Source: Bradymonadales bacterium (GTDB lineage: Bacteria; Bdellovibrionota; UBA2394). From it: a DNA stretch of 64,000 bases. How positions within the stretch are numbered: position 1 is the first letter of the stretch; every line of letters starts with the position of its first letter. Positions 1-64,000 of the stretch are shown here, piece after piece. The translations under genes and the position numbers were made by a program. Location of the stretch: positions 1-64,000 of the forward strand of contig REDG01000051.1 in the NCBI GenBank assembly GCA_007693605.1. The letters are read 5' to 3'. The notes beneath the pieces were generated by a model that made no database searches, was not told the DNA's origin, and was given only the letters and a program-made list of their open reading frames with translations.

Positions 1-1893
<1,893 letters not shown>

Positions 1894-2169
1894 AAAGTAA
1901 GCTGAGGTTGCTGAAAAACTTTTGGGGAAATATCAAACTCCAAAAAGTCTCAAGCTTCGAAGCAGGAGTTCTTGATCGAGAGATCAAGAATCGAAACTCG
2001 GAGCCAAGAGAAGTTTTGGAAGATAAACAACCAAAAGCACTTGAGGATAAACCAATATACACACACTTAAAAAAATGCGGGTCCAGGTCATCTGAACGAC
2101 AGTGTCAGATTCTGGACACTCTTCACCTCTTCAAATTTTAAAGAACGATCTCTCTCGTTCGAAGGTTTT
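1894..2169 (+). other. 23S-5S intergenic spacer
   Basis: About 275 bases between the 23S and 5S genes. I see no tRNA cloverleaf here. There is an internal inverted repeat around 1972-1990 ('cttgatcgag' followed by 'agatcaagaa') which could be part of an RNase III processing stem. A 77-codon open frame (1908-2141) crosses it but has no coding character. Confidence 0.6.
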
Positions 2170-2283
2170 GATGTGTCGATGGAGAGCGTGATACACCGGA
2201 TCCCATCCCGAACTCCGAAGTTAAGCCGCTCGTCGCCGATGGTACTGCATGGGAAGCTATGTGGAAGAGTAGGTAGATGCATC
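2170..2283 (+). rRNA. rrf: 5S ribosomal RNA
   Basis: Typical 5S features are present: 'ccggatcccatcccgaactc' and 'gaagttaagc' in the loop B/helix III region and 'gccgatggtactgcatggg' in loop E/helix IV. The ends are set by helix I: gatgtgtc (2170-2177) pairs with gatgcatc (2276-2283) over eight base pairs, two of them G-U. The length of 114 nt is normal. It lies in the same transcription unit as the 23S gene and is followed by a strong terminator. Confidence 0.95.
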
Positions 2284-2290
2284 TTTATAT

Positions 2291-2325
2291 AAAGCCCGAT
2301 TGGGGAAACTCAATCGGGCTTTTTT
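2291..2325 (+). terminator. Rho-independent terminator of the rRNA operon
   Basis: A 12-bp perfect stem, aaagcccgattg (2291-2302) with caatcgggcttt (2311-2322), an 8-base loop and a run of T residues at 2320-2325. It starts eight bases after the 5S gene, which fits the end of an rRNA operon. Confidence 0.93.
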
Positions 2326-2356
2326 ATTGGCTTGGATGATACCTTTTAGAAGTGAT

Positions 2357-2380
2357 TTGGCGACAATACCGTGTCGCTAA
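2357..2380. repeat. Short inverted repeat related to the intergenic TGTCGCTAA family
   Basis: ttggcgaca (2357-2365) and tgtcgctaa (2372-2380) pair at 8 of 9 positions around a six-base loop. It overlaps the stop codon of the minus-strand metallo-hydrolase gene and lies between the rRNA operon and that gene. The TGTCGCTAA half is the core of repeat copies at 14553, 31567 and 55124, so this is probably a degenerate family member; it may also act as a 3' hairpin for the hydrolase transcript. Confidence 0.5.
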
Positions 2381-3267
2381 AAGTGAATTTTTTGGTCTCG
2401 GCCTTCGCGGGCGAGCTGAACTTTGGGGCCTGAAGTTTCGTAGGCCTTTTGCACATAATCGATAGCTTGTCTTTCGAGATCTTCGAGTTTCTCGTCCGAA
2501 TAACTGGGGTCAAAGTGAAATAGGTAGGTGGATCGCACCTGGTGCTCAGCGCAAACATCAAGAGCTCGCTTGAAGCTTGAATGACCATAGCCCGCCTTTT
2601 TCAACGAGTCTCCGACCAGATACTGGGAGTCAACTACCGCGATATCCGCCCCCTGAAAGACTTCTTTTGCTGGATCTGGTAGGGGGTCATAGTCAGAATC
2701 GGTCGCATAAACAAAACTCAATCGAGGGCTCTCGACCCGAAAGGCAAAACTGTCACCCGGATGATTTAATCGAGCGCACTGAATCTTCAGGCCTTCCCGC
2801 TCAATCGTCTCTCCCTCTTTCAATAAGCTGATTTTTATCTTGTTTAAGTAATTCTCTAAGGGAACCGGATGAAATCGAGGATCAAACAAAGTAGCCAACC
2901 TCTGATGAGTGTCTTCAAAGCAACTGATGATCTCAATCGGAGTATCCGAATAAATCAGAGTTGGAAAAAACGGAAGCCCCTGAATATGATCCCAGTGAAA
3001 GTGGCTAATAAAAAGTGTGATGCGCTTGAACTCTCGATCAACCCCCGCATCTCGAATGCCTGAGCCCGCATCGAAAATAAAACTGATGCCCTCAGAAAAC
3101 TCAAGTTCAACACAACTCGTATGCGAGCCTACAAGCGAAGCATTTGAAGAGAGACTGCCCCGAACGCCCCAGAATCGAAGAAGGGCCTCGCCCCGTTCGA
3201 TCCTCTGATTTCGAAGAGCATTTTCATTTGGCATCATTTTGCCTTTCTTGCCTTTGTCCCCTGGCAT
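2377..3267 (-). CDS. MBL-fold metallo-hydrolase
   Basis: A 296-residue metallo-beta-lactamase-fold protein. The metal-binding HxHxDH motif reads HFHWDH, with H89, H91, D93 and H94. The opening 'LRFWGVRGS' followed by 'HTSCVELE' and 'IFDAGSGIR' is the signature of the cytoplasmic branch close to RNase Z and PhnP-type phosphodiesterases. A further metal ligand is in 'NHPGDSFAF' and an Asp in 'ATDSDYD'. There is no signal peptide, so it should be cytosolic. The ATG at 3267 gives a lysine-rich lead of about 25 residues (MPGDKGKKGK) before the fold; a later start is possible. The gene stands alone and faces the rRNA operon. The substrate cannot be deduced. Confidence 0.88.
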   Translation of the reverse strand: MPGDKGKKGKMMPNENALRNQRIERGEALLRFWGVRGSLSSNASLVGSHTSCVELEFSEGISFIFDAGSGIRDAGVDREFKRITLFISHFHWDHIQGLPFFPTLIYSDTPIEIISCFEDTHQRLATLFDPRFHPVPLENYLNKIKISLLKEGETIEREGLKIQCARLNHPGDSFAFRVESPRLSFVYATDSDYDPLPDPAKEVFQGADIAVVDSQYLVGDSLKKAGYGHSSFKRALDVCAEHQVRSTYLFHFDPSYSDEKLEDLERQAIDYVQKAYETSGPKVQLAREGRDQKIHF

Positions 3268-3464
3268 CTTACTCTCTACTTTTCAACAGACTGGCTCTCC
3301 CAAAGAAGGATGCAGCAAACACTTCATCTTATCGGCGGAAGGCTTTGGGGCCTCACAGCAAAATCCAAGACTTCCCGCAGACGAAAAGACGCCCGTCTAA
3401 TCCTTCGAATTTACTTGGCTTTTGAGAGCCCCCGAGAAAGGCTTTTTTTCGTTAGAATATTTAA

Positions 3465-5291
3465 GTGCGATCGTTTCCGGTTTTTGGTCCTGGGGGGGTC
3501 CAAGATCTTATTAATGACCTGAATCAAGAATTCGACTCCGATGCGGGTCGATTGCTGCTGCTTGATCGTCCTCTGAACTCTGAGCAAGCTGCCGTCCTTC
3601 AGAAAATTGAAAATGTCATTTGCTTTGCTGTTCCGAGCACCTACTGGCAAAAGAGTCTTCACTCGGAAGCCTCTGACCAGAGCTTTTCTGAATCCCTGAA
3701 GTCCGATAGCCCTGTTTGGCCCGATTATATCCAAGGCCTTGTGCCAGAGCCTGAAGACCCCTTGCAGCTTTCTTGGGCTTTAGAAGAAGCCAAGAGAATC
3801 TTTGACTTGCGGTTTGAGGTGCAACAAGCGCGCCACCAGCTTAGCGTTCAACGGCAGCGCTTGGAAGAAGTGATGAACTCTTCTGTTGAATTGGCCGAAG
3901 AGCATGACTTTAAAAAACTCTGCGAGAAAGCCCTCAGTCGGATGCGGCGGCTTACGGGTGCTGAAGGAGCGAGTCTTTATATCATCGATCATGAAGAGAA
4001 GAAAATTCGATTTGTGGCCCTCCAAAACGAAAAGACGGGTTCGACATGGGAGCAGAAAGTTTTACCTCTCGATAAAAACTCGTTCGTTGGTTCGGCTGCT
4101 CTTCAGGGCAAAATTGTCTTTGTGCCGGAAATGCCCAGTGCCGGACGGAAAAGAGGGAAGTCGAGTAAGTTTTCTAGGGCTTTTGATCGAGAGAACGATT
4201 TTGAAACTCGATCCCTTTTGAGCATCCCTCTGGTGAAGTCAGACGACGAAGTGGTGGGCGTGATTCAGCTCGTGAACTGTCAGTCCAACGAAGTCACAAA
4301 GGGCGATTATCTGAAGCTGGTTCAAAGCTTTTCCAATCATGTCGGTGCGGCTTTAGAGCGGGTTCTCTTGAATCAAAGTATTGAGGAACTTTTTGAAGGC
4401 TTCATTCGAGCCTCGGTGACTGCGATTGAGGCTCGAGATCCAACCACCTCGGGTCATAGCGAAAGAGTGGCAAAGCTTTGCCTTCATCTCGCACGAGCGG
4501 TTCATGAGTCAAAGCAGCCAGCCTTCAAGACCTATTCATTTGACGAACAACAACTCAAAGAGCTTCGCTATGCTTCACTTCTTCATGACTTTGGCAAGAT
4601 TGCCGTGCCTGAATCAGTGCTCGTAAAAGAGAAAAAGCTCTTTCCGCATCAGCTTGAAATCCTCAGACTTCGCATTGAGCTCTTCAAGAACCGATCTCCT
4701 GAAATGGCCAAAGACTTCGAGGGTCTTTGGGCGAACATTCTTCAGGCAAACGAGCCGACAGTGCTGCCTGAAGAGATTGGCCTGCAACTTGAGCGCTACC
4801 TTGAATTTGAAACACAGCTAGATGGGCAGAGACTTCGGCTGCTGGAGCCCGAAGAGATGGAGCAGCTGAGAGTTCCGAAGGGGAGTCTCAGCCCTCAAGA
4901 GAGGCTAAAAATTCAATCGCATGTCGAATATAGCTATCAGTTTCTGGCTCAAATTCCTTGGACGAAGCCTCTATCCAGAGTGGCCGAGATTGCTGGCTCT
5001 CACCATGAGAAACTGAATGGCAAGGGCTATCCACACCGGCTAAAGGCCGAGCAAATTCCATTTGAAAGTCAAATCATGGCGGTCACCGATGTTTTTGATG
5101 CCCTGACGGCTATGGATCGTCCCTACAAAAAGGCCGTGCCCCTAGAGAAGGCGATTGAAATCTTAAGAATGGAGGCTCAAGAATTTGCCTTAAATCCCGA
5201 TTTGGTTCAGCTCTTCGAACAGCAGAGAATTTACAAGGCAATCAAAACGATCGATATGCTCGATCTCGATTGGGCGAGTAAGAAGTTCTAA
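3465..5291 (+). CDS. GAF and HD-GYP domain protein, probable cyclic-di-GMP phosphodiesterase
   Basis: A 608-residue signalling protein. Residues 1-100 look like a degenerate receiver-type domain, about 130-300 form a GAF domain ('LTGAEGASLYIID', 'LLSIPLV', 'GVIQLVN'), and about 310-595 form an HD-GYP domain. The HD pair is in 'LLHDFGKIAVPE' (about residue 373), and the GYP motif in 'HHEKLNGKGYP' (about 512); 'AVTDVFDALT' follows as usual. A roughly 90-residue insertion separates the HD and GYP motifs, as in several deltaproteobacterial members. HD-GYP proteins hydrolyse c-di-GMP; the key residues are intact, so activity is expected. The start is a GTG. A stand-alone gene in its own unit, divergent from the metallo-hydrolase. 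Confidence 0.9.
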   Translation: MRSFPVFGPGGVQDLINDLNQEFDSDAGRLLLLDRPLNSEQAAVLQKIENVICFAVPSTYWQKSLHSEASDQSFSESLKSDSPVWPDYIQGLVPEPEDPLQLSWALEEAKRIFDLRFEVQQARHQLSVQRQRLEEVMNSSVELAEEHDFKKLCEKALSRMRRLTGAEGASLYIIDHEEKKIRFVALQNEKTGSTWEQKVLPLDKNSFVGSAALQGKIVFVPEMPSAGRKRGKSSKFSRAFDRENDFETRSLLSIPLVKSDDEVVGVIQLVNCQSNEVTKGDYLKLVQSFSNHVGAALERVLLNQSIEELFEGFIRASVTAIEARDPTTSGHSERVAKLCLHLARAVHESKQPAFKTYSFDEQQLKELRYASLLHDFGKIAVPESVLVKEKKLFPHQLEILRLRIELFKNRSPEMAKDFEGLWANILQANEPTVLPEEIGLQLERYLEFETQLDGQRLRLLEPEEMEQLRVPKGSLSPQERLKIQSHVEYSYQFLAQIPWTKPLSRVAEIAGSHHEKLNGKGYPHRLKAEQIPFESQIMAVTDVFDALTAMDRPYKKAVPLEKAIEILRMEAQEFALNPDLVQLFEQQRIYKAIKTIDMLDLDWASKKF

Positions 5292-5321
5292 AGAGACTTT
5301 AGCCCTTGAAGGGCGTCTCCT

Positions 5322-7253
5322 TCAAAGATTGTGCGCTTGGCGAAAGTCTTTTGGTATTCTCGCAGACTCCAGTGCGTTTCGGCTAAAGTCCCGAATCAGC
5401 GTAGCTCGTCTTGCCAAGAGAAGCTCTTCCCTCATATTGGCTCGATCTTCTTCAGAAAAGTCGCTTTCATCTGATCCCACAAATTCTGTTCCCCTCAAGA
5501 AGACAAAGTCCTCTCGAAAGTAGATGGGCCCCTTCAGCGGGGAATGCTCCGAAAGACTTTGGGCTTGGCGCTGAATGATTTCTGAGCGCCCAAAGCCAGG
5601 AATCTCCTCGGCTTGGAATACTCGAAAGTCGGGGTTGTCCCGCGTTTGGGCTCCCAGGGCTCTCAAGCTCTCCCATTCTCTTTCTCCGGTTTGGAGTTCA
5701 ATCGCAATATTTTGAACGAACTGATCTATTCTCTCCGCCATCAGAAGAGACTCCACTTGTTCTCTGGCTTCTTCGAAACTCATGGGTTGAGCCTCTAAAA
5801 CTTCATCCGTCCGAAAGACGAACAAACTGTCTTCAAACTCCTCGGGCGATTGCCACTGTAAAACCGGCGCGGCAAAGGCCTTCTGAAGTACCGCAAAGGG
5901 CAACAAAGCCTCTCTTGCGCTCAAGTCAATGGGGTCTGTCACTAAAACCGAAAAGCCAAGCTCCTCTAAAAGCGGGCTAAAGTCTTGATTTCTTCCCGAT
6001 ACTTGACTGCGAATTCGAGAGACCAACTTCTCTTTTTGGCTTTCAAGCGCTTGTTCTTGAAGCAAGCTTTTAATCTCAAGCCGCCGATTCTCAAAAGAGT
6101 TTTGGTCACTGCTTCGGTCCAAAACATAGAATAGATGAAAGCCAAATCCAGTTTGCAGTGGCCCAAGAAGATCTCCGCTTCCGGCTGAAAATAGGGCCTC
6201 ATCAATCTCTTCAATGCTCTCACCTCGCGACACATAGCCACTGTCGCCCCCACGAAAGGCTGAAGTATAATCCTCGCTATTGGTCTTAGCCATCTGTCTA
6301 AAAAACTCTTCGAAGTCTTGAGGGCTGGAGCTTGACTTCTCTCTCTCCAAGTCTCGAAAGATTCGTTGGGCCTCTCTGCGACCAGAGCTTCCAGAGTCCG
6401 AGATCAGAATGTGCAGAGCGCGAACTCGCTCCTCCGTCCATCGAGGGTCGAGGGAGTCTTCCACTTGTGAACTATAGAAAGCCTGCTTCTCCTGTTCAGA
6501 GATTTCGCTTTGTCGCTTGGCTTCGACAATGTCGAAGCGAGCAATTCGTAGTCGTCTTTTCTCAGGCTGAGTGAATTGAGCCGCCCTCGATTGAAAAAAC
6601 TCTCGAAGTTCCTCTTCGCTGGCACTCAAATTCGCATGTCTCTCTAGGTTTTGTTGGCTAAGTCGCGCCGACTGAAGTCGAAAGCGAAAGTCCTGAAGCT
6701 CCAAGGCCTCCAAGACTTCTCTCTCACTCACTCGAACACTTGAGTCTAGTAGGCTCTGAAGTCTGGCGTTGGCCAGGTCTTCTGCAATGGCTCGTTCAAA
6801 AATTCTAGGCTCCAAACGATTGGATTCCAGAATGAGCCGATAAAGTCGTGGTGAGAAACTCTGAGTATTCGGATCTTTGAAGGCTTCGTAGCGAGAAATC
6901 TCAGCCAAGATATCTTCAGGCCCGACCATGATTCCGAGCCGACGGGCAGCGTGAGCCACCGCCTTTCGTCTGACAAGCTCTACAGCCACTTGACCCTCAA
7001 TAAAATCAACCAGCTCACGGTTTCTTGGGCCTGCGGCCCCCAGAAGTTGCCCATAGCTTTCAAGGCGGCTGTTCAGCATGAACTGAAACTCCCCCTGAGA
7101 AATCCGCTCTCCATTGACGGTCGTCAGACTTCCAAGGGAGGATTGTTGTTCCGTCTCGTAATAGCCCCAAAAAATGAATGTCAGGATGATGAAGCCGAAG
7201 ACCACCATCGAGATCATGGAGTTTCGTCGGTTTCGAAAAAAGCGCATTGCCAT
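5322..7253 (-). CDS. ppiD: PpiD/SurA-type periplasmic peptidyl-prolyl isomerase
   Basis: Membrane-anchored periplasmic folding helper. After a short basic N-terminus (MAMRFFRNRRNS) there is one transmembrane helix (MISMVVFGFIILTFIFWGYY), a SurA-N/PpiD chaperone region with long helices, and one parvulin domain around residues 270-390 ('VRALHILI', 'GGDSGYVSRG', 'GFGFHLFYVLD'). This order is that of PpiD, which is about 620 residues; here about 643. The frame stays open to a GTG at 7349, which would add 32 residues and leave only 30 bases to mreB, so I prefer the ATG at 7253. It is transcribed away from mreB. Its likely role is folding exported proteins. Confidence 0.87.
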   Translation of the reverse strand: MAMRFFRNRRNSMISMVVFGFIILTFIFWGYYETEQQSSLGSLTTVNGERISQGEFQFMLNSRLESYGQLLGAAGPRNRELVDFIEGQVAVELVRRKAVAHAARRLGIMVGPEDILAEISRYEAFKDPNTQSFSPRLYRLILESNRLEPRIFERAIAEDLANARLQSLLDSSVRVSEREVLEALELQDFRFRLQSARLSQQNLERHANLSASEEELREFFQSRAAQFTQPEKRRLRIARFDIVEAKRQSEISEQEKQAFYSSQVEDSLDPRWTEERVRALHILISDSGSSGRREAQRIFRDLEREKSSSSPQDFEEFFRQMAKTNSEDYTSAFRGGDSGYVSRGESIEEIDEALFSAGSGDLLGPLQTGFGFHLFYVLDRSSDQNSFENRRLEIKSLLQEQALESQKEKLVSRIRSQVSGRNQDFSPLLEELGFSVLVTDPIDLSAREALLPFAVLQKAFAAPVLQWQSPEEFEDSLFVFRTDEVLEAQPMSFEEAREQVESLLMAERIDQFVQNIAIELQTGEREWESLRALGAQTRDNPDFRVFQAEEIPGFGRSEIIQRQAQSLSEHSPLKGPIYFREDFVFLRGTEFVGSDESDFSEEDRANMREELLLARRATLIRDFSRNALESARIPKDFRQAHNL

Positions 7254-7316
7254 GGTGTTTGAGTCTTCCAGAAGGCGAAAAAATCGGCAAGCGGTGATGG
7301 AGAATATCCGCCCTAA

Positions 7317-8426
<1,110 letters not shown>

Positions 8427-8504
8427 GGGCGAGCCTTGGGGGGACAGAAGAAGACAATCATCTTGATCCTAGAGGCTTGTCTTTGTGGGGAGTGGACCTA
8501 GAGC

Positions 8505-9380
8505 GTGCTGATTCCTTCGATACAGGAAAGAAAAACATGGCTTGTTTTTCTGATTTCTTTGCTAGTGGGTCTGAATCTTTATTTCAATTTTTCTTATACA
8601 GGTGGACTTGAGGGTCGGGCGAAGTGGATTGACCAAGCCTTTCTTCAGGTCTTCTCTCCCATTCAGTACGGAGTGGCTCAAACGAAGATTGGTTTACGAT
8701 CGAGTCTTTTTGTTGTCAAAGAGATGTGGTCGGCTCGAGAGGAAAATCAGGAGTTGCGATTTCGACTTTCGGAGCTTTCTTTGCGTTTACAACAGCAGGG
8801 TGAAATTGAAGCCGAGAATACAAGGCTCCGAGAGCTTTTGGAGTTTCGAGAACGACAACCCATGGAGTATTTGGTGGCGCGTGTGATCGCTAAAGATCCA
8901 AGCGCCTTTTTTAAGACCGTGATGATTGATCGCGGTCGAGAGAGCGGCGTTGAGGAGGGGATGCCCGTGGTCAGCGCCGAGGGCGTAGTCGGAAGAATTC
9001 AGGCGGTTGGCCCCTTGAGCTCTCGAGTTTTACTGATTAACGATGTCAATTCTCGAGTCGATGCCGTCATTCAACGATCGAGAGCGCGAACCATTGTCGC
9101 AGGCGGGCTGGGTGGAACTCTTAATCTTCGTTTCCTTCCAAGGCGACAGGATATTCGAGTGGATGATTTGGTGGTGACTTCGGGCTTAGGCGAGAGCTTT
9201 CCTGCCGGCTTTCGAATTGGCTGGGTTTCAGAGGTGAAACGAGATCCCAATGTGGTTTTAGAGGAGGCCAAAATTCGGGCCGCTGTGAACTTTGACTCGG
9301 TGGAAGAGGTCTTTGTGATTCGAGGCAGGCAACAGAGTCAGGAGGGTTTAAATGTCGATGGAGCCGCTCCGCGGAATTGA
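8505..9380 (+). CDS. mreC: Rod shape-determining protein MreC
   Basis: A 291-residue bitopic protein: an N-terminal membrane helix (about residues 9-28, 'WLVFLISLLVGLNLYFNF'), a coiled coil at about 70-115 (EENQELRFRLSELSLRLQQQ), and the periplasmic two-barrel MreC domain ('VIAKDPSAFFKTVMIDRG', 'VISTSGLGE'-like segment reading VVTSGLGESFPAGF). MreC links MreB and PBP2 in the elongasome. The start is GTG at 8505. The 3' end overlaps mreD by 29 bases, indicating translational coupling. Confidence 0.96.
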   Translation: MLIPSIQERKTWLVFLISLLVGLNLYFNFSYTGGLEGRAKWIDQAFLQVFSPIQYGVAQTKIGLRSSLFVVKEMWSAREENQELRFRLSELSLRLQQQGEIEAENTRLRELLEFRERQPMEYLVARVIAKDPSAFFKTVMIDRGRESGVEEGMPVVSAEGVVGRIQAVGPLSSRVLLINDVNSRVDAVIQRSRARTIVAGGLGGTLNLRFLPRRQDIRVDDLVVTSGLGESFPAGFRIGWVSEVKRDPNVVLEEAKIRAAVNFDSVEEVFVIRGRQQSQEGLNVDGAAPRN

Positions 9381-9867
9381 ATTTGCCGGCTCCCCTTGGC
9401 CAAGAGACCTGGGCGTTTTGGCGGCATGGTTTTTGAGCCTATTGATATTTTCCGTGTTTCAGACTCCAAATTTGGTGGTGTGGAGCGGGCTCCCCTTTCT
9501 AATTCTCTACGGGGCTTGGGCCTGGCCCTTCTTAAAAGCGGCCGTTCTCTTTCTTGTCGTCGCATGGATCTATTCGAGCGTCTCGCTCACGCCCTCTGGG
9601 CTTCTCTGGCTAAGTCTCTTTGTGGCCTATCTTGTGGTTTATTTCGCTCAGTTTCGAATCATGATTCGAAATATTTGGCAGTTTATGGCGGTCGTGCTTT
9701 GTTTAAGCTGGGGTTTTGAGCTGATTCAATTGTTTCTCGTCTCTCAGCTCTATCCGGGGCATAATCTAAATTGGCAGCTGTGGGGAAGCATCGGCCTAGT
9801 GGGCTTTTCCCACTCGGTGGTGGCCTTGGTCATTTATCCTTCCGTGCAGCGCTGGGTTGTTTCGTAG
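9352..9867 (+). CDS. mreD: Rod shape-determining protein MreD-like
   Basis: A 171-residue integral membrane protein with about five hydrophobic segments; sequence similarity to MreD is weak but length, topology and position between mreC and mrdA identify it. A clear Shine-Dalgarno (caggaggg) lies nine bases before the ATG at 9352, inside the end of mreC. MreD is a membrane partner of MreC and PBP2 in cell elongation. It is followed with overlap or near-contact by mrdA. Confidence 0.85.
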   Translation: MSMEPLRGIEFAGSPWPRDLGVLAAWFLSLLIFSVFQTPNLVVWSGLPFLILYGAWAWPFLKAAVLFLVVAWIYSSVSLTPSGLLWLSLFVAYLVVYFAQFRIMIRNIWQFMAVVLCLSWGFELIQLFLVSQLYPGHNLNWQLWGSIGLVGFSHSVVALVIYPSVQRWVVS

Positions 9868-9877
9868 GCTAAACTTC

Positions 9878-11779
9878 ATGAGGCTTTCAGATCCATATAA
9901 CACCACAGAGCTGAAGAGCCGGGCCCAATTTGTGGCGATTGGCTTTGCTTTTCTCATTTTTCTTTTGCTCTTTCGACTTTGGTACCTTCAGATTTGGCGG
10001 GGTGAAGAGTATCGACTCTTTAGCGATCGCAATCGATTTAAGATTGAAAGAATTTCGGCGCCACGAGGTCAGATTCTAGACCGACGAGGGGCCTTGCTGG
10101 CAGATAATCGACCTCGATTTGATATTCATGTCACCCGTGCTTTTGCCACGAACCTAGATAAAGAGCTGGAAGCCTTGAAGTCGATTCTTCAATGGTCAGA
10201 TGAAGAGTTTGAAGAGCGAAGCAGATTAGTGAAAGCTTTTCCTTTGTATCAATCTCGCCGAATTGCACGCGATGTCAGTTGGGATCAGTTGGCTCAAGTT
10301 GAGAATCGATCGAATGAACTCTCTAGCTTAGGCATTCAAGTGCAGTCCGTTCGTGATTATTTGTATGGTGACGCATTCTTTCATGTGATTGGCTATACCG
10401 GAGAAGTCAGTGAGATCAATTTGCAACGACTCCGCCAACGATTTCCTGATCGAAACTATCGTTTGGGAGATTCTATCGGAGTGATTGGGGCGGAGTCGAT
10501 TTATGAGCGCTTTCTGCGGGGTTCTGATGGAAGAGAGTTTGTCGTTGTGGATGTGAAGGGGCGACCCGTCCACCGAACGAACTTGAGGCTTTTTGATCAA
10601 AATACGCGCGTCGGGGCAAGAGCCGGAAACAGCTTGGAGTTGAGTCTTGATCTGGAGTTGCAGCTCACAGCCCTTCGCGCCTTTGGCGATCAGCGGGGGG
10701 CGGCGGTAGCCCTAGACCCCAACACGGGCGAGATACTCGCGATGATCTCTAGACCTTCTCTCGATCCGAATCTCTTCACCCGAGAGTTGACGGGTCGGCA
10801 ACTCAACGCTTTGAGAGAGCGGCCAGACAAGCCCTTTCTAGACCGCAGTTTAGGAGAGCATTATCCGCCAGGTTCAACTTACAAGATGTTGATGGGGGCG
10901 GCAGCGCTTGAAGAGGGGGTGGTGACGGCAGAGCAAAGCTTTCATTGCCCGGGCTTCTTTCGGTTCGGAAGAAGGATTTGGAGATGTCATCGTCGTTCTG
11001 GTCATGGACATGTCGACTTGCGGGAAGCGATCAAAGTTTCATGCGATGTTTACTTTTACAATGTGGCTCTAGCCTTGGGCCTCGATCGAATGCATCGGTG
11101 GGCTAAACAGTTTGGCTTGGGACGACGCACGAACCTGGGCCATGAGATTTTTTCGAATAGTCCCTTGGCACAGTTTTATCGTTTCAATTCTGAACAGACT
11201 GGATTCGTTCCAAACTCATCCTGGGTTAGGCGCTCAGGACATACCAGCTTAGAAGGAGAGACCATCAATGCGGGGATTGGACAGGGGGGCAATCTAATGA
11301 CCGTGACCCAGCTTGCGCGCATGACGGCGGCTTTTGGAAATTCGGGCCAATTCTTTCAACCTCAGCTCGTTCGCGCTCAGAGAAGACCGGGGGGCGATTT
11401 GATTGAAGCCTACGAAAGCCTTTTAGAAAATCAGGTTCAGCTGAAGCCCGAGACTTCTGCGCTGATTTTGGATGCGATGAAGGCGGTTGTAAATGAAAGA
11501 GACGGAACGGCCTTAGGTTCTCGAATCGCTGAGTTTTCGTGGGGGGGAAAGACGGGAACTTCTCAGGTGGTAGCGCTATCGTTGCGACCAGAAGATGAGG
11601 ATGAGATTCCCTTTGAGATGGAACATCATGCTCTTTTTGTTGGCTTGGCTCCGATCGAAAACCCCAAGATCGCCGTCGCCGTGATCGTGGAGCATGGTCG
11701 CAGCGGATCGAGAGCAGCCGCACCCATTGCGCGAGCCATGGTTCGCAATTATTTAAATCGTCAGGTGGCAGCAAGATAA
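9878..11779 (+). CDS. mrdA: Penicillin-binding protein 2 (elongation transpeptidase)
   Basis: A class B PBP of 633 residues that cross-links peptidoglycan during elongation. It has an N-terminal membrane anchor ('FVAIGFAFLIFLLLF'), the PBP dimerisation domain ('APRGQILDRRG', typical), and a C-terminal transpeptidase domain with the catalytic S333-T-Y-K336, an SxN-position triad SCD in 'VSCDVYFYNVA', and K558-T-G in 'GGKTGTSQ'. All active-site motifs are intact. The frame extends to a TTG at 9857 that overlaps mreD; I prefer the ATG at 9878. The stop overlaps the rodA start (TAATG). Confidence 0.96.
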   Translation: MRLSDPYNTTELKSRAQFVAIGFAFLIFLLLFRLWYLQIWRGEEYRLFSDRNRFKIERISAPRGQILDRRGALLADNRPRFDIHVTRAFATNLDKELEALKSILQWSDEEFEERSRLVKAFPLYQSRRIARDVSWDQLAQVENRSNELSSLGIQVQSVRDYLYGDAFFHVIGYTGEVSEINLQRLRQRFPDRNYRLGDSIGVIGAESIYERFLRGSDGREFVVVDVKGRPVHRTNLRLFDQNTRVGARAGNSLELSLDLELQLTALRAFGDQRGAAVALDPNTGEILAMISRPSLDPNLFTRELTGRQLNALRERPDKPFLDRSLGEHYPPGSTYKMLMGAAALEEGVVTAEQSFHCPGFFRFGRRIWRCHRRSGHGHVDLREAIKVSCDVYFYNVALALGLDRMHRWAKQFGLGRRTNLGHEIFSNSPLAQFYRFNSEQTGFVPNSSWVRRSGHTSLEGETINAGIGQGGNLMTVTQLARMTAAFGNSGQFFQPQLVRAQRRPGGDLIEAYESLLENQVQLKPETSALILDAMKAVVNERDGTALGSRIAEFSWGGKTGTSQVVALSLRPEDEDEIPFEMEHHALFVGLAPIENPKIAVAVIVEHGRSGSRAAAPIARAMVRNYLNRQVAAR

Positions 11780-12876
11780 TGGATCAGGCAGATAAAATTT
11801 CACAGAGATACGATTGGGGTTTTTTGGGCTTAGTGGCTTTGTTGACCGGCATCGGCCTGATGACTCTCTATAGCTCCGTTTATTTAAGTGAAATCTCACT
11901 CTTTTATAAGCAGCTTAGTTTTGTCGCGTTGGGCTTGGTCATTGCAATCTTCATGGGGCTTTTGGACTATCGGTTTCTCGAGAGATTGGCCTGGCCGTTT
12001 TACTTTTTGACGCTTTTTCTACTTCTGATGGTCGAATTCTTTGGCCGTTCTGCTGCAGGCTCGCAGCGCTGGCTCTCGCTAGGCGCCATCAACTTGCAGC
12101 CTTCGGAATTGGCGAAGCTTGCCGTGGTTCTCGTCTTAGCCAAGTTCTTTTCTCATAAGTCGGCGCCTCCGAATGGCTATGGTCTTCGAGACTTGATTCC
12201 CGTCTTTTTGATTGTTGCAGTTCCGATGATCATGGTTTTCATGCAACCCGACTTGGGGACGGCCATGATGATTGGCTTGACGGCGGCTTCGGTCATCTTT
12301 TTGTGTCACTTGAAAATGAAGAGCTTGGTGATTTTGATGATCAGCTTTTTAACCGCGGCCCCGATTGTCTATTCCGTTGTTCTAAAGGAGTACCAGCGAG
12401 ATCGAGTGCGGACTTTCTTAGATCCGCAAAGAGACCCCCTTGGGGAAGGCTATCACAGCATTCAGAGCATGATTGCCGTGGGCAGTGGTCAGGTCTTTGG
12501 CAAGGGCTACCTGCAGGGCACACAATCTAAGCTAGAGTTTCTTCCGAAACATCATACGGATTTTATTTTCTCTGCCTTCGGAGAGGAGTGGGGTTTTATC
12601 GGGGCACTTGTGGTCTTGGCTCTTTTTACTCTCATGGTCTTTTTGGGGGTCGATATAGCAAGAAAGTCGAGAGATAAATTCGGCTCTGTTTTGGCAGTGG
12701 GCTGCCTATCTCTGATTGTTTGGCATGTGATTGTGAATATCGGAATGGAGATTGGGGTCTTGCCCGTGGTGGGGGTGACTCTTCCATTCTTTTCTTACGG
12801 AGGAAGTAATCTCGTCACGAATATGCTGGCGGTGGGTGTTCTACTCAGCGTGTCTTATCGGAGGCATATCTTTTAG
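11779..12876 (+). CDS. rodA: Peptidoglycan polymerase RodA (SEDS family)
   Basis: A 365-residue SEDS glycosyltransferase with about ten membrane helices. Family marks include 'GSQRWLSLGAINLQPSELAK' in the N-terminal half, the Asp in 'MQPDLGTA', 'KHHTDFIFSAFGEEWGF' and the terminal 'PFFSYGGSN'. It polymerises glycan strands with PBP2 as its transpeptidase partner, which is encoded directly upstream with start and stop overlapping in TAATG. It is the last gene of the mre/mrd operon and converges with the lipoprotein gene. Confidence 0.97.
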   Translation: MDQADKISQRYDWGFLGLVALLTGIGLMTLYSSVYLSEISLFYKQLSFVALGLVIAIFMGLLDYRFLERLAWPFYFLTLFLLLMVEFFGRSAAGSQRWLSLGAINLQPSELAKLAVVLVLAKFFSHKSAPPNGYGLRDLIPVFLIVAVPMIMVFMQPDLGTAMMIGLTAASVIFLCHLKMKSLVILMISFLTAAPIVYSVVLKEYQRDRVRTFLDPQRDPLGEGYHSIQSMIAVGSGQVFGKGYLQGTQSKLEFLPKHHTDFIFSAFGEEWGFIGALVVLALFTLMVFLGVDIARKSRDKFGSVLAVGCLSLIVWHVIVNIGMEIGVLPVVGVTLPFFSYGGSNLVTNMLAVGVLLSVSYRRHIF

Positions 12877-12878
12877 CT

Positions 12879-12903
12879 TCGAGTGGCGGTCATTTTCACT
12901 CGA
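12879..12903. terminator. Possible bidirectional hairpin between convergent genes
   Basis: tcgagtg (12879-12885) and cactcga (12897-12903) form a perfect 7-bp stem with an 11-base loop containing a short T run. It lies immediately after the rodA stop and overlaps the last codons of the minus-strand lipoprotein gene, so it could end transcription from both sides. The lack of a long T tract makes strength uncertain. Confidence 0.45.
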
Positions 12904-14305
12904 CTTGATATTGAATCCAAACTTCGACTTTTTCTTTCGGATTGAGGCCTTCAAAAAAAGCGGGCTTGAACTCGAGCCGCTGGTCAATCAAAGAAAGATA
13001 GTAGCTGTTCTCGGGCATCAAGACCTGATTGCGGTAGACGAGAACCGAGTTTGGCTGGGCGGGACAAGCTAAGCTTTGTGATTGTGAGCTCAAGACGATC
13101 TGATCTAAAAGATCCTGAAAGATCTCATCATAAGTGTCTTCTTGAATATTATAGACGCCGCCTCCGGTCGCTTGGCTCAAAGCCCAATGACCGATACCGA
13201 CTTCTTGCCAAAGGAAGCCCAGTTGGTTGATAAGAGCAGCATCTTTGTTAATGATTGAATGGTAGCGATAACTCGTATTCAGTTTTTGAGCAAACTGGCG
13301 AAACATCCGATCGGCAATTTCGGGATAGGAATTGGAGTGCTCGTCGTAAGGGTGAAAGAGATGGCGATCAAAATTCACATTCAAATCATCATCAGAAAGG
13401 GCAATTAGATTCAGAGGAGCTCCCTGAATGAACAGATTGTCTCCCGTCTCGCTTTGTCCGGAGATATCAACTCTACGAAGACTTGCAACGCATGGATCGT
13501 AGTTCCAGTTGTTTGCGAAGCTCCAAGGCCAGGAGTTTTCTTGGGTAAAGCTTGCCAAACCGGTAAGGCCTGCCCAGTATGGATAGACTCGGGGGCGAAA
13601 ATAACTTCCCGTCTGATTACAGTCTGAGATGGTCTTCACGGCTGCATTGCCGGCGGGTTGATCGAGAGGAATGAAGGTTGGCAAGTCTTGGAGATGGTTA
13701 GTCTGGCCGAAGACTTGAAAGAAGGCTCGATCGATCCACTTAGAGCCTGTTTCTGCTTTAAAAAAGTGGATGCGAGGATCCTTTAGCGCTCGCAGAACCA
13801 AGGGGTTGTGACTGCCAGGAATTTCTCCATCAGGATCTTGTATATCATCAATGCTATTGAAGGCAGCTTTATCGGGATCAAAAATCAATCCAATTCGCAG
13901 GCTATCACCGTCTTCAATTCGATCTAAAAGACCCTCAATCAGAGAGTCCATTTGGTCCATCACCTTTTCAATCAGAGGGCCCATCGATCCGCTATCATCC
14001 AAAAGAAAGATCACATTCGAAGCCGATACGGAGTCTACGCTGAGTTCAAAGTATTGGTAGCCAGAATCTCCTGAAGAGCAGACTTCATGATGAGGGTGAC
14101 CGAAATCTCTCTGATTGGATTCGTCAAAGGGGGGCGTTGGTGTGCCAGGGGGTGTTGTTGGGCCACCTGCTTGGCCGCCCTGAAGATTCACGGGGCTTAG
14201 AATGGGGTCGGAGGCACAGGCAGACAGAAAGAATAGAAGGCCGAGGCCAAGACAAACGAAAGGCGCACCCGAATCTCGAAAGGAAATTTTGCATTTGTGA
14301 ATCAT
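12896..14305 (-). CDS. Lipoprotein with von Willebrand factor A domain
   Basis: A secreted lipoprotein of about 469 residues. Its signal peptide ends in the lipobox FLSAC (Cys about residue 30); the +2 residue is Ala, so outer-membrane sorting is expected by the usual rule. A Pro/Gly/Thr-rich linker follows, then a vWA domain beginning 'VIFLLDDSGSMGPLIEKV', where DDSGS is an intact MIDAS metal site. The C-terminal 70 residues ('VLVYRNQVLMPENSYYLSLI') look like a separate beta domain. The ATG at 14305 has a good Shine-Dalgarno (aaaggg) six bases upstream. No operon partner. The role is unknown; vWA domains usually bind other proteins. Confidence 0.85.
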   Translation of the reverse strand: MIHKCKISFRDSGAPFVCLGLGLLFFLSACASDPILSPVNLQGGQAGGPTTPPGTPTPPFDESNQRDFGHPHHEVCSSGDSGYQYFELSVDSVSASNVIFLLDDSGSMGPLIEKVMDQMDSLIEGLLDRIEDGDSLRIGLIFDPDKAAFNSIDDIQDPDGEIPGSHNPLVLRALKDPRIHFFKAETGSKWIDRAFFQVFGQTNHLQDLPTFIPLDQPAGNAAVKTISDCNQTGSYFRPRVYPYWAGLTGLASFTQENSWPWSFANNWNYDPCVASLRRVDISGQSETGDNLFIQGAPLNLIALSDDDLNVNFDRHLFHPYDEHSNSYPEIADRMFRQFAQKLNTSYRYHSIINKDAALINQLGFLWQEVGIGHWALSQATGGGVYNIQEDTYDEIFQDLLDQIVLSSQSQSLACPAQPNSVLVYRNQVLMPENSYYLSLIDQRLEFKPAFFEGLNPKEKVEVWIQYQVE

Positions 14306-14499
14306 CACTGCCCTTTCAGTTCACACACTCCTCAAAAGTGGGAGTGGCTCACCGTCTCACTGAGAGACCACCACTTCAGTAGAGAATGCAAATCACAGGC
14401 CAAAGGGCATAGGCTACGGAAAGAGGCCGACAAGGCCTTTTGGGTATTTGGGTCGGGCAATAATGCCCGAGGGCTCAGGAGAAACTGCCCCACTTCATG

Positions 14500-14524
14500 G
14501 GGTCGGGAGACGAAAGTGCCAGAC
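14500..14524 (+). repeat. 25-base dispersed repeat, copy 1
   Basis: This 25-base stretch, beginning gggtcgggagacgaaagtgc, is identical to the reverse complement of 35422-35446. Both copies are intergenic. An exact 25-mer is not expected twice by chance in 64 kb. Confidence 0.8.
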
Positions 14525-14552
14525 GAGGGGGTTGTCGGGATTGTCGATATCT

Positions 14553-14580
14553 TAGGGAGAGTCGCTAATCGTCCATCTAC
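14553..14580 (+). repeat. Intergenic GGGAGTGTCGC-family repeat (divergent copy)
   Basis: Reads tagggagagtcgctaatcgt and continues 'ccatctac', matching the family consensus gggagtgtcgctaagggccc-catctgct at most positions. It lies between the lipoprotein and methyltransferase genes. Confidence 0.55.
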
Positions 14581-14657
14581 GGCGTCCTAGAGACTACGGG
14601 GTCCTAGAGAACGCAATGAGTGAGCGGCTGATAAGGAGTACCGGTCTGCGTGGGGCG

Positions 14658-15518
14658 TTACTTTATTCCGACCACATAGGCGATCCAGACGGCAGAGTTC
14701 TCCTCTTTCTCTGTGATGTGAAACTCGCCGTTTCCGCCACCCCCCTTGGCATCTCCTTCCCAAAAGACGCAAGAATCTCGAAAGCCGGCTTCTCTCAAAC
14801 ACTCTCTGAGTTCAGGAATTGTCCAAGCTCGCCAGTCGTATTCAAAAGCCTTCTTCCATTCTCGAGTTCTCGGAAGCTTGAAAGAGATGCTGTAATGCCC
14901 CTCGTTCTTTACCGGATTGAATTCGTCACAGCGCCAAATATAGGTGAACTTCATGCCTTTCACTCGATAGTTCTCTTGATCCTCGTGAGGCTCAATCATC
15001 TCGGTGCCGCCAACACTATCGAGAAAAAACAGACCGTCTGAAGCCAAGCTTTTATAAGCTTTCTTAAAGTATTGAACGAGTTTTTGCCTGTCCTTAAAGA
15101 TCCAATAGCTGAAGTTGCATGCGGCAATGAGATCCGCTTTGGGTTGAGTCAGGCTCATGACATTTTTCCGAAAGACTTGAATTCGTTCTCGAGCATGAGC
15201 AGAAAGACTCTGAAGGTGAACCTTCTTTCCATAAGCCAGGGGCTCTGAATCAATATCCAGACACAAGGCCCGATGCTTCGGGCCTCGCTTGACCCACTCG
15301 CAAGAAAGTTTGAATGTTCCACAAAAATCCTCACGAAAGATCTGGGGCTTCTTCTTTCGTAGTCGACGATAAAGACTCTCAAGAATCTCTGCATCATCGG
15401 CCGCCTCTTGGACGGAAGCTTCATAAAGAAGATATTTTAGTTCAGATCGGGGCATTTTCTCGGGAGGAATTCGACCCCTTTTTGGTCTTATGTCAACTTG
15501 TCTAGCCTTGGCTCTCAT
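14658..15518 (-). CDS. Class I SAM-dependent methyltransferase
   Basis: A 286-residue protein with a Rossmann methyltransferase core. The SAM-binding motif is in 'EDFCGTFKLSCEWVKRG', followed by the acidic loop 'ALCLDIDSEPL', and 'LIAACNFSYWIF' plus 'GLFFLDSVGGTEM' mark motifs IV and V. Its basic N-terminus (KARQVDIRPKRGRIPPEK) precedes the domain. No membrane segment or signal, so it is cytosolic. Substrate unknown; the domain most resembles small-molecule methyltransferases rather than rRNA enzymes. Start ATG at 15518; it is a single gene, separated by 309 bases from the pyrophosphatase gene. Confidence 0.82.
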   Translation of the reverse strand: MRAKARQVDIRPKRGRIPPEKMPRSELKYLLYEASVQEAADDAEILESLYRRLRKKKPQIFREDFCGTFKLSCEWVKRGPKHRALCLDIDSEPLAYGKKVHLQSLSAHARERIQVFRKNVMSLTQPKADLIAACNFSYWIFKDRQKLVQYFKKAYKSLASDGLFFLDSVGGTEMIEPHEDQENYRVKGMKFTYIWRCDEFNPVKNEGHYSISFKLPRTREWKKAFEYDWRAWTIPELRECLREAGFRDSCVFWEGDAKGGGGNGEFHITEKEENSAVWIAYVVGIK

Positions 15519-15827
15519 GGGCTCATCAAAGAGGCTTTCTGAGTTGAAATCAAGTTGGGAGCATAAGAATAAAAATTCAAAGAAAGCAGTCAGCGGTCTG
15601 GTCGGAGTGGTCAGGCTCCCAGATGCAGAGCTGGTCGTCAGAGCTTGATGACTTCCAAAGTCTTTCTTGATTCGATGAGATGAAAGTTTTGGATGTCGCG
15701 AAGATCGAGGCAGTTCCGATTCTTCAAGCTAGTGCTTGCGTTTTTGGGCATTGGCTGACTATTTTCACAGAGTTGCCTGTTTGGCGTGTTGGGTAAAAGA
15801 ATTATCAAGTAAAGGAGTGAAAAATTT
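15519..15827. other. Non-coding gap upstream of hppA
   Basis: About 309 bases between the start codons of the divergent methyltransferase and pyrophosphatase genes. It must hold both promoters, but I cannot name a convincing -35/-10 pair. A clear ribosome binding site, aaaggag at 15811-15817, precedes the hppA ATG by ten bases. An inverted repeat of 'ggagcat...' type is not evident. A 66-codon minus-strand frame (15638-15838) overlaps hppA's start and looks like chance. Confidence 0.5.
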
Positions 15828-17900
15828 ATGGATCCCATAGCGTTTCCTGCGATTGTGGCAGGAATTCTCGGTTTAGGAGTCGTCTTTGTCTTGTATCTTC
15901 GGGTGGTTGCTCAAGCAGCCGGTACCGACTTGATGGTGTCCATCGCCAATGAGATTCACACCGGTGCGATGACCTTTCTAGCGAGGATGTACAGAATTTT
16001 GATCGGCTTCGTCATCATTGTCGCCATTCTGATTGGGTTCTTTATCGACTGGAATACCGCACTGGCCTTTGTGATAGGGGCTCTCTGTTCTGGCTTGGCC
16101 GGCTTTTTTGGAATGAAGTCCGCCACCAAGGCCAATGTTCGAACGGCGGCGGCGGCGAAAGATCAAGGCGAGGCAGCGGCCCTTGCAACGGCCTTTCGAG
16201 GAGGCTCTGTGATGGGGCTTTCGGTGGCGGCTCTCGGCTTGCTGGGCCTCGGTGTTTTGACCGCGATTTACGGGTTTGATGCTCATGCGGCGTCGATTAT
16301 CTCTGGATTTTCTATGGGAGCTTCTTCCATTGCTCTCTTTGCACGGGTCGGTGGAGGGATCTACACCAAGGCCGCCGATGTCGGCTCGGATTTGGTCGGA
16401 AAAGTCGAAGCGGGAATTCCTGAAGATGACCCACGAAACCCTGGGGTAATTGCAGACAATGTCGGGGATAATGTCGGGGATGTCGCCGGAATGGGTGCGG
16501 ACATTTTTGAATCCTATGTTGGAGGGATGGTTGCGGCTCTAGCCATCGCGGCCACCATGGGCGCTGATCAGCTCTTGAGACTGACGAACCAGACTGAAGT
16601 GGCTGCGCAGACGACTTTGATGTTGCTGCCCTTGCTGCTTTCAGTGATGGGTTTAGGGGCTTCCGTTCTGGGTGTATTCTCCATGCGGGTGTTTAAGGTG
16701 TGGGGAGCTTCAGAAGCTCTCAGAGCCTCTACTATTCTTGCGGCGCTGGTGTTTATTGCGGCGGCGGTCGGCTTTGTTTACTGGCAGGGTTTAAGCTTCG
16801 GCTTGATCTGGGCTGTGATTGCCGGAACCGTGGGCGGTCTCTTCATTGGATTCGTAACCGAGTATTATACAGCCTCACGACCTGTTCGGAGAATTGCAGA
16901 GGCTTCAAAGACTGGCCCTGCGACCAATATCATCGCCGGATTTGCCGTAGGCCTTGAGTCTTGTGTCATTCCCCTTCTGATCATTGCTGGAATTATTTCA
17001 GTGGCTTTCGGTACGGCAGGTCTTTACGGAATTGCTCTTGCTTCCATTGGTATGCTTGCCACCGTGGGAATTACCATGTCGGTGGATGCTTACGGACCGA
17101 TTGCTGACAATGCCGGTGGGATCTCAGAGATGTCTCGTTTGGGACCGGATGTTCGAAAAATCACTGACGGTTTGGATGCGATCGGGAACACCACCGCAGC
17201 GATTGGAAAAGGCTTTGCGATCGGCTCAGCCGCCCTCACGGCCTTGGCGCTCTTCTCGGCTTATGGGCAAACCGTCAACTCGATTCGTATCTCGATGGAC
17301 CTTGAAGTGATCACCATGAGCATCACGAGTGCAACGGTTGTGATCGGTCTGCTTCTCGGCGCGGCGATTCCTCTTTTGGTGGGCGCCTTGACGATGACCA
17401 GTGTTGGCCGCGCAGCGGGGGCGATGGTGGATGAGATTCGTCGGCAGTTTAAAGAAATCCCTGGTCTTCTGTCTGGAGATTCTTCAGCCAAGCCGGATAC
17501 GGCCCGATGTGTAGACATTTCTACCAACGCGGCCTTAAAGGAAATGGTGTTGCCGGGAGTGGTGGCCGTGGCCTCACCTGTTTTGGTGGGCTTTCTGCTT
17601 GGCCCTGATGCTCTGGGCGGAATGTTGGCAGGAGCCACCGTGGTGGGTGTTGTTTTGGCTCTCTTGATGTCGAATTCCGGAGGAGCTTGGGATAACGCCA
17701 AGAAGGCGATTGAGCAGGGTCATATTCCCGGAGAAAGTAAGGGAGGCGAGGCTCACAAGGCGGCGGTCTGCGGTGATACGGTCGGAGATCCCTTCAAAGA
17801 CACCTCGGGCCCTTCGATGAATATTTTGATCAAGCTGATGTCGATTGTGGCTTTGGTGATCGCCGCTCAAGTGGCAACGGGTGGTTTTTTCGGGGGTTAG
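15828..17900 (+). CDS. hppA: Membrane-bound, ion-translocating pyrophosphatase
   Basis: A 690-residue membrane pyrophosphatase with about sixteen helices that couples PPi hydrolysis to H+ or Na+ export. Signature motifs: '[16 protein letters not shown]', '[19 protein letters not shown]' and '[12 protein letters not shown]'. The K+ determinant reads [14 protein letters not shown] with Ala where K+-independent enzymes have Lys, so it should be K+-dependent. The Glu in DIFES is present, but I cannot decide between Na+ and H+ pumping from it. The ATG has a good Shine-Dalgarno. The next gene begins directly after the stop with a TTG. Confidence 0.97.
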
Positions 17901-18485
17901 TTGGGGTCGCTTAAGTGGATTGTTGTGGCTTTGGCGCTGAGCGGATTGCTCAGCGCTTGCCATTTGTTTCAGAGAGAAAAGGAGTCAGAGATCATGGTGG
18001 AGCTTGTCACTTCTAAGGGAAGAATTGTGATTCAATTGAAGCCCGAACAGGCTCCTAAGACGGTGGAGAATTTTCTGCGCTATGTAGAAGATGGATTCTA
18101 CGACGGACTGATTTTTCATCGCGTGATTGATGGCTTCATGATTCAGGGAGGCGGCTTCGATGTTCAGATGCAGCAAAAGCCAGTGCGCGCTCCCATTGAA
18201 AATGAGTCCAAGAGCGGATTGGCTAATAAAGCCATGAGCCTTTCAATGGCCCGAACAGCAGATCCTCACAGTGCGACTGCTCAATTCTTTATCAATCTGG
18301 TCGATAATCCCTATCTCGATGCCCAGGGGGATCAGTGGGGCTACGCGGTCTTTGCTGAAGTCGTAGAAGGCGAAGAAGTGGTTCGAGAGATCGCCCGAGT
18401 CGAAACAGGCTCGTTGGGCTTTCATGAAAATGTCCCCTTAGAGTCCGTCATCATTCAGTCGGCCAAGCGCCTCAAAGTAAACTGA
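17901..18485 (+). CDS. Cyclophilin-type peptidyl-prolyl isomerase, lipoprotein
   Basis: A 194-residue cyclophilin with the family landmarks 'APKTVENFLRYVEDGFYDG', 'IFHRVIDGFMIQGG', 'SMARTADPHSATAQFFI' and 'VFAEVVEGEEVV'. The catalytic Arg in FHRV and the substrate pocket residues are present. The N-terminus has a lipobox LLSAC with Cys20, so it should be a membrane-attached periplasmic lipoprotein that helps fold exported proteins. It starts with TTG immediately after the hppA stop codon (tagttg), implying translational coupling, although pyrophosphatase and isomerase have no obvious functional link. Confidence 0.92.
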   Translation: MGSLKWIVVALALSGLLSACHLFQREKESEIMVELVTSKGRIVIQLKPEQAPKTVENFLRYVEDGFYDGLIFHRVIDGFMIQGGGFDVQMQQKPVRAPIENESKSGLANKAMSLSMARTADPHSATAQFFINLVDNPYLDAQGDQWGYAVFAEVVEGEEVVREIARVETGSLGFHENVPLESVIIQSAKRLKVN

Positions 18486-18537
18486 AAGCGACAGAGTTCG
18501 GCCGGGGAGAGCAAGAAGCTTAAAAGGGCTTCAGCTT

Positions 18538-18858
18538 TTAGATATTCTCTTTAATGAAACCTTCGAGCTGTTCCTTTGATAAGGCTCCCACAATCTGACT
18601 TTTTTCAGCCCCTCCAGAGAAAATCTTGAGGGTCGGTATGGAGCGAATTCCCAGCTGGCCTGGGGTGTTGGGGTTTTCATCTACATTCATTTTTAAGACC
18701 TTAATCTTGCCGTCCCACTCGGTGGCAATCTCCTCAACTACCGGAGCAATGGCTCGGCAGGGGCCGCACCAGCTCGCCCAGAAATCGACGAGAACCGGCG
18801 TCTGGGACTGAAGGACTTCTTCTTGAAAACTTGCATCGGACACTTCTTTTACAGCCAT
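18538..18858 (-). CDS. trxA: Thioredoxin
   Basis: A 106-residue thioredoxin with the redox site W30-C31-G32-P33-C34 in '[15 protein letters not shown]', the buried Asp25, and the cis-proline in '[11 protein letters not shown]'. It reduces cytosolic disulfides. The frame extends to a TTG at 18876, but the ATG at 18858 gives the standard size. It converges with the cyclophilin gene (52 bases apart) and diverges from the haem operon. Confidence 0.95.
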
Positions 18859-18938
18859 GGAGCCCACTAAAACCAAAGTTCATGAACTTGTAAAGATCTG
18901 TTCGTGATTTCAGGGTCGAGGATGCCTTAGAATGGCCC

Positions 18939-20381
18939 ATGGCCTTTTCGTATGCGCTCTTAGAGAACAACAGAAGTCTGTGCTTTAGCATTCTAAAGAT
19001 TCAGTCAGAGGCCTTGACAGGGCTTTTGGTCATTGAAATTCCTACTGCTTCTCAGAAAATGGAACGAAAGGAGATTGCCTTTGAAGGGGGAGAGCCTCTT
19101 GCGATTCGTTCCACTCGTGCAAAAGACCGCTTGCTCAGCTTTCTTCGCGACACGAAACTTTTGAGTGAGTCTGACCAAAACGAATTGGCTGAGAGTTTTT
19201 CTTCCCCTCCGAGCGATCAAGAGCTGATTTCTTGGATGCTCTCGACCGGCCGCATCGAACAGGATGAGCTCACAAAGACCTTAGAGGCTTACTTTTTGGA
19301 GCGCTGTTTTGATTTGCTTTGCCAGGTTCGAGGTCGAGTCTCATTTCATGAGTTGAAGGAGATTCCAGAGAAAGTGAAGAGCTTAGAAGCGGTTCGACCT
19401 TCGGCAAGTATAAAGACGGTCTTCTGGTCTGAGCTTCGAAAGAGATGGGACAAAAATTATTGTTTCACTCGGCTTCAAACCCAAAATGCCACGCAGCTGC
19501 AGATTGTCGGGAAGCTTGGCTTGAATTTGGGCTCGACGGAGATGGATCGCCTCAAAGACCTAGAGGCTAAGCCGGTCGAGTGGCGGCGATTGGAGCTTGA
19601 ATCTTTGATTTTGTTGGCGGTGGGCCTGGAGCTTGGGCAATTGAAAGCCGTTCAGTCCGGAAACTCAGAAATCAGCTCGAAGCTAAAGGAGATTCTATCA
19701 AGAAAGGCTTTTGAGGAGGTCTTGGGAGTCGATCTCGACGCAGACATTTCTCTTTTAAAGAAGCAGCACCAGCAATTGATTCGAGACTTTCACCCCGATC
19801 GACTGCCCAAGTCTGCGAGCCCTGAGCTTCGAAGTCTTTGCGAAGACACTTTGGCTCATATCAATGAGGCCTACTCGGTCTTATCTCATCCAGAGAAGAG
19901 AGAAGAGTATTTGGCGGAACGAGAAATTGAGAAGCTCGGCGGAAGAGGATTTATCGAGAAGAAGATTCAAGCCGAGTTTGAGTACGAAGAGATTCGGAAG
20001 CAAGTGCTTCGAAAGAACTATCAACAAGCCTATGAAAAAATGGAGGGGCTAAAGGACTATCTGGCAGATGACCCCGGATTTATGGCCGACCTCTTGTTTT
20101 GCCAGGCCATGGTGGCCACATCAAAAACCAGAGACGAGCAGCTTTTAAGAGAAATTCAATCGAAGATTTCTGCTCTCTCTTCTCAGCAACCCCAGATTCT
20201 CTACTACGAAGGAGTTTTGCTCAAGCTCTTGGGACAAGAGAAACAGGCGATACGGAGTTTCGAAAAGGTCTTAGCGGCAGAGCCGAATCATATGGATGCG
20301 GTCATGGAGATGCGAGTTCTCTCTGGCCGTGACGAGAAGAAGTCGAAGTCTTGGTTTGGCAAGAAGGGGTCTGAGAAGTGA
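18939..20381 (+). CDS. PATAN (DUF4388)-DnaJ domain protein with TPR-like tail
   Basis: A 480-residue protein, first in the haem operon. Residues 1-160 resemble the PATAN/DUF4388 module found in deltaproteobacterial signalling proteins ('LTGLLVIEI', 'KEIAFEGGEPLAIRST', 'RCFDLLCQVRGRVSF'). A J domain sits at about 265-330 with the HPD triad in 'LIRDFHPDRLPKS', so it should stimulate a DnaK-type chaperone. The C-terminal 130 residues are helical and TPR-like ('ILYYEGVLLKLLGQEKQAIR'). Its stop overlaps the next start by four bases. Function in this operon is unknown; I infer a chaperone role in gene regulation or assembly. Confidence 0.78.
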   Translation: MAFSYALLENNRSLCFSILKIQSEALTGLLVIEIPTASQKMERKEIAFEGGEPLAIRSTRAKDRLLSFLRDTKLLSESDQNELAESFSSPPSDQELISWMLSTGRIEQDELTKTLEAYFLERCFDLLCQVRGRVSFHELKEIPEKVKSLEAVRPSASIKTVFWSELRKRWDKNYCFTRLQTQNATQLQIVGKLGLNLGSTEMDRLKDLEAKPVEWRRLELESLILLAVGLELGQLKAVQSGNSEISSKLKEILSRKAFEEVLGVDLDADISLLKKQHQQLIRDFHPDRLPKSASPELRSLCEDTLAHINEAYSVLSHPEKREEYLAEREIEKLGGRGFIEKKIQAEFEYEEIRKQVLRKNYQQAYEKMEGLKDYLADDPGFMADLLFCQAMVATSKTRDEQLLREIQSKISALSSQQPQILYYEGVLLKLLGQEKQAIRSFEKVLAAEPNHMDAVMEMRVLSGRDEKKSKSWFGKKGSEK

Positions 20382-21244
20382 TTTTGTGGAGTGGATTGCT
20401 GCTCTTGAGTCTGCTCGCCAGCTTTTTTCTATGGAAGTATCTGAGGGAACTGCAAAATCTCTACTTAAATGTTTCTAGGATCTTCTTCTTTTTGAGCGTG
20501 ATGAGTGTTGTTGGATCTCTTCTGTGGCCAAGAGATTTTCTCCCCATCGAGGGCAGCCGACTGATGATCAGCAATTTGGCCTTCTTAGGCTCAGTGAGCC
20601 TGGTTTGTTTTGTTTTATGTTGGAGAAAGAGCTTTCTGAATCTCGCTTTTTTCGGAGGGCTTGGCCAAGCCGCCCTCTTGTTGAGTTTTATGATCTGGGG
20701 GGATTTCTTTTTTCAATCCGGTGAGGCCTCCGTTTGGGTTTGGGTGCATGTGGGCTTCGTCCTAATCGGAGAGGTGCTTTTGTTTATGGCGGCCATTGCG
20801 AGTTTGGCCTATCTCTGGGGCCTTTATCAGTTGCAGGTCTTAAAGAGGTCACCCTTGTTTTTTGGAAACTCCTCTCTCTCAGGGATCGATTTCCGAATCC
20901 TCCAATTGATTCGAGTGGGTTTCATTTTTTTGAGCTTGGGAATTCTTCTCGGAATCTTCAGTGCAAAGGAGCTTTGGCAAGGTCAGTGGTGGCTAGATTC
21001 TAAAGTCATTTTGGCTTTGGGAAGTTGGTTCATTTATGGGGCAATTCTATTGTTTCGATCTTTCGGGGCGATATCGAAGGGGCTTACGGCAGTGGCCTCG
21101 ATTTTTGGGTTTATGCTGATTGTTAGCATTGCCATCGGCCTTCATCGGTGGTCCGATCTCGATCGTTGGAGAAAGTCACCCGAAGAGACCCCCACTGAGG
21201 TCGAGGTGATCGAAAGACTATTTTTGGATGAGGGGGAGCGATGA
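20378..21244 (+). CDS. hemX: HemX/CcsA-like membrane protein
   Basis: A 288-residue protein with about eight hydrophobic helices, like HemX/CcsA. The region 'AKELWQGQWWLDSKVILALG' corresponds to the tryptophan-rich WWD-like motif of cytochrome c assembly proteins. Such proteins commonly precede hemA and influence glutamyl-tRNA reductase or haem handling. It overlaps both neighbours by four bases (ATGA), so it is part of the haem operon. Confidence 0.82.
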   Translation: MILWSGLLLLSLLASFFLWKYLRELQNLYLNVSRIFFFLSVMSVVGSLLWPRDFLPIEGSRLMISNLAFLGSVSLVCFVLCWRKSFLNLAFFGGLGQAALLLSFMIWGDFFFQSGEASVWVWVHVGFVLIGEVLLFMAAIASLAYLWGLYQLQVLKRSPLFFGNSSLSGIDFRILQLIRVGFIFLSLGILLGIFSAKELWQGQWWLDSKVILALGSWFIYGAILLFRSFGAISKGLTAVASIFGFMLIVSIAIGLHRWSDLDRWRKSPEETPTEVEVIERLFLDEGER

Positions 21245-22467
21245 GTTTGTGGGTGGTCGGGACCGACCATCATCGCGCAAGTTTAGATTTGAGAGTTAAG
21301 GCATCTATGGGCGGCAAGCTGGATGAGCTGCAGGCCTTGAAAGATTTTTCTCACCATGTCTTTTTGTCGACTTGCAACCGAGTGGAGGTCTATAGCTCAG
21401 ACCCCCGAGGGCCCTCTGAGTTTCTAGCTCGCTGGAAGCAAGAGGCCTCACTGACGACAGAGGAGGCCAAGATCTTTTTTAGTTATGAAGGTGAAGAAGC
21501 TCTTCATCATCTGTTTCGAGTTGGGGCGAGTTTAGAGTCGATGGTTCTTGGCGAGAATCAGATTACCGGTCAAGTGAAGCGGGCCTATCAACGGGCTTTA
21601 GATTCTTCTTCGTTGAGTGCGGCACTTCACCGAGGCTTTCAGTCCAGCTTTCGAGTGGCCAAAAGAATAAAGGCCGAGACAGAGATCAGTCAGTTCTCCA
21701 TTAGTATTCCCTCAGTAGGATTACGACTAGCAGAAAAGGTGTTGGGAGATCTCAGCCGACGGGTGGTGGGGGTGGCGGGCCTCGGGGAGATCGGGAGGTT
21801 GGCCGCCGAACACTTTGCAGCGGTCTTTCCGAAAAGGCTTCTTCTCTACAATCGAACTCAAGAGACGGCAGAAAACTTGAAGCTTCAGCTTCAGAGTCAG
21901 GGAGTCGAAGTCGAAGTTGTGAGAGATCTAGACCAATTGCTGTCAGAGTCTGATGTCCTTGTCTCTGGAATGGCTGCAACTGCCCTGAAGGTTGAAGACT
22001 GGCAGTTGAAGCTCCGAAACTCTTCGCTTCAGTTTATTCTCGATCTTGCCGTACCCCCACAGATCCCTCCCCAGCTCTCAGAACGGGCTTTTATCTATTT
22101 TGTCGACGATCTAAAGAGGATTTCTGAGGAAAATAACAAACTTCGACATCAAGAGTTGATCAAAGCCGAATCAATCATCGAAGATGAACTCAAAAGGGCT
22201 TGGTCACAGTTTGAGCCTCTAGATGTTCAGCAAACACTTCATCTGCTTTCTTCAAAGGTGGATGAAACCCGTCGCATCGAACTCGAGGCTCTGAGGCAAA
22301 GGTTGGGGGCGGTTACAGAAGAGGATTGGAAAGAGATTGAAAAGATGAGTGAGCGATTGAGTTCAAAGATTTTGCAAGATCCGATGCGAGAGTTGAGATC
22401 TCGCTTAGAGGGTGGGGTCGAAAAGGAAGGATTGATTCAAGCCTTTCGTAACTTTTTTGGAATCTAG
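21241..22467 (+). CDS. hemA: Glutamyl-tRNA reductase
   Basis: A 408-residue enzyme for the first step of tetrapyrrole synthesis: NADPH-dependent reduction of glutamyl-tRNA to glutamate-1-semialdehyde. The catalytic Cys45 is in 'FLSTCNRVEVYSS', with 'MVLGENQITGQVK' and a Rossmann NADPH site in 'GVAGLGEIGRLAAEHFA'. The C-terminal dimerisation helix is present. ATG at 21241 overlaps the hemX-like stop. Followed by hemC after 17 bases. Confidence 0.97.
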   Translation: MSLWVVGTDHHRASLDLRVKASMGGKLDELQALKDFSHHVFLSTCNRVEVYSSDPRGPSEFLARWKQEASLTTEEAKIFFSYEGEEALHHLFRVGASLESMVLGENQITGQVKRAYQRALDSSSLSAALHRGFQSSFRVAKRIKAETEISQFSISIPSVGLRLAEKVLGDLSRRVVGVAGLGEIGRLAAEHFAAVFPKRLLLYNRTQETAENLKLQLQSQGVEVEVVRDLDQLLSESDVLVSGMAATALKVEDWQLKLRNSSLQFILDLAVPPQIPPQLSERAFIYFVDDLKRISEENNKLRHQELIKAESIIEDELKRAWSQFEPLDVQQTLHLLSSKVDETRRIELEALRQRLGAVTEEDWKEIEKMSERLSSKILQDPMRELRSRLEGGVEKEGLIQAFRNFFGI

Positions 22468-22484
22468 CAGGGTGAGGAAGCAGT

Positions 22485-23405
22485 ATGTCTAAAATCTATC
22501 GAATCGGGACTCGAAAGTCAGAACTCGCGATGTGGCAAGCCCAGTATGTAGAGTGGTTGATGCGGGAGCAGTGGCCAGAGGAAAAGTTTGAGATTGTGGC
22601 CCTCTCTGTGAAAGGGGATGACTCTGATCTTCGAATCTCGGATTCTGGAGGGAAAGACCTCTATTGCAAAGATCTAGAGAAGGCCCTGATCGCTGGGGAG
22701 GTTGACCTCTGTGTGCACAGTCTTAAAGATTTGCCGGTGACTTTGCCGGAGGAATGTAATTTGGCGGCTGTAATTGAAAGGGGGGAGGTTCGGGATGTCG
22801 TGATTACTCGTGACAAGAAAGTTCTTCATGAACTTCCAGAGGGTTCTAAGATTGGTACTTCCAGTTTGCGTCGAAGAGCACAACTACGAGCTCAAGGAGT
22901 TTCGTTAGAAATTGTCGACATTCGGGGCAATGTCGACACCCGTATAAAGAAACTTCATGAGGGGGAAGTGGATGCCTTGATTCTGGCAGCGGCGGGAGTA
23001 TTGCGCTTGGGAAGAGAGAATGAGATTTCAGAGTATTTAGAGCCTTATACATTCGTGCCTGCTCCTGGCCAGGGGGCGATTGCCATTGAGTGTCGAACCC
23101 AAGATGAGGATCTTCGATTTAAATTGAGAACGCTTCATCATGATGAGTCAGGTCAGGCGATTGAGGCCGAGAGAAGTTTTTTGAAGAGGCTCGGAGGGAG
23201 TTGTGTTTTGCCCTTGGGCGCCTGGTGCCAGATTGAGCAGTTTCAAATGCGACTGAGGGCTTTTTTGGCAGATGTGCAGGCAGAGACGGTCATGATGGAA
23301 TCGGCCGTAGGTCCTGTCGGTCATGCTCAAGAGCTTGGGGAAAAACTAGCGGATCGCTTTCTTTCTCAAGGTGCGAGGCGAGTTCTTGAAAAAGTCTCGA
23401 CCTAG
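22485..23405 (+). CDS. hemC: Porphobilinogen deaminase (hydroxymethylbilane synthase)
   Basis: A 306-residue enzyme that joins four porphobilinogen units. Motifs: 'RIGTRKSELAMWQAQ', 'HSLKDLP' (catalytic Asp nearby), 'GTSSLRRRAQLRA', 'IRGNVDTRI', and the cofactor-binding C240 in 'GGSCVLPLGA'. Length is normal. Its last 35 bases overlap hemD in another frame, so the two are translationally coupled. Confidence 0.97.
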   Translation: MSKIYRIGTRKSELAMWQAQYVEWLMREQWPEEKFEIVALSVKGDDSDLRISDSGGKDLYCKDLEKALIAGEVDLCVHSLKDLPVTLPEECNLAAVIERGEVRDVVITRDKKVLHELPEGSKIGTSSLRRRAQLRAQGVSLEIVDIRGNVDTRIKKLHEGEVDALILAAAGVLRLGRENEISEYLEPYTFVPAPGQGAIAIECRTQDEDLRFKLRTLHHDESGQAIEAERSFLKRLGGSCVLPLGAWCQIEQFQMRLRAFLADVQAETVMMESAVGPVGHAQELGEKLADRFLSQGARRVLEKVST

Positions 23406-24054
23406 AATTCTGGCTCTTGGTTCGGCGGCCACACTCGCTCGGCTAAAGACGGAAGCCTCTTTGACCCAGTGGACTCTGCAGCGGGTTCTGAACATCGTTC
23501 CGGTAGTGCAGAAAGCGCTGCCTCGTAGGGAGTTTGACTACACTTTGCTCAGCTCGCAGTACGCCTTAAGGGGTTTGCAAAAGTGGCCTCCAACAAAACA
23601 GTGGCTTTGTATTGGCGAGGCGACTGCTCAGGCTTTGAAACGAAAGGCGCCAGAACTAAAGCCAAAAATTCTGAAGCCCTCTGACCGTCGAGGGATATTC
23701 AAGTTCTTTCAGGGCCAGACCCATCGAAAGAAGGGGGCTCGGGTGTTCTATCCTTGCTCGTCTCGTTCTGATCCTAGACTTGCTCAGAAGATCAGAGAGA
23801 TGGGCTTTCGGGTGGTCGTTCGGAAAGTCTATCGAACGGAACTTCTGAAACTTTCTCGATCAAACCGATCTCGGCTGCTGGCGGGTGAATTTGATGCCGT
23901 CTTATGCCTCAGCCCGTCGAGTTTTCTAGCCCTCCGAAAGTCCTTCGGCATCAGCCTGATTCGCCGCCTGTCGGTTGAATTTTTAGTTCTCGGGTCTACC
24001 ACACAGCAGGCCCTCAGGGCCTGGGGCATTGAGGCCAGGCGAATTCGCGGCTAG
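23371..24054 (+). CDS. hemD: Uroporphyrinogen-III synthase
   Basis: A 227-residue protein, placed as hemD by position after hemC and by weak family motifs such as 'YTLLSSQYALRGL', 'CIGEATAQALK' and 'FDAVLCLSPSSFLAL' (the typical synthase 'vaFTSp(ns)a' pattern). It closes and inverts ring D of hydroxymethylbilane. The start is probably the GTG at 23371, inside hemC; a TTG at 23386 is also possible. It ends the haem operon. Confidence 0.85.
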   Translation: MRGEFLKKSRPRILALGSAATLARLKTEASLTQWTLQRVLNIVPVVQKALPRREFDYTLLSSQYALRGLQKWPPTKQWLCIGEATAQALKRKAPELKPKILKPSDRRGIFKFFQGQTHRKKGARVFYPCSSRSDPRLAQKIREMGFRVVVRKVYRTELLKLSRSNRSRLLAGEFDAVLCLSPSSFLALRKSFGISLIRRLSVEFLVLGSTTQQALRAWGIEARRIRG

Positions 24055-24113
24055 ATTCTAAGGGATTTCTTGAATTGACAGGGCTTGGAAAGCTTTTTAA
24101 CAGGCTGTAGCAG

Positions 24114-24548
24114 ATGCAAGATCCTGACGGAAATTACGGGCAAAGACAGATCTCAGAGAACCGACTCGAGGCGATTCCCTTTTCGTTTTCAGAGCCTCCC
24201 ACTTTGATTTATTTCACTTGCCCCGAGGGGACGAGCTTGTGTCCTCGGTCTGGATTTCCTGATTTCTGGACGGCTCATATCTGGTTCGTTCCAAAGGAGA
24301 AGATTGTTGAGCTAAAGAGCTTGAAGCTTTATCTGAACTCCTACCGAGAGCGGGCGTGTTACCACGAAGAATTGGCGCATCGATTGTTGAATGATTTGGA
24401 TCAAACACTCGAGCCTCGGTATCTGAAAGTGGTTCTGGATTTTACACGAAGAGGAAATATTCAGACGGATGTTCAGGTCGAGAAAGCTCAAAGTGACTAT
24501 CAGGGCCCAAGGGCTCCCGAATGGAAAACTCGCTACGACTTTCGCTGA
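24114..24548 (+). CDS. queF: NADPH-dependent preQ0 reductase QueF (short YkvM-type)
   Basis: A 144-residue unimodular QueF, which reduces 7-cyano-7-deazaguanine (preQ0) to preQ1 in queuosine tRNA-modification. The catalytic Cys43 and Asp50 sit in 'EGTSLCPRSGFPDF', the NADPH/substrate motif is 'ELKSLKLYLNSYRE', and the conserved His-Glu pair is in 'CYHEELAHRLL'. The GQPDF usually seen is GFPDF here. It converges and overlaps by 16 bases with the queG homologue on the other strand. Confidence 0.93.
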   Translation: MQDPDGNYGQRQISENRLEAIPFSFSEPPTLIYFTCPEGTSLCPRSGFPDFWTAHIWFVPKEKIVELKSLKLYLNSYRERACYHEELAHRLLNDLDQTLEPRYLKVVLDFTRRGNIQTDVQVEKAQSDYQGPRAPEWKTRYDFR

Positions 24549-25453
24549 CTCGTGTCTTTTCCATCTTTTGCTCTTTGGATCCAGTCCAGATTTCGTTTCC
24601 AGTTTTCCTTTGGGACATAGGAGATTGCCTTTGATTCGATTCGTTGGGGCCAGTTTGGATCTTCGATGTCTGAGCCTTGCAGCTTCTGAAAGGAGAGGGC
24701 TTCGGAGTCTTCGAGAGGAATCAACTTTCGGTTCCAAGGGCAGACCTCTTGGCAGATGTCGCAGCCCGCAATCCAGTTGTGAAAGTTTGGAGTGTCGTCA
24801 GAAAACTCCGTCCGATGTTCTAAAGTCCAATAAGAAATGCATTTCTTAGCGTCCAAGACATAGGCTTGAAGAGCGTCGGTGGGGCAGGCGTCGAGGCATC
24901 GACGGCAGCTTCCGCAATGGTCTGTCATCACGGGCTTTCGTTTAAAAGTTTCGGGGCTGAGATTGATGAGGATTTCTCCTAAAAACAGGCTGGATCCATG
25001 ACGAGGATGTAGAAGGAGAGTGTTCTTTCCCTGCCAACCTAAGCCCGCTCTCTGGGCCCAGAACTTTTCTAAGACCGGGGCCGTGTCGACACAGAGCTTC
25101 GATTCAAGCTCTGGAAATTGATCTCTGAGAGCCCTCTCTGTTTTTTGGAGTTTCTCTTTGAGTACGCGATGATAGTCCTCTCCCCAGCTATAGTTGGAGA
25201 CTTTCACTGGGCCTTCCGCCCAGCCGGGGAAGTAATAGAGCCCGAAGCAGAGGATCGCCTTGGCTTTAGGAAAATACCGAAGAGGATCTAGTCTCTCTTC
25301 CATTCGCCTCTCAAGGTACTGCATTTGAGGGCCCTTGTACTTTCTCAACCACTCTTGGTATTGGTCTTTCAGCTCGATGGGAACATGAAGGTCACTGACG
25401 CCAGAGATCGTCCAACCCAGATCTTTTGAGAATGAATCTAAATCAAAGCTCAC
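24533..25453 (-). CDS. queG: Epoxyqueuosine reductase QueG
   Basis: A 306-residue cobalamin-dependent reductase that performs the last step of queuosine synthesis on tRNA. It has the motif 'DTAPVLEKFWAQRAGLGWQG' containing the catalytic Asp, and two [4Fe-4S] sets: 'CGSCRRCLDACPTDAL' and 'CDICQEVCPW'. The C-terminal HEAT-repeat domain of longer QueG proteins is absent; the protein ends soon after the second cluster. Start is GTG at 25453, 22 bases after the PilZ gene, so it is co-transcribed with it. Queuosine genes queF and queG face each other. Confidence 0.93.
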   Translation of the reverse strand: MSFDLDSFSKDLGWTISGVSDLHVPIELKDQYQEWLRKYKGPQMQYLERRMEERLDPLRYFPKAKAILCFGLYYFPGWAEGPVKVSNYSWGEDYHRVLKEKLQKTERALRDQFPELESKLCVDTAPVLEKFWAQRAGLGWQGKNTLLLHPRHGSSLFLGEILINLSPETFKRKPVMTDHCGSCRRCLDACPTDALQAYVLDAKKCISYWTLEHRTEFSDDTPNFHNWIAGCDICQEVCPWNRKLIPLEDSEALSFQKLQGSDIEDPNWPQRIESKAISYVPKENWKRNLDWIQRAKDGKDTSQRKS

Positions 25454-25475
25454 ACCGAAGCTCTAGCGAAGCTTT

Positions 25476-26045
25476 TCAAGCTCCGCGAGCGTTAAGGGGC
25501 CTTTTCTTCTTTTGCTTTTGACGGCTTTTTACGATCTTTCTGAGCCGGTTCTTGTCTCGGGGTGACAAATCGACGAATTCAACGCCCATTCCTTTCGGAT
25601 GGGTCGGAGATTCCTCTCCCTGAACCCAGCGAACGAGGGCAATGCCTTCAAGGGGGGGCTCAGGGTCGAGCAGCAGCCTGAACTGAAAGCTCGACGACAG
25701 GGGATAGGGCTGAGGGGTTTTGATGTACATCCCGCCACGACTGATATCCACCGTATGACTTCGGTGACTGGGTCTCGCAGCGGCCGCCGTGACGATTAGA
25801 ACGGGAATCTGCAAATCTCTTCTAAAACTTTCGCTTTGAGTTCGACCTCTCATTCGACGCCAGAGGTAGTAAACATTTCGACGAATTCGGTAGCGCTTCT
25901 GGTAGGTCCAAGAGATCAGGAGCCCTCCTCCAATACAGGCCCCCATAATCAAAACCAGCAGAAACAGGTCCTCTTGGCTAAAGCCCCGAACCATCGCATC
26001 TCGAACCGAATCGACGAAAGAGTCCATTCTCTGATTTTGACTCAT
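25476..26045 (-). CDS. Membrane-anchored PilZ domain protein
   Basis: A 189-residue protein with one N-terminal membrane helix ('LFLLVLIMGACIGGGLLISW') followed by a basic juxtamembrane stretch and a PilZ domain. The c-di-GMP-binding (D/N)xSxxG motif reads 'VDISRGGMYIKT'. The preceding RxxxR element is only partly matched (ESFRRDLQIPV), so binding is likely but not certain. The C-terminus is strongly basic (KSRQKQKKKRP). It lies between an rRNA methyltransferase and queG on the same strand. Confidence 0.82.
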   Translation of the reverse strand: MSQNQRMDSFVDSVRDAMVRGFSQEDLFLLVLIMGACIGGGLLISWTYQKRYRIRRNVYYLWRRMRGRTQSESFRRDLQIPVLIVTAAAARPSHRSHTVDISRGGMYIKTPQPYPLSSSFQFRLLLDPEPPLEGIALVRWVQGEESPTHPKGMGVEFVDLSPRDKNRLRKIVKSRQKQKKKRPLNARGA

Positions 26046-26069
26046 TTCATTATTGTCCCACAGGAGGGA

Positions 26070-27227
26070 TCAAAGCGCCAAAGGATCTCGTCCATCGAGG
26101 CGGACCACTGACTCCAGATGCCTTGTTTGAGGAAAAAGGTCGATTAGTGTCCAGCTTTGAATTCGATACCCGCCCTTCTTGACCAAAGGGGTGAGGTCTC
26201 GAATGAGAGACCCGAGCGAGCAAGAAACATAAATCACTCGGGGCAGGGGCCGACCCATAAGGGATCGACAGAGTTTCAGAGATCCCCCTCGGGGTGGATC
26301 CATCACGACGCAGTCGGGCGCTTGATCTAAAAGAGAGATCAGGTTCTCTGCTTCCCCTTCAATCCATTCAATCTTTGAAGAGTTTTTCTTCGCCCAAGCG
26401 ATGCTCTCAGAATGGGACTCTACTCCAATCACTCGTTCAAAAACTTCCGAGAGGGGAAGACTCAAATTTCCTACGCCCGAAAAGAAATCGATAGCGAGTT
26501 TCTTTCGAGGCAAATCTTTTAGTTCGTTCAAAACCTGTTCAACCAAAAGCTCATTCGCAAACAAATTTCCCTGAGTGAAGGAGTTGGCTCCCACGCCCAG
26601 CTTGTGAGATCGCAGTGAATAAGTGGCATCCTGTTCCAGCAGTTGACCATTAAAGAAGCCGAAGCTTCTCGATGGAAAGCTCTTCAGTTCCTTCGCCTTT
26701 CTTTCAAGGGCTTCAAAGAAGCCCTTCACAAGAACAGGACAATCTTGAATGGGATGAAGTTCATGACTCTTTTCTTTGGTAAAGTGGAGCTGAGAGTCTT
26801 TCGCATGAATTCTCACGCGGTGCCGATACTCATAAGCTTTTGGGCTCTCGATGTATTGAAAGTGCTCTGGATCGAAATAGGGGGCCAGAGGTGAGCGCTT
26901 CAACCAATGAGAAGCCCATGAAATCTTCCACTCTCTTTGTTCTTTGGGTGAAAGGTGTTGGAGTTGACAGCCACCACAGTCGTAAAAGTGCGTGCAACGC
27001 ACATGAGCATGGGCATCGCTCCGTTTGATCCAGCGAAGCACTCTTGCCTGATATCGACTCTTTTCTCGAGCCACCAGTTCAATCTCGACCACATCACCCG
27101 ACCGAGTCTTCGGAACGAAGACGACAGCTTGGCCAAGAGAGGCCAACCCTTCGCCCCGACTTCCCAAGCCCTCGATCTCGACTTGATGCCGAGTATAAAT
27201 TTCTAACTTTGATGATGCAGTGTGCAT
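26070..27227 (-). CDS. RlmD/RumA-family 23S rRNA (uracil-C5) methyltransferase
   Basis: A 385-residue TRAM-domain methyltransferase. An N-terminal TRAM domain ('HQVEIEGLGSRGEGLA', 'GDVVEIELV') is followed by four iron-sulfur cysteines ('CTHFYDCGGC' plus 'IQDCPVL') and a class I methyltransferase core: 'DFFSGVGNLSLPL', 'DPPRGG' and the catalytic Cys in 'VIYVSCSLGS'. It should methylate a uridine in 23S rRNA, or possibly in tRNA as TrmA-like members do. Start ATG 27227; PilZ and queG follow. Confidence 0.9.
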   Translation of the reverse strand: MHTASSKLEIYTRHQVEIEGLGSRGEGLASLGQAVVFVPKTRSGDVVEIELVAREKSRYQARVLRWIKRSDAHAHVRCTHFYDCGGCQLQHLSPKEQREWKISWASHWLKRSPLAPYFDPEHFQYIESPKAYEYRHRVRIHAKDSQLHFTKEKSHELHPIQDCPVLVKGFFEALERKAKELKSFPSRSFGFFNGQLLEQDATYSLRSHKLGVGANSFTQGNLFANELLVEQVLNELKDLPRKKLAIDFFSGVGNLSLPLSEVFERVIGVESHSESIAWAKKNSSKIEWIEGEAENLISLLDQAPDCVVMDPPRGGSLKLCRSLMGRPLPRVIYVSCSLGSLIRDLTPLVKKGGYRIQSWTLIDLFPQTRHLESVVRLDGRDPLAL

Positions 27228-27367
27228 AACTAAAAAAATGATTCCTTTTCAAGAGCTTGGAGTTCTTTGCCGGACTTAGACGGATTCACCGAACTGCGTC
27301 AATTGGAAAAGCCTGGGTAAGTTCGGGTGCACCTGTGTTAGTCTGTAGGGGTCAGAGGAGGGAGAGC

Positions 27368-27736
27368 ATGGAGGCTTGGATCCACAAAAAATCTCTAGTC
27401 ATAGAGAATTTATTCTCAGTTACCGCCAATCTTATTGAATCCGTCGAGGCGGAAGATTGGTCTCAATTTGACATCACCCTTAATCGGCGATCTCAGCTTT
27501 TTTCAGAGCTTCAACGAATCGACCAGAAATTTGGAACCCAGATTTGCGGAGAAGAGGCAAAATGGTTGAATCAGCTCAAGCAAATTGATGAGATGGGTCG
27601 AGTGCTTCAATCCAAAATGTTTGAGAAGAAAGACTCTTCAAAAGAGGCTTTAAAACGGGCTCGCCATGAAAAAGTGGAGTGGGTTCGAGAAAATATGTTG
27701 CAGGCGCAAGGAAACAGCCTAGAAATCAAAGGATAG
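27368..27736 (+). CDS. Uncharacterised small helical protein (FliT/FlgN-like possibility)
   Basis: A 122-residue, all-helical protein without membrane segments ('FSVTANLIESVEAEDWSQFD', 'ELQRIDQKF', 'LKQIDEMGRVLQSKMF'). Length, charge and heptad-like pattern recall FliT/FlgN flagellar chaperones, but similarity is too weak to name it. The frame opens earlier, but gaggaggga just before the ATG at 27368 settles the start. The next gene follows after 11 bases. Confidence 0.6.
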   Translation: MEAWIHKKSLVIENLFSVTANLIESVEAEDWSQFDITLNRRSQLFSELQRIDQKFGTQICGEEAKWLNQLKQIDEMGRVLQSKMFEKKDSSKEALKRARHEKVEWVRENMLQAQGNSLEIKG

Positions 27737-27747
27737 TTGGAGGAGTG

Positions 27748-28389
27748 ATGACAGTGGAGCAGATACCGGTACAAGTAGACGGCAATCCCTTAATGTTTGA
27801 TTCGAATGTTTCGTTCGAGAATCTCACTGAACGACTAAAGCTAGAGATCGGCCCTCAGAGAGTGATCGCAGAAGTGAAGTTGGGGACTGATTTCTTAGGA
27901 TTGGATGACGAGGCGAAGATTGCTCAACAGCCGCTGAGCAAGCTTGGGCCTCTAGAGTTTTTCACCAAAGAGGTGACTGATTTGTTGAAGGACAGTTTGC
28001 AATTGGCCCCACGGATTTGTGAGTCGCTGGCTTTGGATTGTCAGGATGTTTTGGCGTTTTTCGAAAAAGAGGAGTTTGAGGCGGCTCACGAACGAATCGG
28101 AGAGATCAGCTCTCTCGTCGACTGGCTCTTGCAGTGTATTGTCTCCCTTCAAAGCTATGGAGATGAAAGCTTTAAGACTTTGGCGGTGGAAGAGGGAACT
28201 TTGGTAGACTCTGTTCGTGCGATGGAGAAAATCTTAAAGGAGCTTCACGGTCACCTTTCAAGCCAGAACTACGGGCCCTTTCTCAGAATTCTCTTAGGAG
28301 AGTTCAAGCCACAGATCATTTTGTGGAAGGCTTTATTTGAGAAAGCTGCCACAAGCTGGACTCCTCGATCTTCAAAGAGCGAGACATAA
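27748..28389 (+). CDS. Uncharacterised protein
   Basis: A 213-residue protein that I do not recognise. It has a short beta-rich start ('IPVQVDGNPLMF') then long amphipathic helices and no signal or membrane segment. A strong ribosome site (ttggaggag) precedes the ATG at 27748; the frame opens earlier but only as a shadow. Its 3' end overlaps that of gpsA by 74 bases on the opposite strand. It forms a pair with the gene upstream, so both probably act together, perhaps in motility. Confidence 0.6.
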   Translation: MTVEQIPVQVDGNPLMFDSNVSFENLTERLKLEIGPQRVIAEVKLGTDFLGLDDEAKIAQQPLSKLGPLEFFTKEVTDLLKDSLQLAPRICESLALDCQDVLAFFEKEEFEAAHERIGEISSLVDWLLQCIVSLQSYGDESFKTLAVEEGTLVDSVRAMEKILKELHGHLSSQNYGPFLRILLGEFKPQIILWKALFEKAATSWTPRSSKSET

Positions 28390-29275
28390 GCCGTTGTAAC
28401 TCAAGTTCGGGTTTTGCTGACTCGTAGCAAATTCGATAAACAGCTTGGCTGATCGGCAAGTCTAAGGCCTGCCGCTTCGAGATTTCAAAGACCTGTTGGG
28501 CCGTGTAGTAGCCTTCTACCGTCTTGAGTTCCCTTAGGGCTTCTTGAATGTTCTTTCCTGCTCCCAGTGCCAGCCCGAGTCTTCGATTGCGGCTAAGATC
28601 GCCGGTGGCAGTCAGCCAAAGGTCCCCCACTCCCGCCAGGCCTAAAGCTGTGGCGGGCCGACCTCCAAGAGCTTCGACCAGTTGAAACATTTCGACCAGA
28701 GCTCGACTCAGAAGTGCGGCTCGGGCGTTCAGTCCAAGCTTTAAGGCATCTGAGATGCCGCAAGCAATCGCTAGAACATTCTTTAGGCTCCCACAGAGCT
28801 CTACCCCAACGGGGTCGCTGTGGGCGTAGAGTCGAAACCATGCCGTTCCTAACGAATCGCACAAACTGGAAACAAATTCCGCATCGCGACCAGCGATCAC
28901 ACAGGCGGTCGGCTTTTTTTGAATCAACTCTGCTGCAAAGCTGGGGCCAGAGAGGGTCGCAATGGGCGCAGAGATCTTCTGTTCAGCAAGAGGGCTGAAG
29001 GTTTTCATGCTCTTTCGATCGATTCCCTTGCTCGCATTCAGAACGCCGCTCAATTTGCGAACTTTAGAGAGCTGGTCGATGACAGATTCAACCGCGGGGA
29101 AGGGGCAGGAGACCAGAGCCAGACACTCCTCTGAAAAGGCCTCATCCCAGTCGGTCTTCGAGGCGTTTCGGTCTAAGCTCACGACCTTATGGGACGCCGC
29201 CTCAAAGCTCTCTTTAAGGGCTGTTCCCCAGTTTCCTGGGCCGATAATGCAAATGCGGCGCTGTTCCAAGTCCAA
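28316..29275 (-). CDS. gpsA: NAD(P)-dependent glycerol-3-phosphate dehydrogenase
   Basis: A 319-residue enzyme reducing dihydroxyacetone phosphate to sn-glycerol-3-phosphate for phospholipid synthesis. The nucleotide site reads 'IIGPGNWGTALKE', the family motif 'LSGPSFAAEL' follows, and the catalytic Lys is in 'GSLKNVLAIACGISDALKLG'; 'GLAGVGDLWLTATGDLSRNR' is also typical. Start is TTG at 29275. The 3' end overlaps an unrelated gene by 74 bases. Confidence 0.95.
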   Translation of the reverse strand: MDLEQRRICIIGPGNWGTALKESFEAASHKVVSLDRNASKTDWDEAFSEECLALVSCPFPAVESVIDQLSKVRKLSGVLNASKGIDRKSMKTFSPLAEQKISAPIATLSGPSFAAELIQKKPTACVIAGRDAEFVSSLCDSLGTAWFRLYAHSDPVGVELCGSLKNVLAIACGISDALKLGLNARAALLSRALVEMFQLVEALGGRPATALGLAGVGDLWLTATGDLSRNRRLGLALGAGKNIQEALRELKTVEGYYTAQQVFEISKRQALDLPISQAVYRICYESAKPELELQRLMSRSLKIEESSLWQLSQIKPSTK

Positions 29276-29309
29276 CTCTCTTTCGATTCCATGGCATAAT
29301 TAAAGAAGC

Positions 29310-29507
29310 GTGAGAGATGCACAAGTAAAAACTAAAGGCCGTCCTTTTTTAGGCATTTTCTTCGAGTGTTGTCAGGTTTATCAGCGAATCTATCGTGAAC
29401 CGGATGCCACGCGCTATCAGGGGCATTGTCCTCGCTGCTATCGATCCATTCGCTTGCGGGTTGACCCCACGGAGGGGTCGAATTGTAGATTTTGGAGGGC
29501 CCTATGA
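29310..29507 (+). CDS. Small CxxC (zinc-ribbon-like) protein
   Basis: A 65-residue protein with a Cys-Cys pair in 'FFECCQVYQRIYRE' and a CPRC motif in 'YQGHCPRCYRSIRLRVD', followed by 'GSNCRFW'. The two cysteine pairs suggest one zinc ribbon, with conserved aromatic and arginine residues. I recall similar short proteins in deltaproteobacteria and planctomycetes, but no function. The GTG start lies 34 bases from the divergent gpsA. Its stop overlaps the ATG of the next gene (ATGA), which implies a functional pairing. Confidence 0.75.
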   Translation: MRDAQVKTKGRPFLGIFFECCQVYQRIYREPDATRYQGHCPRCYRSIRLRVDPTEGSNCRFWRAL

Positions 29508-30769
29508 ATCCGGCTCGATCGCCACTCCGCTGGCCTTCGGAGTTGTGTGAGACTTTAGCGAAAGAAGGGGATTGGCGGGCGCTCAATCAGGAGTTGAATC
29601 GCATCCTGTCGGAAGATCTCGATCGATCTCAGCTCGAGCTGGTCACTTCCGTTCTTCAGTATCTCGGAGAGCAAAGGCTCAGCCCCCCAGAGAATCAAAA
29701 AATTCAAAGACTTTCTCAGGTGATTTTTGAGCTTCACCTTCAAAATGAAGATTGGTCGGCAGCCCTCATCCAGTGGCTGCAGTGGCGGTCTCAATCGGTT
29801 GAGATGCAAAAGCTTCAGCTTCGTTTGAGGCAAATGGCTCGCAGAATTTCTCAAGCCAGAAGTCTGCGAAACAAGCCTGGTGAAGATCTTCCTCCGCCTA
29901 CGCCTTTCTCTAAGTTGAACGCCAAAGTGAGCGTAGAAGACGCCTTTCCTGAAGATGACTTTCGGGATCAATGGATTGGAAAGACCGAAGTTCGTGTGCC
30001 TTACCTGTCTGAAATGAATGTGAATGAGGTTTACCGACTCTTGCCCCTGTTTTCTTGGGCTAGCTTCGAGCCAGGAGAGAGAATCTATGAGAAGTCCGGA
30101 GACTCTGACTTCTTGTATATTCTTGCAAAGGGAAAGGTGCTTCTCGACAATCTCTTAGACGGGCAGCGAGAGATTGGCCGAAACGAGATTTTTGGAGATT
30201 TGAGTTTGTTCGGGGAGGCTCGGCATTCGGCTCGGGCCTTTGCGCAAGAGCCCTCAGATGTTCTGATGATTCGTCGTGAGGACTTGATGCAAGCTTTGAA
30301 TAGGCTGCCTCAATTGAAGGCACAGGTTCTTCTAGAGTCTCAGCAGCGATTGTTTCGTCATGTTCAGAAGCACAGTTTTGTCTTTCGAGATTTCCCCGCC
30401 AGCGATATTGATTTGCTTTGGGAATACCTTATTCCCCTGCACATTGCGCCGGGACAGGTCTTGATGGAGCCTGAGCGGGAAGCCGATCGATTTTTTGTGG
30501 TCTTGAGTGGGCGGTTAGAAGTCATTCGCCCGGGGATTAAGAGCTTGCAGTTGGGTGCCGGACATTTTGTGGGTGAGAGAGGCTTTCTGATGGGTAGCAA
30601 GAGAACAGCTCAAGTGAAGAGTTTGTCTCACTGTCATGTTCTGGAATGTGATCGATTGAGCTTCGAGGAGCTCTGTGAGGCCTACCCAGACTTGAGTTTA
30701 CGGTCGGAGCGCCTGCGGCCAGAGTTGGAAAGACCGACTTTTCGCTCAAAAGACCCTGTAATTGATTGA
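29504..30769 (+). CDS. Protein with two cyclic-nucleotide-binding domains
   Basis: A 421-residue cytosolic protein. The first 165 residues form a helical region without a recognised domain. Two cNMP-binding (CRP-type) domains follow at about 170-285 ('FEPGERIYEKSGDSDFLYIL', 'IFGDLSLFGEARHSARAF') and 290-410 ('HIAPGQVLMEPEREADRFF', 'VGERGFLMGSKRTAQV'). No DNA-binding HTH or output enzyme domain is present. The phosphate-binding loop 'FGDLSLFGEARHSA' is partly conserved. Starts at ATG 29504 with ggagg directly upstream, overlapping the small CxxC gene. Acts probably as a nucleotide- or partner-dependent regulator. Confidence 0.82.
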   Translation: MNPARSPLRWPSELCETLAKEGDWRALNQELNRILSEDLDRSQLELVTSVLQYLGEQRLSPPENQKIQRLSQVIFELHLQNEDWSAALIQWLQWRSQSVEMQKLQLRLRQMARRISQARSLRNKPGEDLPPPTPFSKLNAKVSVEDAFPEDDFRDQWIGKTEVRVPYLSEMNVNEVYRLLPLFSWASFEPGERIYEKSGDSDFLYILAKGKVLLDNLLDGQREIGRNEIFGDLSLFGEARHSARAFAQEPSDVLMIRREDLMQALNRLPQLKAQVLLESQQRLFRHVQKHSFVFRDFPASDIDLLWEYLIPLHIAPGQVLMEPEREADRFFVVLSGRLEVIRPGIKSLQLGAGHFVGERGFLMGSKRTAQVKSLSHCHVLECDRLSFEELCEAYPDLSLRSERLRPELERPTFRSKDPVID

Positions 30770-30800
30770 CATTCAATAGGGCTTTGGCGAATTCGGAAGC

Positions 30801-31568
30801 ATGAATCTTAATGGAAAAAAGGCTTTGGTCTTAGGCCTTGCCAATCAGCGAAGTATAGCCTGGGGAATCTGTCAGAAATTGAAAGAGGCGGGGGCCGAGT
30901 TAATCTTGAGCTATTTGCCGGTTTTAGAGAAACGAGTTTTGCCCTTAGCAGAAGAATTGGGGGTTAAGCATCTTTTCCCCTGTGATGTCGGTTCAGACGA
31001 TGAGATTAAGCAGCTGGCGAAACAAGTTCAAGAGGTTGCCGGAGAGGGCTTAGAGGCTTTGGTTCACTCTTTGGCTTATGCAGAGAGAGAAGATCTAGAG
31101 AGAGATTTTGTTTATACGACAAGACAGGGTTTTCTGAAGGCGATGGATGTGTCGGCCTATTCCTTGGTGGCCCTGTGTCGGGAGCTTTTGCCCTGTCTTG
31201 AGAAGAAAGGGGGTAGTGTTCTTTGCCTTACTTACTACGGCTCTGAAAAGGTAGTTAAAAACTACAATGTGATGGGAGTGGCAAAGGCCGCTCTAGAGGC
31301 GAGCGTTCGATATTTGGCAAACGATCTCGGCCCCAAGAAAATTCGGGTCAATGCGATTTCGGCAGGGCCCATTCGGACTCTTGCGGCGAGCGGGGTGAAA
31401 GACTTCAAATCCATTCTTTCTCATATCGAAGAGGTCGCCCCCCTTCGAAGAAATATCAGCATCGAAGAAGTGGGTAATCTCGCTCGCTTTTTGTGCAGCG
31501 ACGAAGCCTCCGCTATTACGGGGGAGCTTGTTCATATTGATTCGGGCTTTCACATCCTAAGCGCCTAG
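30801..31568 (+). CDS. fabI: Enoyl-[acyl-carrier-protein] reductase [NADH] FabI
   Basis: A 255-residue short-chain dehydrogenase that reduces the enoyl-ACP double bond in fatty acid elongation. The FabI-type GxxxxxSIA motif reads GLANQRSIAWG and the catalytic Tyr/Lys pair is Y-x6-K in 'NYNVMGVAKAALE', with 'VHSLAYA' and 'AISAGPIRT'. All catalytic residues are intact. It stands alone between the CNB gene and an intergenic repeat, and converges with the RsmB-like gene. Confidence 0.96.
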   Translation: MNLNGKKALVLGLANQRSIAWGICQKLKEAGAELILSYLPVLEKRVLPLAEELGVKHLFPCDVGSDDEIKQLAKQVQEVAGEGLEALVHSLAYAEREDLERDFVYTTRQGFLKAMDVSAYSLVALCRELLPCLEKKGGSVLCLTYYGSEKVVKNYNVMGVAKAALEASVRYLANDLGPKKIRVNAISAGPIRTLAASGVKDFKSILSHIEEVAPLRRNISIEEVGNLARFLCSDEASAITGELVHIDSGFHILSA

Positions 31569-31595
31569 GGAGACTGTCGCTAAGGGCCCATCTGC
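31567..31595 (+). repeat. Intergenic GGGAGTGTCGC-family repeat copy
   Basis: Starts at the fabI stop codon and shares a 22-base exact stretch (tgtcgctaagggcccatctg and two more bases) with the copy at 55124. It may serve as a 3'-end hairpin or mark insertion sites of a small repeat. Confidence 0.75.
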
Positions 31596-31644
31596 TCTTT
31601 TAGCTTTGCAAGTCTGGGTGGTTCGTCTCCAAGCCTGTCCGCCT

Positions 31645-33051
31645 CTAGCTACTGATTCTGGTTCTCTCCAAAATGGCCAGAAAGAGCCCGTTACAGCCGT
31701 GAAGGTCTGGGGCCAGGACCAAAAAGGGGTCGAATTCCAGTAGGCCCGCTAGCTTGTCTTCCTTCCACTCAAGGCCATAATGATTCTGAACAAAGGGCAA
31801 GACATACTGACGAAGGTGCTCTGAAGCCGCCACCAGGCGGTAGGAATTGTGCGCTGACTTCAAAAAGTTCTCAATCTGCGCCTCATTTTCTGATCGATTC
31901 AGGCTCGATGTGGCATAAATCAGATGGCCGCCTAGCTTCAATTTCCTGGCGGCCTCTCTTAAAAGCGCGGCTTGAAGTCGCTGAATCTTCGGAAGATCTT
32001 CTCGCTTAAAACGCCACTTCAGCTCGGGTTGCCGAGCCACCATGCCGCTACTTGAGCTGGGGGAGTCTACCAAGACCACATCGAGGCTCTTCACCTCAGC
32101 GACCTGAGCGTCGGAAAGAATCCGAATGTTTTCAACACCAGCTCGTTGGGCGCGGGCCTTAAGTACCTTCAGTTTGCTCGGATCCGCATCATAGACAAAC
32201 AAAGAGCCTTTGTTTTTCATCATACAGGCGAGATTGAGAGTGTGATCGCCTTCTCTTGCACAAAGATCCAGTACCCGGTGGCCTGGCCGAGCGTTGGTCA
32301 TCAAAGCCATGATTTGAGAGGCCTCGTCTTCAATCTCAAAAAAACCTCTCTCATAAAGCGGATGTTGAATCGGGTTCAGGCCGCTGCCCACATCAAAACC
32401 CCAAGGGCTGAACTGGCATCGTTTTACTTTCAAGTCAGCGCCCGCTTTACTGTGAGCAAAGCCCTGAATGTCCACCCGAAGACTGTTCACTCGAATGCTG
32501 GAGCGAGGCTTCAATGAACATATGGAAGCAATCTGTCTCACTCGCTGCTCTGGAAATCGCTCAGCAAGCTCCTTTAGAATTTCATCCGGCACGGGCTCTT
32601 TTCTGAGTCCCGATTCGATCTTTTCGATAATCATAGCCGAATTCTTTTCCTTTTCTTCTGCTGACTTTCCAGGGGCCTCGTAGAGGCTAAAGAGTTTCTT
32701 GAGCCCGGCGATAAAGTTCTCTGAAGAGGGATTCCAAACCTCCTGAAACTGTTTATAGGCCTGAGTCATTGAGAGAGCGGGTCTGGCCGCCTCTTGGGCC
32801 TTAGCGGCCTTCTGAGGGCTTGCGACTGCTGGTTTCTTTACCGAGGCCGTTTTCTTGAGCTTCTTCTGACTGCTGAGTCTGGCTTTTGTCGGACTAGTTT
32901 TTTTCTTCTTCTTTTGAGAACTTTGACGAGAGGGGCTCTTTTTCTTCTTTGAACTACGACGAAGGGGCTTCTTTTTGATCGCCGTTTTCTTCTTTTTCGT
33001 TGAGCCGCGTTTCTTTTTGGAGGTCTTTGTCCTTGTTTTCTTTTTTGCCAT
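31645..33051 (-). CDS. RsmB/NOP2-like protein lacking both catalytic cysteines
   Basis: A 468-residue relative of rRNA m5C methyltransferases. Residues 1-85 are an extremely Lys/Ser-rich tail. A NusB/PUA-like helical region is followed by a methyltransferase core near 260-420. Motif IV reads 'VDSPSSSSGM' with Ser332 where the family has Cys, and motif VI reads 'IYATSSLNRSENEA' with Ser382 in place of the nucleophile Cys. Motif I 'LDLCAREGDHTLN' also departs from the usual DxCAAPGGK. Active enzymes need the motif VI Cys, so this is probably an inactive RNA-binding relative. Start ATG 33051. Confidence 0.85.
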   Translation of the reverse strand: MAKKKTRTKTSKKKRGSTKKKKTAIKKKPLRRSSKKKKSPSRQSSQKKKKKTSPTKARLSSQKKLKKTASVKKPAVASPQKAAKAQEAARPALSMTQAYKQFQEVWNPSSENFIAGLKKLFSLYEAPGKSAEEKEKNSAMIIEKIESGLRKEPVPDEILKELAERFPEQRVRQIASICSLKPRSSIRVNSLRVDIQGFAHSKAGADLKVKRCQFSPWGFDVGSGLNPIQHPLYERGFFEIEDEASQIMALMTNARPGHRVLDLCAREGDHTLNLACMMKNKGSLFVYDADPSKLKVLKARAQRAGVENIRILSDAQVAEVKSLDVVLVDSPSSSSGMVARQPELKWRFKREDLPKIQRLQAALLREAARKLKLGGHLIYATSSLNRSENEAQIENFLKSAHNSYRLVAASEHLRQYVLPFVQNHYGLEWKEDKLAGLLEFDPFLVLAPDLHGCNGLFLAILERTRISS

Positions 33052-33167
33052 TCTGAGCTGAACTCCTTCAGGGAAGGTTAGGAAGATTTGAAAGTTTTGA
33101 TCAAGCTACAAATTGGTTCTTTTCCGTAGCTTTAAGCTTGGGGGCTTGTTAGCCTTCAGCTCGATTC

Positions 33168-34922
33168 ATGAAAAACGACTTGTCAACTGAGAAATCTCCG
33201 TATTTGCAAAGAGCTTCTCGGTCGGCTGTTCGCTGGCAAAGATGGGGACAAGAGGCCTTTTCCAGGGCCATGAGTGAACGAAAGCCTATTTTTTTGAGCG
33301 TGGGCTACAGCAACTCGCATTGGTGTCAGGTGATGGAGGCCGAAAGTTTTTCGAATCCTGAAATCGCTCGTCGGCTGAACCAAAACTTTATTCCTCTTAA
33401 GGTCGATCGAGAGGAGAGGCCTGATTTGGACAGATTGTATTCCAAGGTTCAGGCTTGGGCGACTGGCCAAGAGTCCTCTCCCCTGCATTTGTTTCTGAGC
33501 CCTCATTTAAAGGCCTTCTTTGCTGGAGCATACTTTCCGCCTGAAGCTCGCTATGGGCTACCCCCATTTGCTGAACTCTTAGACAAGATGGCCGAGCTTT
33601 GGAATCAGGGCGACCCCAGACTAGAGTCTCAAGCGGCAGAGGCGATGCAACTTTTGGCTCAGGATGCTTTGAGTTGGGCTCAGCCACGAATGGAGACAGA
33701 GGACGGCCTCAAGCTTTGCGAAAAAAACCTCTTAAGCCTTCAAGATAAAAAAGGGGGGGGCTTTGGAACGGCTCCGAAATTCTTTTATTTCGAGGCTCTT
33801 CGATTTCTTCTTCGCTTGCCAGAGCAGCGAGCTTGGGTTGAGAAAAGCCTCAAAGAAATGGCCAAGGGCGCTGTTTTTGATCTGGTTTCGGGGGGGCTTC
33901 ATCGCTTTTCAGAAGATGGAGAATGGCGTCGGCCTCATTTTGAAAAGAGACTCGTTGAAAATGCTCAATTCTGTCTCTTGTTAGCCGAGTCGATTCGTTT
34001 TCAAGATTCTCCAGTTCTTCGATGGATTCTACAGCGAAATCTCAACTGGATAGAGTCCGAGTTAAAAAAGCCAAATGGCTTGTATGCGACGGCCTTGCTT
34101 TCTTTTGGAAGCTCCAAAGACGAGGAGTTTTATTCATGGCGCAAGTCAGACTTGCCCACCCAAGGCCCGCTTTCGATCGACTCGCTCGGGGGCCTTCTTG
34201 ATCTTTCACAGCCAGAGAATGAGTTCTTGATTCGATTGAAGGCTTGGCCTCAGACTTCTTCGACTCTTGAGAGTGTGACAGAGCTTTGCGAGGCCTTGCA
34301 TACACAGCGAAGCTCTGAAAAGCAAAGCCCAGGGGCGAGCCCTCTGTCGGTTGTGAGTGAGAATGCGATTTTGATTCAGGCTTGGATTGAGGCGTCGAGG
34401 GTCTTCTCAGAAGTAGTTTGGATGGAAAGGGCCAAAGCGCTTGGTGAACGACTATGGAGTGCGGCTTGGCAAGGGGGGCGACTCAGTCATGGGGTCTACT
34501 CCGACCTGGTCTTGGCAGAAGGCTTTCTAGAAGATGCCGCTCAGCTTGGATTGGCCTTTGTCGGTCTTTACCAACGGACGAAAGAAGAGAAGTGGAGGTC
34601 ACGATCTGAAGAACTTGCCCGATGGATCTTGGAGAGTTTTTATGATTCCGAACGAGGCTTTCTCTGGTACGCCCCCAAAGATCAAGAAGACCTTCTGATG
34701 AACTTTCAAGATGTTTTGGATTCTCACCAGCCAGCTTCGAGTGCGGTGGCTTTCGAGTTTTTAAGTCGCTCTCAGGAGCTTGAGCTTCGCCTTAACTTAG
34801 AAGAGCCCACTCAAAGGCTTGAAAAACATCTCAGGGCTCTGGCCGAAAAGCAAATCGGTGGTTTTACGCGATTTTCTGTGGTGCTTGCTGATAAAACTGC
34901 TGAATCTCATTCCGCTTGTTAA
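33168..34922 (+). CDS. DUF255/YyaL-type thioredoxin-like protein, degenerate
   Basis: A 584-residue protein of the DUF255 (thioredoxin domain-containing, YyaL/SPATA20) family, typically about 680 residues. The N-terminal motif reads 'PIFLSVGYSNSHWCQVMEAE' where most members have STCHWC; here S50 replaces the first cysteine, leaving only C53. 'LKVDREERPDLDRLY' is conserved. The C-terminal region corresponds to the six-hairpin glycosidase-like part ('HRFSEDGEWRRPHFEKRL'). Cytosolic. Redox activity is doubtful. Start ATG 33168, divergent from the RsmB-like gene. Confidence 0.82.
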   Translation: MKNDLSTEKSPYLQRASRSAVRWQRWGQEAFSRAMSERKPIFLSVGYSNSHWCQVMEAESFSNPEIARRLNQNFIPLKVDREERPDLDRLYSKVQAWATGQESSPLHLFLSPHLKAFFAGAYFPPEARYGLPPFAELLDKMAELWNQGDPRLESQAAEAMQLLAQDALSWAQPRMETEDGLKLCEKNLLSLQDKKGGGFGTAPKFFYFEALRFLLRLPEQRAWVEKSLKEMAKGAVFDLVSGGLHRFSEDGEWRRPHFEKRLVENAQFCLLLAESIRFQDSPVLRWILQRNLNWIESELKKPNGLYATALLSFGSSKDEEFYSWRKSDLPTQGPLSIDSLGGLLDLSQPENEFLIRLKAWPQTSSTLESVTELCEALHTQRSSEKQSPGASPLSVVSENAILIQAWIEASRVFSEVVWMERAKALGERLWSAAWQGGRLSHGVYSDLVLAEGFLEDAAQLGLAFVGLYQRTKEEKWRSRSEELARWILESFYDSERGFLWYAPKDQEDLLMNFQDVLDSHQPASSAVAFEFLSRSQELELRLNLEEPTQRLEKHLRALAEKQIGGFTRFSVVLADKTAESHSAC

Positions 34923-35244
34923 AGATGGCGACCTTGGGTCCGTCAAACTTCAGGATCTCCTGTTCGTTCAGACGGCAGTAGCAGGCAACAATCACTCGAT
35001 CGCCCTTTTTGATCAAATGCGCCGCCGCGCCATTGCTCTGAAACTCTCGACTGCCTCGGGCCAAGGGGATGGCGTAAGTCTTTAACCTTTGCCCGGAGCT
35101 GATATTGTAAATCTCCACCGCTTCGAAGGGCAAAATCTCCAGTCGCTCCATAATATCTTGGTCAATGCCAAAACTCCCCTCGTACTCGAGGTCAGCTTTG
35201 GTCACAGTCAGTCCGTGAAGCTTGGCTCGCAGAAACTCTCTCAA
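34864..35244 (-). CDS. panD: Aspartate 1-decarboxylase
   Basis: A pyruvoyl enzyme that makes beta-alanine for pantothenate. The self-cleavage site Gly-Ser is in 'EYEGSFGID' (G23-S24 in this numbering), the upstream Lys (K8) in 'RAKLHGLTVTKADL' and the active-site 'NGAAAHLIKKGD' are present. The open frame continues upstream to 35385 but family length (about 126) points to the TTG at 35244; the extra 47 residues have no family match. No convincing ribosome site supports the TTG, so the start is uncertain. Its 3' end overlaps the DUF255 gene by 59 bases. Confidence 0.85.
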   Translation of the reverse strand: MREFLRAKLHGLTVTKADLEYEGSFGIDQDIMERLEILPFEAVEIYNISSGQRLKTYAIPLARGSREFQSNGAAAHLIKKGDRVIVACYCRLNEQEILKFDGPKVAIFNKRNEIQQFYQQAPQKIA

Positions 35245-35421
35245 GAGTCGAATGATAAGACACTGGGCTCTGTCTGACAAATGGAATTTCCTATTGCGGC
35301 AGGTCTCTTTGGCTCCTGGCCGCAAGGGGGGAGTGGCGTCTTCACGCCTCTGGACCTCAATCGTCACCGCCGGTGAAGTCAACAAGGCCCATCGGCTTAA
35401 GGCTTTGCTGAGTGTTTTCTA

Positions 35422-35446
35422 GTCTGGCACTTTCGTCTCCCGACCC
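35422..35446 (-). repeat. 25-base dispersed repeat, copy 2
   Basis: Exact reverse complement of 14500-14524. It lies in the spacer between panD and the TIGR03546 gene. Confidence 0.8.
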
Positions 35447-35499
35447 TGTCCCTTTCCGGATTGATTTCAAGCTGAATTCGTTCGTAGAATCGGTTTAGT

Positions 35500-36048
35500 G
35501 TGATTTTTCTTCTTCAAAGCTTTTTTAGACTACTGAGGCTGTTGAACTCGGAGACCAAGCCCTCGCAGCTTGCGGCGGGCTTCTGTGCGGGCATGGTCTT
35601 TGGCTTCATTCCCTTCTTTTCGCTTACCAGCCTAAGCTTGTTTCTATTGGTTTGCCTGTTTCGGGTCAATTTGACGGCTTTCTTCTTGAGCTCCGCGCTG
35701 TTTAGTTTGATGGCCTGGGGTTTAGATCCCGTTTTTGATCGTTTGGGCTTCTGGCTGTTGGTTGAACTGCCGATTCTCACGGCCTTCTGGGCGGATTTGT
35801 TTCGTCAGCCACTGCTTCCTTTCTTCCAGCTCAACAACACCCTCTATTTAGGCTCCCTGGTGCTTGGCCTTGTTCTTAGTTTGCCTGTCTTTGTGGGCTT
35901 GATTTTTTTGATTCGGGCCTACAGAAAGCGATGGAGAGAAAAGATAAAGACTTCTTCTTGGTTTAAGGCCCTCAAGACCTCTAAAATTTATTCTCTCTAT
36001 CAAAAGTTTAGAGCTCTTGAGGCTCGCTGGGGGCAAATCTCTTCATGA
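35500..36048 (+). CDS. TIGR03546-family membrane protein
   Basis: A 182-residue protein with four hydrophobic segments and a basic C-terminal tail. The pattern 'AAGFCAGMVFGFIPFFSLTS' resembles the family DUF2062/TIGR03546, always adjacent to TIGR03545. It overlaps the next gene by four bases (ATGA). Function unknown; the pair is thought to be envelope related. Start GTG at 35500. Confidence 0.75.
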   Translation: MIFLLQSFFRLLRLLNSETKPSQLAAGFCAGMVFGFIPFFSLTSLSLFLLVCLFRVNLTAFFLSSALFSLMAWGLDPVFDRLGFWLLVELPILTAFWADLFRQPLLPFFQLNNTLYLGSLVLGLVLSLPVFVGLIFLIRAYRKRWREKIKTSSWFKALKTSKIYSLYQKFRALEARWGQISS

Positions 36049-37943
36049 TTCGATTCAAGGTCTTCCTTCCTGTCTTTGCTCTTTGCGTTTTGGTCTTCTG
36101 GTTCTTTAGTCTTCGATTTGACGCATGGCTCGCCCGCAGCATTGAGTCGGGAATCAGTTCATTAACTCAAACGAAAACGGATGTTCGTCGATTGCAAACT
36201 CGCTTCTTCCCTCCGAAGCTTCAAATCGCCGGGCTTGAGCTGGCCTCTCGGTCAGAGCCTTTTAAGAATGTGATTGAGTTTGAAGAGATTCTGATGGAAA
36301 TCGAACTTTGGCCACTTCTTAGCCGAAGGCTGGTCATTCGCGAGTTCTCCATCCGAGGGGTGGATTGGGGAACCGATAGAAAAACTTCGGGGCGTTTGGT
36401 CCGGCCAGAGAGAAGCCCGTCTTGGCTTTCCCCTTGGGTCACACAAGCAATGGGCGTACTACGGGAAGAGTTTGAAGAGCTACCAGTCGCCCGATTGGCC
36501 GACTTTCGCATTCCAGAAAACCCCCAAGAAATTCTTAACCTTCTATCGCTTGAGTCCGAATCCGCCTTTCGAGAAGCGGGGGCAAAGTTTGAAGACGCAG
36601 AGACTCGATGGCGGGGGCGCTTTAGCGAATTGCGCGATTTACGGGATTATCAGCGATTCACGGGACAGTTTAGAGAGGCCACTCAAGATATTCCGAGAGA
36701 TCCTCAGGGCATTGCCGAAAGACTGCGACTGGTTCAATCATCTATTGATTTTTTTCAAAGTGAGCGAGCCAGGGTTTCGGGTCTGATCTCAGAGCTACAA
36801 GAAGCCGCTGATGAGCTCGACGGAACTTACCGAGCGGCTCAATCGGCCTTTCGAACGGATCTTGAGCGGGCAAAGGCTCAGATAAGCCTAGATCAGCTTC
36901 GCGTAGATAATTTAAGTCGATTGATTTTCGGGGCTCACTGGTTGGATCGGGCGGAGGCCGTGATTCAATATCAGCAGCTTCTTCGGCGGGCTTTGGCTTG
37001 GCGAGCGAGCGAGCAAAGACCAAATAGGCAGGTTCGTCCAAGGCAGAGGGGACGGGTGGTTCAGATTTTTTCTCCGAAAGCAGAGCCTGGCTTTGTTTGG
37101 GAGTTCTCTGAGTTCAGTGTTCGAGGTTTAGAGAGAGAGGAGGGCGATCGAGTCAGTCAAAGTTATGAGCTTCGTGTTCAAGGAGTGAATTCTTCGCCAA
37201 AGCTCTACGGAAAGCCCACCGAGATTGAGGTTCTGGGCCGCTTTCGCGAGAGTTTTTTGTCTTCGGCCAAACTCGAATTGTTTTTTGACTATACGACAGA
37301 GTCTTTAAAGGACCGCTATGAACTTTCTGCCGAGAACCTCAAAGCCTCGTTGATTCCGGTTGGGGTGTCTCCAGTTTTTCCTCTGGCCATTCGAGAGGGT
37401 TCGGTCAGTGTTCGAACCGGATTTCATCGAGTGGGGGAGTCTTTGAGTTGGGTGAATCGTTTAGAGTTCTCCGGGGTGAGCTGGGACCTTCGAGAAGTGC
37501 CGCAGGTGGGCGCGGTGATTCCAAGCCTGTCTAGAATTTTGGAGTCGGTCGGCCGTTTTTGGCTAGAGCTTCGGTTTGAAATCCTGGATGGGAAGCTTCG
37601 ATTTCTCGTGAGTAGTGATCTGGATGAACTGATCAAGCAAGGCGTTTTTCGAGAGTTAGAGCAGCAGCTTCAGGCCTTTTATCGGCGCCTTGAGCGCAAC
37701 TTGGGCGAAAGAGTCGCTCGGGTGCGGGATCACGCAGAGACGCAAAAGAAGGAGTTTGAGAGAGAGATCGTTCAGGAGATTCAAAACCGAGAGCGTCTAT
37801 TGCGATCAAGACTCGAAGAGGCTGAAAAGGCAAAGCAAAGGCTTGAAAGAGAGGCGCGAGCTCAGGCCGATCGTTTGCGTGAGGGGGTCGAAGATCGAGT
37901 TCGAGGGGCTGGCGAAGACCTGCTTCGGCGACTGCCTCGGTAG
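36045..37943 (+). CDS. TIGR03545-family protein
   Basis: A 632-residue protein with one N-terminal hydrophobic segment (about residues 5-22, 'FALCVLVFWFF') and a long region. The middle contains coiled coils ('DLERAKAQISLDQL'), the C-terminus an extended charged helix with many Arg/Glu ('ERLLRSRLEEAEKAKQRLER'). The start ATG overlaps the stop of the TIGR03546 gene. The predicted location is the periplasmic face of the inner membrane. Function unknown. Confidence 0.78.
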   Translation: MIRFKVFLPVFALCVLVFWFFSLRFDAWLARSIESGISSLTQTKTDVRRLQTRFFPPKLQIAGLELASRSEPFKNVIEFEEILMEIELWPLLSRRLVIREFSIRGVDWGTDRKTSGRLVRPERSPSWLSPWVTQAMGVLREEFEELPVARLADFRIPENPQEILNLLSLESESAFREAGAKFEDAETRWRGRFSELRDLRDYQRFTGQFREATQDIPRDPQGIAERLRLVQSSIDFFQSERARVSGLISELQEAADELDGTYRAAQSAFRTDLERAKAQISLDQLRVDNLSRLIFGAHWLDRAEAVIQYQQLLRRALAWRASEQRPNRQVRPRQRGRVVQIFSPKAEPGFVWEFSEFSVRGLEREEGDRVSQSYELRVQGVNSSPKLYGKPTEIEVLGRFRESFLSSAKLELFFDYTTESLKDRYELSAENLKASLIPVGVSPVFPLAIREGSVSVRTGFHRVGESLSWVNRLEFSGVSWDLREVPQVGAVIPSLSRILESVGRFWLELRFEILDGKLRFLVSSDLDELIKQGVFRELEQQLQAFYRRLERNLGERVARVRDHAETQKKEFEREIVQEIQNRERLLRSRLEEAEKAKQRLEREARAQADRLREGVEDRVRGAGEDLLRRLPR

Positions 37944-37975
37944 GACTTTTCTGGTTTATGGGCTCTTTCTCGCTT

Positions 37976-38023
37976 AGGGGCTTTAGTGACAATCCCCAAT
38001 CAAGACTTGGGCGACAATCTCCT
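37976..38023 (-). repeat. Tandem pair of degenerate intergenic repeat units
   Basis: Read on the minus strand: a unit like ggagattgtcgcccaag followed by ggggattgtcactaaagccc. Both match the family core (gga-x-TGTCGCTAAG). They lie after the TIGR03545 gene and before the 50-residue basic protein. Confidence 0.5.
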
Positions 38024-38069
38024 TTGTGAAGTTGACATTCGACGCATTTCAGGCTGAAAGAGTTGGGTT

Positions 38070-38222
38070 ATGCCATCACCTACCTCAATTTCAGAGAATG
38101 TTCGTAAGCGAAAAAGAGCGATTCAGGGCCGTCGTCGCAAAAAAGAGAATGCGAAGAGGGGAACGATTAACTTTTATAAGGCTTTCGAGACTCCAGCGGC
38201 GGACGAAGCAGCAAAGGGCTAA
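38070..38222 (+). CDS. Small very basic protein (50 residues)
   Basis: An open frame of 50 codons, from ATG 38070 to TAA 38220-38222. The protein starts 'MPSPTSISENVRKRKRAIQG' and has 'RRRKKENAKRGT', followed by 'INFYKAFETPAADEAAKG'. It resembles small 'KRKR-x-GRKRKN-x-GT' proteins I recall from deltaproteobacteria; function unknown. A weak site (aaagag) lies upstream, 9 bases before the ATG. The pattern of lysine/arginine and the downstream acidic tail look coding, unlike the frames around it. The gene would lie between the TIGR pair and the convergent CCA gene. Confidence 0.6.
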   Translation: MPSPTSISENVRKRKRAIQGRRRKKENAKRGTINFYKAFETPAADEAAKG

Positions 38223-38254
38223 AAGCCGTACGGAGAAGTGGGCAGCGACTGCCC

Positions 38255-39586
38255 TCAGGTTTTCAGCGCGAAGTTTCTTTCCACAAAATCAAGAGCCTCG
38301 TCTTTGGTCTTGAGTTGTCCGTCTAGTTGTAGGCTTTCTACTTCAGTTAAGATTTCCTTAAATTTTGGTCCTGGCGAAAAGCCCATGGCGATAAGGTCTT
38401 GGCCTGAGATCAGGGCCGGGGGCCGCAGGTCTTCGACTTTGAGCTCACTGAGAGCGGCTTGGCAGAAGTGGTAAAGATCTAAGTTCTGATGAGAGGCGAG
38501 GCAGTCGATTCGGTGAAGTTCTAAATGCCAATCAAAGTGCTCTTGTCGCAGAAACCTTTTCAGAGTGGAGGGTCGCATTTTCTTCACATCCGCAAATTTC
38601 AAATGATCTCGAACCAGAGCGTGGACGATTTCTCGAAATCGATTCGGGGCCTTCAGTCGTCTCAAGATCTGGTCGCTCATTTCAGCCCCTAAAGAGGCGT
38701 GGCCATTAAACCGAATTCGGTCGCCCTCCGCATGACTAAATGTCTGAGGCTTGGCAATGTCATGAAGCAAGCAGGCCCAGCCCAACTCTGGCGAGTGACC
38801 TTCTCGAATCTGCTTGAGAAGCAGCAAGGTGTGAACCCAAACATCGCCCTCGGGGTGATACTCAGGGGGCTGTTCCACTCCCTTCATCAAAAGAAGTTCT
38901 GGCAGAATTTCTGACAATAGATTCAAGTCGTCTAGCTGCTCGATCGCTCGATCGGCTCCCTGGCGAGAGAGCATTCGGCAGCATTCGTCAAAAATTCTTT
39001 CCTTCGAAATCTGGTGAATCTGAGGGGCCAGTTGTTGAATAGCCTGCTCCAGTTTCTTCTCTATTTTAAAGTCAAAACGAGCGCTGAATCGAACCGCTCG
39101 AAGCATTCGAAGATAGTCTTCCTTCAGTCGAGCCTCAGGCTCTCCAATCGCCCGAATCATTTTTGCGGCAAGATCCTTTTGGCCGCCCACCCAGTCGTGA
39201 ACCTCATTGGAAAGGGGGTCCCAAAGCATTCCGTTGATACTAAAGTCGCGTCGTTGAACATCTTCTTGAGCCGTGGCGCGTTCCACCCGTTCGGGTCGCC
39301 GACCGTCTTTGATGCCCAGATCCTTTCGAAATGTTGCCGCCTCCACTTGGTAGGGCTTTTGGGGGTGCTCAGAGAGCAAAATCAAAACATTGAAGGCTTC
39401 TCCCACCAGCACGGTTCTCGGAAACAGGGCTTCCAGTTCGACGGGAAGAGCGCTGGTCGCAATATCATAATCGATGGCCTCGTTCCCCATAAGATGATCT
39501 CGAACACAGCCCCCCGCAAAATAGGCTTCAAAGCCTGCCTCTCGAATTCGCTTTAGGCAGTCGATGGCAAAGTCCAATTTGGTCAT
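38255..39586 (-). CDS. CCA-adding / poly(A) polymerase-type nucleotidyltransferase with HD domain
   Basis: A class II tRNA nucleotidyltransferase family member of 443 residues. The head has 'YFAGGCVRDHLMG' and the metal site 'DYDIATSALPVE'; the neck/body motif 'RRDFSINGMLWD' follows. The C-terminal HD domain has 'LLHDIAKPQTF'. The HD domain suggests 2',3'-cyclic phosphodiesterase/phosphatase activity as in CcaA. It adds or repairs the CCA end of tRNAs, or acts as poly(A) polymerase. The frame opens to 39640; the ATG at 39586 begins the conserved region. Confidence 0.92.
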   Translation of the reverse strand: MTKLDFAIDCLKRIREAGFEAYFAGGCVRDHLMGNEAIDYDIATSALPVELEALFPRTVLVGEAFNVLILLSEHPQKPYQVEAATFRKDLGIKDGRRPERVERATAQEDVQRRDFSINGMLWDPLSNEVHDWVGGQKDLAAKMIRAIGEPEARLKEDYLRMLRAVRFSARFDFKIEKKLEQAIQQLAPQIHQISKERIFDECCRMLSRQGADRAIEQLDDLNLLSEILPELLLMKGVEQPPEYHPEGDVWVHTLLLLKQIREGHSPELGWACLLHDIAKPQTFSHAEGDRIRFNGHASLGAEMSDQILRRLKAPNRFREIVHALVRDHLKFADVKKMRPSTLKRFLRQEHFDWHLELHRIDCLASHQNLDLYHFCQAALSELKVEDLRPPALISGQDLIAMGFSPGPKFKEILTEVESLQLDGQLKTKDEALDFVERNFALKT

Positions 39587-39672
39587 CGAAATGAGGCTAG
39601 GCCCGATCGGCATAAACTGCAAGGCGGTCTCGGTAAACACTCTGTCGGTTTTGTCCCTCCGCCGCTTGAAGC

Positions 39673-39690
39673 TGGCGACACTCCCGAATC
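39673..39690 (-). repeat. Intergenic GGGAGTGTCGC-family repeat copy, short
   Basis: gcgacactcccgaat on the plus strand, i.e. attcgggagtgtcgc on the minus strand. The same core 'attcgggagtg-cgc' is in the inverted unit at about 55239-55253. It lies in the divergent region between the CCA gene and the thiolase operon. A second, weaker similar unit (aatttggcgagaatctg) follows at about 39713. Confidence 0.5.
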
Positions 39691-39802
39691 GAGAGTTGGA
39701 CCATTTAGTCAGAAATTTGGCGAGAATCTGATAATCTCCAGTTCTCAGAAGTTCGGCTCCGGAAGTGTGGCCATGGAATCCATTTTGGTTTAGCGTTCAG
39801 GC

Positions 39803-40960
39803 ATGAAAGACTGCTATATTTTTACAGCGAAACGAACCCCCATCGGGAGCTTTCTCGGTCAGCTCTCTTCGGTCTCTGCCCCTCAGTTGGGGGCCGTGGC
39901 GGCCAAGGCGGCCATCGGCTCCCTTCGTCCTGAAGAGATTCAAGAATGCATTATGGGCTGTGTGCTGACGGCGGGACTGGGCCAGGCTCCGGCTCGGCAG
40001 GTGGCGATTTTTTCGGGCCTTCCAAATTCCGTTCCTGCGATCACCCTGAACAAAGTTTGTGGGTCAGGCTTGAAGGCGGTGACTCTGGCAGCTGATCGCT
40101 TGGCTCTTGATCGGTCTCAGGTGATTTTAGCGGGGGGAATGGAGTCGATGTCTCAAGCTCCCTTTCTTGTAAAAAATGCTCGTTCTGGCTTCAAGATGGG
40201 ACATCAAGAGATGGTGGACGGCATGATTCATGACGGGCTGTGGGATGTTTACAATCAATTTCATATGGGGGTGGCCGCTGAACTTTGCGTGAAGGAGTAT
40301 CGCTTTAGTCGTGAAGAACAAGATCAGTTTGCAAAAGAGTCTTATGAGAGAGCGCTTCGAGCCATCCAGTCAGGAGAGTTTAAGCCAGAGATTGCGGAAG
40401 TTCCTGTCAAAAGCCGAAAGCAAGAGCTTTTGGTCTCTGAAGACGAAGAGCCCTTTCGAGCGGATCTTGAAAAAATGAGTAGTCTCAAGCCCGTCTTTGA
40501 TAAAAGTGGAAGCGTTACGGCAGCGAATGCCAGCTCCTTAAATGACGGGGCGGCAGCACTGATTTTGTCAAACAAAGAGAGCCTTGGGGGTTTAAAGCCG
40601 ATGGCTAAGATTCTTCATCAAGCGGAGTTTGCTCAGAAGCCCGAGGCCTTCACGACAGCTCCCGTCTTTTGTGTAAAGAAGCTGCTTGAAGAGGCGAGCT
40701 TGAAGGTGAGTGATATTAAAGTTTTTGAAATTAACGAAGCTTTTGCGGCTGTAGCGATGGCCGCACAAAAGGATTTGGAGATTTCAAGAGACCAGTTGAA
40801 CCCGAGAGGGGGGGCGGTGGCCTTGGGGCATCCGATCGGGGCCAGTGGCGCTCGGTTGTTGACCAGCTTGCTGTATCAGTTGGAACCGGGCGAAAAAGGA
40901 GTTGTTAGCCTTTGTATCGGAGGCGGCGAAGCCATCGCCGTTTTGGTCGAGAGGCTTTGA
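39803..40960 (+). CDS. Acetyl-CoA acetyltransferase (thiolase)
   Basis: A 385-residue thiolase. Catalytic Cys is in 'NKVCGSGLKAVTLA', the His in 'GHPIGASGARLL' and the second Cys in 'CIGGGEA'. It condenses or cleaves acetoacetyl-CoA and longer 3-ketoacyl-CoAs. First gene of a seven-gene operon of acyl-CoA enzymes; ATG 39803. The next gene starts 11 bases later. Confidence 0.95.
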   Translation: MKDCYIFTAKRTPIGSFLGQLSSVSAPQLGAVAAKAAIGSLRPEEIQECIMGCVLTAGLGQAPARQVAIFSGLPNSVPAITLNKVCGSGLKAVTLAADRLALDRSQVILAGGMESMSQAPFLVKNARSGFKMGHQEMVDGMIHDGLWDVYNQFHMGVAAELCVKEYRFSREEQDQFAKESYERALRAIQSGEFKPEIAEVPVKSRKQELLVSEDEEPFRADLEKMSSLKPVFDKSGSVTAANASSLNDGAAALILSNKESLGGLKPMAKILHQAEFAQKPEAFTTAPVFCVKKLLEEASLKVSDIKVFEINEAFAAVAMAAQKDLEISRDQLNPRGGAVALGHPIGASGARLLTSLLYQLEPGEKGVVSLCIGGGEAIAVLVERL

Positions 40961-40971
40961 GAGGAGAAGTT

Positions 40972-41838
40972 GTGGCACTAGCGTTCAAAGAGATTGGAGT
41001 TGTGGGAGCGGGGCAAATGGGAAGCGGAATTGCTCAAGTCTGCGCCACTTATGGGGCAAATCTGAAGCTCTACGATGTTTCTGCAGAGGCCCTCGAGAAG
41101 GCTCGGGCCAGTATCGAGAAGAGTTTGGGCAAGCTCGCTGAGAAGGGAAAGATTAGCGCATCCCCCTCAGAAGTCCTTTCAAGAATCTCGCTCGTAAAAG
41201 ACTTGAAAGATTTCTCTGAAGTCGGTCTCGCCATCGAGGCCGCAACGGAAAATCTCAGTTTGAAAGAGAAGATTTTCTCTGATTTAGACCGCATCTTAGA
41301 TTCGAAGAGCATTCTCGCCACCAATACCTCGTCTATTAGCATTACTCGATTGGCGGCCAAGACGATAAGGCCAGAGAAGGTCGTTGGGCTTCACTTTATG
41401 AATCCGGTTCCCATCATGAAACTCGTGGAGCTGATTTCCGGTCAAAGAACTTCGCGGGAGACTCTGAAGGCCGTTGAGGATTTGGTTCGAAGCATGGATA
41501 AAATCGAGATTCACTCGAAGGACTATCCTGGCTTTATCGTGAATCGAATTTTGATGCCCATGATCAACGAAGCCTGCTTTGCTTTGTTTGAGGGCGTGGG
41601 GACGGCAGCAGACATTGATCAAGGTATGAAGCTTGGCACCAATCATCCGATGGGACCTCTCGAGTTGGCGGACTTTATTGGGCTAGACACTTGTTTGGCA
41701 ATTATGGAAGTTCTTTACCAGGGCTTCGGAGATAGCAAGTACCGAGCCTGTCCACTCTTAAGAAACTTGGTGGAGGCGGGCTGCTTGGGCCGCAAGTCCG
41801 GTCGGGGTTTCTATGATTATTCCGGAGGAAAAGCATGA
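40972..41838 (+). CDS. 3-hydroxybutyryl-CoA dehydrogenase
   Basis: A 288-residue 3-hydroxyacyl-CoA dehydrogenase. The NAD+ site reads 'IGVVGAGQMGSGIAQ', the catalytic His is in 'GLHFMNPVPIMKLVE' and the Glu/Asn dyad in 'GFIVNRILMPMINEA'. The GTG at 40972 follows a strong agaggagaag ribosome site; the frame opens at 40912 inside the thiolase gene but that start would add 20 unlike residues. Overlaps the crotonase start by four bases. Confidence 0.94.
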   Translation: MALAFKEIGVVGAGQMGSGIAQVCATYGANLKLYDVSAEALEKARASIEKSLGKLAEKGKISASPSEVLSRISLVKDLKDFSEVGLAIEAATENLSLKEKIFSDLDRILDSKSILATNTSSISITRLAAKTIRPEKVVGLHFMNPVPIMKLVELISGQRTSRETLKAVEDLVRSMDKIEIHSKDYPGFIVNRILMPMINEACFALFEGVGTAADIDQGMKLGTNHPMGPLELADFIGLDTCLAIMEVLYQGFGDSKYRACPLLRNLVEAGCLGRKSGRGFYDYSGGKA

Positions 41839-42593
41839 GTTTGGTGGGCGTCAGGCAAGAAGCTTCCATTGCCTATTTAGAAATTCAACGACCGGAGGCT
41901 TTGAATGCCCTGAATCGAGAAGTCTTGCTGGCTCTTCAAGAGGCTATCTTGAAGCTGGAGTCTGTGAAGGTCGTTTGTTTGACGGGTTCCGGCGACAAAG
42001 CCTTTGTGGCCGGGGCCGACATCAAAGCGATGCAGAAAATGCGACCCAGAGAGGCGAGGGCCTTTGCTGCTTTGGGGCAGGGAATTTTTCGTCTCTTGCA
42101 AGACGCTCCATTTTTGTCTGTGGCTGGGGTGAATGGCTTTGCCTTAGGAGGGGGCTTGGAATTGGCCTTGGCCTGTGACTTGATCTACGCGACTCCTAAA
42201 TCAAAGTTTGCACTGCCCGAGATCAATCTCGGTTTGGTGCCGGGCTTTGGAGGGACTTCCACTCTATTGCAGCGGGTCGGCTTTCACTACGCCATGGAGA
42301 TGATTTGCGGCGGAGAGATGATCTCTGCCGAGGAGGCTTACCGAAGGGGTCTTGTTCTGGACTTGCTGTCTGAGACCGACTGGAAGCAAGATTTAGATCA
42401 AAAACTTCGTGTCTTTGCCGAGAAGGGACCCGAGTCTTTGTTTCTGGCGCGGTCTTTGGTTCGTGCTCATTCTCAAACGGATCGAGATCGAGCTCAACAG
42501 TTAGAGAGAGAGAGTTTCGGAACTTTGTTTGATACGGGTGAGCCGCAAGAGGGGATGACCGCCTTTCTTGAAAAAAGAAAGCCAAAGTTTTAG
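41835..42593 (+). CDS. Enoyl-CoA hydratase (crotonase family)
   Basis: A 252-residue crotonase. The oxyanion hole and active-site loops are in 'GSGDKAFVAGADIKAMQ' and 'GFALGGGLELALACDLIY'; the catalytic Glu is near 'ALPEINLGLVPGFGGT'. It hydrates crotonyl-CoA and similar compounds. Its ATG overlaps the hbd stop (ATGA). Confidence 0.94.
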   Translation: MSLVGVRQEASIAYLEIQRPEALNALNREVLLALQEAILKLESVKVVCLTGSGDKAFVAGADIKAMQKMRPREARAFAALGQGIFRLLQDAPFLSVAGVNGFALGGGLELALACDLIYATPKSKFALPEINLGLVPGFGGTSTLLQRVGFHYAMEMICGGEMISAEEAYRRGLVLDLLSETDWKQDLDQKLRVFAEKGPESLFLARSLVRAHSQTDRDRAQQLERESFGTLFDTGEPQEGMTAFLEKRKPKF

Positions 42594-42664
42594 GGACGAG
42601 CCCGGCGATGGGGATTCTGGGCTGAGGGCATCTGTTTAGATCTATTTAGAGAGTGAGGAGAGTG

Positions 42665-43810
42665 ATGGATTTTGACTTAACCAACGAGCAGCAAGCGGTT
42701 CAGGAAATGGCGAGAGACTTCGCCAAACGAAAAGTGGCCCCTATTGCCGAGAAACTAGATCGAGAGTCTCTCTATCCCAAAGAGCTGGTGTCAGAAATGG
42801 CCGGGCTGCAGCTGATGGGGATGTGTGTCGCCGAGGAGTATGGTGGCGCGGGTCTTGATATGCTGTCCTATGTATTGGCCCTCGAGGAAGTCTCGACCGC
42901 CTGCGCCTCGACAGGCGTCATTATGTCGGTGAACAACTCCCTCGTGTGCGAACCTATCGAGAAATTTGGAACAGAAGATCAGAAGAAACAGTTTCTAACG
43001 CCTTTGGCTAAGGGAGAAAAGTTGGGTTGCTATGCACTGACAGAACCTAATGCCGGCACTGACGCAGCCAATCAGCAAAGTCGTGCTGAGAAGAAGGGCT
43101 CGTCTTATCGAATCAGTGGGACCAAGCAGTTTATCACCAACGGAGCTGAAGCAGACTTGGCCATCGTTTATGCCAGCACAGACCCGAGCAAGGGAAGCAA
43201 GGGAATCTCTGCCTTCATCGTTGAGGCGGATCGAAAAGGCTATAAGGTCGCGAAAAAAGAAAAGAAGTTGGGGATTCGAGGAAGTTCCTGTGTTCAGCTT
43301 GTTTTGGATGAAGTGGAAGTTCCAGAAGAGAACTTACTTCATCAAGAAGGTGAAGGATTTAAGGTGGCACTGAGCACTTTAGAGGTGGGTCGAATCGGAA
43401 TTGCTGCCCAGGCTTTGGGCATTGGCTCTGCGGCCTTAAGCTGTGCGCTGGCTTATAGTCAAGAGCGAGAACAGTTTGGTCAGAGAATTTCAAACTTTCA
43501 GGCTCTTCAGTTTATGATGGCTGATATGGCCACACGGCTGGAGGCGGCTCGGCTTTTGACCTATCGGGCAGCCCTTTTGAAATCAGAGGGCAAGCGAACG
43601 GCGAGAGAGTCGTCACAAGCGAAGCTCTATGCTTCTGAAATGTGCATGTACAACGCCTGGGCGGCGCTTCAAATTCATGGTGGTTACGGTTATGTGGAAG
43701 ACTATCTACCTGAGCGCTTGTTTCGTGATGCCAAAATATGTGAAATTTATGAGGGAACCAGTGAAGTTCAAAGGCTATTGATTGCAAGGACTTTGCTTAA
43801 AGAAGTTTGA
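42665..43810 (+). CDS. Acyl-CoA dehydrogenase 1
   Basis: A 381-residue FAD enzyme for alpha,beta-desaturation of acyl-CoA. 'CYALTEPNAGTDAANQ' and 'QFITNGAEADLAIVYA' form the FAD and substrate sites; the catalytic Glu is in '[17 protein letters not shown]'. The ATG at 42665 is preceded by gaggagag. It is separated by 71 bases from crotonase and by 50 from the next dehydrogenase. Best match in subfamily is short-chain/butyryl-type; the C-terminal end is closely similar to the other two dehydrogenases in this operon. Confidence 0.94.
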   Translation: MDFDLTNEQQAVQEMARDFAKRKVAPIAEKLDRESLYPKELVSEMAGLQLMGMCVAEEYGGAGLDMLSYVLALEEVSTACASTGVIMSVNNSLVCEPIEKFGTEDQKKQFLTPLAKGEKLGCYALTEPNAGTDAANQQSRAEKKGSSYRISGTKQFITNGAEADLAIVYASTDPSKGSKGISAFIVEADRKGYKVAKKEKKLGIRGSSCVQLVLDEVEVPEENLLHQEGEGFKVALSTLEVGRIGIAAQALGIGSAALSCALAYSQEREQFGQRISNFQALQFMMADMATRLEAARLLTYRAALLKSEGKRTARESSQAKLYASEMCMYNAWAALQIHGGYGYVEDYLPERLFRDAKICEIYEGTSEVQRLLIARTLLKEV

Positions 43811-43860
43811 GCCTTTTTGGTTGAGAGCCCTGAATTTTTTAAGAAGAAAGATCTGACCTG

Positions 43861-45009
43861 ATGAGAATCTCTCTTAGCGATGAGCAGCAGCAGTTTCAAG
43901 ACTGGGCTAAGAAGTTTGCGGAGTCTTGCGTGAAGCCTCATGTCGAGCGCCATCAAACAGAGAGAATTCAGCCCGAGCTGTTGAAAGAGCTTTCATCGCA
44001 GGGCTGGATGGCCTTGACAGTCCCTGAAACTGAAGGGGGAGGGGGCTTAGACCCACTTTCCTTTTCAGTCTGCATTCGAGAGTTGTCTCGAGTCTGTGCT
44101 TCAACCGCCATCACGGTGGCGGTCACCAATATGATTGCTGAGACTCTGGCCCGTGATGGAACAGCGGCTCAGAAGAAGAAATTTCTATCCTCCATTGTAA
44201 GCGGCAGTTCTTTGACGGCGAGCTTTTGCCTGACGGAGAACTCCAGTGGATCAGACGCCGCCGCCCTGCGAACAAGGGCAGAGAAAAAATCTCGGCATTA
44301 TGTCCTCAATGGAGAGAAGATCTATGTCACCAATGGGGCTTACTCAGGGGTTTTTTTGGTAATGGCCCGAACCTCTGAAACGCCAGGGGCCCAGGGAATT
44401 TCGGCCTTCATCGTCGAGAGAGATCAAAAGGGGCTTCATCTCGGAAAAGAAGAAGATAAGATGGGTTTGACGGCCAGTAGTACGATTCAACTGAGTTTAG
44501 ATCAGGTGGAGGTGCCTGAAGAGAATCGACTTCTTGAAGAAGGGGAGGGCTTTAAGATTGCGATGCGCTCGCTGGATTCCGGCCGAATCTCGGTCGCCTC
44601 TCAGAGTTTAGGCACCGCCGAGGCTGCGTTGGCGGCTGGTTTGCGCTATGTGAAGGAGCGAGAACAGTTTGGGAAGACTCTGTCGGAGTTTCAGGCCATT
44701 CAATGGAAGCTCGCGAATGCAGCGACAGAGCTTTCTGCGGCGGAGCTTCTGATCGCAAAGGCTTGTGACCTCAAGAGGAAGGGACGATCGTATACTCGAG
44801 CCGCCAGTATGGCGAAATTGTTCGCCACGGAGTCAGCCACGAGGGTTTGCAATGAGATGATTCAAATTTTTGGAGGCTATGGTTACATCAAGGAATATCC
44901 CGTAGAGAGATTTTATCGCGATGTTCGGGTGACCAAGCTTTACGAGGGTACGAGTGAGATCCAGAGGCTGGTGATCGCTAAAGATCTTTTGAAGGGAGCA
45001 GAGCTTTGA
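43861..45009 (+). CDS. Acyl-CoA dehydrogenase 2
   Basis: A 382-residue acyl-CoA dehydrogenase. '[19 protein letters not shown]' and '[16 protein letters not shown]' are the FAD/substrate segments, the catalytic Glu lies in '[17 protein letters not shown]'. It is a paralogue of the dehydrogenases at 42665 and 45521. It ends in overlap with the B12-binding domain gene (TTGA), so these two are translationally coupled. Confidence 0.93.
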
Positions 45010-45524
45010 GACCGATTCGGGTGCTGATGGCGAAGTTGGGTTTAGACGGGCATGATCGCGGGGCCAAAGTGGTGATGGCGGCATTAAGAGACGCGGGCAT
45101 GGAGGTGATTTATTCGGGGCTTCATCAGACCCCCGCGGCTGTGGCCCGAGCCGCGGTGGAAGAAGATGTGGATGTGATCGGTTTAAGCATTCTTTCAGGG
45201 GCTCACAAAGACCTGGTGCCTCGTCTGGTTCAAGAGCTAGCTCAATTGGAGGCGGACTCCATACCCATTGCCCTGGGCGGCATTATTCCGGACTCCGATC
45301 GGAATCTTCTGAAGAAAATGGGGGTTCGGGCGGTATTCAGTCCGGGAACGCGGCTCGATGAGATTGTAGACTCGATTCGATCGCTTCGCGAAAAAAAGTC
45401 TGCGAAGTCCGGCTTAAAAAAGAGCGGGTCAAAGACGGGGAAAAAACCCCTCAAAAGCCTGAAAGCTAAAAAGAAAAGCCCGCCCAAAAACTCCAGGACT
45501 CTGAAGAAAGGAAAGCCGAAATGA
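45006..45524 (+). CDS. Stand-alone B12-binding domain protein (mutase small-subunit type) with Lys-rich tail
   Basis: A 172-residue protein. The first 130 residues are the cobalamin-binding domain of acyl-CoA mutases: '[20 protein letters not shown]' holds the DxHxxG with the Co-ligating His, plus '[11 protein letters not shown]', 'GLSILSGAH' and 'LGGIIPDSD'. It equals the C-terminal domain of methylmalonyl-CoA mutase or the isobutyryl-CoA mutase small subunit. The last 40 residues are Lys/Ser-rich ([20 protein letters not shown]), not part of the domain. No mutase catalytic subunit lies nearby. It starts with TTG overlapping the acyl-CoA dehydrogenase stop. Confidence 0.9.
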
Positions 45525-46666
45525 ACTTTGAGTTGTCAGACGATCAAAAGGCCATTCGAGACATGGCGAGGAGTTTTGCCGAAAGTCGATTGCGAGACAA
45601 AGCGGCTCAGTGGGATCAGACGAAGGAGTTTCCGCGCGAGATCATTCCAGAAATGGCCGAGCTTGGCTTTATGGGGATGGGCATTCCTGAAGACTATGCG
45701 GGGGCGGGGCTCGATCTCCTCTCCTGCGCGTTGATCATGGAGGAAGTGGCGCGACACTGCGGCTCAACTGCTCTTACTTTAGCCTCTCACAACGGTCTGG
45801 GTTCGAAGCATATTCTGCTGTTTGGATCAGAGGCTCAGAAGAAAAAATACCTTCCGGATATTGCCCAGGGTAAGAAGCTTTCAGCCTGGGCGTTGACAGA
45901 GCCCGGCAGCGGGAGTGACGCGAGTGGGCTGAAAACGACCGCCGTTTTAGAAGGCAATGAGTGGGTGTTAAATGGCTCGAAGGCCTTTATTACTCAGGGG
46001 TCGGTGGGGGATATCTATGTGGTGTTGGCGCTGACAACTCCTGAAAAAAAACAGAAGGGCATTTCTGCTTTTGTCATTGAGAGAGGCGCGAAGGGCTTTG
46101 TCGCCGGAAAGCCTGAAGACAAATTGGGTTGTCGGGCGAGTGATACTTCGACTCTGAGCCTTGAGAATGTGCGCATTCCCAAAGAGAATCTTTTGGGAGA
46201 GAAAGATCAGGGTTTTATCGACACCCTGAAGATTCTCGACCAAGGTCGAGTGATTATCGGAGCGATGGCTTTGGGATTAGGGAGAGGGGCTTTAGAGGAG
46301 AGCCTAAAGTACGCCAAAGAGCGAGAGCAGTTTGGGAAGCCCATTGCAGATTTTCAGGCCATTCAGTGGAAGTTGGCCGATATGGCAACGGAGTTGGAGG
46401 CGGCAAGACTTCTGTTGTACAAGGCTTGCGCCAAACATGCAGCCGGCCAGCCCATGAATACGGAAGCTTCGATGGCGAAACTTTTTGCTTCAGAGGCAGC
46501 CTTAAAGGCCTGTGACGAAGCGATACAGATTCACGGGGGCTATGGTTATATCAAAGACTATCCGGTGGAGCGCTACTGGCGAGACGCCCGCCTTTGCACC
46601 ATCGGTGAAGGAACGAGTGAGGTTCAGCGCATGGTGATTTCAAGAAATATCTTGAGAGAGGCTTGA
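45521..46666 (+). CDS. Acyl-CoA dehydrogenase 3
   Basis: A 381-residue acyl-CoA dehydrogenase starting '[20 protein letters not shown]'. FAD segment '[18 protein letters not shown]' and catalytic Glu region '[14 protein letters not shown]', in which the Glu is conserved. Its start overlaps the stop of the B12-domain gene (ATGA), so it belongs to the same operon. Sequence differs enough from copies 1 and 2 to suggest a different acyl chain preference; branched-chain (isobutyryl or 2-methylbutyryl) would fit the B12 domain partner. Confidence 0.94.
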
Positions 46667-46690
46667 GCTTTCTGGAATTCAAATCCATCA

Positions 46691-46722
46691 CTAGTGGTTC
46701 AACCGGTAAATTTTTTCATGTT
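46691..46722 (+). repeat. Dispersed repeat with 56198-56230, copy 1
   Basis: Reads ctagtggttcaaccggtaaa then ttttttcatgtt; only about four differences from the copy at 56198. It lies 25 bases after the stop of acyl-CoA dehydrogenase 3. Confidence 0.75.
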
Positions 46723-46756
46723 CTGAATCAAGATTTTGCTTCGAATCAAGGCGGGG

Positions 46757-47278
46757 CTAGCCGTCGACCAGAGCCTTTTCAAAAATTTCGTCAATGAAGA
46801 ACTGGGTCTTTGCGGGTATCCTCGCCTTTGGATAGTATTCCTGAATCACTTGGTAAACTTTCTCTGGCGACCGTAGGCCTAGAAACGAAATCAGGAAAAT
46901 GACATCATCTCGATCAGAAGTGTCCCATCTCGCACTAATTGTCTTCATGGCCAAAAGATAGTCTGCCTCAGGCGTCCAAACCAGAAGATGATCAAACTCA
47001 AAGAGAATTCGTTTTTTCGGCACTGGGACCATAAAGGCTTTTGCGGCGTCATTCAGCCAATCATCGGACAAAGAGTTCTCTTCAGCAACTTCCTTCGCGG
47101 CAAGACGCACTTCACTGCTTGGCTCAAAAACGCCATCAACATCTTTTGTTGAGGCCCTGGCTTTAAAGGCTAGGCACATGGCTGCCCCGCCAACGATCCC
47201 CAGTTCTCCCCGAATGTTTTTTCTCTTTAGGATATTCGAAAGCTGTCTCAGATAATTCTTTATCTCATCCCTTTCCAT
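46757..47278 (-). CDS. DUF6036-type nucleotidyltransferase-like protein, candidate toxin partner
   Basis: A 173-residue nucleotidyltransferase-fold protein. The hallmark Gly-rich turn and metal site appear as 'LGIVGGAAMCLAFKARAST' followed by 'KDVDGVF', i.e. GG and DxD. This resembles DUF6036/AbiEii-like proteins. It starts two bases after the stop of the HTH protein, so the pair forms one unit. The C-terminal part ('EADYLLAMKTISARWDTSDR') is typical of these proteins. In related pairs the nucleotidyltransferase is thought to modify tRNA or the partner; not shown here. Start ATG 47278. Confidence 0.8.
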   Translation of the reverse strand: MERDEIKNYLRQLSNILKRKNIRGELGIVGGAAMCLAFKARASTKDVDGVFEPSSEVRLAAKEVAEENSLSDDWLNDAAKAFMVPVPKKRILFEFDHLLVWTPEADYLLAMKTISARWDTSDRDDVIFLISFLGLRSPEKVYQVIQEYYPKARIPAKTQFFIDEIFEKALVDG

Positions 47279-47280
47279 GT

Positions 47281-47844
47281 TTAGGCCCTTTCAAAAAAGT
47301 TTTCTAAAATGAAAACATTCTTCATCTTAAAGCGAGCAGGGGATTCTAAAATGGCTGAAGCCTTCAAAGATTCGATGCCAGAAACAAACCAGGGCTGAGA
47401 AAGCGGTGCTGCATCTAAAGCCCATGCTGGCGGGGAAAATTCACTGCGATGACAGAGCTCTAGAACAATGGCAGAAATCAAGGCTTGGAGGCGTGGATTC
47501 AAAGCTCGGACAGGCGGAGTGATAAGAAGCCTTGCATCTTTGGTTCTTAGAAACTCATCAATGAGATTGAAGAAATGCAGCTTCCATGAGTCTTCCCCCT
47601 CTTGTGAAACGGCCAGGGAAACCACGGGCACGGAGTATCGGAAATCGGCCTTTGAATTCTTCAAATATTCAAAAAGCTCCAGCTCCCGATGAGAAGCCTG
47701 TGCTATCTTTTTCAAAGTCTTCAGGCTGGCATTTCGTTCCCCTTCCTTGATGTGACGAAGGGTCGTTCGAGAGATGCCCGCCAGTCGAGCCAGCTCCCTT
47801 TCCGAGACCTGATGCAAATTTTTGTTATTGTTCAAGTTTCTCAT
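47281..47844 (-). CDS. HTH transcriptional regulator, candidate antitoxin of the nucleotidyltransferase pair
   Basis: A 187-residue protein with an N-terminal helix-turn-helix of XRE type (about 10-65: 'SERELARLAGISRTTLRHIK') and a C-terminal domain ('LLITPPVRALNPRLQALISA') that I recall from regulators paired with DUF6036 nucleotidyltransferases. The start ATG at 47844 touches a 22-bp perfect palindrome. No Shine-Dalgarno is visible because the palindrome occupies that position. It is the first gene of the pair, likely autoregulated. Confidence 0.8.
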   Translation of the reverse strand: MRNLNNNKNLHQVSERELARLAGISRTTLRHIKEGERNASLKTLKKIAQASHRELELFEYLKNSKADFRYSVPVVSLAVSQEGEDSWKLHFFNLIDEFLRTKDARLLITPPVRALNPRLQALISAIVLELCHRSEFSPPAWALDAAPLSQPWFVSGIESLKASAILESPARFKMKNVFILENFFERA

Positions 47845-47864
47845 GGTACAATATATTGTACCAT
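47843..47864. promoter_or_regulatory. 22-bp perfect palindrome, probable operator
   Basis: Half-site atggtacaata followed by its exact reverse complement tattgtaccat. It ends at the start codon of the HTH gene and touches a promoter-like -10 hexamer (47863-47868), so a dimeric regulator bound here would block transcription. A perfect 22-bp palindrome is not expected by chance. Confidence 0.85.
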
Positions 47865-47892
47865 TTTATGGCTTAGGGCACAAGGCTGTCGA
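47863..47892 (-). promoter_or_regulatory. Probable promoter of the HTH/nucleotidyltransferase pair
   Basis: On the minus strand: -35 TCGACA (47887-47892), 18-base spacer, -10 TAAAAT (47863-47868); each hexamer differs from consensus by one base. The predicted transcription start falls inside the palindrome, leaving a leader of only about 10-15 bases, so the mRNA would be leaderless or nearly so. Confidence 0.6.
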
Positions 47893-47908
47893 AACTGTCC
47901 GCCATGCA

Positions 47909-47934
47909 AGGGGAGTGTCGCCAATGGCTCCCTT
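47909..47934. repeat. Intergenic GGGAGTGTCGC-family repeat copy (hairpin)
   Basis: Plus strand aaggggagtgtcgccaatgg then ctccctt. gggag and ctccc make a stem with a 12-base loop. It begins at the stop codon (47933-47935) of the membrane protein gene on the minus strand, acting perhaps as its 3' hairpin. Confidence 0.6.
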
Positions 47935-48733
47935 AAGCTCGGCGGCTTGGGTGCTGGTACCAAGCTCGAACCTTCCGGTCTTTCGGATACTTCTTTTGGA
48001 GTAGGTTTTCGACGGCCTCCATTTTGCCGTCTGAGGGAATCCACTCTGCTAGGTCGGGAAAGTCCACTCGACAGTTTTCACAATGTTTATTTTCGTAAAA
48101 CCGAATGGGACACCAGAAGCTTTCATTGTTGCGAACCATTTCTCCCCCCAGAGAGTAAACACCGGCAGCCCACTCGCAGTACAAACACCAAAGGAGATCA
48201 ATCCCAACCAGACCTTGAAACTTATGCCGAGAAACTTGAATGAAGTCAGAGTGTATGTAGCGAGGAAAGCCCAGAGAAAATTGCAATAGGGGATACAGGA
48301 AGATTTGTCCGAAACGGACCACTAAAAAACAGGGAAGGGCCAAGAGGGTAAAGTAGAAGCCTGCGAGAACTTTGACGGTGCCGACCGATGAGCCAAGCAC
48401 CTTGAGCAAGCGACCCCCTTGAGAGCCTGACCGAAGATAAGCCAGCCAAGAATGAATGCGGCAAAAGATCGCCAGATAGATCGACTGAGTGACAACAGAC
48501 ACGAGAAATCCGGCGATGCCCATATACAATGCGCTGAACAAAGGCGGCAGCCAAACAAAGACAGCGACCCAGAAGTCTAGAATGGGCACTTTACGAAATC
48601 TTTCAGCTAACGAATTGGATTGAAGACCGAGATAGAGGGCGAGCGTATTCCCCAACAGCCACAAAAAAATCCACAGCGCCCACTCGACCTGGTCTGACCA
48701 TAATGAATGCAATGCTTCCAAGAACACCCCCAA
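47933..48733 (-). CDS. Conserved membrane protein of unknown function with Cys-rich C-terminus
   Basis: A 266-residue protein with about four membrane helices in the first 160 residues, then a soluble C-terminal region rich in Cys and aromatic residues: 'WCLYCEWAAGVYSLGGEM', 'FWCPIRFYENKHCENC' and 'VDFPDLAEWIP'. The two CxxC pairs suggest a metal site. I have seen similar proteins in other proteobacteria but no function is known to me. The TTG at 48733 or the GTG two codons later is the start; no strong ribosome site is visible. Confidence 0.7.
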   Translation of the reverse strand: MGVFLEALHSLWSDQVEWALWIFLWLLGNTLALYLGLQSNSLAERFRKVPILDFWVAVFVWLPPLFSALYMGIAGFLVSVVTQSIYLAIFCRIHSWLAYLRSGSQGGRLLKVLGSSVGTVKVLAGFYFTLLALPCFLVVRFGQIFLYPLLQFSLGFPRYIHSDFIQVSRHKFQGLVGIDLLWCLYCEWAAGVYSLGGEMVRNNESFWCPIRFYENKHCENCRVDFPDLAEWIPSDGKMEAVENLLQKKYPKDRKVRAWYQHPSRRA

Positions 48734-48831
48734 AGCTCATTTGAGCAGAAAACTGAGAAATGTAAATCTTAAGTCTGTGATGAGTCGGGTTTCATTGGGG
48801 GTGTTAAAGAGATGCTTTGAATGAGCCCCCA

Positions 48832-49638
48832 TCACTGGTGATTTTCGAGTTCCTGCTTCAGAAAGCTGCGGATCTGCTCTTGATAAGTCTCTTGTAGAAG
48901 AAACTGATTGTGACCCATGGATTTAAATGCGACCAGTTTCTTGAGGTGAGGAAGCTGAGCGGCCAGTCTTTTGCTGGAGCTTGGGGGGACCACTTCATCT
49001 GTCTCGCTGAACAAAACAAGGCTTGGGGCTTGAACTCGCGGGGCCCAATCAATTGAGGGGAATGGGTGCCGAAGCAGGAGTTTCACCGGAAGCCAGGGGT
49101 AGTGTCTTCGAGCGATGTCGACCAGACTCGCGGCAGGGGCTTGTAGAATGAGGCCCGCACTTTGAATTCGTTGCGCAGCCACCCAAACGGCCACCGAACT
49201 TCCGATCGATTCTCCAAACAAAAAAATGGGCCCTGGCGATTCAGACTCGATGAGGTCGAAAACCTCCAGTCCGGCTCGAAGAAAAGCTTCTTGAGAGGCC
49301 TTTCGACGAGGCTCTCCGCCATAGCCCGGGTATTCAAGAAATATGAGATTGAGGGGAAGCCCTTCCAGGACTTCCGAAAAGAAGAGTCGATCGCAGGCAG
49401 AGCCCGCATTTCCGTGAAAATAGATCAGGCTTCCCTCAGCGCCTGCTTGCTGTCGATGATAGAAACGAACTTCATTCTGTTCGACAGCCACAAAGGAGTA
49501 GCTCTTGGCCTCCGAGCAGTTTCCAAATGTGGAACCAAAGCTCTGAAAAATGAGAAACTTCTGAAGCAGGAACAGCAGCAAGCATAGCCCCAGCCAAACA
49601 GAAAAAATCAAAACGGCAACTCGAAGGATTGAATTCAT
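48832..49638 (-). CDS. Alpha/beta hydrolase with N-terminal membrane anchor
   Basis: A 268-residue protein. One hydrophobic N-terminal helix ('VAVLIFSVWLGLCLLLFLLQ') anchors it, followed by an alpha/beta hydrolase domain. The nucleophile elbow is 'FGESIGSSVAV' (GxSxG), the acid is in 'ETDEVVPPSS' and the His in 'MGHNQFLLQ'; 'YFHGNAGSACDRLFF' is the oxyanion site. It resembles the ABHD13/BEM46 or FrsA-like lipase group. Probably faces the periplasm. ATG at 49638, divergent from the sigma-like gene. Confidence 0.88.
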   Translation of the reverse strand: MNSILRVAVLIFSVWLGLCLLLFLLQKFLIFQSFGSTFGNCSEAKSYSFVAVEQNEVRFYHRQQAGAEGSLIYFHGNAGSACDRLFFSEVLEGLPLNLIFLEYPGYGGEPRRKASQEAFLRAGLEVFDLIESESPGPIFLFGESIGSSVAVWVAAQRIQSAGLILQAPAASLVDIARRHYPWLPVKLLLRHPFPSIDWAPRVQAPSLVLFSETDEVVPPSSSKRLAAQLPHLKKLVAFKSMGHNQFLLQETYQEQIRSFLKQELENHQ

Positions 49639-49709
49639 TGAAGCTTTTCTATCACTTTTGGGTGTTTCGGCGAAAGGCCGGAGCGGGACTTCGGTGACCG
49701 CCGTTGCGA

Positions 49710-49749
49710 CAGCCCGTGGGCAAGCGATCGCTGTGCCCCCCTCGGGCTG
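49710..49749 (+). other. Structured hairpin in the divergent spacer
   Basis: Outer arms cagcccg (49710-49716) and cgggctg (49743-49749) form a 7-bp stem; within it gggca and tgcccc can pair and the tip is the 8-base palindrome gcgatcgc. It lies in the 49639-49861 spacer between the divergent hydrolase and sigma-like genes. It may be an RNA structure in the 5' leader of one of them, a repeat remnant, or a small RNA; no T run follows. Confidence 0.45.
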
Positions 49750-49861
49750 GACTGAGCCAGCTCCTTGAAATGATTGATGATTAGGCTCTTATATTGGACT
49801 TGCCAGAGGGGCTAAAACTCGGCTTGGGTCAGGTACGATTCTTGCGAATCTCATAGGGGTG

Positions 49862-51409
49862 ATGGTGGTCAGGCGTTTCCATATCGCGATTTTTGCTCTC
49901 GCTTTGGGTCTATCGACTTTTTTGGCGCCAGCTTCTTTGCGTGCTGATATCTGCAGGACAGTGACCGAGATATTGGCAAACAAGCTGACGGCGGATGCCT
50001 CGCCAGGAAATAAAGGAAGATTGCGGTTCATGGATTTGTTCAGAGCTTTGGGCCTGGAAGGCTCTGACACTCTTCACGAAGCTAAAAATAAAAGTCCTAA
50101 AGCGGTCAATCAGGAAGTCGAGAGCATTCAAAGCTCGGAGATTGCTCCCCGGATTTTAAGGATGGAGGCTCTTGAAGAGCAGATGCTGAGGGAGATTTCA
50201 AACGCGTACAATTCATTGTCAAAGTCAGAGAAGGAGAGGCTGAAGGCTTCTAAAGAGAAGGAGGCTTCTAATCTTCAAAAGGGTCTTTCGCTCGAAGCTT
50301 CACGAAAGGAGCGAGTGCGGGCGATCATGGCGGCAAACCTTGAGTTTCCGAATTGGTTTCAAAGTAAAGAAATGAGCGAAGCCTTTGATGAGTGGAGAAC
50401 TTTAGAAACGGAGCTGCTGGACTTGATGATGGGCTATGTCACCACCCTGGCGGCCAGGTCCGTCAGACCAAACCGACCGGATGATTTTGCAGACGCTCTT
50501 CAAGAGGGAGCGATGGCGGCCGTAGAGGCGATTCGAGCTTATGAAGTTTCAAGTGGCTTCAATCTAACCACCCTTCTGCACCCATATGTTTCAAAAAAGT
50601 TGGAGAGTTTAGGGGTCTCAGGACTGAGACAACGAGAGGCAGGCTATCTTAAAGCCCCTGAGCTAGAGTGGCTGGCAGGCTTTCATGAGGAGTACGGGCG
50701 CGACCCATCTTTTGAAGAAATCCGCTTCGAGTTTCCGAAGCCTGTTCAACACAACAGAATGTGGGACCAAATCAGGACGGGTCAGCAGCGAAACTCTCGT
50801 TCTCTCTTTGTGCCCGATCCCGATGGGGGATTTCGACTTCGGCCCTTGAGCGATCCTTCCGTGGAATCTCCTGGCGTTCAACGGGAGAGAATCGAGCTTC
50901 TCGATCGTTTACTCAGTGAGATCACCAAGCACGAAGAGGCCAATCAATTTGTCATGTACTATCGATTGAAGTGGGGCGAAAGACTGCAAGAAAATAGTCG
51001 AGGGGAAATCATCCCGCAATCCCTTTTGACCGATGAGCAAATTCAAGAACAACTAGGTTTTAACAATCGACAAAACCTTGAGCACTTTTTAGATCGAATG
51101 CAGTACAAACTTTTGGTCGTCTCTGCCTTTGACTCTCGCCCCGATCTGTTTAACGAAGTGGATAAACAGGTAGTTTCTCGAAAGTATGGTCTCTTTGGTG
51201 TGGGTGCGATTCAGGCGAGAGCTAATCCCAAGTCTCTGGCAAAGGAGTTGGGATTAACAGAAGAACAAGTGAAAGAGAGTTTACTGAAAGTCCAGTCTTG
51301 GATCATTGCCGAAGGTCATTTGTTTTCTAGAAAGCAGCTTTTGAGTTTTCTTCCCGACGATCTGAAGGAAGCCTTCGAGACTCTCTCGGGGCCTTCGATC
51401 AGGGAGTGA
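49862..51409 (+). CDS. Sigma-70-like protein with an apparent N-terminal signal peptide
   Basis: A 515-residue protein. Residues 1-29 look like a cleavable signal peptide: basic MVVRRFH, hydrophobic 'IAIFALALGLSTFLAPAS', site near SLRA/D. At about 185-245 there is a sigma region 2-like segment ('DFADALQEGAMAAVEAIRAY' and 'SSGFNLTTLLHP'), at 269-290 a region 3-like one ('AGFHEEYGRDPSFEEIRFEF') and at 341-415 a region 4-like HTH ('LTDEQIQEQLGFNNRQNLE'). Aromatic melting residues of region 2.3 are lacking. A second in-frame ATG (50030, residue 57) has an aaaggaag site 11 bases upstream and would omit the signal. Monocistronic, divergent from the hydrolase. Confidence 0.7.
   Translation: MVVRRFHIAIFALALGLSTFLAPASLRADICRTVTEILANKLTADASPGNKGRLRFMDLFRALGLEGSDTLHEAKNKSPKAVNQEVESIQSSEIAPRILRMEALEEQMLREISNAYNSLSKSEKERLKASKEKEASNLQKGLSLEASRKERVRAIMAANLEFPNWFQSKEMSEAFDEWRTLETELLDLMMGYVTTLAARSVRPNRPDDFADALQEGAMAAVEAIRAYEVSSGFNLTTLLHPYVSKKLESLGVSGLRQREAGYLKAPELEWLAGFHEEYGRDPSFEEIRFEFPKPVQHNRMWDQIRTGQQRNSRSLFVPDPDGGFRLRPLSDPSVESPGVQRERIELLDRLLSEITKHEEANQFVMYYRLKWGERLQENSRGEIIPQSLLTDEQIQEQLGFNNRQNLEHFLDRMQYKLLVVSAFDSRPDLFNEVDKQVVSRKYGLFGVGAIQARANPKSLAKELGLTEEQVKESLLKVQSWIIAEGHLFSRKQLLSFLPDDLKEAFETLSGPSIRE
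50012..50019 (+). promoter_or_regulatory. Possible internal ribosome site for a short form of the sigma-like protein
   Basis: aaaggaag lies 11 bases before the in-frame ATG at 50030. If used, translation would begin after the predicted signal peptide and yield a cytosolic protein of 459 residues. This alternative decides whether the protein is exported at all. Confidence 0.4.
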
Positions 51410-52559
51410 ATATTTTCTGATCGAGTTTAAAGCCTGAACGACGAGCCTCCTCTAGAAAGCTTGGGAGCTCGCCCGTTGGCCGGTGCTTGACTCGGGCTTT
51501 GGCGCCTTCCTTTTGTTCCAGAATTTCTAAAACAAAGAGATCTCGGATGTCGTAGTTTCCTGACTCATCCAGGCCCACCAGTTCTGAAACATGAGTCAAT
51601 CGGCGGCTGCCGTCGCGAAGCCTTGAGGCCTGAACAATAATTTGAATGGCATTGGCAATTTGACTTCGAATGGCAATCAGAGGCATTTCGAGTCGGTTCA
51701 TCATAATTAAAGTTTCAATTCGTGAGATCGCTTGCCGAGGGTTGTTGGCGTGAAGGGTGGACATACTTCCGGAATGGCCGGTAGTCATGGCCTGTAGGAG
51801 GTCCAGAGCCTCGGGGCCCCGAACCTCTCCAATCACAATCCGATCGGGTCGCAGTCGCAGCGAGCTTTTAACGAGATCTCGAATATCGACCGTCAACTTG
51901 TCACTATGAACGCTCTCCATGCGGAGAACATGTTCTTGCTGAAGTTGAAGCTCTGAGGCGTCTTCAATCACCACGATTCTTTGGTCGGAGGGAATAAAAC
52001 TTGAGATCGCGTTGAGCAGAGTGGTCTTTCCGGAGCTGGTGGAGCCTGAAACGATTAGGTTTTTCTTCAGTTGAACACAGACATGAAGAAAGCGAGCCAT
52101 GTCGACTGACATCGCGCCCACCTTCACCAAGTCTTTAACTTCTAAGGGCACATCGCCAAACTTTCGAATGGCCATATACACCCCATCTTTGGCGCAAGGC
52201 GGGACGACAATATGAATTCGACTGCCGTCGGGCAATCGAGCGTCCATGACGGGGTTGAGTTCATCAATTCGCCGGCCCACAAACTGGGCCACATTTCTCG
52301 CTGCTGCAAACAAAGCGTCTTCATCGGCGAAGGCTGTTTCGGCTCGAATCAGCTTTCCCTTGCGCTCGATATAAATCTCGTCGGGTGAATTGATAAGGAT
52401 TTCGGTTACACTGTCGTCGTCCAAGAAGTCCAAAATAGGACCCAAAAAGCTCCGAGTCGTGTCGTTTTCGATCAAGGCCACAAGCCCATTATAACCCCTT
52501 TTCTGGGCCTGACGCTTGGCACAGGCTTTGCATTTCTTAAGGAATGCCCTGGGGGCCAT
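51399..52559 (-). CDS. cpaF: CpaF/TadA-type secretion ATPase
   Basis: A 386-residue secretion NTPase. The N-terminal part 'LDFLDDDSVTEILINSPDEI' is typical of CpaF. Walker A is 'GSTSSGKTTLLN', Walker B lies in 'RIVIGEVRGPEALDLLQAM' and the sensor His in 'STLHANNPRQAISRIETL'. Such ATPases power Tad pili or related machines. The ORF start ATG at 52559 adds a Cys-rich MAPRAFLKKCKACAKRQ; the GTG at 52481 would match shorter relatives and leave 79 bases to the TPR gene start at 52561. No other pilus genes are in the window. Its 3' end overlaps the sigma-like gene by 11 bases. Confidence 0.9.
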   Translation of the reverse strand: MAPRAFLKKCKACAKRQAQKRGYNGLVALIENDTTRSFLGPILDFLDDDSVTEILINSPDEIYIERKGKLIRAETAFADEDALFAAARNVAQFVGRRIDELNPVMDARLPDGSRIHIVVPPCAKDGVYMAIRKFGDVPLEVKDLVKVGAMSVDMARFLHVCVQLKKNLIVSGSTSSGKTTLLNAISSFIPSDQRIVVIEDASELQLQQEHVLRMESVHSDKLTVDIRDLVKSSLRLRPDRIVIGEVRGPEALDLLQAMTTGHSGSMSTLHANNPRQAISRIETLIMMNRLEMPLIAIRSQIANAIQIIVQASRLRDGSRRLTHVSELVGLDESGNYDIRDLFVLEILEQKEGAKARVKHRPTGELPSFLEEARRSGFKLDQKIFTP

Positions 52560-52560
52560 T

Positions 52561-55122
52561 ATGCCAAAAAACAGTCTAAGTTATTTAATTCACTCACTTT
52601 TTAGCTCTTTTGCGTCTGGGCTCAAATGGGGGCTCTGTGTCGCAGTTGGGGCCTTGATGGGTCTTGAGCTCTCTGCCTCAGAAATCTCTGAACTAGAGCG
52701 TCGAGAGCGACTGCACGAGCTCTATCAGCGGCAAATTCCTCTTCTGGAACAATTTGTTCGCAATCACGAACGATCAGAGCAAACGCCTGCGAACCTCTTT
52801 CGCTTGGGCGAGGCCTATTTCGAGTCGGCCAAATACTATCAGTTGAAAGGGAATCAATCTCGAACTACGGTCTTCTTTCAAAGAGCCATTCAAGCGCTTG
52901 AGAAACTTCGTACAGATTTTCCTCTTTACGAACGAGCGGATGAAGCCTTGTTTGTTTTGTCCTCGGCCTATCTTGAGACTTCTCGAAATGCTGAAGCAGG
53001 CGGCGTTTTGGCAGAGATCGCCAGGCGATTCCCTCAATCTCCCATCATGACCCAAGCCGCCTATCTTTTAGGGGATCACTTTTATTCTCAGGACAATATG
53101 ACAGAAGCCAAAAAATATTATGAGATGGCTTCTCAAATTGAGGAATCGAAAGTCTATGGGCACTACCGATTGGCTTGGGTGGCCCTTCGTCAAGGGCAAG
53201 CCGCCGTGTCTCTCAGGCATTTTGTGGAAAGCATTCGTCTGAGCTCCGAAGGCTCCAGCTCTAATTACGACTATTCAAAAGATGCTGCGCGAGAGATGGT
53301 CTGGCCAGCCCTAGAGGTTCATCGCCCTCAACAAGTGATTCGCTACTTGCAAAGCACTTTGCCCAACAAGGAACTTTTAGAGATTTCTTTGAACGCTCTA
53401 GCCATGGGATCGATGACCAAAGAGGATTATCGTCTTGCTAGTCAAATTTTTGATGTTTTGACTCAAGACTTTCAGGACTCTGCCCGCTTTGATAGTTGGA
53501 TGAAGGCTCAACTAGAGGCCGAAGAAAAACTCGGTCGTTCGGATCGTATTGTTGATTTGGTTTCTCGCTTGAGCGAGCGAGAGGGGAATTCGACCGAAAT
53601 TCGCACTCAAATCTATACAAACGCCAAAAAGTATCATGCTTTGGCCCAAGCAGAGAAAGATCCGAAAGTCAGAGACTCGAACTACGATCAAGCCATCGCG
53701 TATTATCAGGCCTTTGTAAAGATGGGGGAAGATCTCAAAACTCAAGAGACCCAGTTCTACCTGGGTGAGGCGCTCTACACTCGGGGGCGATATGAAGAGG
53801 CGGTTCGAGCCTACCAAGCTTCTGTTCAGGGGCAACACGAAAAGCAGCAAGACGCCGCTTGGAACTGGTATCACACCGCAGAAAAGCTGGCCCCGGGCTT
53901 TCGCTATGAAGGTGAATCTGCAAGGCCCCTGCAGGCCAAGGATGAAGAGTTTTTAACGGCCGCCCGCTTTGTGGCTTCCGCCGATTTTATGCCTGAAGAA
54001 AGGCGTCGAACGGCGAGTTATCAGTCTGCCCGACTTCTGTATCAACTCAATCAACACGATCAAGCACTGCCCCTCTTTCAGCAGCTGGCAGAGCGCTTTC
54101 CTCAGACCAAAGAAGGCCAGATGAGTGCTCAGCTTGTACTCGATATTCATAATTTGAAGGGAGATTATCGAGCGGTGGCCCAATACGCGCGAGACCTCAG
54201 GCAACAATCGGCTCCGGCTGAGGCTGGAAAGTTGGCGGAGCTCGAAGCTCAGGCCCTCTTTAAAAGCCTTCAAGCCGAAGAACGGCAGGCGAGAGAATTT
54301 CCAGAACGCCAAAGGATTTCAGCCTTTCGGCAGATGTCTCAACGCTATCTTCAGTATGCAAGACAGTATCCAGAAGCCGAGCTGGCCCCCGCCGGGCTTT
54401 GGGCGGCTCTTCAGTTGTCTGCCACGGTGGCCACTTTTGAGGGAGACCGGCGATTTACCTCCGTTCGCGAGCTGTTTGATCTCTTGAGGGCCAGATATTC
54501 TAACACCGAGTTTATGCCTCGGGCGGTCGATTTGATGGGAGAGTTTTTGGCGCACCAACAGCCTGAAGTTTCAGCCCTTCATGGCTTAGAAATTTATCGA
54601 GAGGCCTGGCTTAAACAAATGAGACAACAGCCAGCGGCTGAGCGAGGTCTTTGGGGGAGCTATCTCTATGAACTTTCAAGTGAGAGCCAAAAGAAGGCCC
54701 TTCTCAAAGAGTTCTCAACTTTTCCGGTGAGCGCAGAGAATCGAAAGTTAATTGCGAAGTATCGGTTCTCAGAAGTAGAAGAGCAGTTAGTGTCTTATCG
54801 GGATGTGAGCTTGAACCAACTTTCGAGTTTAGCCAAAAATACACAGGAGAAGTTAAAGAGATTGGAGCGCCTCGAGTCCTCGGTGAAAGCTATGGTCGAA
54901 CTCGGAGACCCAAAGTCTGCCGTGGCTTCTTTGGATCTGTTGGCGGTTGCCTATGCCGAGATGGGTCAGGCCTTTCGAGAGGCCCCAGTGCCAGACTCGC
55001 TCGAGCCTGAGCAGCTTCAGCAATATCGACAAGCCGTCGAAGAAAAGGCTCGAGATTACGACCTAGAAGCTCGCAAGACTCGAGAGCTGTCTAGGCAAAC
55101 AGCAAGAAGGCTTGGAATCTAA
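52561..55122 (+). CDS. Large TPR protein, exported (gliding-machinery type)
   Basis: An 853-residue protein with an N-terminal signal ('LKWGLCVAVGALMGLELSAS') and many TPR-like repeats ('YFESAKYYQLKGNQSRTTVF', 'AEARRFPQSPIMTQAAYLLG'-type; for instance 'YYEMASQIEESKVYGHYRLA'). It resembles the TPR periplasmic proteins encoded beside gltG/AglT-type genes of the focal-adhesion gliding machinery of myxobacteria and relatives. The ATG at 52561 follows 'gggggcc'; the frame opens at 52516 but the later start gives a clean signal peptide. First gene of a probable cluster with the secreted protein, LolA, FHA-TonB and barrel genes. Confidence 0.82.
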   Translation: MPKNSLSYLIHSLFSSFASGLKWGLCVAVGALMGLELSASEISELERRERLHELYQRQIPLLEQFVRNHERSEQTPANLFRLGEAYFESAKYYQLKGNQSRTTVFFQRAIQALEKLRTDFPLYERADEALFVLSSAYLETSRNAEAGGVLAEIARRFPQSPIMTQAAYLLGDHFYSQDNMTEAKKYYEMASQIEESKVYGHYRLAWVALRQGQAAVSLRHFVESIRLSSEGSSSNYDYSKDAAREMVWPALEVHRPQQVIRYLQSTLPNKELLEISLNALAMGSMTKEDYRLASQIFDVLTQDFQDSARFDSWMKAQLEAEEKLGRSDRIVDLVSRLSEREGNSTEIRTQIYTNAKKYHALAQAEKDPKVRDSNYDQAIAYYQAFVKMGEDLKTQETQFYLGEALYTRGRYEEAVRAYQASVQGQHEKQQDAAWNWYHTAEKLAPGFRYEGESARPLQAKDEEFLTAARFVASADFMPEERRRTASYQSARLLYQLNQHDQALPLFQQLAERFPQTKEGQMSAQLVLDIHNLKGDYRAVAQYARDLRQQSAPAEAGKLAELEAQALFKSLQAEERQAREFPERQRISAFRQMSQRYLQYARQYPEAELAPAGLWAALQLSATVATFEGDRRFTSVRELFDLLRARYSNTEFMPRAVDLMGEFLAHQQPEVSALHGLEIYREAWLKQMRQQPAAERGLWGSYLYELSSESQKKALLKEFSTFPVSAENRKLIAKYRFSEVEEQLVSYRDVSLNQLSSLAKNTQEKLKRLERLESSVKAMVELGDPKSAVASLDLLAVAYAEMGQAFREAPVPDSLEPEQLQQYRQAVEEKARDYDLEARKTRELSRQTARRLGI

Positions 55123-55123
55123 A

Positions 55124-55277
55124 GGGAGTGTCGCTAAGGGCCCATCTGCTTTGTCGGCTGCGTCGCTGCGCTTCTCGAGTGGCATTTTAACCACACTGCG
55201 ATGCTCGCTCCTTGCCTTCTCGCATCTGGACCCCTATCGCCACTCCCGAATGCAGAGTTTGGCGACAGTCCCCTAAA
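55124..55277 (+). repeat. Inverted-repeat element, full copy of the GGGAGTGTCGC family
   Basis: Left arm gggagtgtcgctaagggccc and catctgct (55124-55150) has a reverse-complement partner at 55222-55247 (gcatctgga to cactccc), about 20 matches in 26. A further inverted unit (tggcgacagtccccta) follows at 55259-55275. So the 150-bp element sits directly after the TPR stop codon and looks like a small mobile or palindromic (MITE-like) repeat. The inner part is not coding. Confidence 0.75.
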
Positions 55278-55331
55278 GTTTCTTCGTTGGAAGGACTTTT
55301 CGGATGTAAGAAAGGAGGGTAGGCTTAGGCT

Positions 55332-55613
55332 ATGGTCATCTTTCGTTGCATTCTTTGCCTGATTTTTGGGGCCCTAATGTTTTCGGTCGTTCAGGTTTTT
55401 GCCCAGCAATCCAGTGAATCTGAGGTTCAGAGGCGAGTGGTTTATCGAGAACGCTCTTACTTTGAGTTTGAGGACAGCTTGATTCGAGGAGATCAACCCT
55501 CTCCGGACGGCTCCAGTTTGTTTAGAAAAGAACGAGTTCCCTTTCGAAGCGCTTTAAATCTGAAGCGCTCCTTTATGCCAGAGCTTCGAGAGAGCGCCAA
55601 GGATACTCGCTAG
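55332..55613 (+). CDS. Small secreted protein, unknown
   Basis: A 93-residue protein with an N-terminal signal peptide (hydrophobic 'CILCLIFGALMFSVVQVFAQ', cleavage after VFA). The mature part is charged and without known domain ('RRVVYRERSYFEFEDSLIRG'). The ATG has 'aaggaggg' 13 bases upstream. Its stop lies directly before the TTG of the LolA gene. It is in the FHA-TonB cluster and is likely periplasmic. Confidence 0.65.
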   Translation: MVIFRCILCLIFGALMFSVVQVFAQQSSESEVQRRVVYRERSYFEFEDSLIRGDQPSPDGSSLFRKERVPFRSALNLKRSFMPELRESAKDTR

Positions 55614-56201
55614 TTGATCCGGACGATGTGTAGAAGCTTTTGCCTGAGTTTAAGTTTGTATTTTTTGAGTCTGTCGGTCGCAGAAGCCGAAGAGGCGTGG
55701 TCTCGTTTGCAGAGTCACTTTCAAGATTTTGTGGGTTTTCAAGTTCAGTTTGAGCAAGAGGTGCTCCCATCCGAGGAGAACGGGATGCGGGGGATTTTTG
55801 CCGAGTTGCCTCCAAAGCCTCGGGGCCAGATTAGATTTCGTCGTGATCCCAAGTTGAGTTTGGTCTGGCAGTATGAGTTCCCCGAAGAGCGGAAATGGTC
55901 TTTCGATGGGAAGGACTGGTGGGTGATTGACTCAGAACGACACGATCGAGTCCCTCAAGGAGATTTTTTGAGTCTAGACGAGAGTTTTTCGTTCTTATGG
56001 GGAGGAGAACATCCGGAGCTTCGACTCGAAGCGATCGATGAAGACCGATTTAGACTTCTGCCGCTGAATCCCCAACGGGCGGGTTTCAAGCAAATTGAGG
56101 TTCGTTTAGAGGCGGCCCTAGTCGCAGAGGCCGTGCTTTACGACCATCTTGAGGGGCGAACTCGTTATGAGTTTAAGAACTGGAAGATTGAGAGACCCTA
56201 G
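55614..56201 (+). CDS. lolA: LolA-type outer-membrane lipoprotein carrier
   Basis: A 195-residue LolA-like protein: signal peptide ('CLSLSLYFLSLSVAEA') then the beta domain: 'LQSHFQDFVGFQVQFEQEV', 'GQIRFRRDPKLSLVWQYEFP' and 'WSFDGKDWWVID'. It ferries lipoproteins between inner and outer membranes. It begins with TTG immediately after the upstream stop (ATG at 55626 is an alternative). The stop codon is part of a dispersed repeat. Confidence 0.85.
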   Translation: MIRTMCRSFCLSLSLYFLSLSVAEAEEAWSRLQSHFQDFVGFQVQFEQEVLPSEENGMRGIFAELPPKPRGQIRFRRDPKLSLVWQYEFPEERKWSFDGKDWWVIDSERHDRVPQGDFLSLDESFSFLWGGEHPELRLEAIDEDRFRLLPLNPQRAGFKQIEVRLEAALVAEAVLYDHLEGRTRYEFKNWKIERP

Positions 56202-56230
56202 TGGTCCAACCGGTAAATTGTTTCCGTGTT
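56198..56230 (+). repeat. Dispersed repeat with 46691-46722, copy 2
   Basis: agtggtccaaccggtaaatt followed by gtttccgtgtt. It includes the stop codon of the lolA-like gene. Confidence 0.75.
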
Positions 56231-56277
56231 GTGCTGAGGCCGGCTCTCGGTTCTTCGCTGCAGGCTGTCAAAGTTTA

Positions 56278-56376
56278 GGGAGTGTCGCGAAAGGCTCACT
56301 CCCCTCTGTCGCTCCCTTCTCTGCTTCCTGCATTTGGGCCCTGATCGTCTCTTCTGAATGGGGGTTATAGCGACCC
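56278..56376 (+). repeat. Second inverted-repeat element of the GGGAGTGTCGC family
   Basis: Starts gggagtg tcgcgaaaggct cactccc, a 7-bp perfect hairpin, continues with the segment 'cgctccctt...gcatttgggccctgatcg' which matches 'cgctccttg...gcatctggacccctatcg' of the 55124 element, and ends near 'agcgaccct'. It separates lolA and the FHA gene. Same family, diverged. Confidence 0.65.
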
Positions 56377-56408
56377 TCGAGTTTTCAAAAAATTAGTCAT
56401 TTTGAGGG

Positions 56409-56427
56409 CCTTCAGATATTCTGAAGG
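56409..56427 (+). promoter_or_regulatory. Palindrome upstream of the FHA gene
   Basis: ccttcaga-tat-tctgaagg, an 8-bp perfect stem with a 3-base loop, ends 18 bases before the TTG of the FHA gene, close to its ribosome site. It may be an operator or a hairpin between the repeat and the gene. No T run follows it. Confidence 0.5.
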
Positions 56428-56445
56428 GGCTGTGGGAGGCCTGAT

Positions 56446-58725
56446 TTGAAGATCGTTTTGCGAATGACTCAGCTCTCGTCGAAGATCGAGACGGAGGTCG
56501 TTTTTGATCGGCTTCCGGTCTTGATTGGTCGTTCGAAGATCTGTGATCTTAGCCTCGAAGACGCTCTGAGTTCTCGACAGCATTGTGTCATTGAGAGCGC
56601 CGATTCTCAGAGCTTGCGGGTGGTGGATTTAAAGTCAGCCAACGGCAGCTTAGTGAATGGAGAGAAAGTCAAAGAAGCCCCCTTTCGAGTGGGCGACAGT
56701 CTGCAAATTGGTGAGACTGTGATCTCCTTAGAGCGAGTGACCCGAATTCAGAAGGAGGAGACGACGGTTCATGAACTAGAGCCCTGGAGTCCAGAGGATG
56801 TGCCTGAGACGACCGGAACCGTCTTGCGTACAGAAGACGGAAATCTGCTCTCTGTAGACGAACTCGTTGAGAAGGAGCCTGAGCCTGAACCCGAGCCTTC
56901 AGAGGTTTCTGCTCCAGCCAAGGAGAAGGCTCTCAAGATCCCGCCCGCCGAAGAAGTTTCTGCCAAGGCCGAGCCAAAGGAGCCGTCGAAAGCCAAGGAG
57001 TCTAAACAGACTCAGTCGACCTCAGGGTCGAAAGGGGCAGCCGCCAAACGGGCTCAGAAAAAAGCAAAGGCAGAAGCGCCCGAAGAAGTGGTGACCGAAG
57101 CGGATGAGGCTCCAGAAGTTTCTGTCTCCGGCGACGACGAGATGAGTTTCAAAACGCCGAGTGTCTTTCGACCCCAGGCTCCCGCCTCTCATCTCAAGGC
57201 GAAAGATTGGGTTCAGGTTTCTCTCTTTTGGAAGAACTCTTTGATTGATGTTCAATGTTTTGAAAGAGGCCAAATTGTCAAAGTCGGAAAGGGAGTGGAA
57301 AATGATTTTCAAGTTGATCTTCCTTCCATGCCTGAACGAATCTCCTTTCTTAAGATTCTAAACGAAGGCATTGAGCTGAACTTGGGGATGCCTGCCACCG
57401 GCGTGGTGGAGACCCGCGGCAAAGTGAGAGAGTTAGACGAGCTTCGTGCCTTTGCTCGGCAAACGGATTTGGGTCTTAGCGCACAGATTCCCTTTCGAGA
57501 CCGCTGCCTGATTGAGATTGGTCCCTTCAGTTTTTTTATTCAATCCGTTCGGCTTCGGCTAGCCCAAGCCCTTGAGAGACCTTTGGTGAAAGAGCCTCTG
57601 TTTAGCGGAGTGCTTGTCAGTGTTTCTGTGGCTTTCATTTTGTTTTTTACGAGCATTCATCAGTTGCAGCCCAGTCCGGTGGAGCCCGAGGAGCTGGCGG
57701 AAGAATTGATTTTGGAGATTGCTCTGCCAGAGGAGCCTCAAGTGAGGCCACCACCGCCACCACCACCTCCGCCTCGACAGCCACGGGCGCGCGACGGTCA
57801 ACGGAGGGAGCAGGCTCGGCGAGATGTTGGAGCGGGCGGAGAGGGAGCCCGAGCTAGTGGGGCTGAAGGCGCAAGAGGTCAAGAGACGGGTCGACAGCAA
57901 ACAGAGGCGCGCAGTATTGGCTTTGAAACTCGAGAGGCGCCACCCACCCGAACACCGCCTCGCGGCGCGATGGGAGATCAAACCAGAGCGCAGGCGCAAA
58001 GAGGAAGCCGGCCCGCCGAAGGCACAGGAACGGCTCGACCCCGCCCGGAGGCTCAACAACAAGCCCCCAGTCCGACCCCTCGGCCTCAGGTACGAGTCGA
58101 GGAGCAAGGTCTACTGGGAGTTTTGGGTCAGAGTGGTGGGGGTGGACAGGCGCGGCAAGGCGGTCGGGCTGAAGGTCGAGGCTTGGGCGGAGAGATTGAA
58201 GGCGCCGTCCGCGGGCTTGAACAGGGCTCCACGATTGATCAGCGAGGTTCAGGGGGTCGAGGTCGTGAGGGTCGAGAGTTCGGCGGCGGGGGCAGCGAGA
58301 TTGAAGTGGGCGGCTTGGGCACCGCGGGTCGCGGCGGAGGTCGAGCGGGTTTTGGCTTGGGTTCCTCGGGCCGAGATGGGGAAGCGGAAGTTTCTTTTGT
58401 GATGGAAGAGGTCGAGGTTCGAGACGGCTTGACTCGCGAAGAAATCGCCAGAGTGGTTCGTGCTCACGAACATGAGATTCGAGCTTGTTATGATCGAGCC
58501 TTGATTCAAGCCGGAAATCGCGAGATCGCTGGTCGGTTAGAGGTGGCGTGGTTCGTGAATGCGCAGGGGAGGGCGGTCAATATCGAGAGACAGTCTGCCT
58601 TTGGTTCAGACGGGGGACTGTTCGATTGTGTGGCGGGTCGAATTCGGTCTTGGCAGTTTCCCAGACCCAGAGGCGGTCAAGGAGCTCAGGTTACCTATCC
58701 CTGGCTATTAAGAAGAGGAGCTTAA
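56446..58725 (+). CDS. FHA - transmembrane - TonB-like (GltG/AgmX type) envelope protein
   Basis: A 759-residue bitopic protein. Cytoplasmic FHA domain at about 1-100 ('VLIGRSKICDLSLEDALSSR', with the GRS, SRQH and NGS elements), then a Pro/Ala/Lys-rich linker (130-235), a second globular part, a TM helix about 384-404, a long Pro- and Gly/Arg-rich periplasmic stretch ('RPPPPPPPPPR', 'GGGGQ'), and a C-terminal AgmX/PglI TonB-like domain ('RAHEHEIRACYDRALIQAG', 'RIRSWQFPRP'). This is the architecture of GltG in the gliding machinery, in which FHA binds phospho-Thr. Start TTG at 56446 with 'gggagg' 6 bases upstream. Confidence 0.85.
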   Translation: MKIVLRMTQLSSKIETEVVFDRLPVLIGRSKICDLSLEDALSSRQHCVIESADSQSLRVVDLKSANGSLVNGEKVKEAPFRVGDSLQIGETVISLERVTRIQKEETTVHELEPWSPEDVPETTGTVLRTEDGNLLSVDELVEKEPEPEPEPSEVSAPAKEKALKIPPAEEVSAKAEPKEPSKAKESKQTQSTSGSKGAAAKRAQKKAKAEAPEEVVTEADEAPEVSVSGDDEMSFKTPSVFRPQAPASHLKAKDWVQVSLFWKNSLIDVQCFERGQIVKVGKGVENDFQVDLPSMPERISFLKILNEGIELNLGMPATGVVETRGKVRELDELRAFARQTDLGLSAQIPFRDRCLIEIGPFSFFIQSVRLRLAQALERPLVKEPLFSGVLVSVSVAFILFFTSIHQLQPSPVEPEELAEELILEIALPEEPQVRPPPPPPPPPRQPRARDGQRREQARRDVGAGGEGARASGAEGARGQETGRQQTEARSIGFETREAPPTRTPPRGAMGDQTRAQAQRGSRPAEGTGTARPRPEAQQQAPSPTPRPQVRVEEQGLLGVLGQSGGGGQARQGGRAEGRGLGGEIEGAVRGLEQGSTIDQRGSGGRGREGREFGGGGSEIEVGGLGTAGRGGGRAGFGLGSSGRDGEAEVSFVMEEVEVRDGLTREEIARVVRAHEHEIRACYDRALIQAGNREIAGRLEVAWFVNAQGRAVNIERQSAFGSDGGLFDCVAGRIRSWQFPRPRGGQGAQVTYPWLLRRGA

Positions 58726-58728
58726 CGG

Positions 58729-59298
58729 ATGAGATGGAAATTCCTAATCGCAGCGGCCTTCTTTGCTTGTGTGAGCGCCGAAACTCGAGGGGCAAACCAA
58801 GAGCCTCCACCCAGAGGGATTTATCTGGGAATGACCACCGGGCCGATTTACTTTATGGGCGCGTCTGACCGACGACTATACGGAGATTCATGGGTGGTCG
58901 GCCTGCGGGCGGGCTACGATTTTTTTCCCTACTTGGGCTTAGAGGCTCAAGTTCGATTTTCTGGGCATGATACATCGAGGCAACTTTCTGAAGGTCCTGA
59001 TCAGATTCCCACAAGCTTTTGGGCTATTCAAGGCCTGGCAATTCTGCGGGGATCTTATCCATTCACTCGAAGACTTTCTGTGTCCGCCGAAGTGGGTGGG
59101 GGAACTTGGTACACGAACCCCAATCAAAATCCCAGATTACGGGGCAGCTATCGACTGATGGCCACCGGAGGCTTGGGTCTGCAGTACTTCTTGCGAATTC
59201 GGTCTTTGGCCATGGGCCTGGATCCACAACTGAGTATTGTTCAAGATCTGGAGGCGCCGGTGCTGCAGGCAACCGCCTATATTCGCTATACATTTTAG
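58729..59298 (+). CDS. Small outer-membrane beta-barrel protein
   Basis: A 189-residue protein with a signal peptide ('FLIAAAFFACVSAETRGA') and alternating hydrophobic strands typical of an eight-stranded barrel ('GIYLGMTTGPIYFMG', 'VVGLRAGYDFFPYLGLEAQV', 'YIRYTF' at the end). The C-terminal Phe is the barrel-assembly signal. The ATG is 3 bases after the FHA stop, so it is co-translated with the TonB-like protein and probably its outer-membrane partner. Confidence 0.82.
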   Translation: MRWKFLIAAAFFACVSAETRGANQEPPPRGIYLGMTTGPIYFMGASDRRLYGDSWVVGLRAGYDFFPYLGLEAQVRFSGHDTSRQLSEGPDQIPTSFWAIQGLAILRGSYPFTRRLSVSAEVGGGTWYTNPNQNPRLRGSYRLMATGGLGLQYFLRIRSLAMGLDPQLSIVQDLEAPVLQATAYIRYTF

Positions 59299-59337
59299 GT
59301 CGACGACCGGCTTTTGAGGCGCTAGAGAGGAGCCTCC

Positions 59338-60228
59338 ATGCTTTTGAGTATGACAGGCTTTTGTACGGCTTCGACCGAGATTCAGCTTCCAAGCTCTGAA
59401 CTCTCTCTGCGTATTGAACTCAAGGCCTTCAATTCTCGTTATCTCGACCTCCATTGGAAGATTCCCAAAGCCTACCAGGCTTGGGAGTCTCGACTGGCAG
59501 AACTTTTGAAGAAGCATGTCAGCCGAGGTCGTATTGAGATTTCAATTCAAAGGCAGATTTTGCAGGGAGGGCTGAGCCCTCTAAGGCTGAATCTGGAGCG
59601 GGCTCGAGCCTATGCGACAAGCTTGCGAGGGATTCAAGAGGAACTTGGGCTTTCGGCTGAACTTTCACTTCAAAATCTTCTCAGTTTCAGCGACTGGCTA
59701 GAGGTTCAAGAAGAGAGATCCCCTTGTGATGTCGAGTGGAAGGCTCTCTCAGAGGCCTTTGACAATGCCGGAACTTCCCTAAGGGATTCTCGTCAGCTTG
59801 AGGGAAGCTCGCTGCTCAAAGTTCTTCAAAGCCATCATCAAGAGCTCTGTCGCTTTGTTGAGATTTTTCAGGCGGCAAAAGACCAGCTAGTAAGAGAGCT
59901 TCGAGATCGTTGGAGGCTCCGCTGGCAGGAGTTGTCTAAAGATCAAAAACTAGATTCAACTCGTATGGAGCAAGAGTTGGTCTATTTTGTGGGTCGGAGT
60001 GACTTCACCGAAGAGGTCGATCGGCTTCTTCATTTGGTACAGAGCTTTGGAAAGTTGTTAGAGGCTCCAGCTGAAAAGGGCCGTCGACTGGAGTTTACTG
60101 CACAGGAAATGCTTCGAGAGGCCAATACTCTTGGCTCGAAGTGTAGCTCTGGGCTCCTCCTTCAAGAAGTCATTGAGATGAAGTCCGTGATTGAAAAGAT
60201 TCGCGAACAAGTTTTGAATGTAGAATAA
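59338..60228 (+). CDS. yicC: YicC family protein (putative endoribonuclease)
   Basis: A 296-residue protein of the YicC/YloC family, with 'SMTGF' at the N-terminus and 'FNSRYLDLHWKIPKAY' and the C-terminal 'EFTAQEMLREANTLGSKCS' motif. YicC proteins are implicated in RNA decay as endoribonucleases. It is followed after one base by gmk, the usual arrangement. Confidence 0.93.
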   Translation: MLLSMTGFCTASTEIQLPSSELSLRIELKAFNSRYLDLHWKIPKAYQAWESRLAELLKKHVSRGRIEISIQRQILQGGLSPLRLNLERARAYATSLRGIQEELGLSAELSLQNLLSFSDWLEVQEERSPCDVEWKALSEAFDNAGTSLRDSRQLEGSSLLKVLQSHHQELCRFVEIFQAAKDQLVRELRDRWRLRWQELSKDQKLDSTRMEQELVYFVGRSDFTEEVDRLLHLVQSFGKLLEAPAEKGRRLEFTAQEMLREANTLGSKCSSGLLLQEVIEMKSVIEKIREQVLNVE

Positions 60229-60229
60229 G

Positions 60230-60823
60230 TTGAATACCTCAGAAGTCAGATCTTTTGTTCTTTGTGTTGCGGGTCCTTCCGGAAGCGGAAAGACCAGTTT
60301 GTGCGATCAACTGGCCTTGAAGCTCCCCTTCGCCAAGCGCTCGATCTCGTTCACCACCAGACCCCAACGCCCTGGGGAGAATGCTGGAGGGGACTATCAT
60401 TTTGTGACAAAGGCGGAGTTTGAGAAGATGCGAGATGAGGGGAAGTTCTTGGAAACAGCGGAGGTTTTCGGAAATCTCTACGGCACCCCTCTCGAGCCCG
60501 TCGAGGAGGCCTTGCAGGCGGGCCAGGTCATGATTATGGATGTCGATACGGTCGGAGCGGACGCCGTAAAGAAGAAGCTCACCGGTCGCTGCGTTCGAGT
60601 TTTTATTATGCCCCCTTCGATGGAAGAGCTTGAGCGGAGATTACGAACTCGACAGCAGAACAACTCAGAAGATCTAGAGCGGCGATTGGCTGAGGCAAGA
60701 CGGGAAATGAAGGAAGGGGAGTCTTACGAATATGTCGTTGAGAATCGGGACTTTGATGAGGCCTTCGATCAGCTTCGCTATATTGTCGATCGAGAGCGAA
60801 TCTCCCCTAGCCACAAGTCTTGA
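60230..60823 (+). CDS. gmk: Guanylate kinase
   Basis: A 197-residue kinase phosphorylating GMP to GDP. P-loop G15-P-S-G-S-G-K-T22 in 'CVAGPSGSGKTSLCDQL', guanine-binding 'SISFTTRPQRPGENAGGDYH' and 'FLETAEVFGNLYGTP'. The start is TTG at 60230, one base after the yicC stop, so coupled to it. Precedes rpoZ. Confidence 0.96.
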   Translation: MNTSEVRSFVLCVAGPSGSGKTSLCDQLALKLPFAKRSISFTTRPQRPGENAGGDYHFVTKAEFEKMRDEGKFLETAEVFGNLYGTPLEPVEEALQAGQVMIMDVDTVGADAVKKKLTGRCVRVFIMPPSMEELERRLRTRQQNNSEDLERRLAEARREMKEGESYEYVVENRDFDEAFDQLRYIVDRERISPSHKS

Positions 60824-60870
60824 TCGAAAGCCCTTGAGTTTTAGCTGAAAACTGAGTAGCAAAAGGCTCT

Positions 60871-61083
60871 ATGGCGCGAATTACTGTCGAAGACTGTTTA
60901 GAGCATGTGGATAATCGCTTCGAGCTGGTCCATCTGGCGAGTCGAAGGACTCGGCAACTCATGAAGGGGGCAAGACCCTTGGTGGACAATACTTTTTCAC
61001 AAAATCGTTTGGTGGTGGTCGGTCTAAGAGAAATTGCCGCCGGCTTTGTAAAATCAGTCAAAAAGCTACCTTCTGAAGCCTGA
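60871..61083 (+). CDS. rpoZ: RNA polymerase omega subunit
   Basis: A 70-residue protein with the RpoZ signature '[20 protein letters not shown]' and '[17 protein letters not shown]'. It assists assembly of the RNA polymerase beta' subunit and helps (p)ppGpp bind. The gene lies between gmk and rel, the conserved stringent-response arrangement. Confidence 0.96.
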
Positions 61084-61156
61084 ATTTATCTCTAAATTTG
61101 TATAAGAAGTTCTAGGCTGCTCGCCCGTAAAAGACTCTCGTGCTAATCTGTGAACG

Positions 61157-63325
61157 GTGAGCATTTCTCAGTCATTGATCGAAGAAGTTCAAGAAAAGCA
61201 CCCAAGCTTTCCGGTTGAGCCCCTAAAGCGGGCTTTTGAGTTGGCGAACCGTTCTCATGGCGAACAAAAACGGCGCAGCGGAGAGCCTTATATCATTCAT
61301 CCCGTCGAGGTGGTTCGGATTCTGCTTCAAATGAGAGTGGACCTTCCCTCACTCATTGCAGGGCTTTTGCATGACACCGTTGAAGACACATTTTTAAGCC
61401 TCGAAGAAATTGAACAAAGTTTTGGAAAAGAAGTGAGTTTTTTGGTCGACGGCGTGACGAAGCTCTCGAAGCTTTCGTTTCGATCGAAACATACGGCTCA
61501 AGCTGAAAATTTTCGAAAAATGATCATGGCGATGGGGCGAGATGTTCGCGTGATTCTCATAAAGCTTGCAGACCGTCTCCACAATATGCGCACGCTGCAA
61601 CATATGCCACCCACCAAGCAACAAGAGATCGCGAGTGAAACTGAAGAAGTCTACGCCCCCCTCGCTCATCGTTTGGGAATCAATTGGGTGAAGACAGAAC
61701 TTCAAGACCTTTCCCTTCGTTATCTCAAGCCGGATGTTTACTTTAAGTTGGTCGAGTTGGTGGCTCAAAGTCGGGCGGGTCGAGAGAAGTACATTCAAGA
61801 AATTTCAAAAGTGACTTCAGAGCGCCTGGATGAGGCGGGCTTTGGGCAATACGAGATTCAAGGGCGACCCAAACACTTTTACTCGATTTACAAGAAAATG
61901 GAGAAAGCTCAGCTCACCTTTGAAGAGATTCATGACCTTCTTGCTGTTCGGATTGTTTGCGAAGACATTCGCTCTTGTTATCAGTCTTTAGGGATTTTGC
62001 ACTCGATGTGGAAGCCCGTTCCGGGACGCTTCAAAGACTACATCGCAATGCCGAAAGCCAACCTCTACCAGAGCCTTCATACGACCGTCATTGGCCCCGG
62101 AGGTCAACGAGTGGAGTTTCAGATTCGAACCTTCGAGATGCATCGAATTGCCGAAGAGGGGATTGCGGCTCATTGGACTTATAAGGAAGACGGCAGCGTG
62201 GTGGCGAAGGATGCTGAAAAGTTTTCTTGGATTCGAAAGCTGGTTGAAGATCAAGAGGCGGTTGAAGATCCTTCGGAATTCATGAGTAGCCTAAAGATTG
62301 ACCTCTTTGAAGAGGAGGTATTTGTCTTTACTCCTCGTGGTGATGTGATTTCTTTGCCTAGAAAGTCTTGCCCTGTGGATTTTGCTTATAGCATTCACTC
62401 CGCGGTCGGGGAGCGCTGCGTGGGAGCGAAGGTGAATGGTCGACTGGTGCCCTTGAGGCATCAGCTAGAGAGCGGAGATCATATTGAGATTATCACGAGC
62501 GAGTCTCAGTTTCCTCGAAAGGATTGGCTCGACTTTTGTGTGACTAGCAAGGCCCGTTCAAAGATCAGAGCCTATGTCAAAAAGGCGCAAAGAGATCAAT
62601 CAAAAGACCTGGGTCTAAAACTCTTAGACCGAGAGTTTCGAAAGTCGAAGTTCAATTTCTCTCGCTTGGTCAAGGAGGAGCGAGAGAAATTCGAAGAGGC
62701 TGTGCGCTCGATTGGTGCGGCCAACGAAGAAGATCTTCTAATTAAGGTGGGCTACGGAAAGATAACGGCTGAAGAGGCCTTTAAGGCGGTCATGAAGAGT
62801 CTTCACCCTGAGGGCGCTGAGGCAGAGACAGCCTCTCAGGAGCAAGATCTCGTGGCGGCGACCAAGTTCAAAACCAAGTCAGGCCCTGACTCTAGCCCCA
62901 TTATTGTCGATGGCGTTGACAATATTTTGGTTCGCTTTGCTCGCTGCTGTCAGCCGATTCCGGGCGAAGCCATTGTGGGATTTGTATCGCGAGGGAAGGG
63001 GATTTCTGTGCATCGAGCCGATTGTTCCAAGGCCCTCGAGCTGGATCCGGCTAGAAAGTTTGACCTGACTTGGGACCCCAAAAAGGGGCAAGACTTTCCG
63101 GTCAGCATCAAGGTGACGACCATGGATCGACCCGGGATGTTGGCCGACATTTCTCAGGTCATTTCGGCACAGGGAGCCAATATTTCGAATGCGAGGGTTC
63201 AGCTCCTACCGAACCAACGAGCCAGTATCATCTTTGATTTGAAGATTCAGAATCTTTCTCAGGTGCGATTATTGATTTCAAAAATCGAAGCCATCGAAGG
63301 GGTTATTCACGCCGAGCGGCATTAA
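61157..63325 (+). CDS. rel: Bifunctional (p)ppGpp synthetase/hydrolase (Rel/SpoT)
   Basis: A 722-residue long RSH protein. The N-terminal HD hydrolase motif is 'LLHDTVEDT'; the synthetase has 'RPKHFYSIYKKM' and the RxKD motif in 'GRFKDYIAMPKANLYQSLHT', which marks bifunctional rather than RelA-only enzymes. A TGS domain ('VFVFTPRGDVISLP') and a C-terminal ACT domain ('MDRPGMLADISQVISAQGAN') complete it. GTG start at 61157. It makes and degrades (p)ppGpp in stress. Confidence 0.96.
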   Translation: MSISQSLIEEVQEKHPSFPVEPLKRAFELANRSHGEQKRRSGEPYIIHPVEVVRILLQMRVDLPSLIAGLLHDTVEDTFLSLEEIEQSFGKEVSFLVDGVTKLSKLSFRSKHTAQAENFRKMIMAMGRDVRVILIKLADRLHNMRTLQHMPPTKQQEIASETEEVYAPLAHRLGINWVKTELQDLSLRYLKPDVYFKLVELVAQSRAGREKYIQEISKVTSERLDEAGFGQYEIQGRPKHFYSIYKKMEKAQLTFEEIHDLLAVRIVCEDIRSCYQSLGILHSMWKPVPGRFKDYIAMPKANLYQSLHTTVIGPGGQRVEFQIRTFEMHRIAEEGIAAHWTYKEDGSVVAKDAEKFSWIRKLVEDQEAVEDPSEFMSSLKIDLFEEEVFVFTPRGDVISLPRKSCPVDFAYSIHSAVGERCVGAKVNGRLVPLRHQLESGDHIEIITSESQFPRKDWLDFCVTSKARSKIRAYVKKAQRDQSKDLGLKLLDREFRKSKFNFSRLVKEEREKFEEAVRSIGAANEEDLLIKVGYGKITAEEAFKAVMKSLHPEGAEAETASQEQDLVAATKFKTKSGPDSSPIIVDGVDNILVRFARCCQPIPGEAIVGFVSRGKGISVHRADCSKALELDPARKFDLTWDPKKGQDFPVSIKVTTMDRPGMLADISQVISAQGANISNARVQLLPNQRASIIFDLKIQNLSQVRLLISKIEAIEGVIHAERH

Positions 63326-64000
63326 TCAATCCTCTGAGTCGTCCCCATTTCCTTCAGAGATTCCGTATTTTTTCATGAGCCTTTGAACACTCTTACGATC
63401 AATTCCCGCTTCTTTTGCCGCCGCTGAGATATTGTACTTGCTCTTCTTTAAGATATCTTCGAGATACTGTTTTTCAAAAGCCCCAATCCACTGCTCTTTC
63501 GCATCTTTGAAGCCGAGATCATCCCGAATCTCGAGCTCTGCTCGGGCAATGGGAACTCGAACCCTTTCGGGAATGTCATCGGGTTCGATGAGTTTTCCAT
63601 CCATCAAGGAGAGAGCGCGACTGATGGTGTTTCTGAGTTCACGGACATTGCCCGGCCACTCGTGACTCATTAAAATCTCCATCGCACTCGATGTGATCCC
63701 CTCAATCGCTTGGTCAGGCTGGCTCTCGTTGTGGATTTGAATGAAGTGCTCGACGAGCATCGGGATGTCCTCTTTTCTCTTTCTTAGAGGAGGTAGATAG
63801 ATCGGCACGACATTGAGTCGATAAAACAAATCTTCTCGAAAACTGCCCTTTTTCACTTCACTCTCTAGGTTTCGGTTTGTGGCAGCAACCACTCGAACAT
63901 CTACCGGGAGCACTCGATCTCCTCCGACCCTTCGAATGCTTCGAGACTCCAGTGCCCGAAGAAGCTTTGGCTGAAGATCGAGCACGAGCTCGCCAATCTC
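63326..64000 (-). CDS. Sigma-54-dependent transcription activator, C-terminal part (runs off window)
   Basis: The last 225 or so codons of a sigma-54-interacting AAA+ activator: the end of the ATPase domain ('VDVRVVAATNRNLESEVKKG', 'FREDLFYRLNVVPIYLPPL', 'WPGNVRELRNTISRAL', with the arginine fingers) and a FIS-type HTH at the C-terminus ('KSKYNISAAAKEAGIDRKSV'). The upstream part of the gene lies beyond base 64000, so the receiver or sensing domain is not visible. Its stop touches the stop of rel (convergent). Confidence 0.93.
   Translation of the reverse strand, partial: EIGELVLDLQPKLLRALESRSIRRVGGDRVLPVDVRVVAATNRNLESEVKKGSFREDLFYRLNVVPIYLPPLRKRKEDIPMLVEHFIQIHNESQPDQAIEGITSSAMEILMSHEWPGNVRELRNTISRALSLMDGKLIEPDDIPERVRVPIARAELEIRDDLGFKDAKEQWIGAFEKQYLEDILKKSKYNISAAAKEAGIDRKSVQRLMKKYGISEGNGDDSED

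Follow-up and report, generated by a model that had tools for sequence, protein, structure and literature searches.

An RsmB-derived protein with a dismantled methyltransferase active site, probably a pseudoenzyme, retained in five genera of Bdellovibrionota

Results

An RsmB/F-family gene without catalytic cysteines

The window, by which we mean the whole 64,000-nucleotide stretch of DNA analyzed here, comes from a Bdellovibrionota genome (G000) of 2.19 Mb that is assembled in 79 contigs and 90% complete. On its minus strand, at positions 31645 to 33051 with the stop codon included, lies a gene for an RsmB/F-like putative pseudo-methyltransferase of 468 amino acids, with its ATG at 33051 and its stop at 31645; the plus strand across the same positions is crowded with stops. 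The protein scored 113.6 bits against the PF01189 profile, over the curated cut-off of 27, and its best NCBIfam matches were RsmB models. It missed the RsmB equivalog models TIGR00563 (156.8 vs 269.05 bits) and NF011494 (178 vs 319 bits), and scored below the cut-offs of all the NCBIfam RsmB and RsmF equivalogs that it matched. The gene sits between FabI-like and DUF255 genes, both on the opposite strand, and has no operon context; promoter and terminator scans at the gene gave no usable result. About 4.4 kb away, at 26073 to 27227 on the minus strand, is a gene resembling those for TRAM-domain tRNA/rRNA uracil-5-methyltransferases.

The protein opens with a Lys-rich tail (residues 1 to 90, positions 32782 to 33051) in which Lys and Arg make up 43% of residues and Asp and Glu 1%, and most of which is predicted to be disordered (AlphaFold2 pLDDT below 50 at residues 1 to 3 and 5 to 75). 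The earlier note had described a Lys/Ser-rich tail of 85 residues; the tail is real, is about 90 residues long, and forms the N-terminal end. It is followed by a helical region (residues 91 to 153, positions 32593 to 32781) that has no Pfam match and superposes in part on the N-terminal domains of PH0851 and of E. coli RsmB (NusB-like in RsmB; 1sqf, from residue 93), by an RsmF_N/RsmB-F ferredoxin-like region (residues 154 to 240, positions 32332 to 32592) whose matches fall under Pfam cut-offs, and by a Rossmann-fold methyltransferase domain (residues 241 to 468, positions 31648 to 32331) recognized by profile, predicted model, and structural matches. AlphaFold2 gave a pLDDT of at least 90 at 372 of the 468 residues, and the closest solved structures were PH0851, Nop2 in pre-60S particles, RsmF, and RsmB, with Z scores of 33 to 36. 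The predicted core has the RsmB/NOP2 methyltransferase fold.

Alignment placed motif I (VLDLCAREGDHT) at residues 260 to 271 (positions 32239 to 32274), motif IV (DSPSSSSG) at 329 to 336 (32044 to 32067), and motif VI (YATSSL) at 379 to 384 (31900 to 31917). As had been claimed on first inspection, and with the same residue numbers, both cysteines that mark an active m5C methyltransferase are replaced by serine: the motif IV Cys for product release is S332 within VDSPSSSSG (AGC, 32056 to 32058), and the motif VI Cys nucleophile is S382 (TCG, 31906 to 31908). Since TCG is two base changes from any Cys codon, S382 is not a single miscall. The family Lys of motif I is H270, and residue 456 (31684 to 31686) is Leu where 100 of 112 other homologs have Phe.

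Loss of the active site in five genera

Our family sample consisted of five fragmented genomes of uncultured Bdellovibrionota from five genera (G000 to G004, 76 to 96% complete), each with one syntenic ortholog. The five share the order of the neighboring genes, with the G002 locus split across two contigs; the frame is open at the same locus in every genus, cut only by the contig end in G002, and core identity among the orthologs is 47 to 65%. All five N-terminal tails contain 32 to 43% Lys plus Arg, and in the best 60-residue window near the N terminus this fraction reached 0.35 to 0.50 in the orthologs, compared to 0.33 or less in 113 other homologs. A B12-binding-domain protein encoded elsewhere in the window (44982 to 45521, plus strand) also has a Lys-rich tail, at its C terminus, and such tails may be a habit of the lineage.

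Active-site columns were compared with a contrast set of 112 sequences, made up of 110 homologs from the sampled loci together with E. coli RsmB and RsmF; these homologs were picked for their similarity to the clade, most of them from its own phylum, so that the counts describe a set of that kind rather than all bacteria. Before counting, we dropped the 87-amino-acid second piece of the G002 gene and two partial homologs, L081 (C/C) and L085 (Cys at motif IV, motif VI missing), and set L019 (below) apart. All 112 had the Lys of motif I, both the Asp and the Cys of motif IV, and the Cys of motif VI. Taking the orthologs in the order G000, G004, G001, G003, and G002, the motif VI nucleophile column reads S/T/S/Y/S, with the G002 Ser (codon TCA) at a contig edge, and the motif IV Cys column reads S/C/S/S/S. 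The Cys losses thus recur in orthologs, at motif VI in all five and at motif IV in four, with G004 alone retaining the motif IV Cys, along with the Asp. The motif I Lys (column 270; H/H/T/S/N) is lost in five of five, the motif IV Asp (column 329; D/D/H/E/H) in three of five, and the C-terminal Phe (column 456; L/M/T/T, plus T in a fifth ortholog read apart) in five of five. Counted over the clade, the family residue survives in 3 of 23 aligned cells at the five active-site columns, but in 128 of 148 at the other conserved columns (31 of the 36 with at least 85% conservation in homologs). With five genera affected at one syntenic locus compared to none of the 112 other homologs, and the exception L019 counted apart, the alignment confirms a loss beyond chance.

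In human NSUN6, the side chains that recognize the target cytosine are reported as Lys248, Asp323, Cys326, Cys373, and Phe458 (PMC10249782). Those of motifs IV and VI map directly onto our columns, whereas Lys248 and Phe458 would presumably fall on columns 270 and 456, going by the PGGK/PGSK and GFF patterns shared by other solved members. The pocket predicted to grip and attack the target cytosine is dismantled, with changes at the motif I Lys, the motif IV Asp and Cys, the motif VI Cys, and the C-terminal Phe.

Motif I, which the earlier note had called degenerate, does differ from the RsmB form, reading DLCAREGDHT with its Lys replaced, but this is not random decay. The motif I Gly is kept in all five orthologs, as are an acidic residue (Asp or Glu) at 288 and Asp 314, and each ortholog is matched by the Pfam UbiE model (best E 1.2e-7); G003 has Ile in place of the motif I Asp. 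With the Gly and both acidic positions retained in every ortholog, SAM binding may persist.

Selection and phylogeny

Over ten pairwise comparisons, core pN was 0.23 to 0.36 against a saturated pS of 0.72 to 0.86, and tail pN, at 0.41 to 0.65, lay above that of the core. With nonsynonymous change far under synonymous, these substitution patterns put the protein under purifying selection. The five orthologs form one clade with support of 100, and in a quick tree its stem is 1.77 changes per column and its tips are 0.22 to 0.37. The clade falls on the RsmB side, away from E. coli RsmF. A long stem with short tips points to rapid change first and constraint later. By parsimony, the nucleophile would have been lost before the five genera split, and the motif IV Cys, kept in G004, which groups with G000, would have been lost at least twice, or once with a reversal.

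Other RsmB/F copies, the rRNA target, and neighboring modifications

No intact rsmB was found in the source genome, where this gene is the only RsmB/F-family member found, and each of the five family genomes likewise has a single gene over the PF01189 cut-off and no second intact RsmB/F copy. Weaker PF01189 hits in these genomes were considered as second copies and rejected, as their sequences look like other methyltransferases; judging by eye, we take them to be RlmE/FtsJ-like, RlmI-like, and RsmH-like proteins and one generic methyltransferase. It is very unlikely that a second copy was missed in all five, even with fragmented genomes of this completeness.

Both C967 and C1407 are present in the 16S rRNA of the four family genomes in which it could be read, no 16S match having been found in G002. 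Loss of the target base was rejected as the cause of the dead chemistry: C967 is kept, so the chemistry was not lost because its target went. The four readable 16S loci of the family (L130, L136, L137, and L140) all carry one extra T about 17 bases past C967, reading CCTTATCCTGG compared to CCTTACCT in six phylum controls.

KsgA scored over its cut-off in all five family genomes, which counts against a general loss of rRNA methyltransferases. RsmD makes m2G966, the neighbor of C967; only G001 and G004 yielded a full-length copy, with weak partial matches in G000, G002, and G003, and genome incompleteness may explain part of this shortfall. Some match to PF03602 was found in 38 of 39 genomes. 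At E 1e-6, PF01189 found nothing in 37 of 144 sampled genomes of the phylum. Doing without the gene altogether is thus common and seems to be tolerated, but this family has held on to its seemingly dead copy.

A second case in the phylum

An RsmB/F homolog at L019:1453-2397, in a genome of the same phylum and another family (G016), lacks all five active-site residues as well, with R, Y, S, S, and I in their places. This loss is independent of that in the five-genus clade. The protein differs from ours in being 315 amino acids long, in having no Lys-rich tail, and in occurring in one genome only, and G016 has a second RsmB/F gene, L034, that is intact. We also searched 27 other relatives with L019. 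Of these, 15 matched at E 1e-8, none as a close ortholog; the best match was an intact protein of G015 with 34% identity, and two of the 15 were the proteins of G004 and G001 from the five-genus clade.

Discussion

We think it reasonably probable that the gene product is a pseudoenzyme peculiar to this lineage, one that arose from RsmB (Sun/Fmu), the 16S rRNA m5C967 methyltransferase, and that has lost the m5C reaction, docks on RNA, and aids or checks assembly. Loss of the m5C chemistry is almost certain, and that the protein serves in rRNA binding or assembly is somewhat more probable than not. A pseudoenzyme had been suggested in the earlier note, and that suggestion is well supported by the recurrence of the losses in five genera, the finding of no intact rsmB or rsmF in the five genomes, and purifying selection. 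The protein shares with RsmB a PF01189 domain and superposes on 1sqf over residues 93 to 463 (Z 33.3), but it lacks both catalytic Cys, the motif I Lys, and the C-terminal Phe, its N-terminal region differs, and the Lys-rich tail has been added.

How such a protein could work can be outlined from published relatives. Its pocket has been dismantled, while the fold, the motif I Gly, the motif II acidic residue, and the other conserved positions are retained under purifying selection. It would no longer make m5C but would still dock on structured RNA. As for RsmB, the likeliest place is the vicinity of helix 31 in early 30S rRNA; the added Lys-rich tail would aid the docking, and SAM or SAH may still sit in the pocket. 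Once docked, it would help folding or act as an assembly checkpoint. RsmB is reported to act early in 30S assembly, and E. coli without it to accumulate 17S precursor (PMC7056703); NSUN4/MTERF4 is described as having a role in mitoribosome assembly independent of methylation (PMC3916286), human NOP2 as having a noncatalytic role in ribosome biogenesis (PMC9561284), and METTL15 offers a further precedent (PMC11197891). The early 30S role of RsmB and the methylation-independent roles of NSUN4 and NOP2 together lead us to propose a nonmethylating rRNA-binding assembly factor or checkpoint. Both NSUN4 and NOP2/NSUN1 have the RsmB/NOP2 fold, the latter among our best fold matches, but they are active enzymes: NSUN4 also methylates 12S rRNA, and NOP2/NSUN1 acts on large-subunit rRNA. 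In the open-access literature searched, judged on titles and the starts of abstracts, we recognized no paper on a catalytically dead bacterial RsmB or RsmF. PMC11045063 concerns an enzyme with both Cys intact, and PMC4119055 reports RsmF paralogs but not RsmB paralogs and does not contain the word "cysteine."

The same features could also describe an RNA- or DNA-binding protein with nothing to do with ribosomes, for example a histone-like or regulatory one, in which the old fold is a scaffold and the Lys-rich tail the main contact. A tail more basic than the N-terminal windows of 113 other homologs would fit such a protein. However, constraint is stronger on the folded core than on the tail, which argues that the core matters most, and we consider this reading unlikely.

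A re-tooled but active SAM-dependent methyltransferase, binding SAM through the UbiE-like motif I and moving the methyl group to an N or O of RNA or protein, is improbable as well. The UbiE matches, the SAM-site residues kept in all five orthologs, and a domain that is otherwise strongly conserved all speak for it, but columns 270, 329, and 382 of the former active site each vary within the clade, and the motif I Asp has become Ile in one genus. The motif IV of the clade is, moreover, presumably not of the form known for amino-methyltransferases.

Two further readings have little left to recommend them. In a decaying gene heading for loss, catalytic residues would drift freely, as they do here, and many genomes of the phylum do without the family, but an open frame at one locus in five genera, with a conserved core and pN far under pS, makes this very improbable. 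That the protein still makes m5C with Ser or another nucleophile, the changed chemistry once offered as an alternative, is scarcely credible even with motif IV intact in G004 and Ser at motif VI in three orthologs, since no replacement residue is conserved among the orthologs (Thr and Tyr stand at the motif VI position in two), the pocket has also lost its Lys, Asp, and Phe, and the mechanism, as reported, requires the motif VI Cys (PMC6409601). Conservation would be expected of a substitute nucleophile, yet the residue varies, and a gene on its way out should not hold on to its frame and core across five genera, which makes a noncatalytic role the best reading.

That this noncatalytic role lies in rRNA binding or assembly is plausible from the fold, the conserved noncatalytic residues, the basic tail, and the published precedents. 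Several points weigh against it: nothing in the gene neighborhood indicates ribosome assembly, the Lys-rich tail could be a generic nucleic acid binder, one aligned ortholog (G004) keeps the motif IV Cys and Asp, and the assembly effect seen in E. coli without RsmB could itself be due to the missing methylation. More tentatively, and with the balance slightly against it, the whole lineage might have made RsmB a dedicated nonmethylating 30S assembly chaperone, in which docking rather than the m5C967 mark was selected and the tail was added to strengthen that docking. In a bolder form, the pseudoenzyme may bind SAM and RNA as a sensor.

For annotation, an automatic "RsmB/F" label does not imply m5C967, as the conserved pattern that remains is enough to pass the Pfam cut-off. 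Whether rRNA methyltransferases matter for their mark or for assembly is an old question, usually tackled with engineered catalytic mutants, such as those of METTL15 and NOP2. Here, evolution appears to have made such a mutant of a bacterial RsmB and retained it in five genera in which no intact substitute was found. If the proposed noncatalytic role is true, the family would represent a natural separation-of-function experiment, setting the mark against the binding as the reason why rRNA methyltransferases are retained.

Follow-up and report, generated by a model that had tools for sequence, protein, structure and literature searches.

The gene at coordinates 49,862-51,409 on the forward strand of the window, the 64,000-nucleotide stretch of DNA analysed here, encodes a protein of 515 residues that resembles sigma-70 factors and begins with a predicted signal peptide. 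Sigma factors act on RNA polymerase, which is present only in the cytoplasm, and the locus raises the question of what such a protein would do on the other side of the membrane. We compared five genomes of the family, one per genus (G000 to G004, all of them MAGs), of which G000 holds the window. The presence of leader-bearing sigma-like proteins in all five suggests that this lineage, related to bacterial predators, exports proteins of transcription control from its cells and may deliver them into other bacteria. UBA2394 is listed as a class-level lineage of the Bdellovibrionota (PMC8265224).

The reading frame is intact from the ATG at 49,862 to a stop codon that ends at 51,409, and in-frame GTG codons also lie at 49,859 and 49,865. 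The Shine-Dalgarno-like sequence AGGGG (49,855-49,859, forward strand) stands 2 nt before the ATG and 5 nt before the GTG at 49,865; scans for promoters and terminators gave nothing above chance level. The leader, MVVRRFHIAIFALALGLSTFLAPASLRA (49,862-49,945, forward strand), has a charged n-region (MVVRR), a charge-free h-region of 12 residues with a mean Kyte-Doolittle hydropathy of 2.32, and a cleavage-like end in which LRA is followed by DIC. Leaders were judged here by simple rules (hydropathy, n-region charge and an AxA-like end) and not by a trained predictor, and by these rules the classical n/h/c signal sequence that a sequence-only reading of the locus had described is confirmed. The AxA-like rule places the probable cleavage after residue 28, so that the sole cysteine of the protein, Cys31 (49,952-49,954, forward strand), would become mature position 3. 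A lipoprotein reading was rejected, as there is no lipobox ([LVI][ASTVI][GAS]C) at the cleavage site; the window protein has ADIC, and in the set of leader-bearing proteins described below the cysteine lies 2-8 residues past the AxA-like end.

The cysteine is followed by an N-terminal extension (49,955-50,356, forward strand) that has no family match and is mostly helical in a low-confidence model, and then by the sigma part. The NCBIfam model TIGR02937 matches residues 198-481 (E=7.2e-8, 32.2 bits) and the Pfam model Sigma70_r2 matches residues 203-241 (E=0.004, 17.2 bits); because both matches fall below the curated cut-offs, of 42.9 and 24 bits respectively, the protein is by its profile matches a divergent relative of the sigma-70 family and not a textbook member. 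Alignment to RpoD, an RpoH/RpoS-like sigma factor and FliA of the same genome shows that the region 2.2 motif DxxQEG is retained, as DALQEG, in the region 2-like segment (50,402-50,611, forward strand), where RpoD has the core-binding DxIQEG. The region 3 helix EEYGRDPSFEEI is recognisable, and the region 3-like segment as aligned to RpoD, LEWLAGFHEEYGRDPSFEEIRFEF, occupies 50,663-50,743 (forward strand). The sigma motifs and the region 2, 3 and 4-like order first claimed for the protein are thus present, the similarity being real but weak.

The C-terminal part contains two region-4-like helix-turn-helix (HTH) segments. The first (LTDEQIQEQLGFNNRQNLEHFLDRMQYKLL; 51,026-51,115, forward strand) aligns with region 4 of RpoD and FliA, and is the one that had been named as region 4 from its motif 'LTDEQIQEQLGF' (residue 389 onwards); it stands as an additional region-4-like HTH, whereas the segment that profiles support as region 4 comes second, at approximately residues 440-484 (KYGLFGVG...SLAKELGLTEEQVKESLLKVQ; 51,179-51,313, forward strand). 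Weak Sigma70_r3 and HTH_10 matches cover residues 453-484 of this second segment (Sigma70_r3 E=0.018, residues 454-484), and the TIGR02937 match ends within it at residue 481. The promoter-melting aromatics, thought at first to be absent, are mostly but not entirely lost, with Y-V-F-L-L-P-Y aligned to F-Y-Y-F-Y-W-W in RpoD of the same genome. Structure prediction, proposed earlier as a check on the fold, was run with AlphaFold2 on single sequences without an alignment and left the fold unconfirmed; neither model, one of the mature chain and the other of residues 169-314 (pLDDT 44 and 45), was usable for fold search.

BLAST-type searches of 369 genomes of the phylum recovered no recognisable orthologue of the window protein; the matches obtained were spurious, either to housekeeping RpoD (E from 1e-4 to 3e-3) or to a DNA ligase-like frame. 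A DNA-pattern scan of genome contigs with the window protein gave no match, and a phage origin was set aside when tblastn found no match in 50,697 phage records. We therefore searched by sigma domain and not by whole protein, using Sigma70_r2 and TIGR02937 in the five family genomes and reading the open frames of the hits. This revealed ten sigma-domain proteins with a Sec-type leader, distributed among all five genera of this GTDB UBA2394 lineage and non-orthologous. In addition to the window protein, G000 encodes C59a (in C59, on L020; 353 aa, downstream of efp); G001 contains L082 (539 aa), L086 (452 aa) and L137 (431 aa, region 4 only); G002 has L085 (780 aa) and L075 (355 aa), G003 has L083 (245 aa), and G004 has L084 (341 aa) and L087 (1259 aa).

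Seven of the ten exceed a Pfam sigma cut-off. The region 2 cut-off is passed by three siblings (L082, L083 and L084), and a region 4 HTH is detected in L075 (8e-14), L083, L084, L085, L087, L082 and L086. L083 is a complete ECF sigma factor whose sigma part matches sigma-E in the PDB at 7.6e-14, and the C-terminal end of L087 is a complete RpoD-like sigma factor that contains LTRERVRQI and matches SigB/RpoD in the PDB at 6e-22 to about 1e-21 over regions 2-4. A third sigma-like frame of G000 (C59, L020:12620-13114) is N-terminally incomplete at a contig end and does not enter the counts; since its region 4 HTH carries an unusual insertion that is also present in C59a (L020:2837-3895; LIRLNDGKGM and LRVNGGHSL), the two look like paralogues.

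For comparison we used 57 canonical sigma frames, 20 from the family and 37 from 12 phylum genomes that represent 11 other families (of the 61 Sigma70_r2 hits in these genomes 37 were scored, those unscored being mainly RpoD). The best uncharged N-terminal 12-mer reaches a mean hydropathy of 2.0 in nine of the ten leader-bearing proteins versus none of the 57 controls, although the leader set was picked by reading and this is accordingly a contrast between groups and not a blind test. The exception is L087, whose leader is marginal, with a D that interrupts the hydrophobic run. No leader was seen in the 37 canonical frames of other families or in the 20 of the family itself, and within the survey, which extended to the 12 outside genomes, leader-bearing sigma proteins were found only in this family. 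A check on whether relatives share the leader has thus yielded no orthologues, yet confirms leader-bearing sigma-70-like proteins, at the level of predicted products, as a recurrent class in this lineage.

The ten proteins also share an early cysteine, at predicted mature position 2-8, and seven of them have no other. Of 92 further soluble proteins that were predicted as exported, in approximately 0.86 Mb of sequence read mostly from G001, 18 have a Cys within mature positions 1-14, a contrast with ten of ten that is significant by Fisher's test (P=6e-7). The bodies of the ten are Cys-depleted, with five cysteines in 4885 later residues compared to 31 expected at the exported-protein frequency (Poisson P=8e-9). 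The early cysteine is presumably a functional residue (an anchor, a disulphide or a second-step signal) in chains that otherwise avoid cysteine, and the combination of leader and lone Cys offers a search rule for more exported proteins of this kind. Taken together, the sequences support the export architecture well, and the sigma-fold protein is very probably exported.

The surroundings of the gene contribute little to its interpretation. An alpha/beta hydrolase gene (48,832-49,638, reverse strand; Pfam PF12146) lies on one side and a CpaF/T2SSE-type ATPase gene (51,399-52,559, reverse strand; PF00437, 7e-56) on the other, as the sequence-only reading had noted; the comparison with relatives does not support a role for either. 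The hydrolase is missing at this place in relatives and is not part of the system. The ATPase is 72-77% identical in G001-G004 and, with a TPR protein (35-47%) and an acyl-CoA dehydrogenase cluster, forms flanks that are kept in the four other genera; however, the slot bounded by the acyl-CoA dehydrogenase cluster on one side and the CpaF-like gene on the other (window 46,667-51,398) contains different genes in each of the five. The CpaF-like protein was rejected as a functional partner, since the flank is conserved and the content between the flanks is not. A frame of 558 aa with leader and Cys, which occupies the syntenic position in G001, was considered as an orthologue and dismissed, having no sequence relation to the window protein, which identifies the slot as variable. 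In G001 and G004 the slot includes unrelated exported proteins with a leader-plus-Cys start (L014:6245-7921 and L013:7799-8890). In the window it also contains (46,757-47,844, reverse strand) two genes that by eye resemble a toxin-antitoxin pair, one for an XRE-like HTH protein of 187 residues and one for a protein of 173 residues that is nucleotidyltransferase-like; the pair is absent at this place in relatives.

Other proteins of cytoplasmic type carry the same start. Two methyltransferases of G001 (PF05175, 2.6e-9, and PF13649, 4e-6; L127:7488-8633 and L118:11277-12125) each have a Sec leader and a single Cys near the mature N-terminus; a possible GNAT-like protein of this genome (L122:18971-19492) has no Pfam hit. 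A three-gene run in G000 (C42, L179:3535-14531) and G004 (C66, L181:2642-10617 with L084:5430-8645) encodes a PrkA-like kinase, an AAA protein of 1790 residues that starts with a leader, and, with leader and Cys, a SpoVR-DUF444 fusion. The exported PrkA-like kinase has a leader, PF08298 and PF06798 matches over the cut-off, an intact Walker A motif and one Cys in more than 800 residues. In G003 (C259, L180) the SpoVR-DUF444 part is present, interrupted by a stop, and leaderless ordinary PrkA and SpoVR genes are located elsewhere in most of the family genomes. A search with a SpoVR-DUF444 alignment identified long frames similar to the exported fusion in 28 of 369 phylum genomes from many families, and in eight of nine further loci that were read, these eight coming from as many additional genomes, the frame starts with a leader followed by a Cys, the ninth being cut at a contig end. 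Because such homologues occur across the phylum and the sigma type was found only in the family, the exported-regulator theme is probably older and wider than the sigma proteins. G001 also has a cluster of exported proteins (C1:137702-159289; L105:17702 to L106:19289) to which the leader-plus-early-Cys start is common.

We favour, with a probability of roughly 0.45 for the explanation as a whole, an exported sigma-70 derivative that acts on the transcription of another cell. The window protein would be made with a Sec signal peptide that exports the sigma part, and would be one of several regulators of cytoplasmic type of which this clade has exported copies (sigma factors; a PrkA kinase, AAA ATPase and SpoVR-DUF444; methyltransferases), all with a leader and then a nearly unique Cys close to the mature N-terminus. 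As the partners, substrates or cofactors of sigma regions, Walker-A ATPases and SAM methyltransferases are present only in a cytoplasm, the likeliest workplace would be the cytoplasm of another cell, either prey or neighbour, and as the parent families are bacterial regulators that cell would be a bacterium. There the window protein would bind the RNA polymerase core via region 2 (DxxQEG) and block or misdirect promoter opening, which seems likelier than starting transcription given that the core-binding part is kept and the melting residues are mostly lost; L083 and L087 are better preserved and could act as true sigma factors. The sequences themselves show the sigma similarity, the leader, the lone Cys, the recurrence in five genera and the siblings of cytoplasmic type; we infer cleavage, release from the cell, a second membrane crossing, the target cell, RNA polymerase binding and the role of the Cys, and another cell's transcription as the target is, taken separately, a tentative assignment. 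The non-orthologous and scattered distribution of the repertoire, as is seen in effectors, argues for this explanation, and the phylum includes Bdellovibrio-like predators. B. bacteriovorus itself secretes proteins through Sec leaders (PMC12622784).

Could the leader be an artefact of annotation, with translation from the ATG of codon 57 (50,030-50,032, forward strand) or later giving an ordinary cytoplasmic divergent sigma factor, or with both starts used? The ATG and the purine-rich AAGGAAG upstream of it (50,013-50,019) are present as reported, and although the sequence analysis gave no evidence that this start is used, a shorter form is possible for the window gene taken by itself. However, AGGGG precedes the ATG at 49,862 and the GTG at 49,865, ten proteins have a leader and a Cys at a like distance, and chance hydrophobic starts are absent from the controls. 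Moreover, three of the ten (L137, C59a and L075) lack a start codon between the leader and approximately codon 45, so that in these the leader does not stem from a wrongly chosen start, and a leaderless form would need a start beyond that point. The idea of two forms is weakened accordingly, with codon 57 of the window gene still a possible start, and we consider the artefact the least probable of the explanations. Scarcely more probable is that the leader tethers a latent sigma factor of the producer to its membrane, the protein acting in the cytoplasm of the producer itself, once regulated proteolysis has freed it or through partial cytosolic retention. This would account for the conserved sigma residues of the siblings and has a precedent in pro-sigma-K, a transcription factor that associates with the membrane and is cleaved by SpoIVFB (PMC11486902), but the positive n-region and AxA-like ends predict, from charge distribution only, an N-in, C-out topology with cleavage that leaves the sigma part outside. 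A Cys by the cleavage site and Cys depletion elsewhere are features of exported chains, and unrelated proteins carry the same type of leader.

Export alone is also consistent with a sigma fold repurposed for the producer's own envelope, in protein-protein or extracellular-DNA binding or in a periplasmic or surface structure, never meeting RNA polymerase; reuse of the fold in a non-transcriptional role would give the same sequence picture. The leader and Cys put the protein outside the cytoplasm, the melting residues of the window protein are mostly lost and its sigma fold is recognisable only in part, and no second translocation signal is known. Nonetheless, the complete canonical regions of siblings such as L083 (ECF sigma) and L087 (RpoD-like) would be unexpected in a structural role, and the ATP- and SAM-dependent cores retained by other exported siblings would be without cofactor in the periplasm. 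We regard an envelope role as rather unlikely, if more credible than a tether. More speculative than the reading we favour for the window protein is its extension to the lineage, in which sigma factors, the PrkA/AAA/SpoVR-DUF444 module and methyltransferases would be secreted into other bacteria and the sigma factors would take over or poison the RNA polymerase of the victim. The occurrence of sigma proteins with export signals in every genus of the lineage implies either a sigma fold that works outside the cell or the delivery of transcription factors from one bacterium into another; delivery, if true, would be a new attack mode and a testable answer to how a predator seizes the gene expression of its prey.

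With the sigma-70 family (RpoD, FliA and ECF factors; PF04542/PF04539/PF04545, TIGR02937) the window protein shares the region 2, 3-like and 4-like order and DxxQEG, and its siblings include complete regions 2-4; it departs from the family in that it begins with a Sec leader, has a single Cys, carries a long helical insert ahead of region 2 as well as tandem region-4-like HTHs, and has lost most melting aromatics. In Bacillus, the extension of pro-sigma-K is not a signal peptide of Sec type with an AxA site and a Cys, and pro-sigma-E is a membrane-tethered latent sigma factor and a precedent of the same type. Pro-sigma-K is similar as a sigma factor with an N-terminal membrane-associating extension (PMC11486902), but acts in the producer's own cytoplasm. 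The PrkA-YeaH-YcgB (SpoVR) stress module, encoded in B. bacteriovorus by the operon bd0228-bd0231 (PMC5430801), is the parent family of the exported PrkA/SpoVR set; its ordinary form is cytoplasmic, whereas here a second, leader-bearing and fused copy stands beside it. The open-access literature searched contains no precedent for a 'secreted sigma factor', and the sigma fold is thus a known one in an exported form that appears to be without precedent, apart from an analogy to the sigma factors of plant plastids. The plastid proteins use eukaryotic organelle import and a transit peptide, unlike the Sec-type leader of a bacterial genome, and the likeness is one of analogy. Like the window protein, however, plastid sigma factors such as AtSIG6 begin with a targeting sequence that can be cleaved off and are variable in their N-terminal region, and they serve a bacterial-type RNA polymerase in a compartment other than the one where they are made (PMC2988416).
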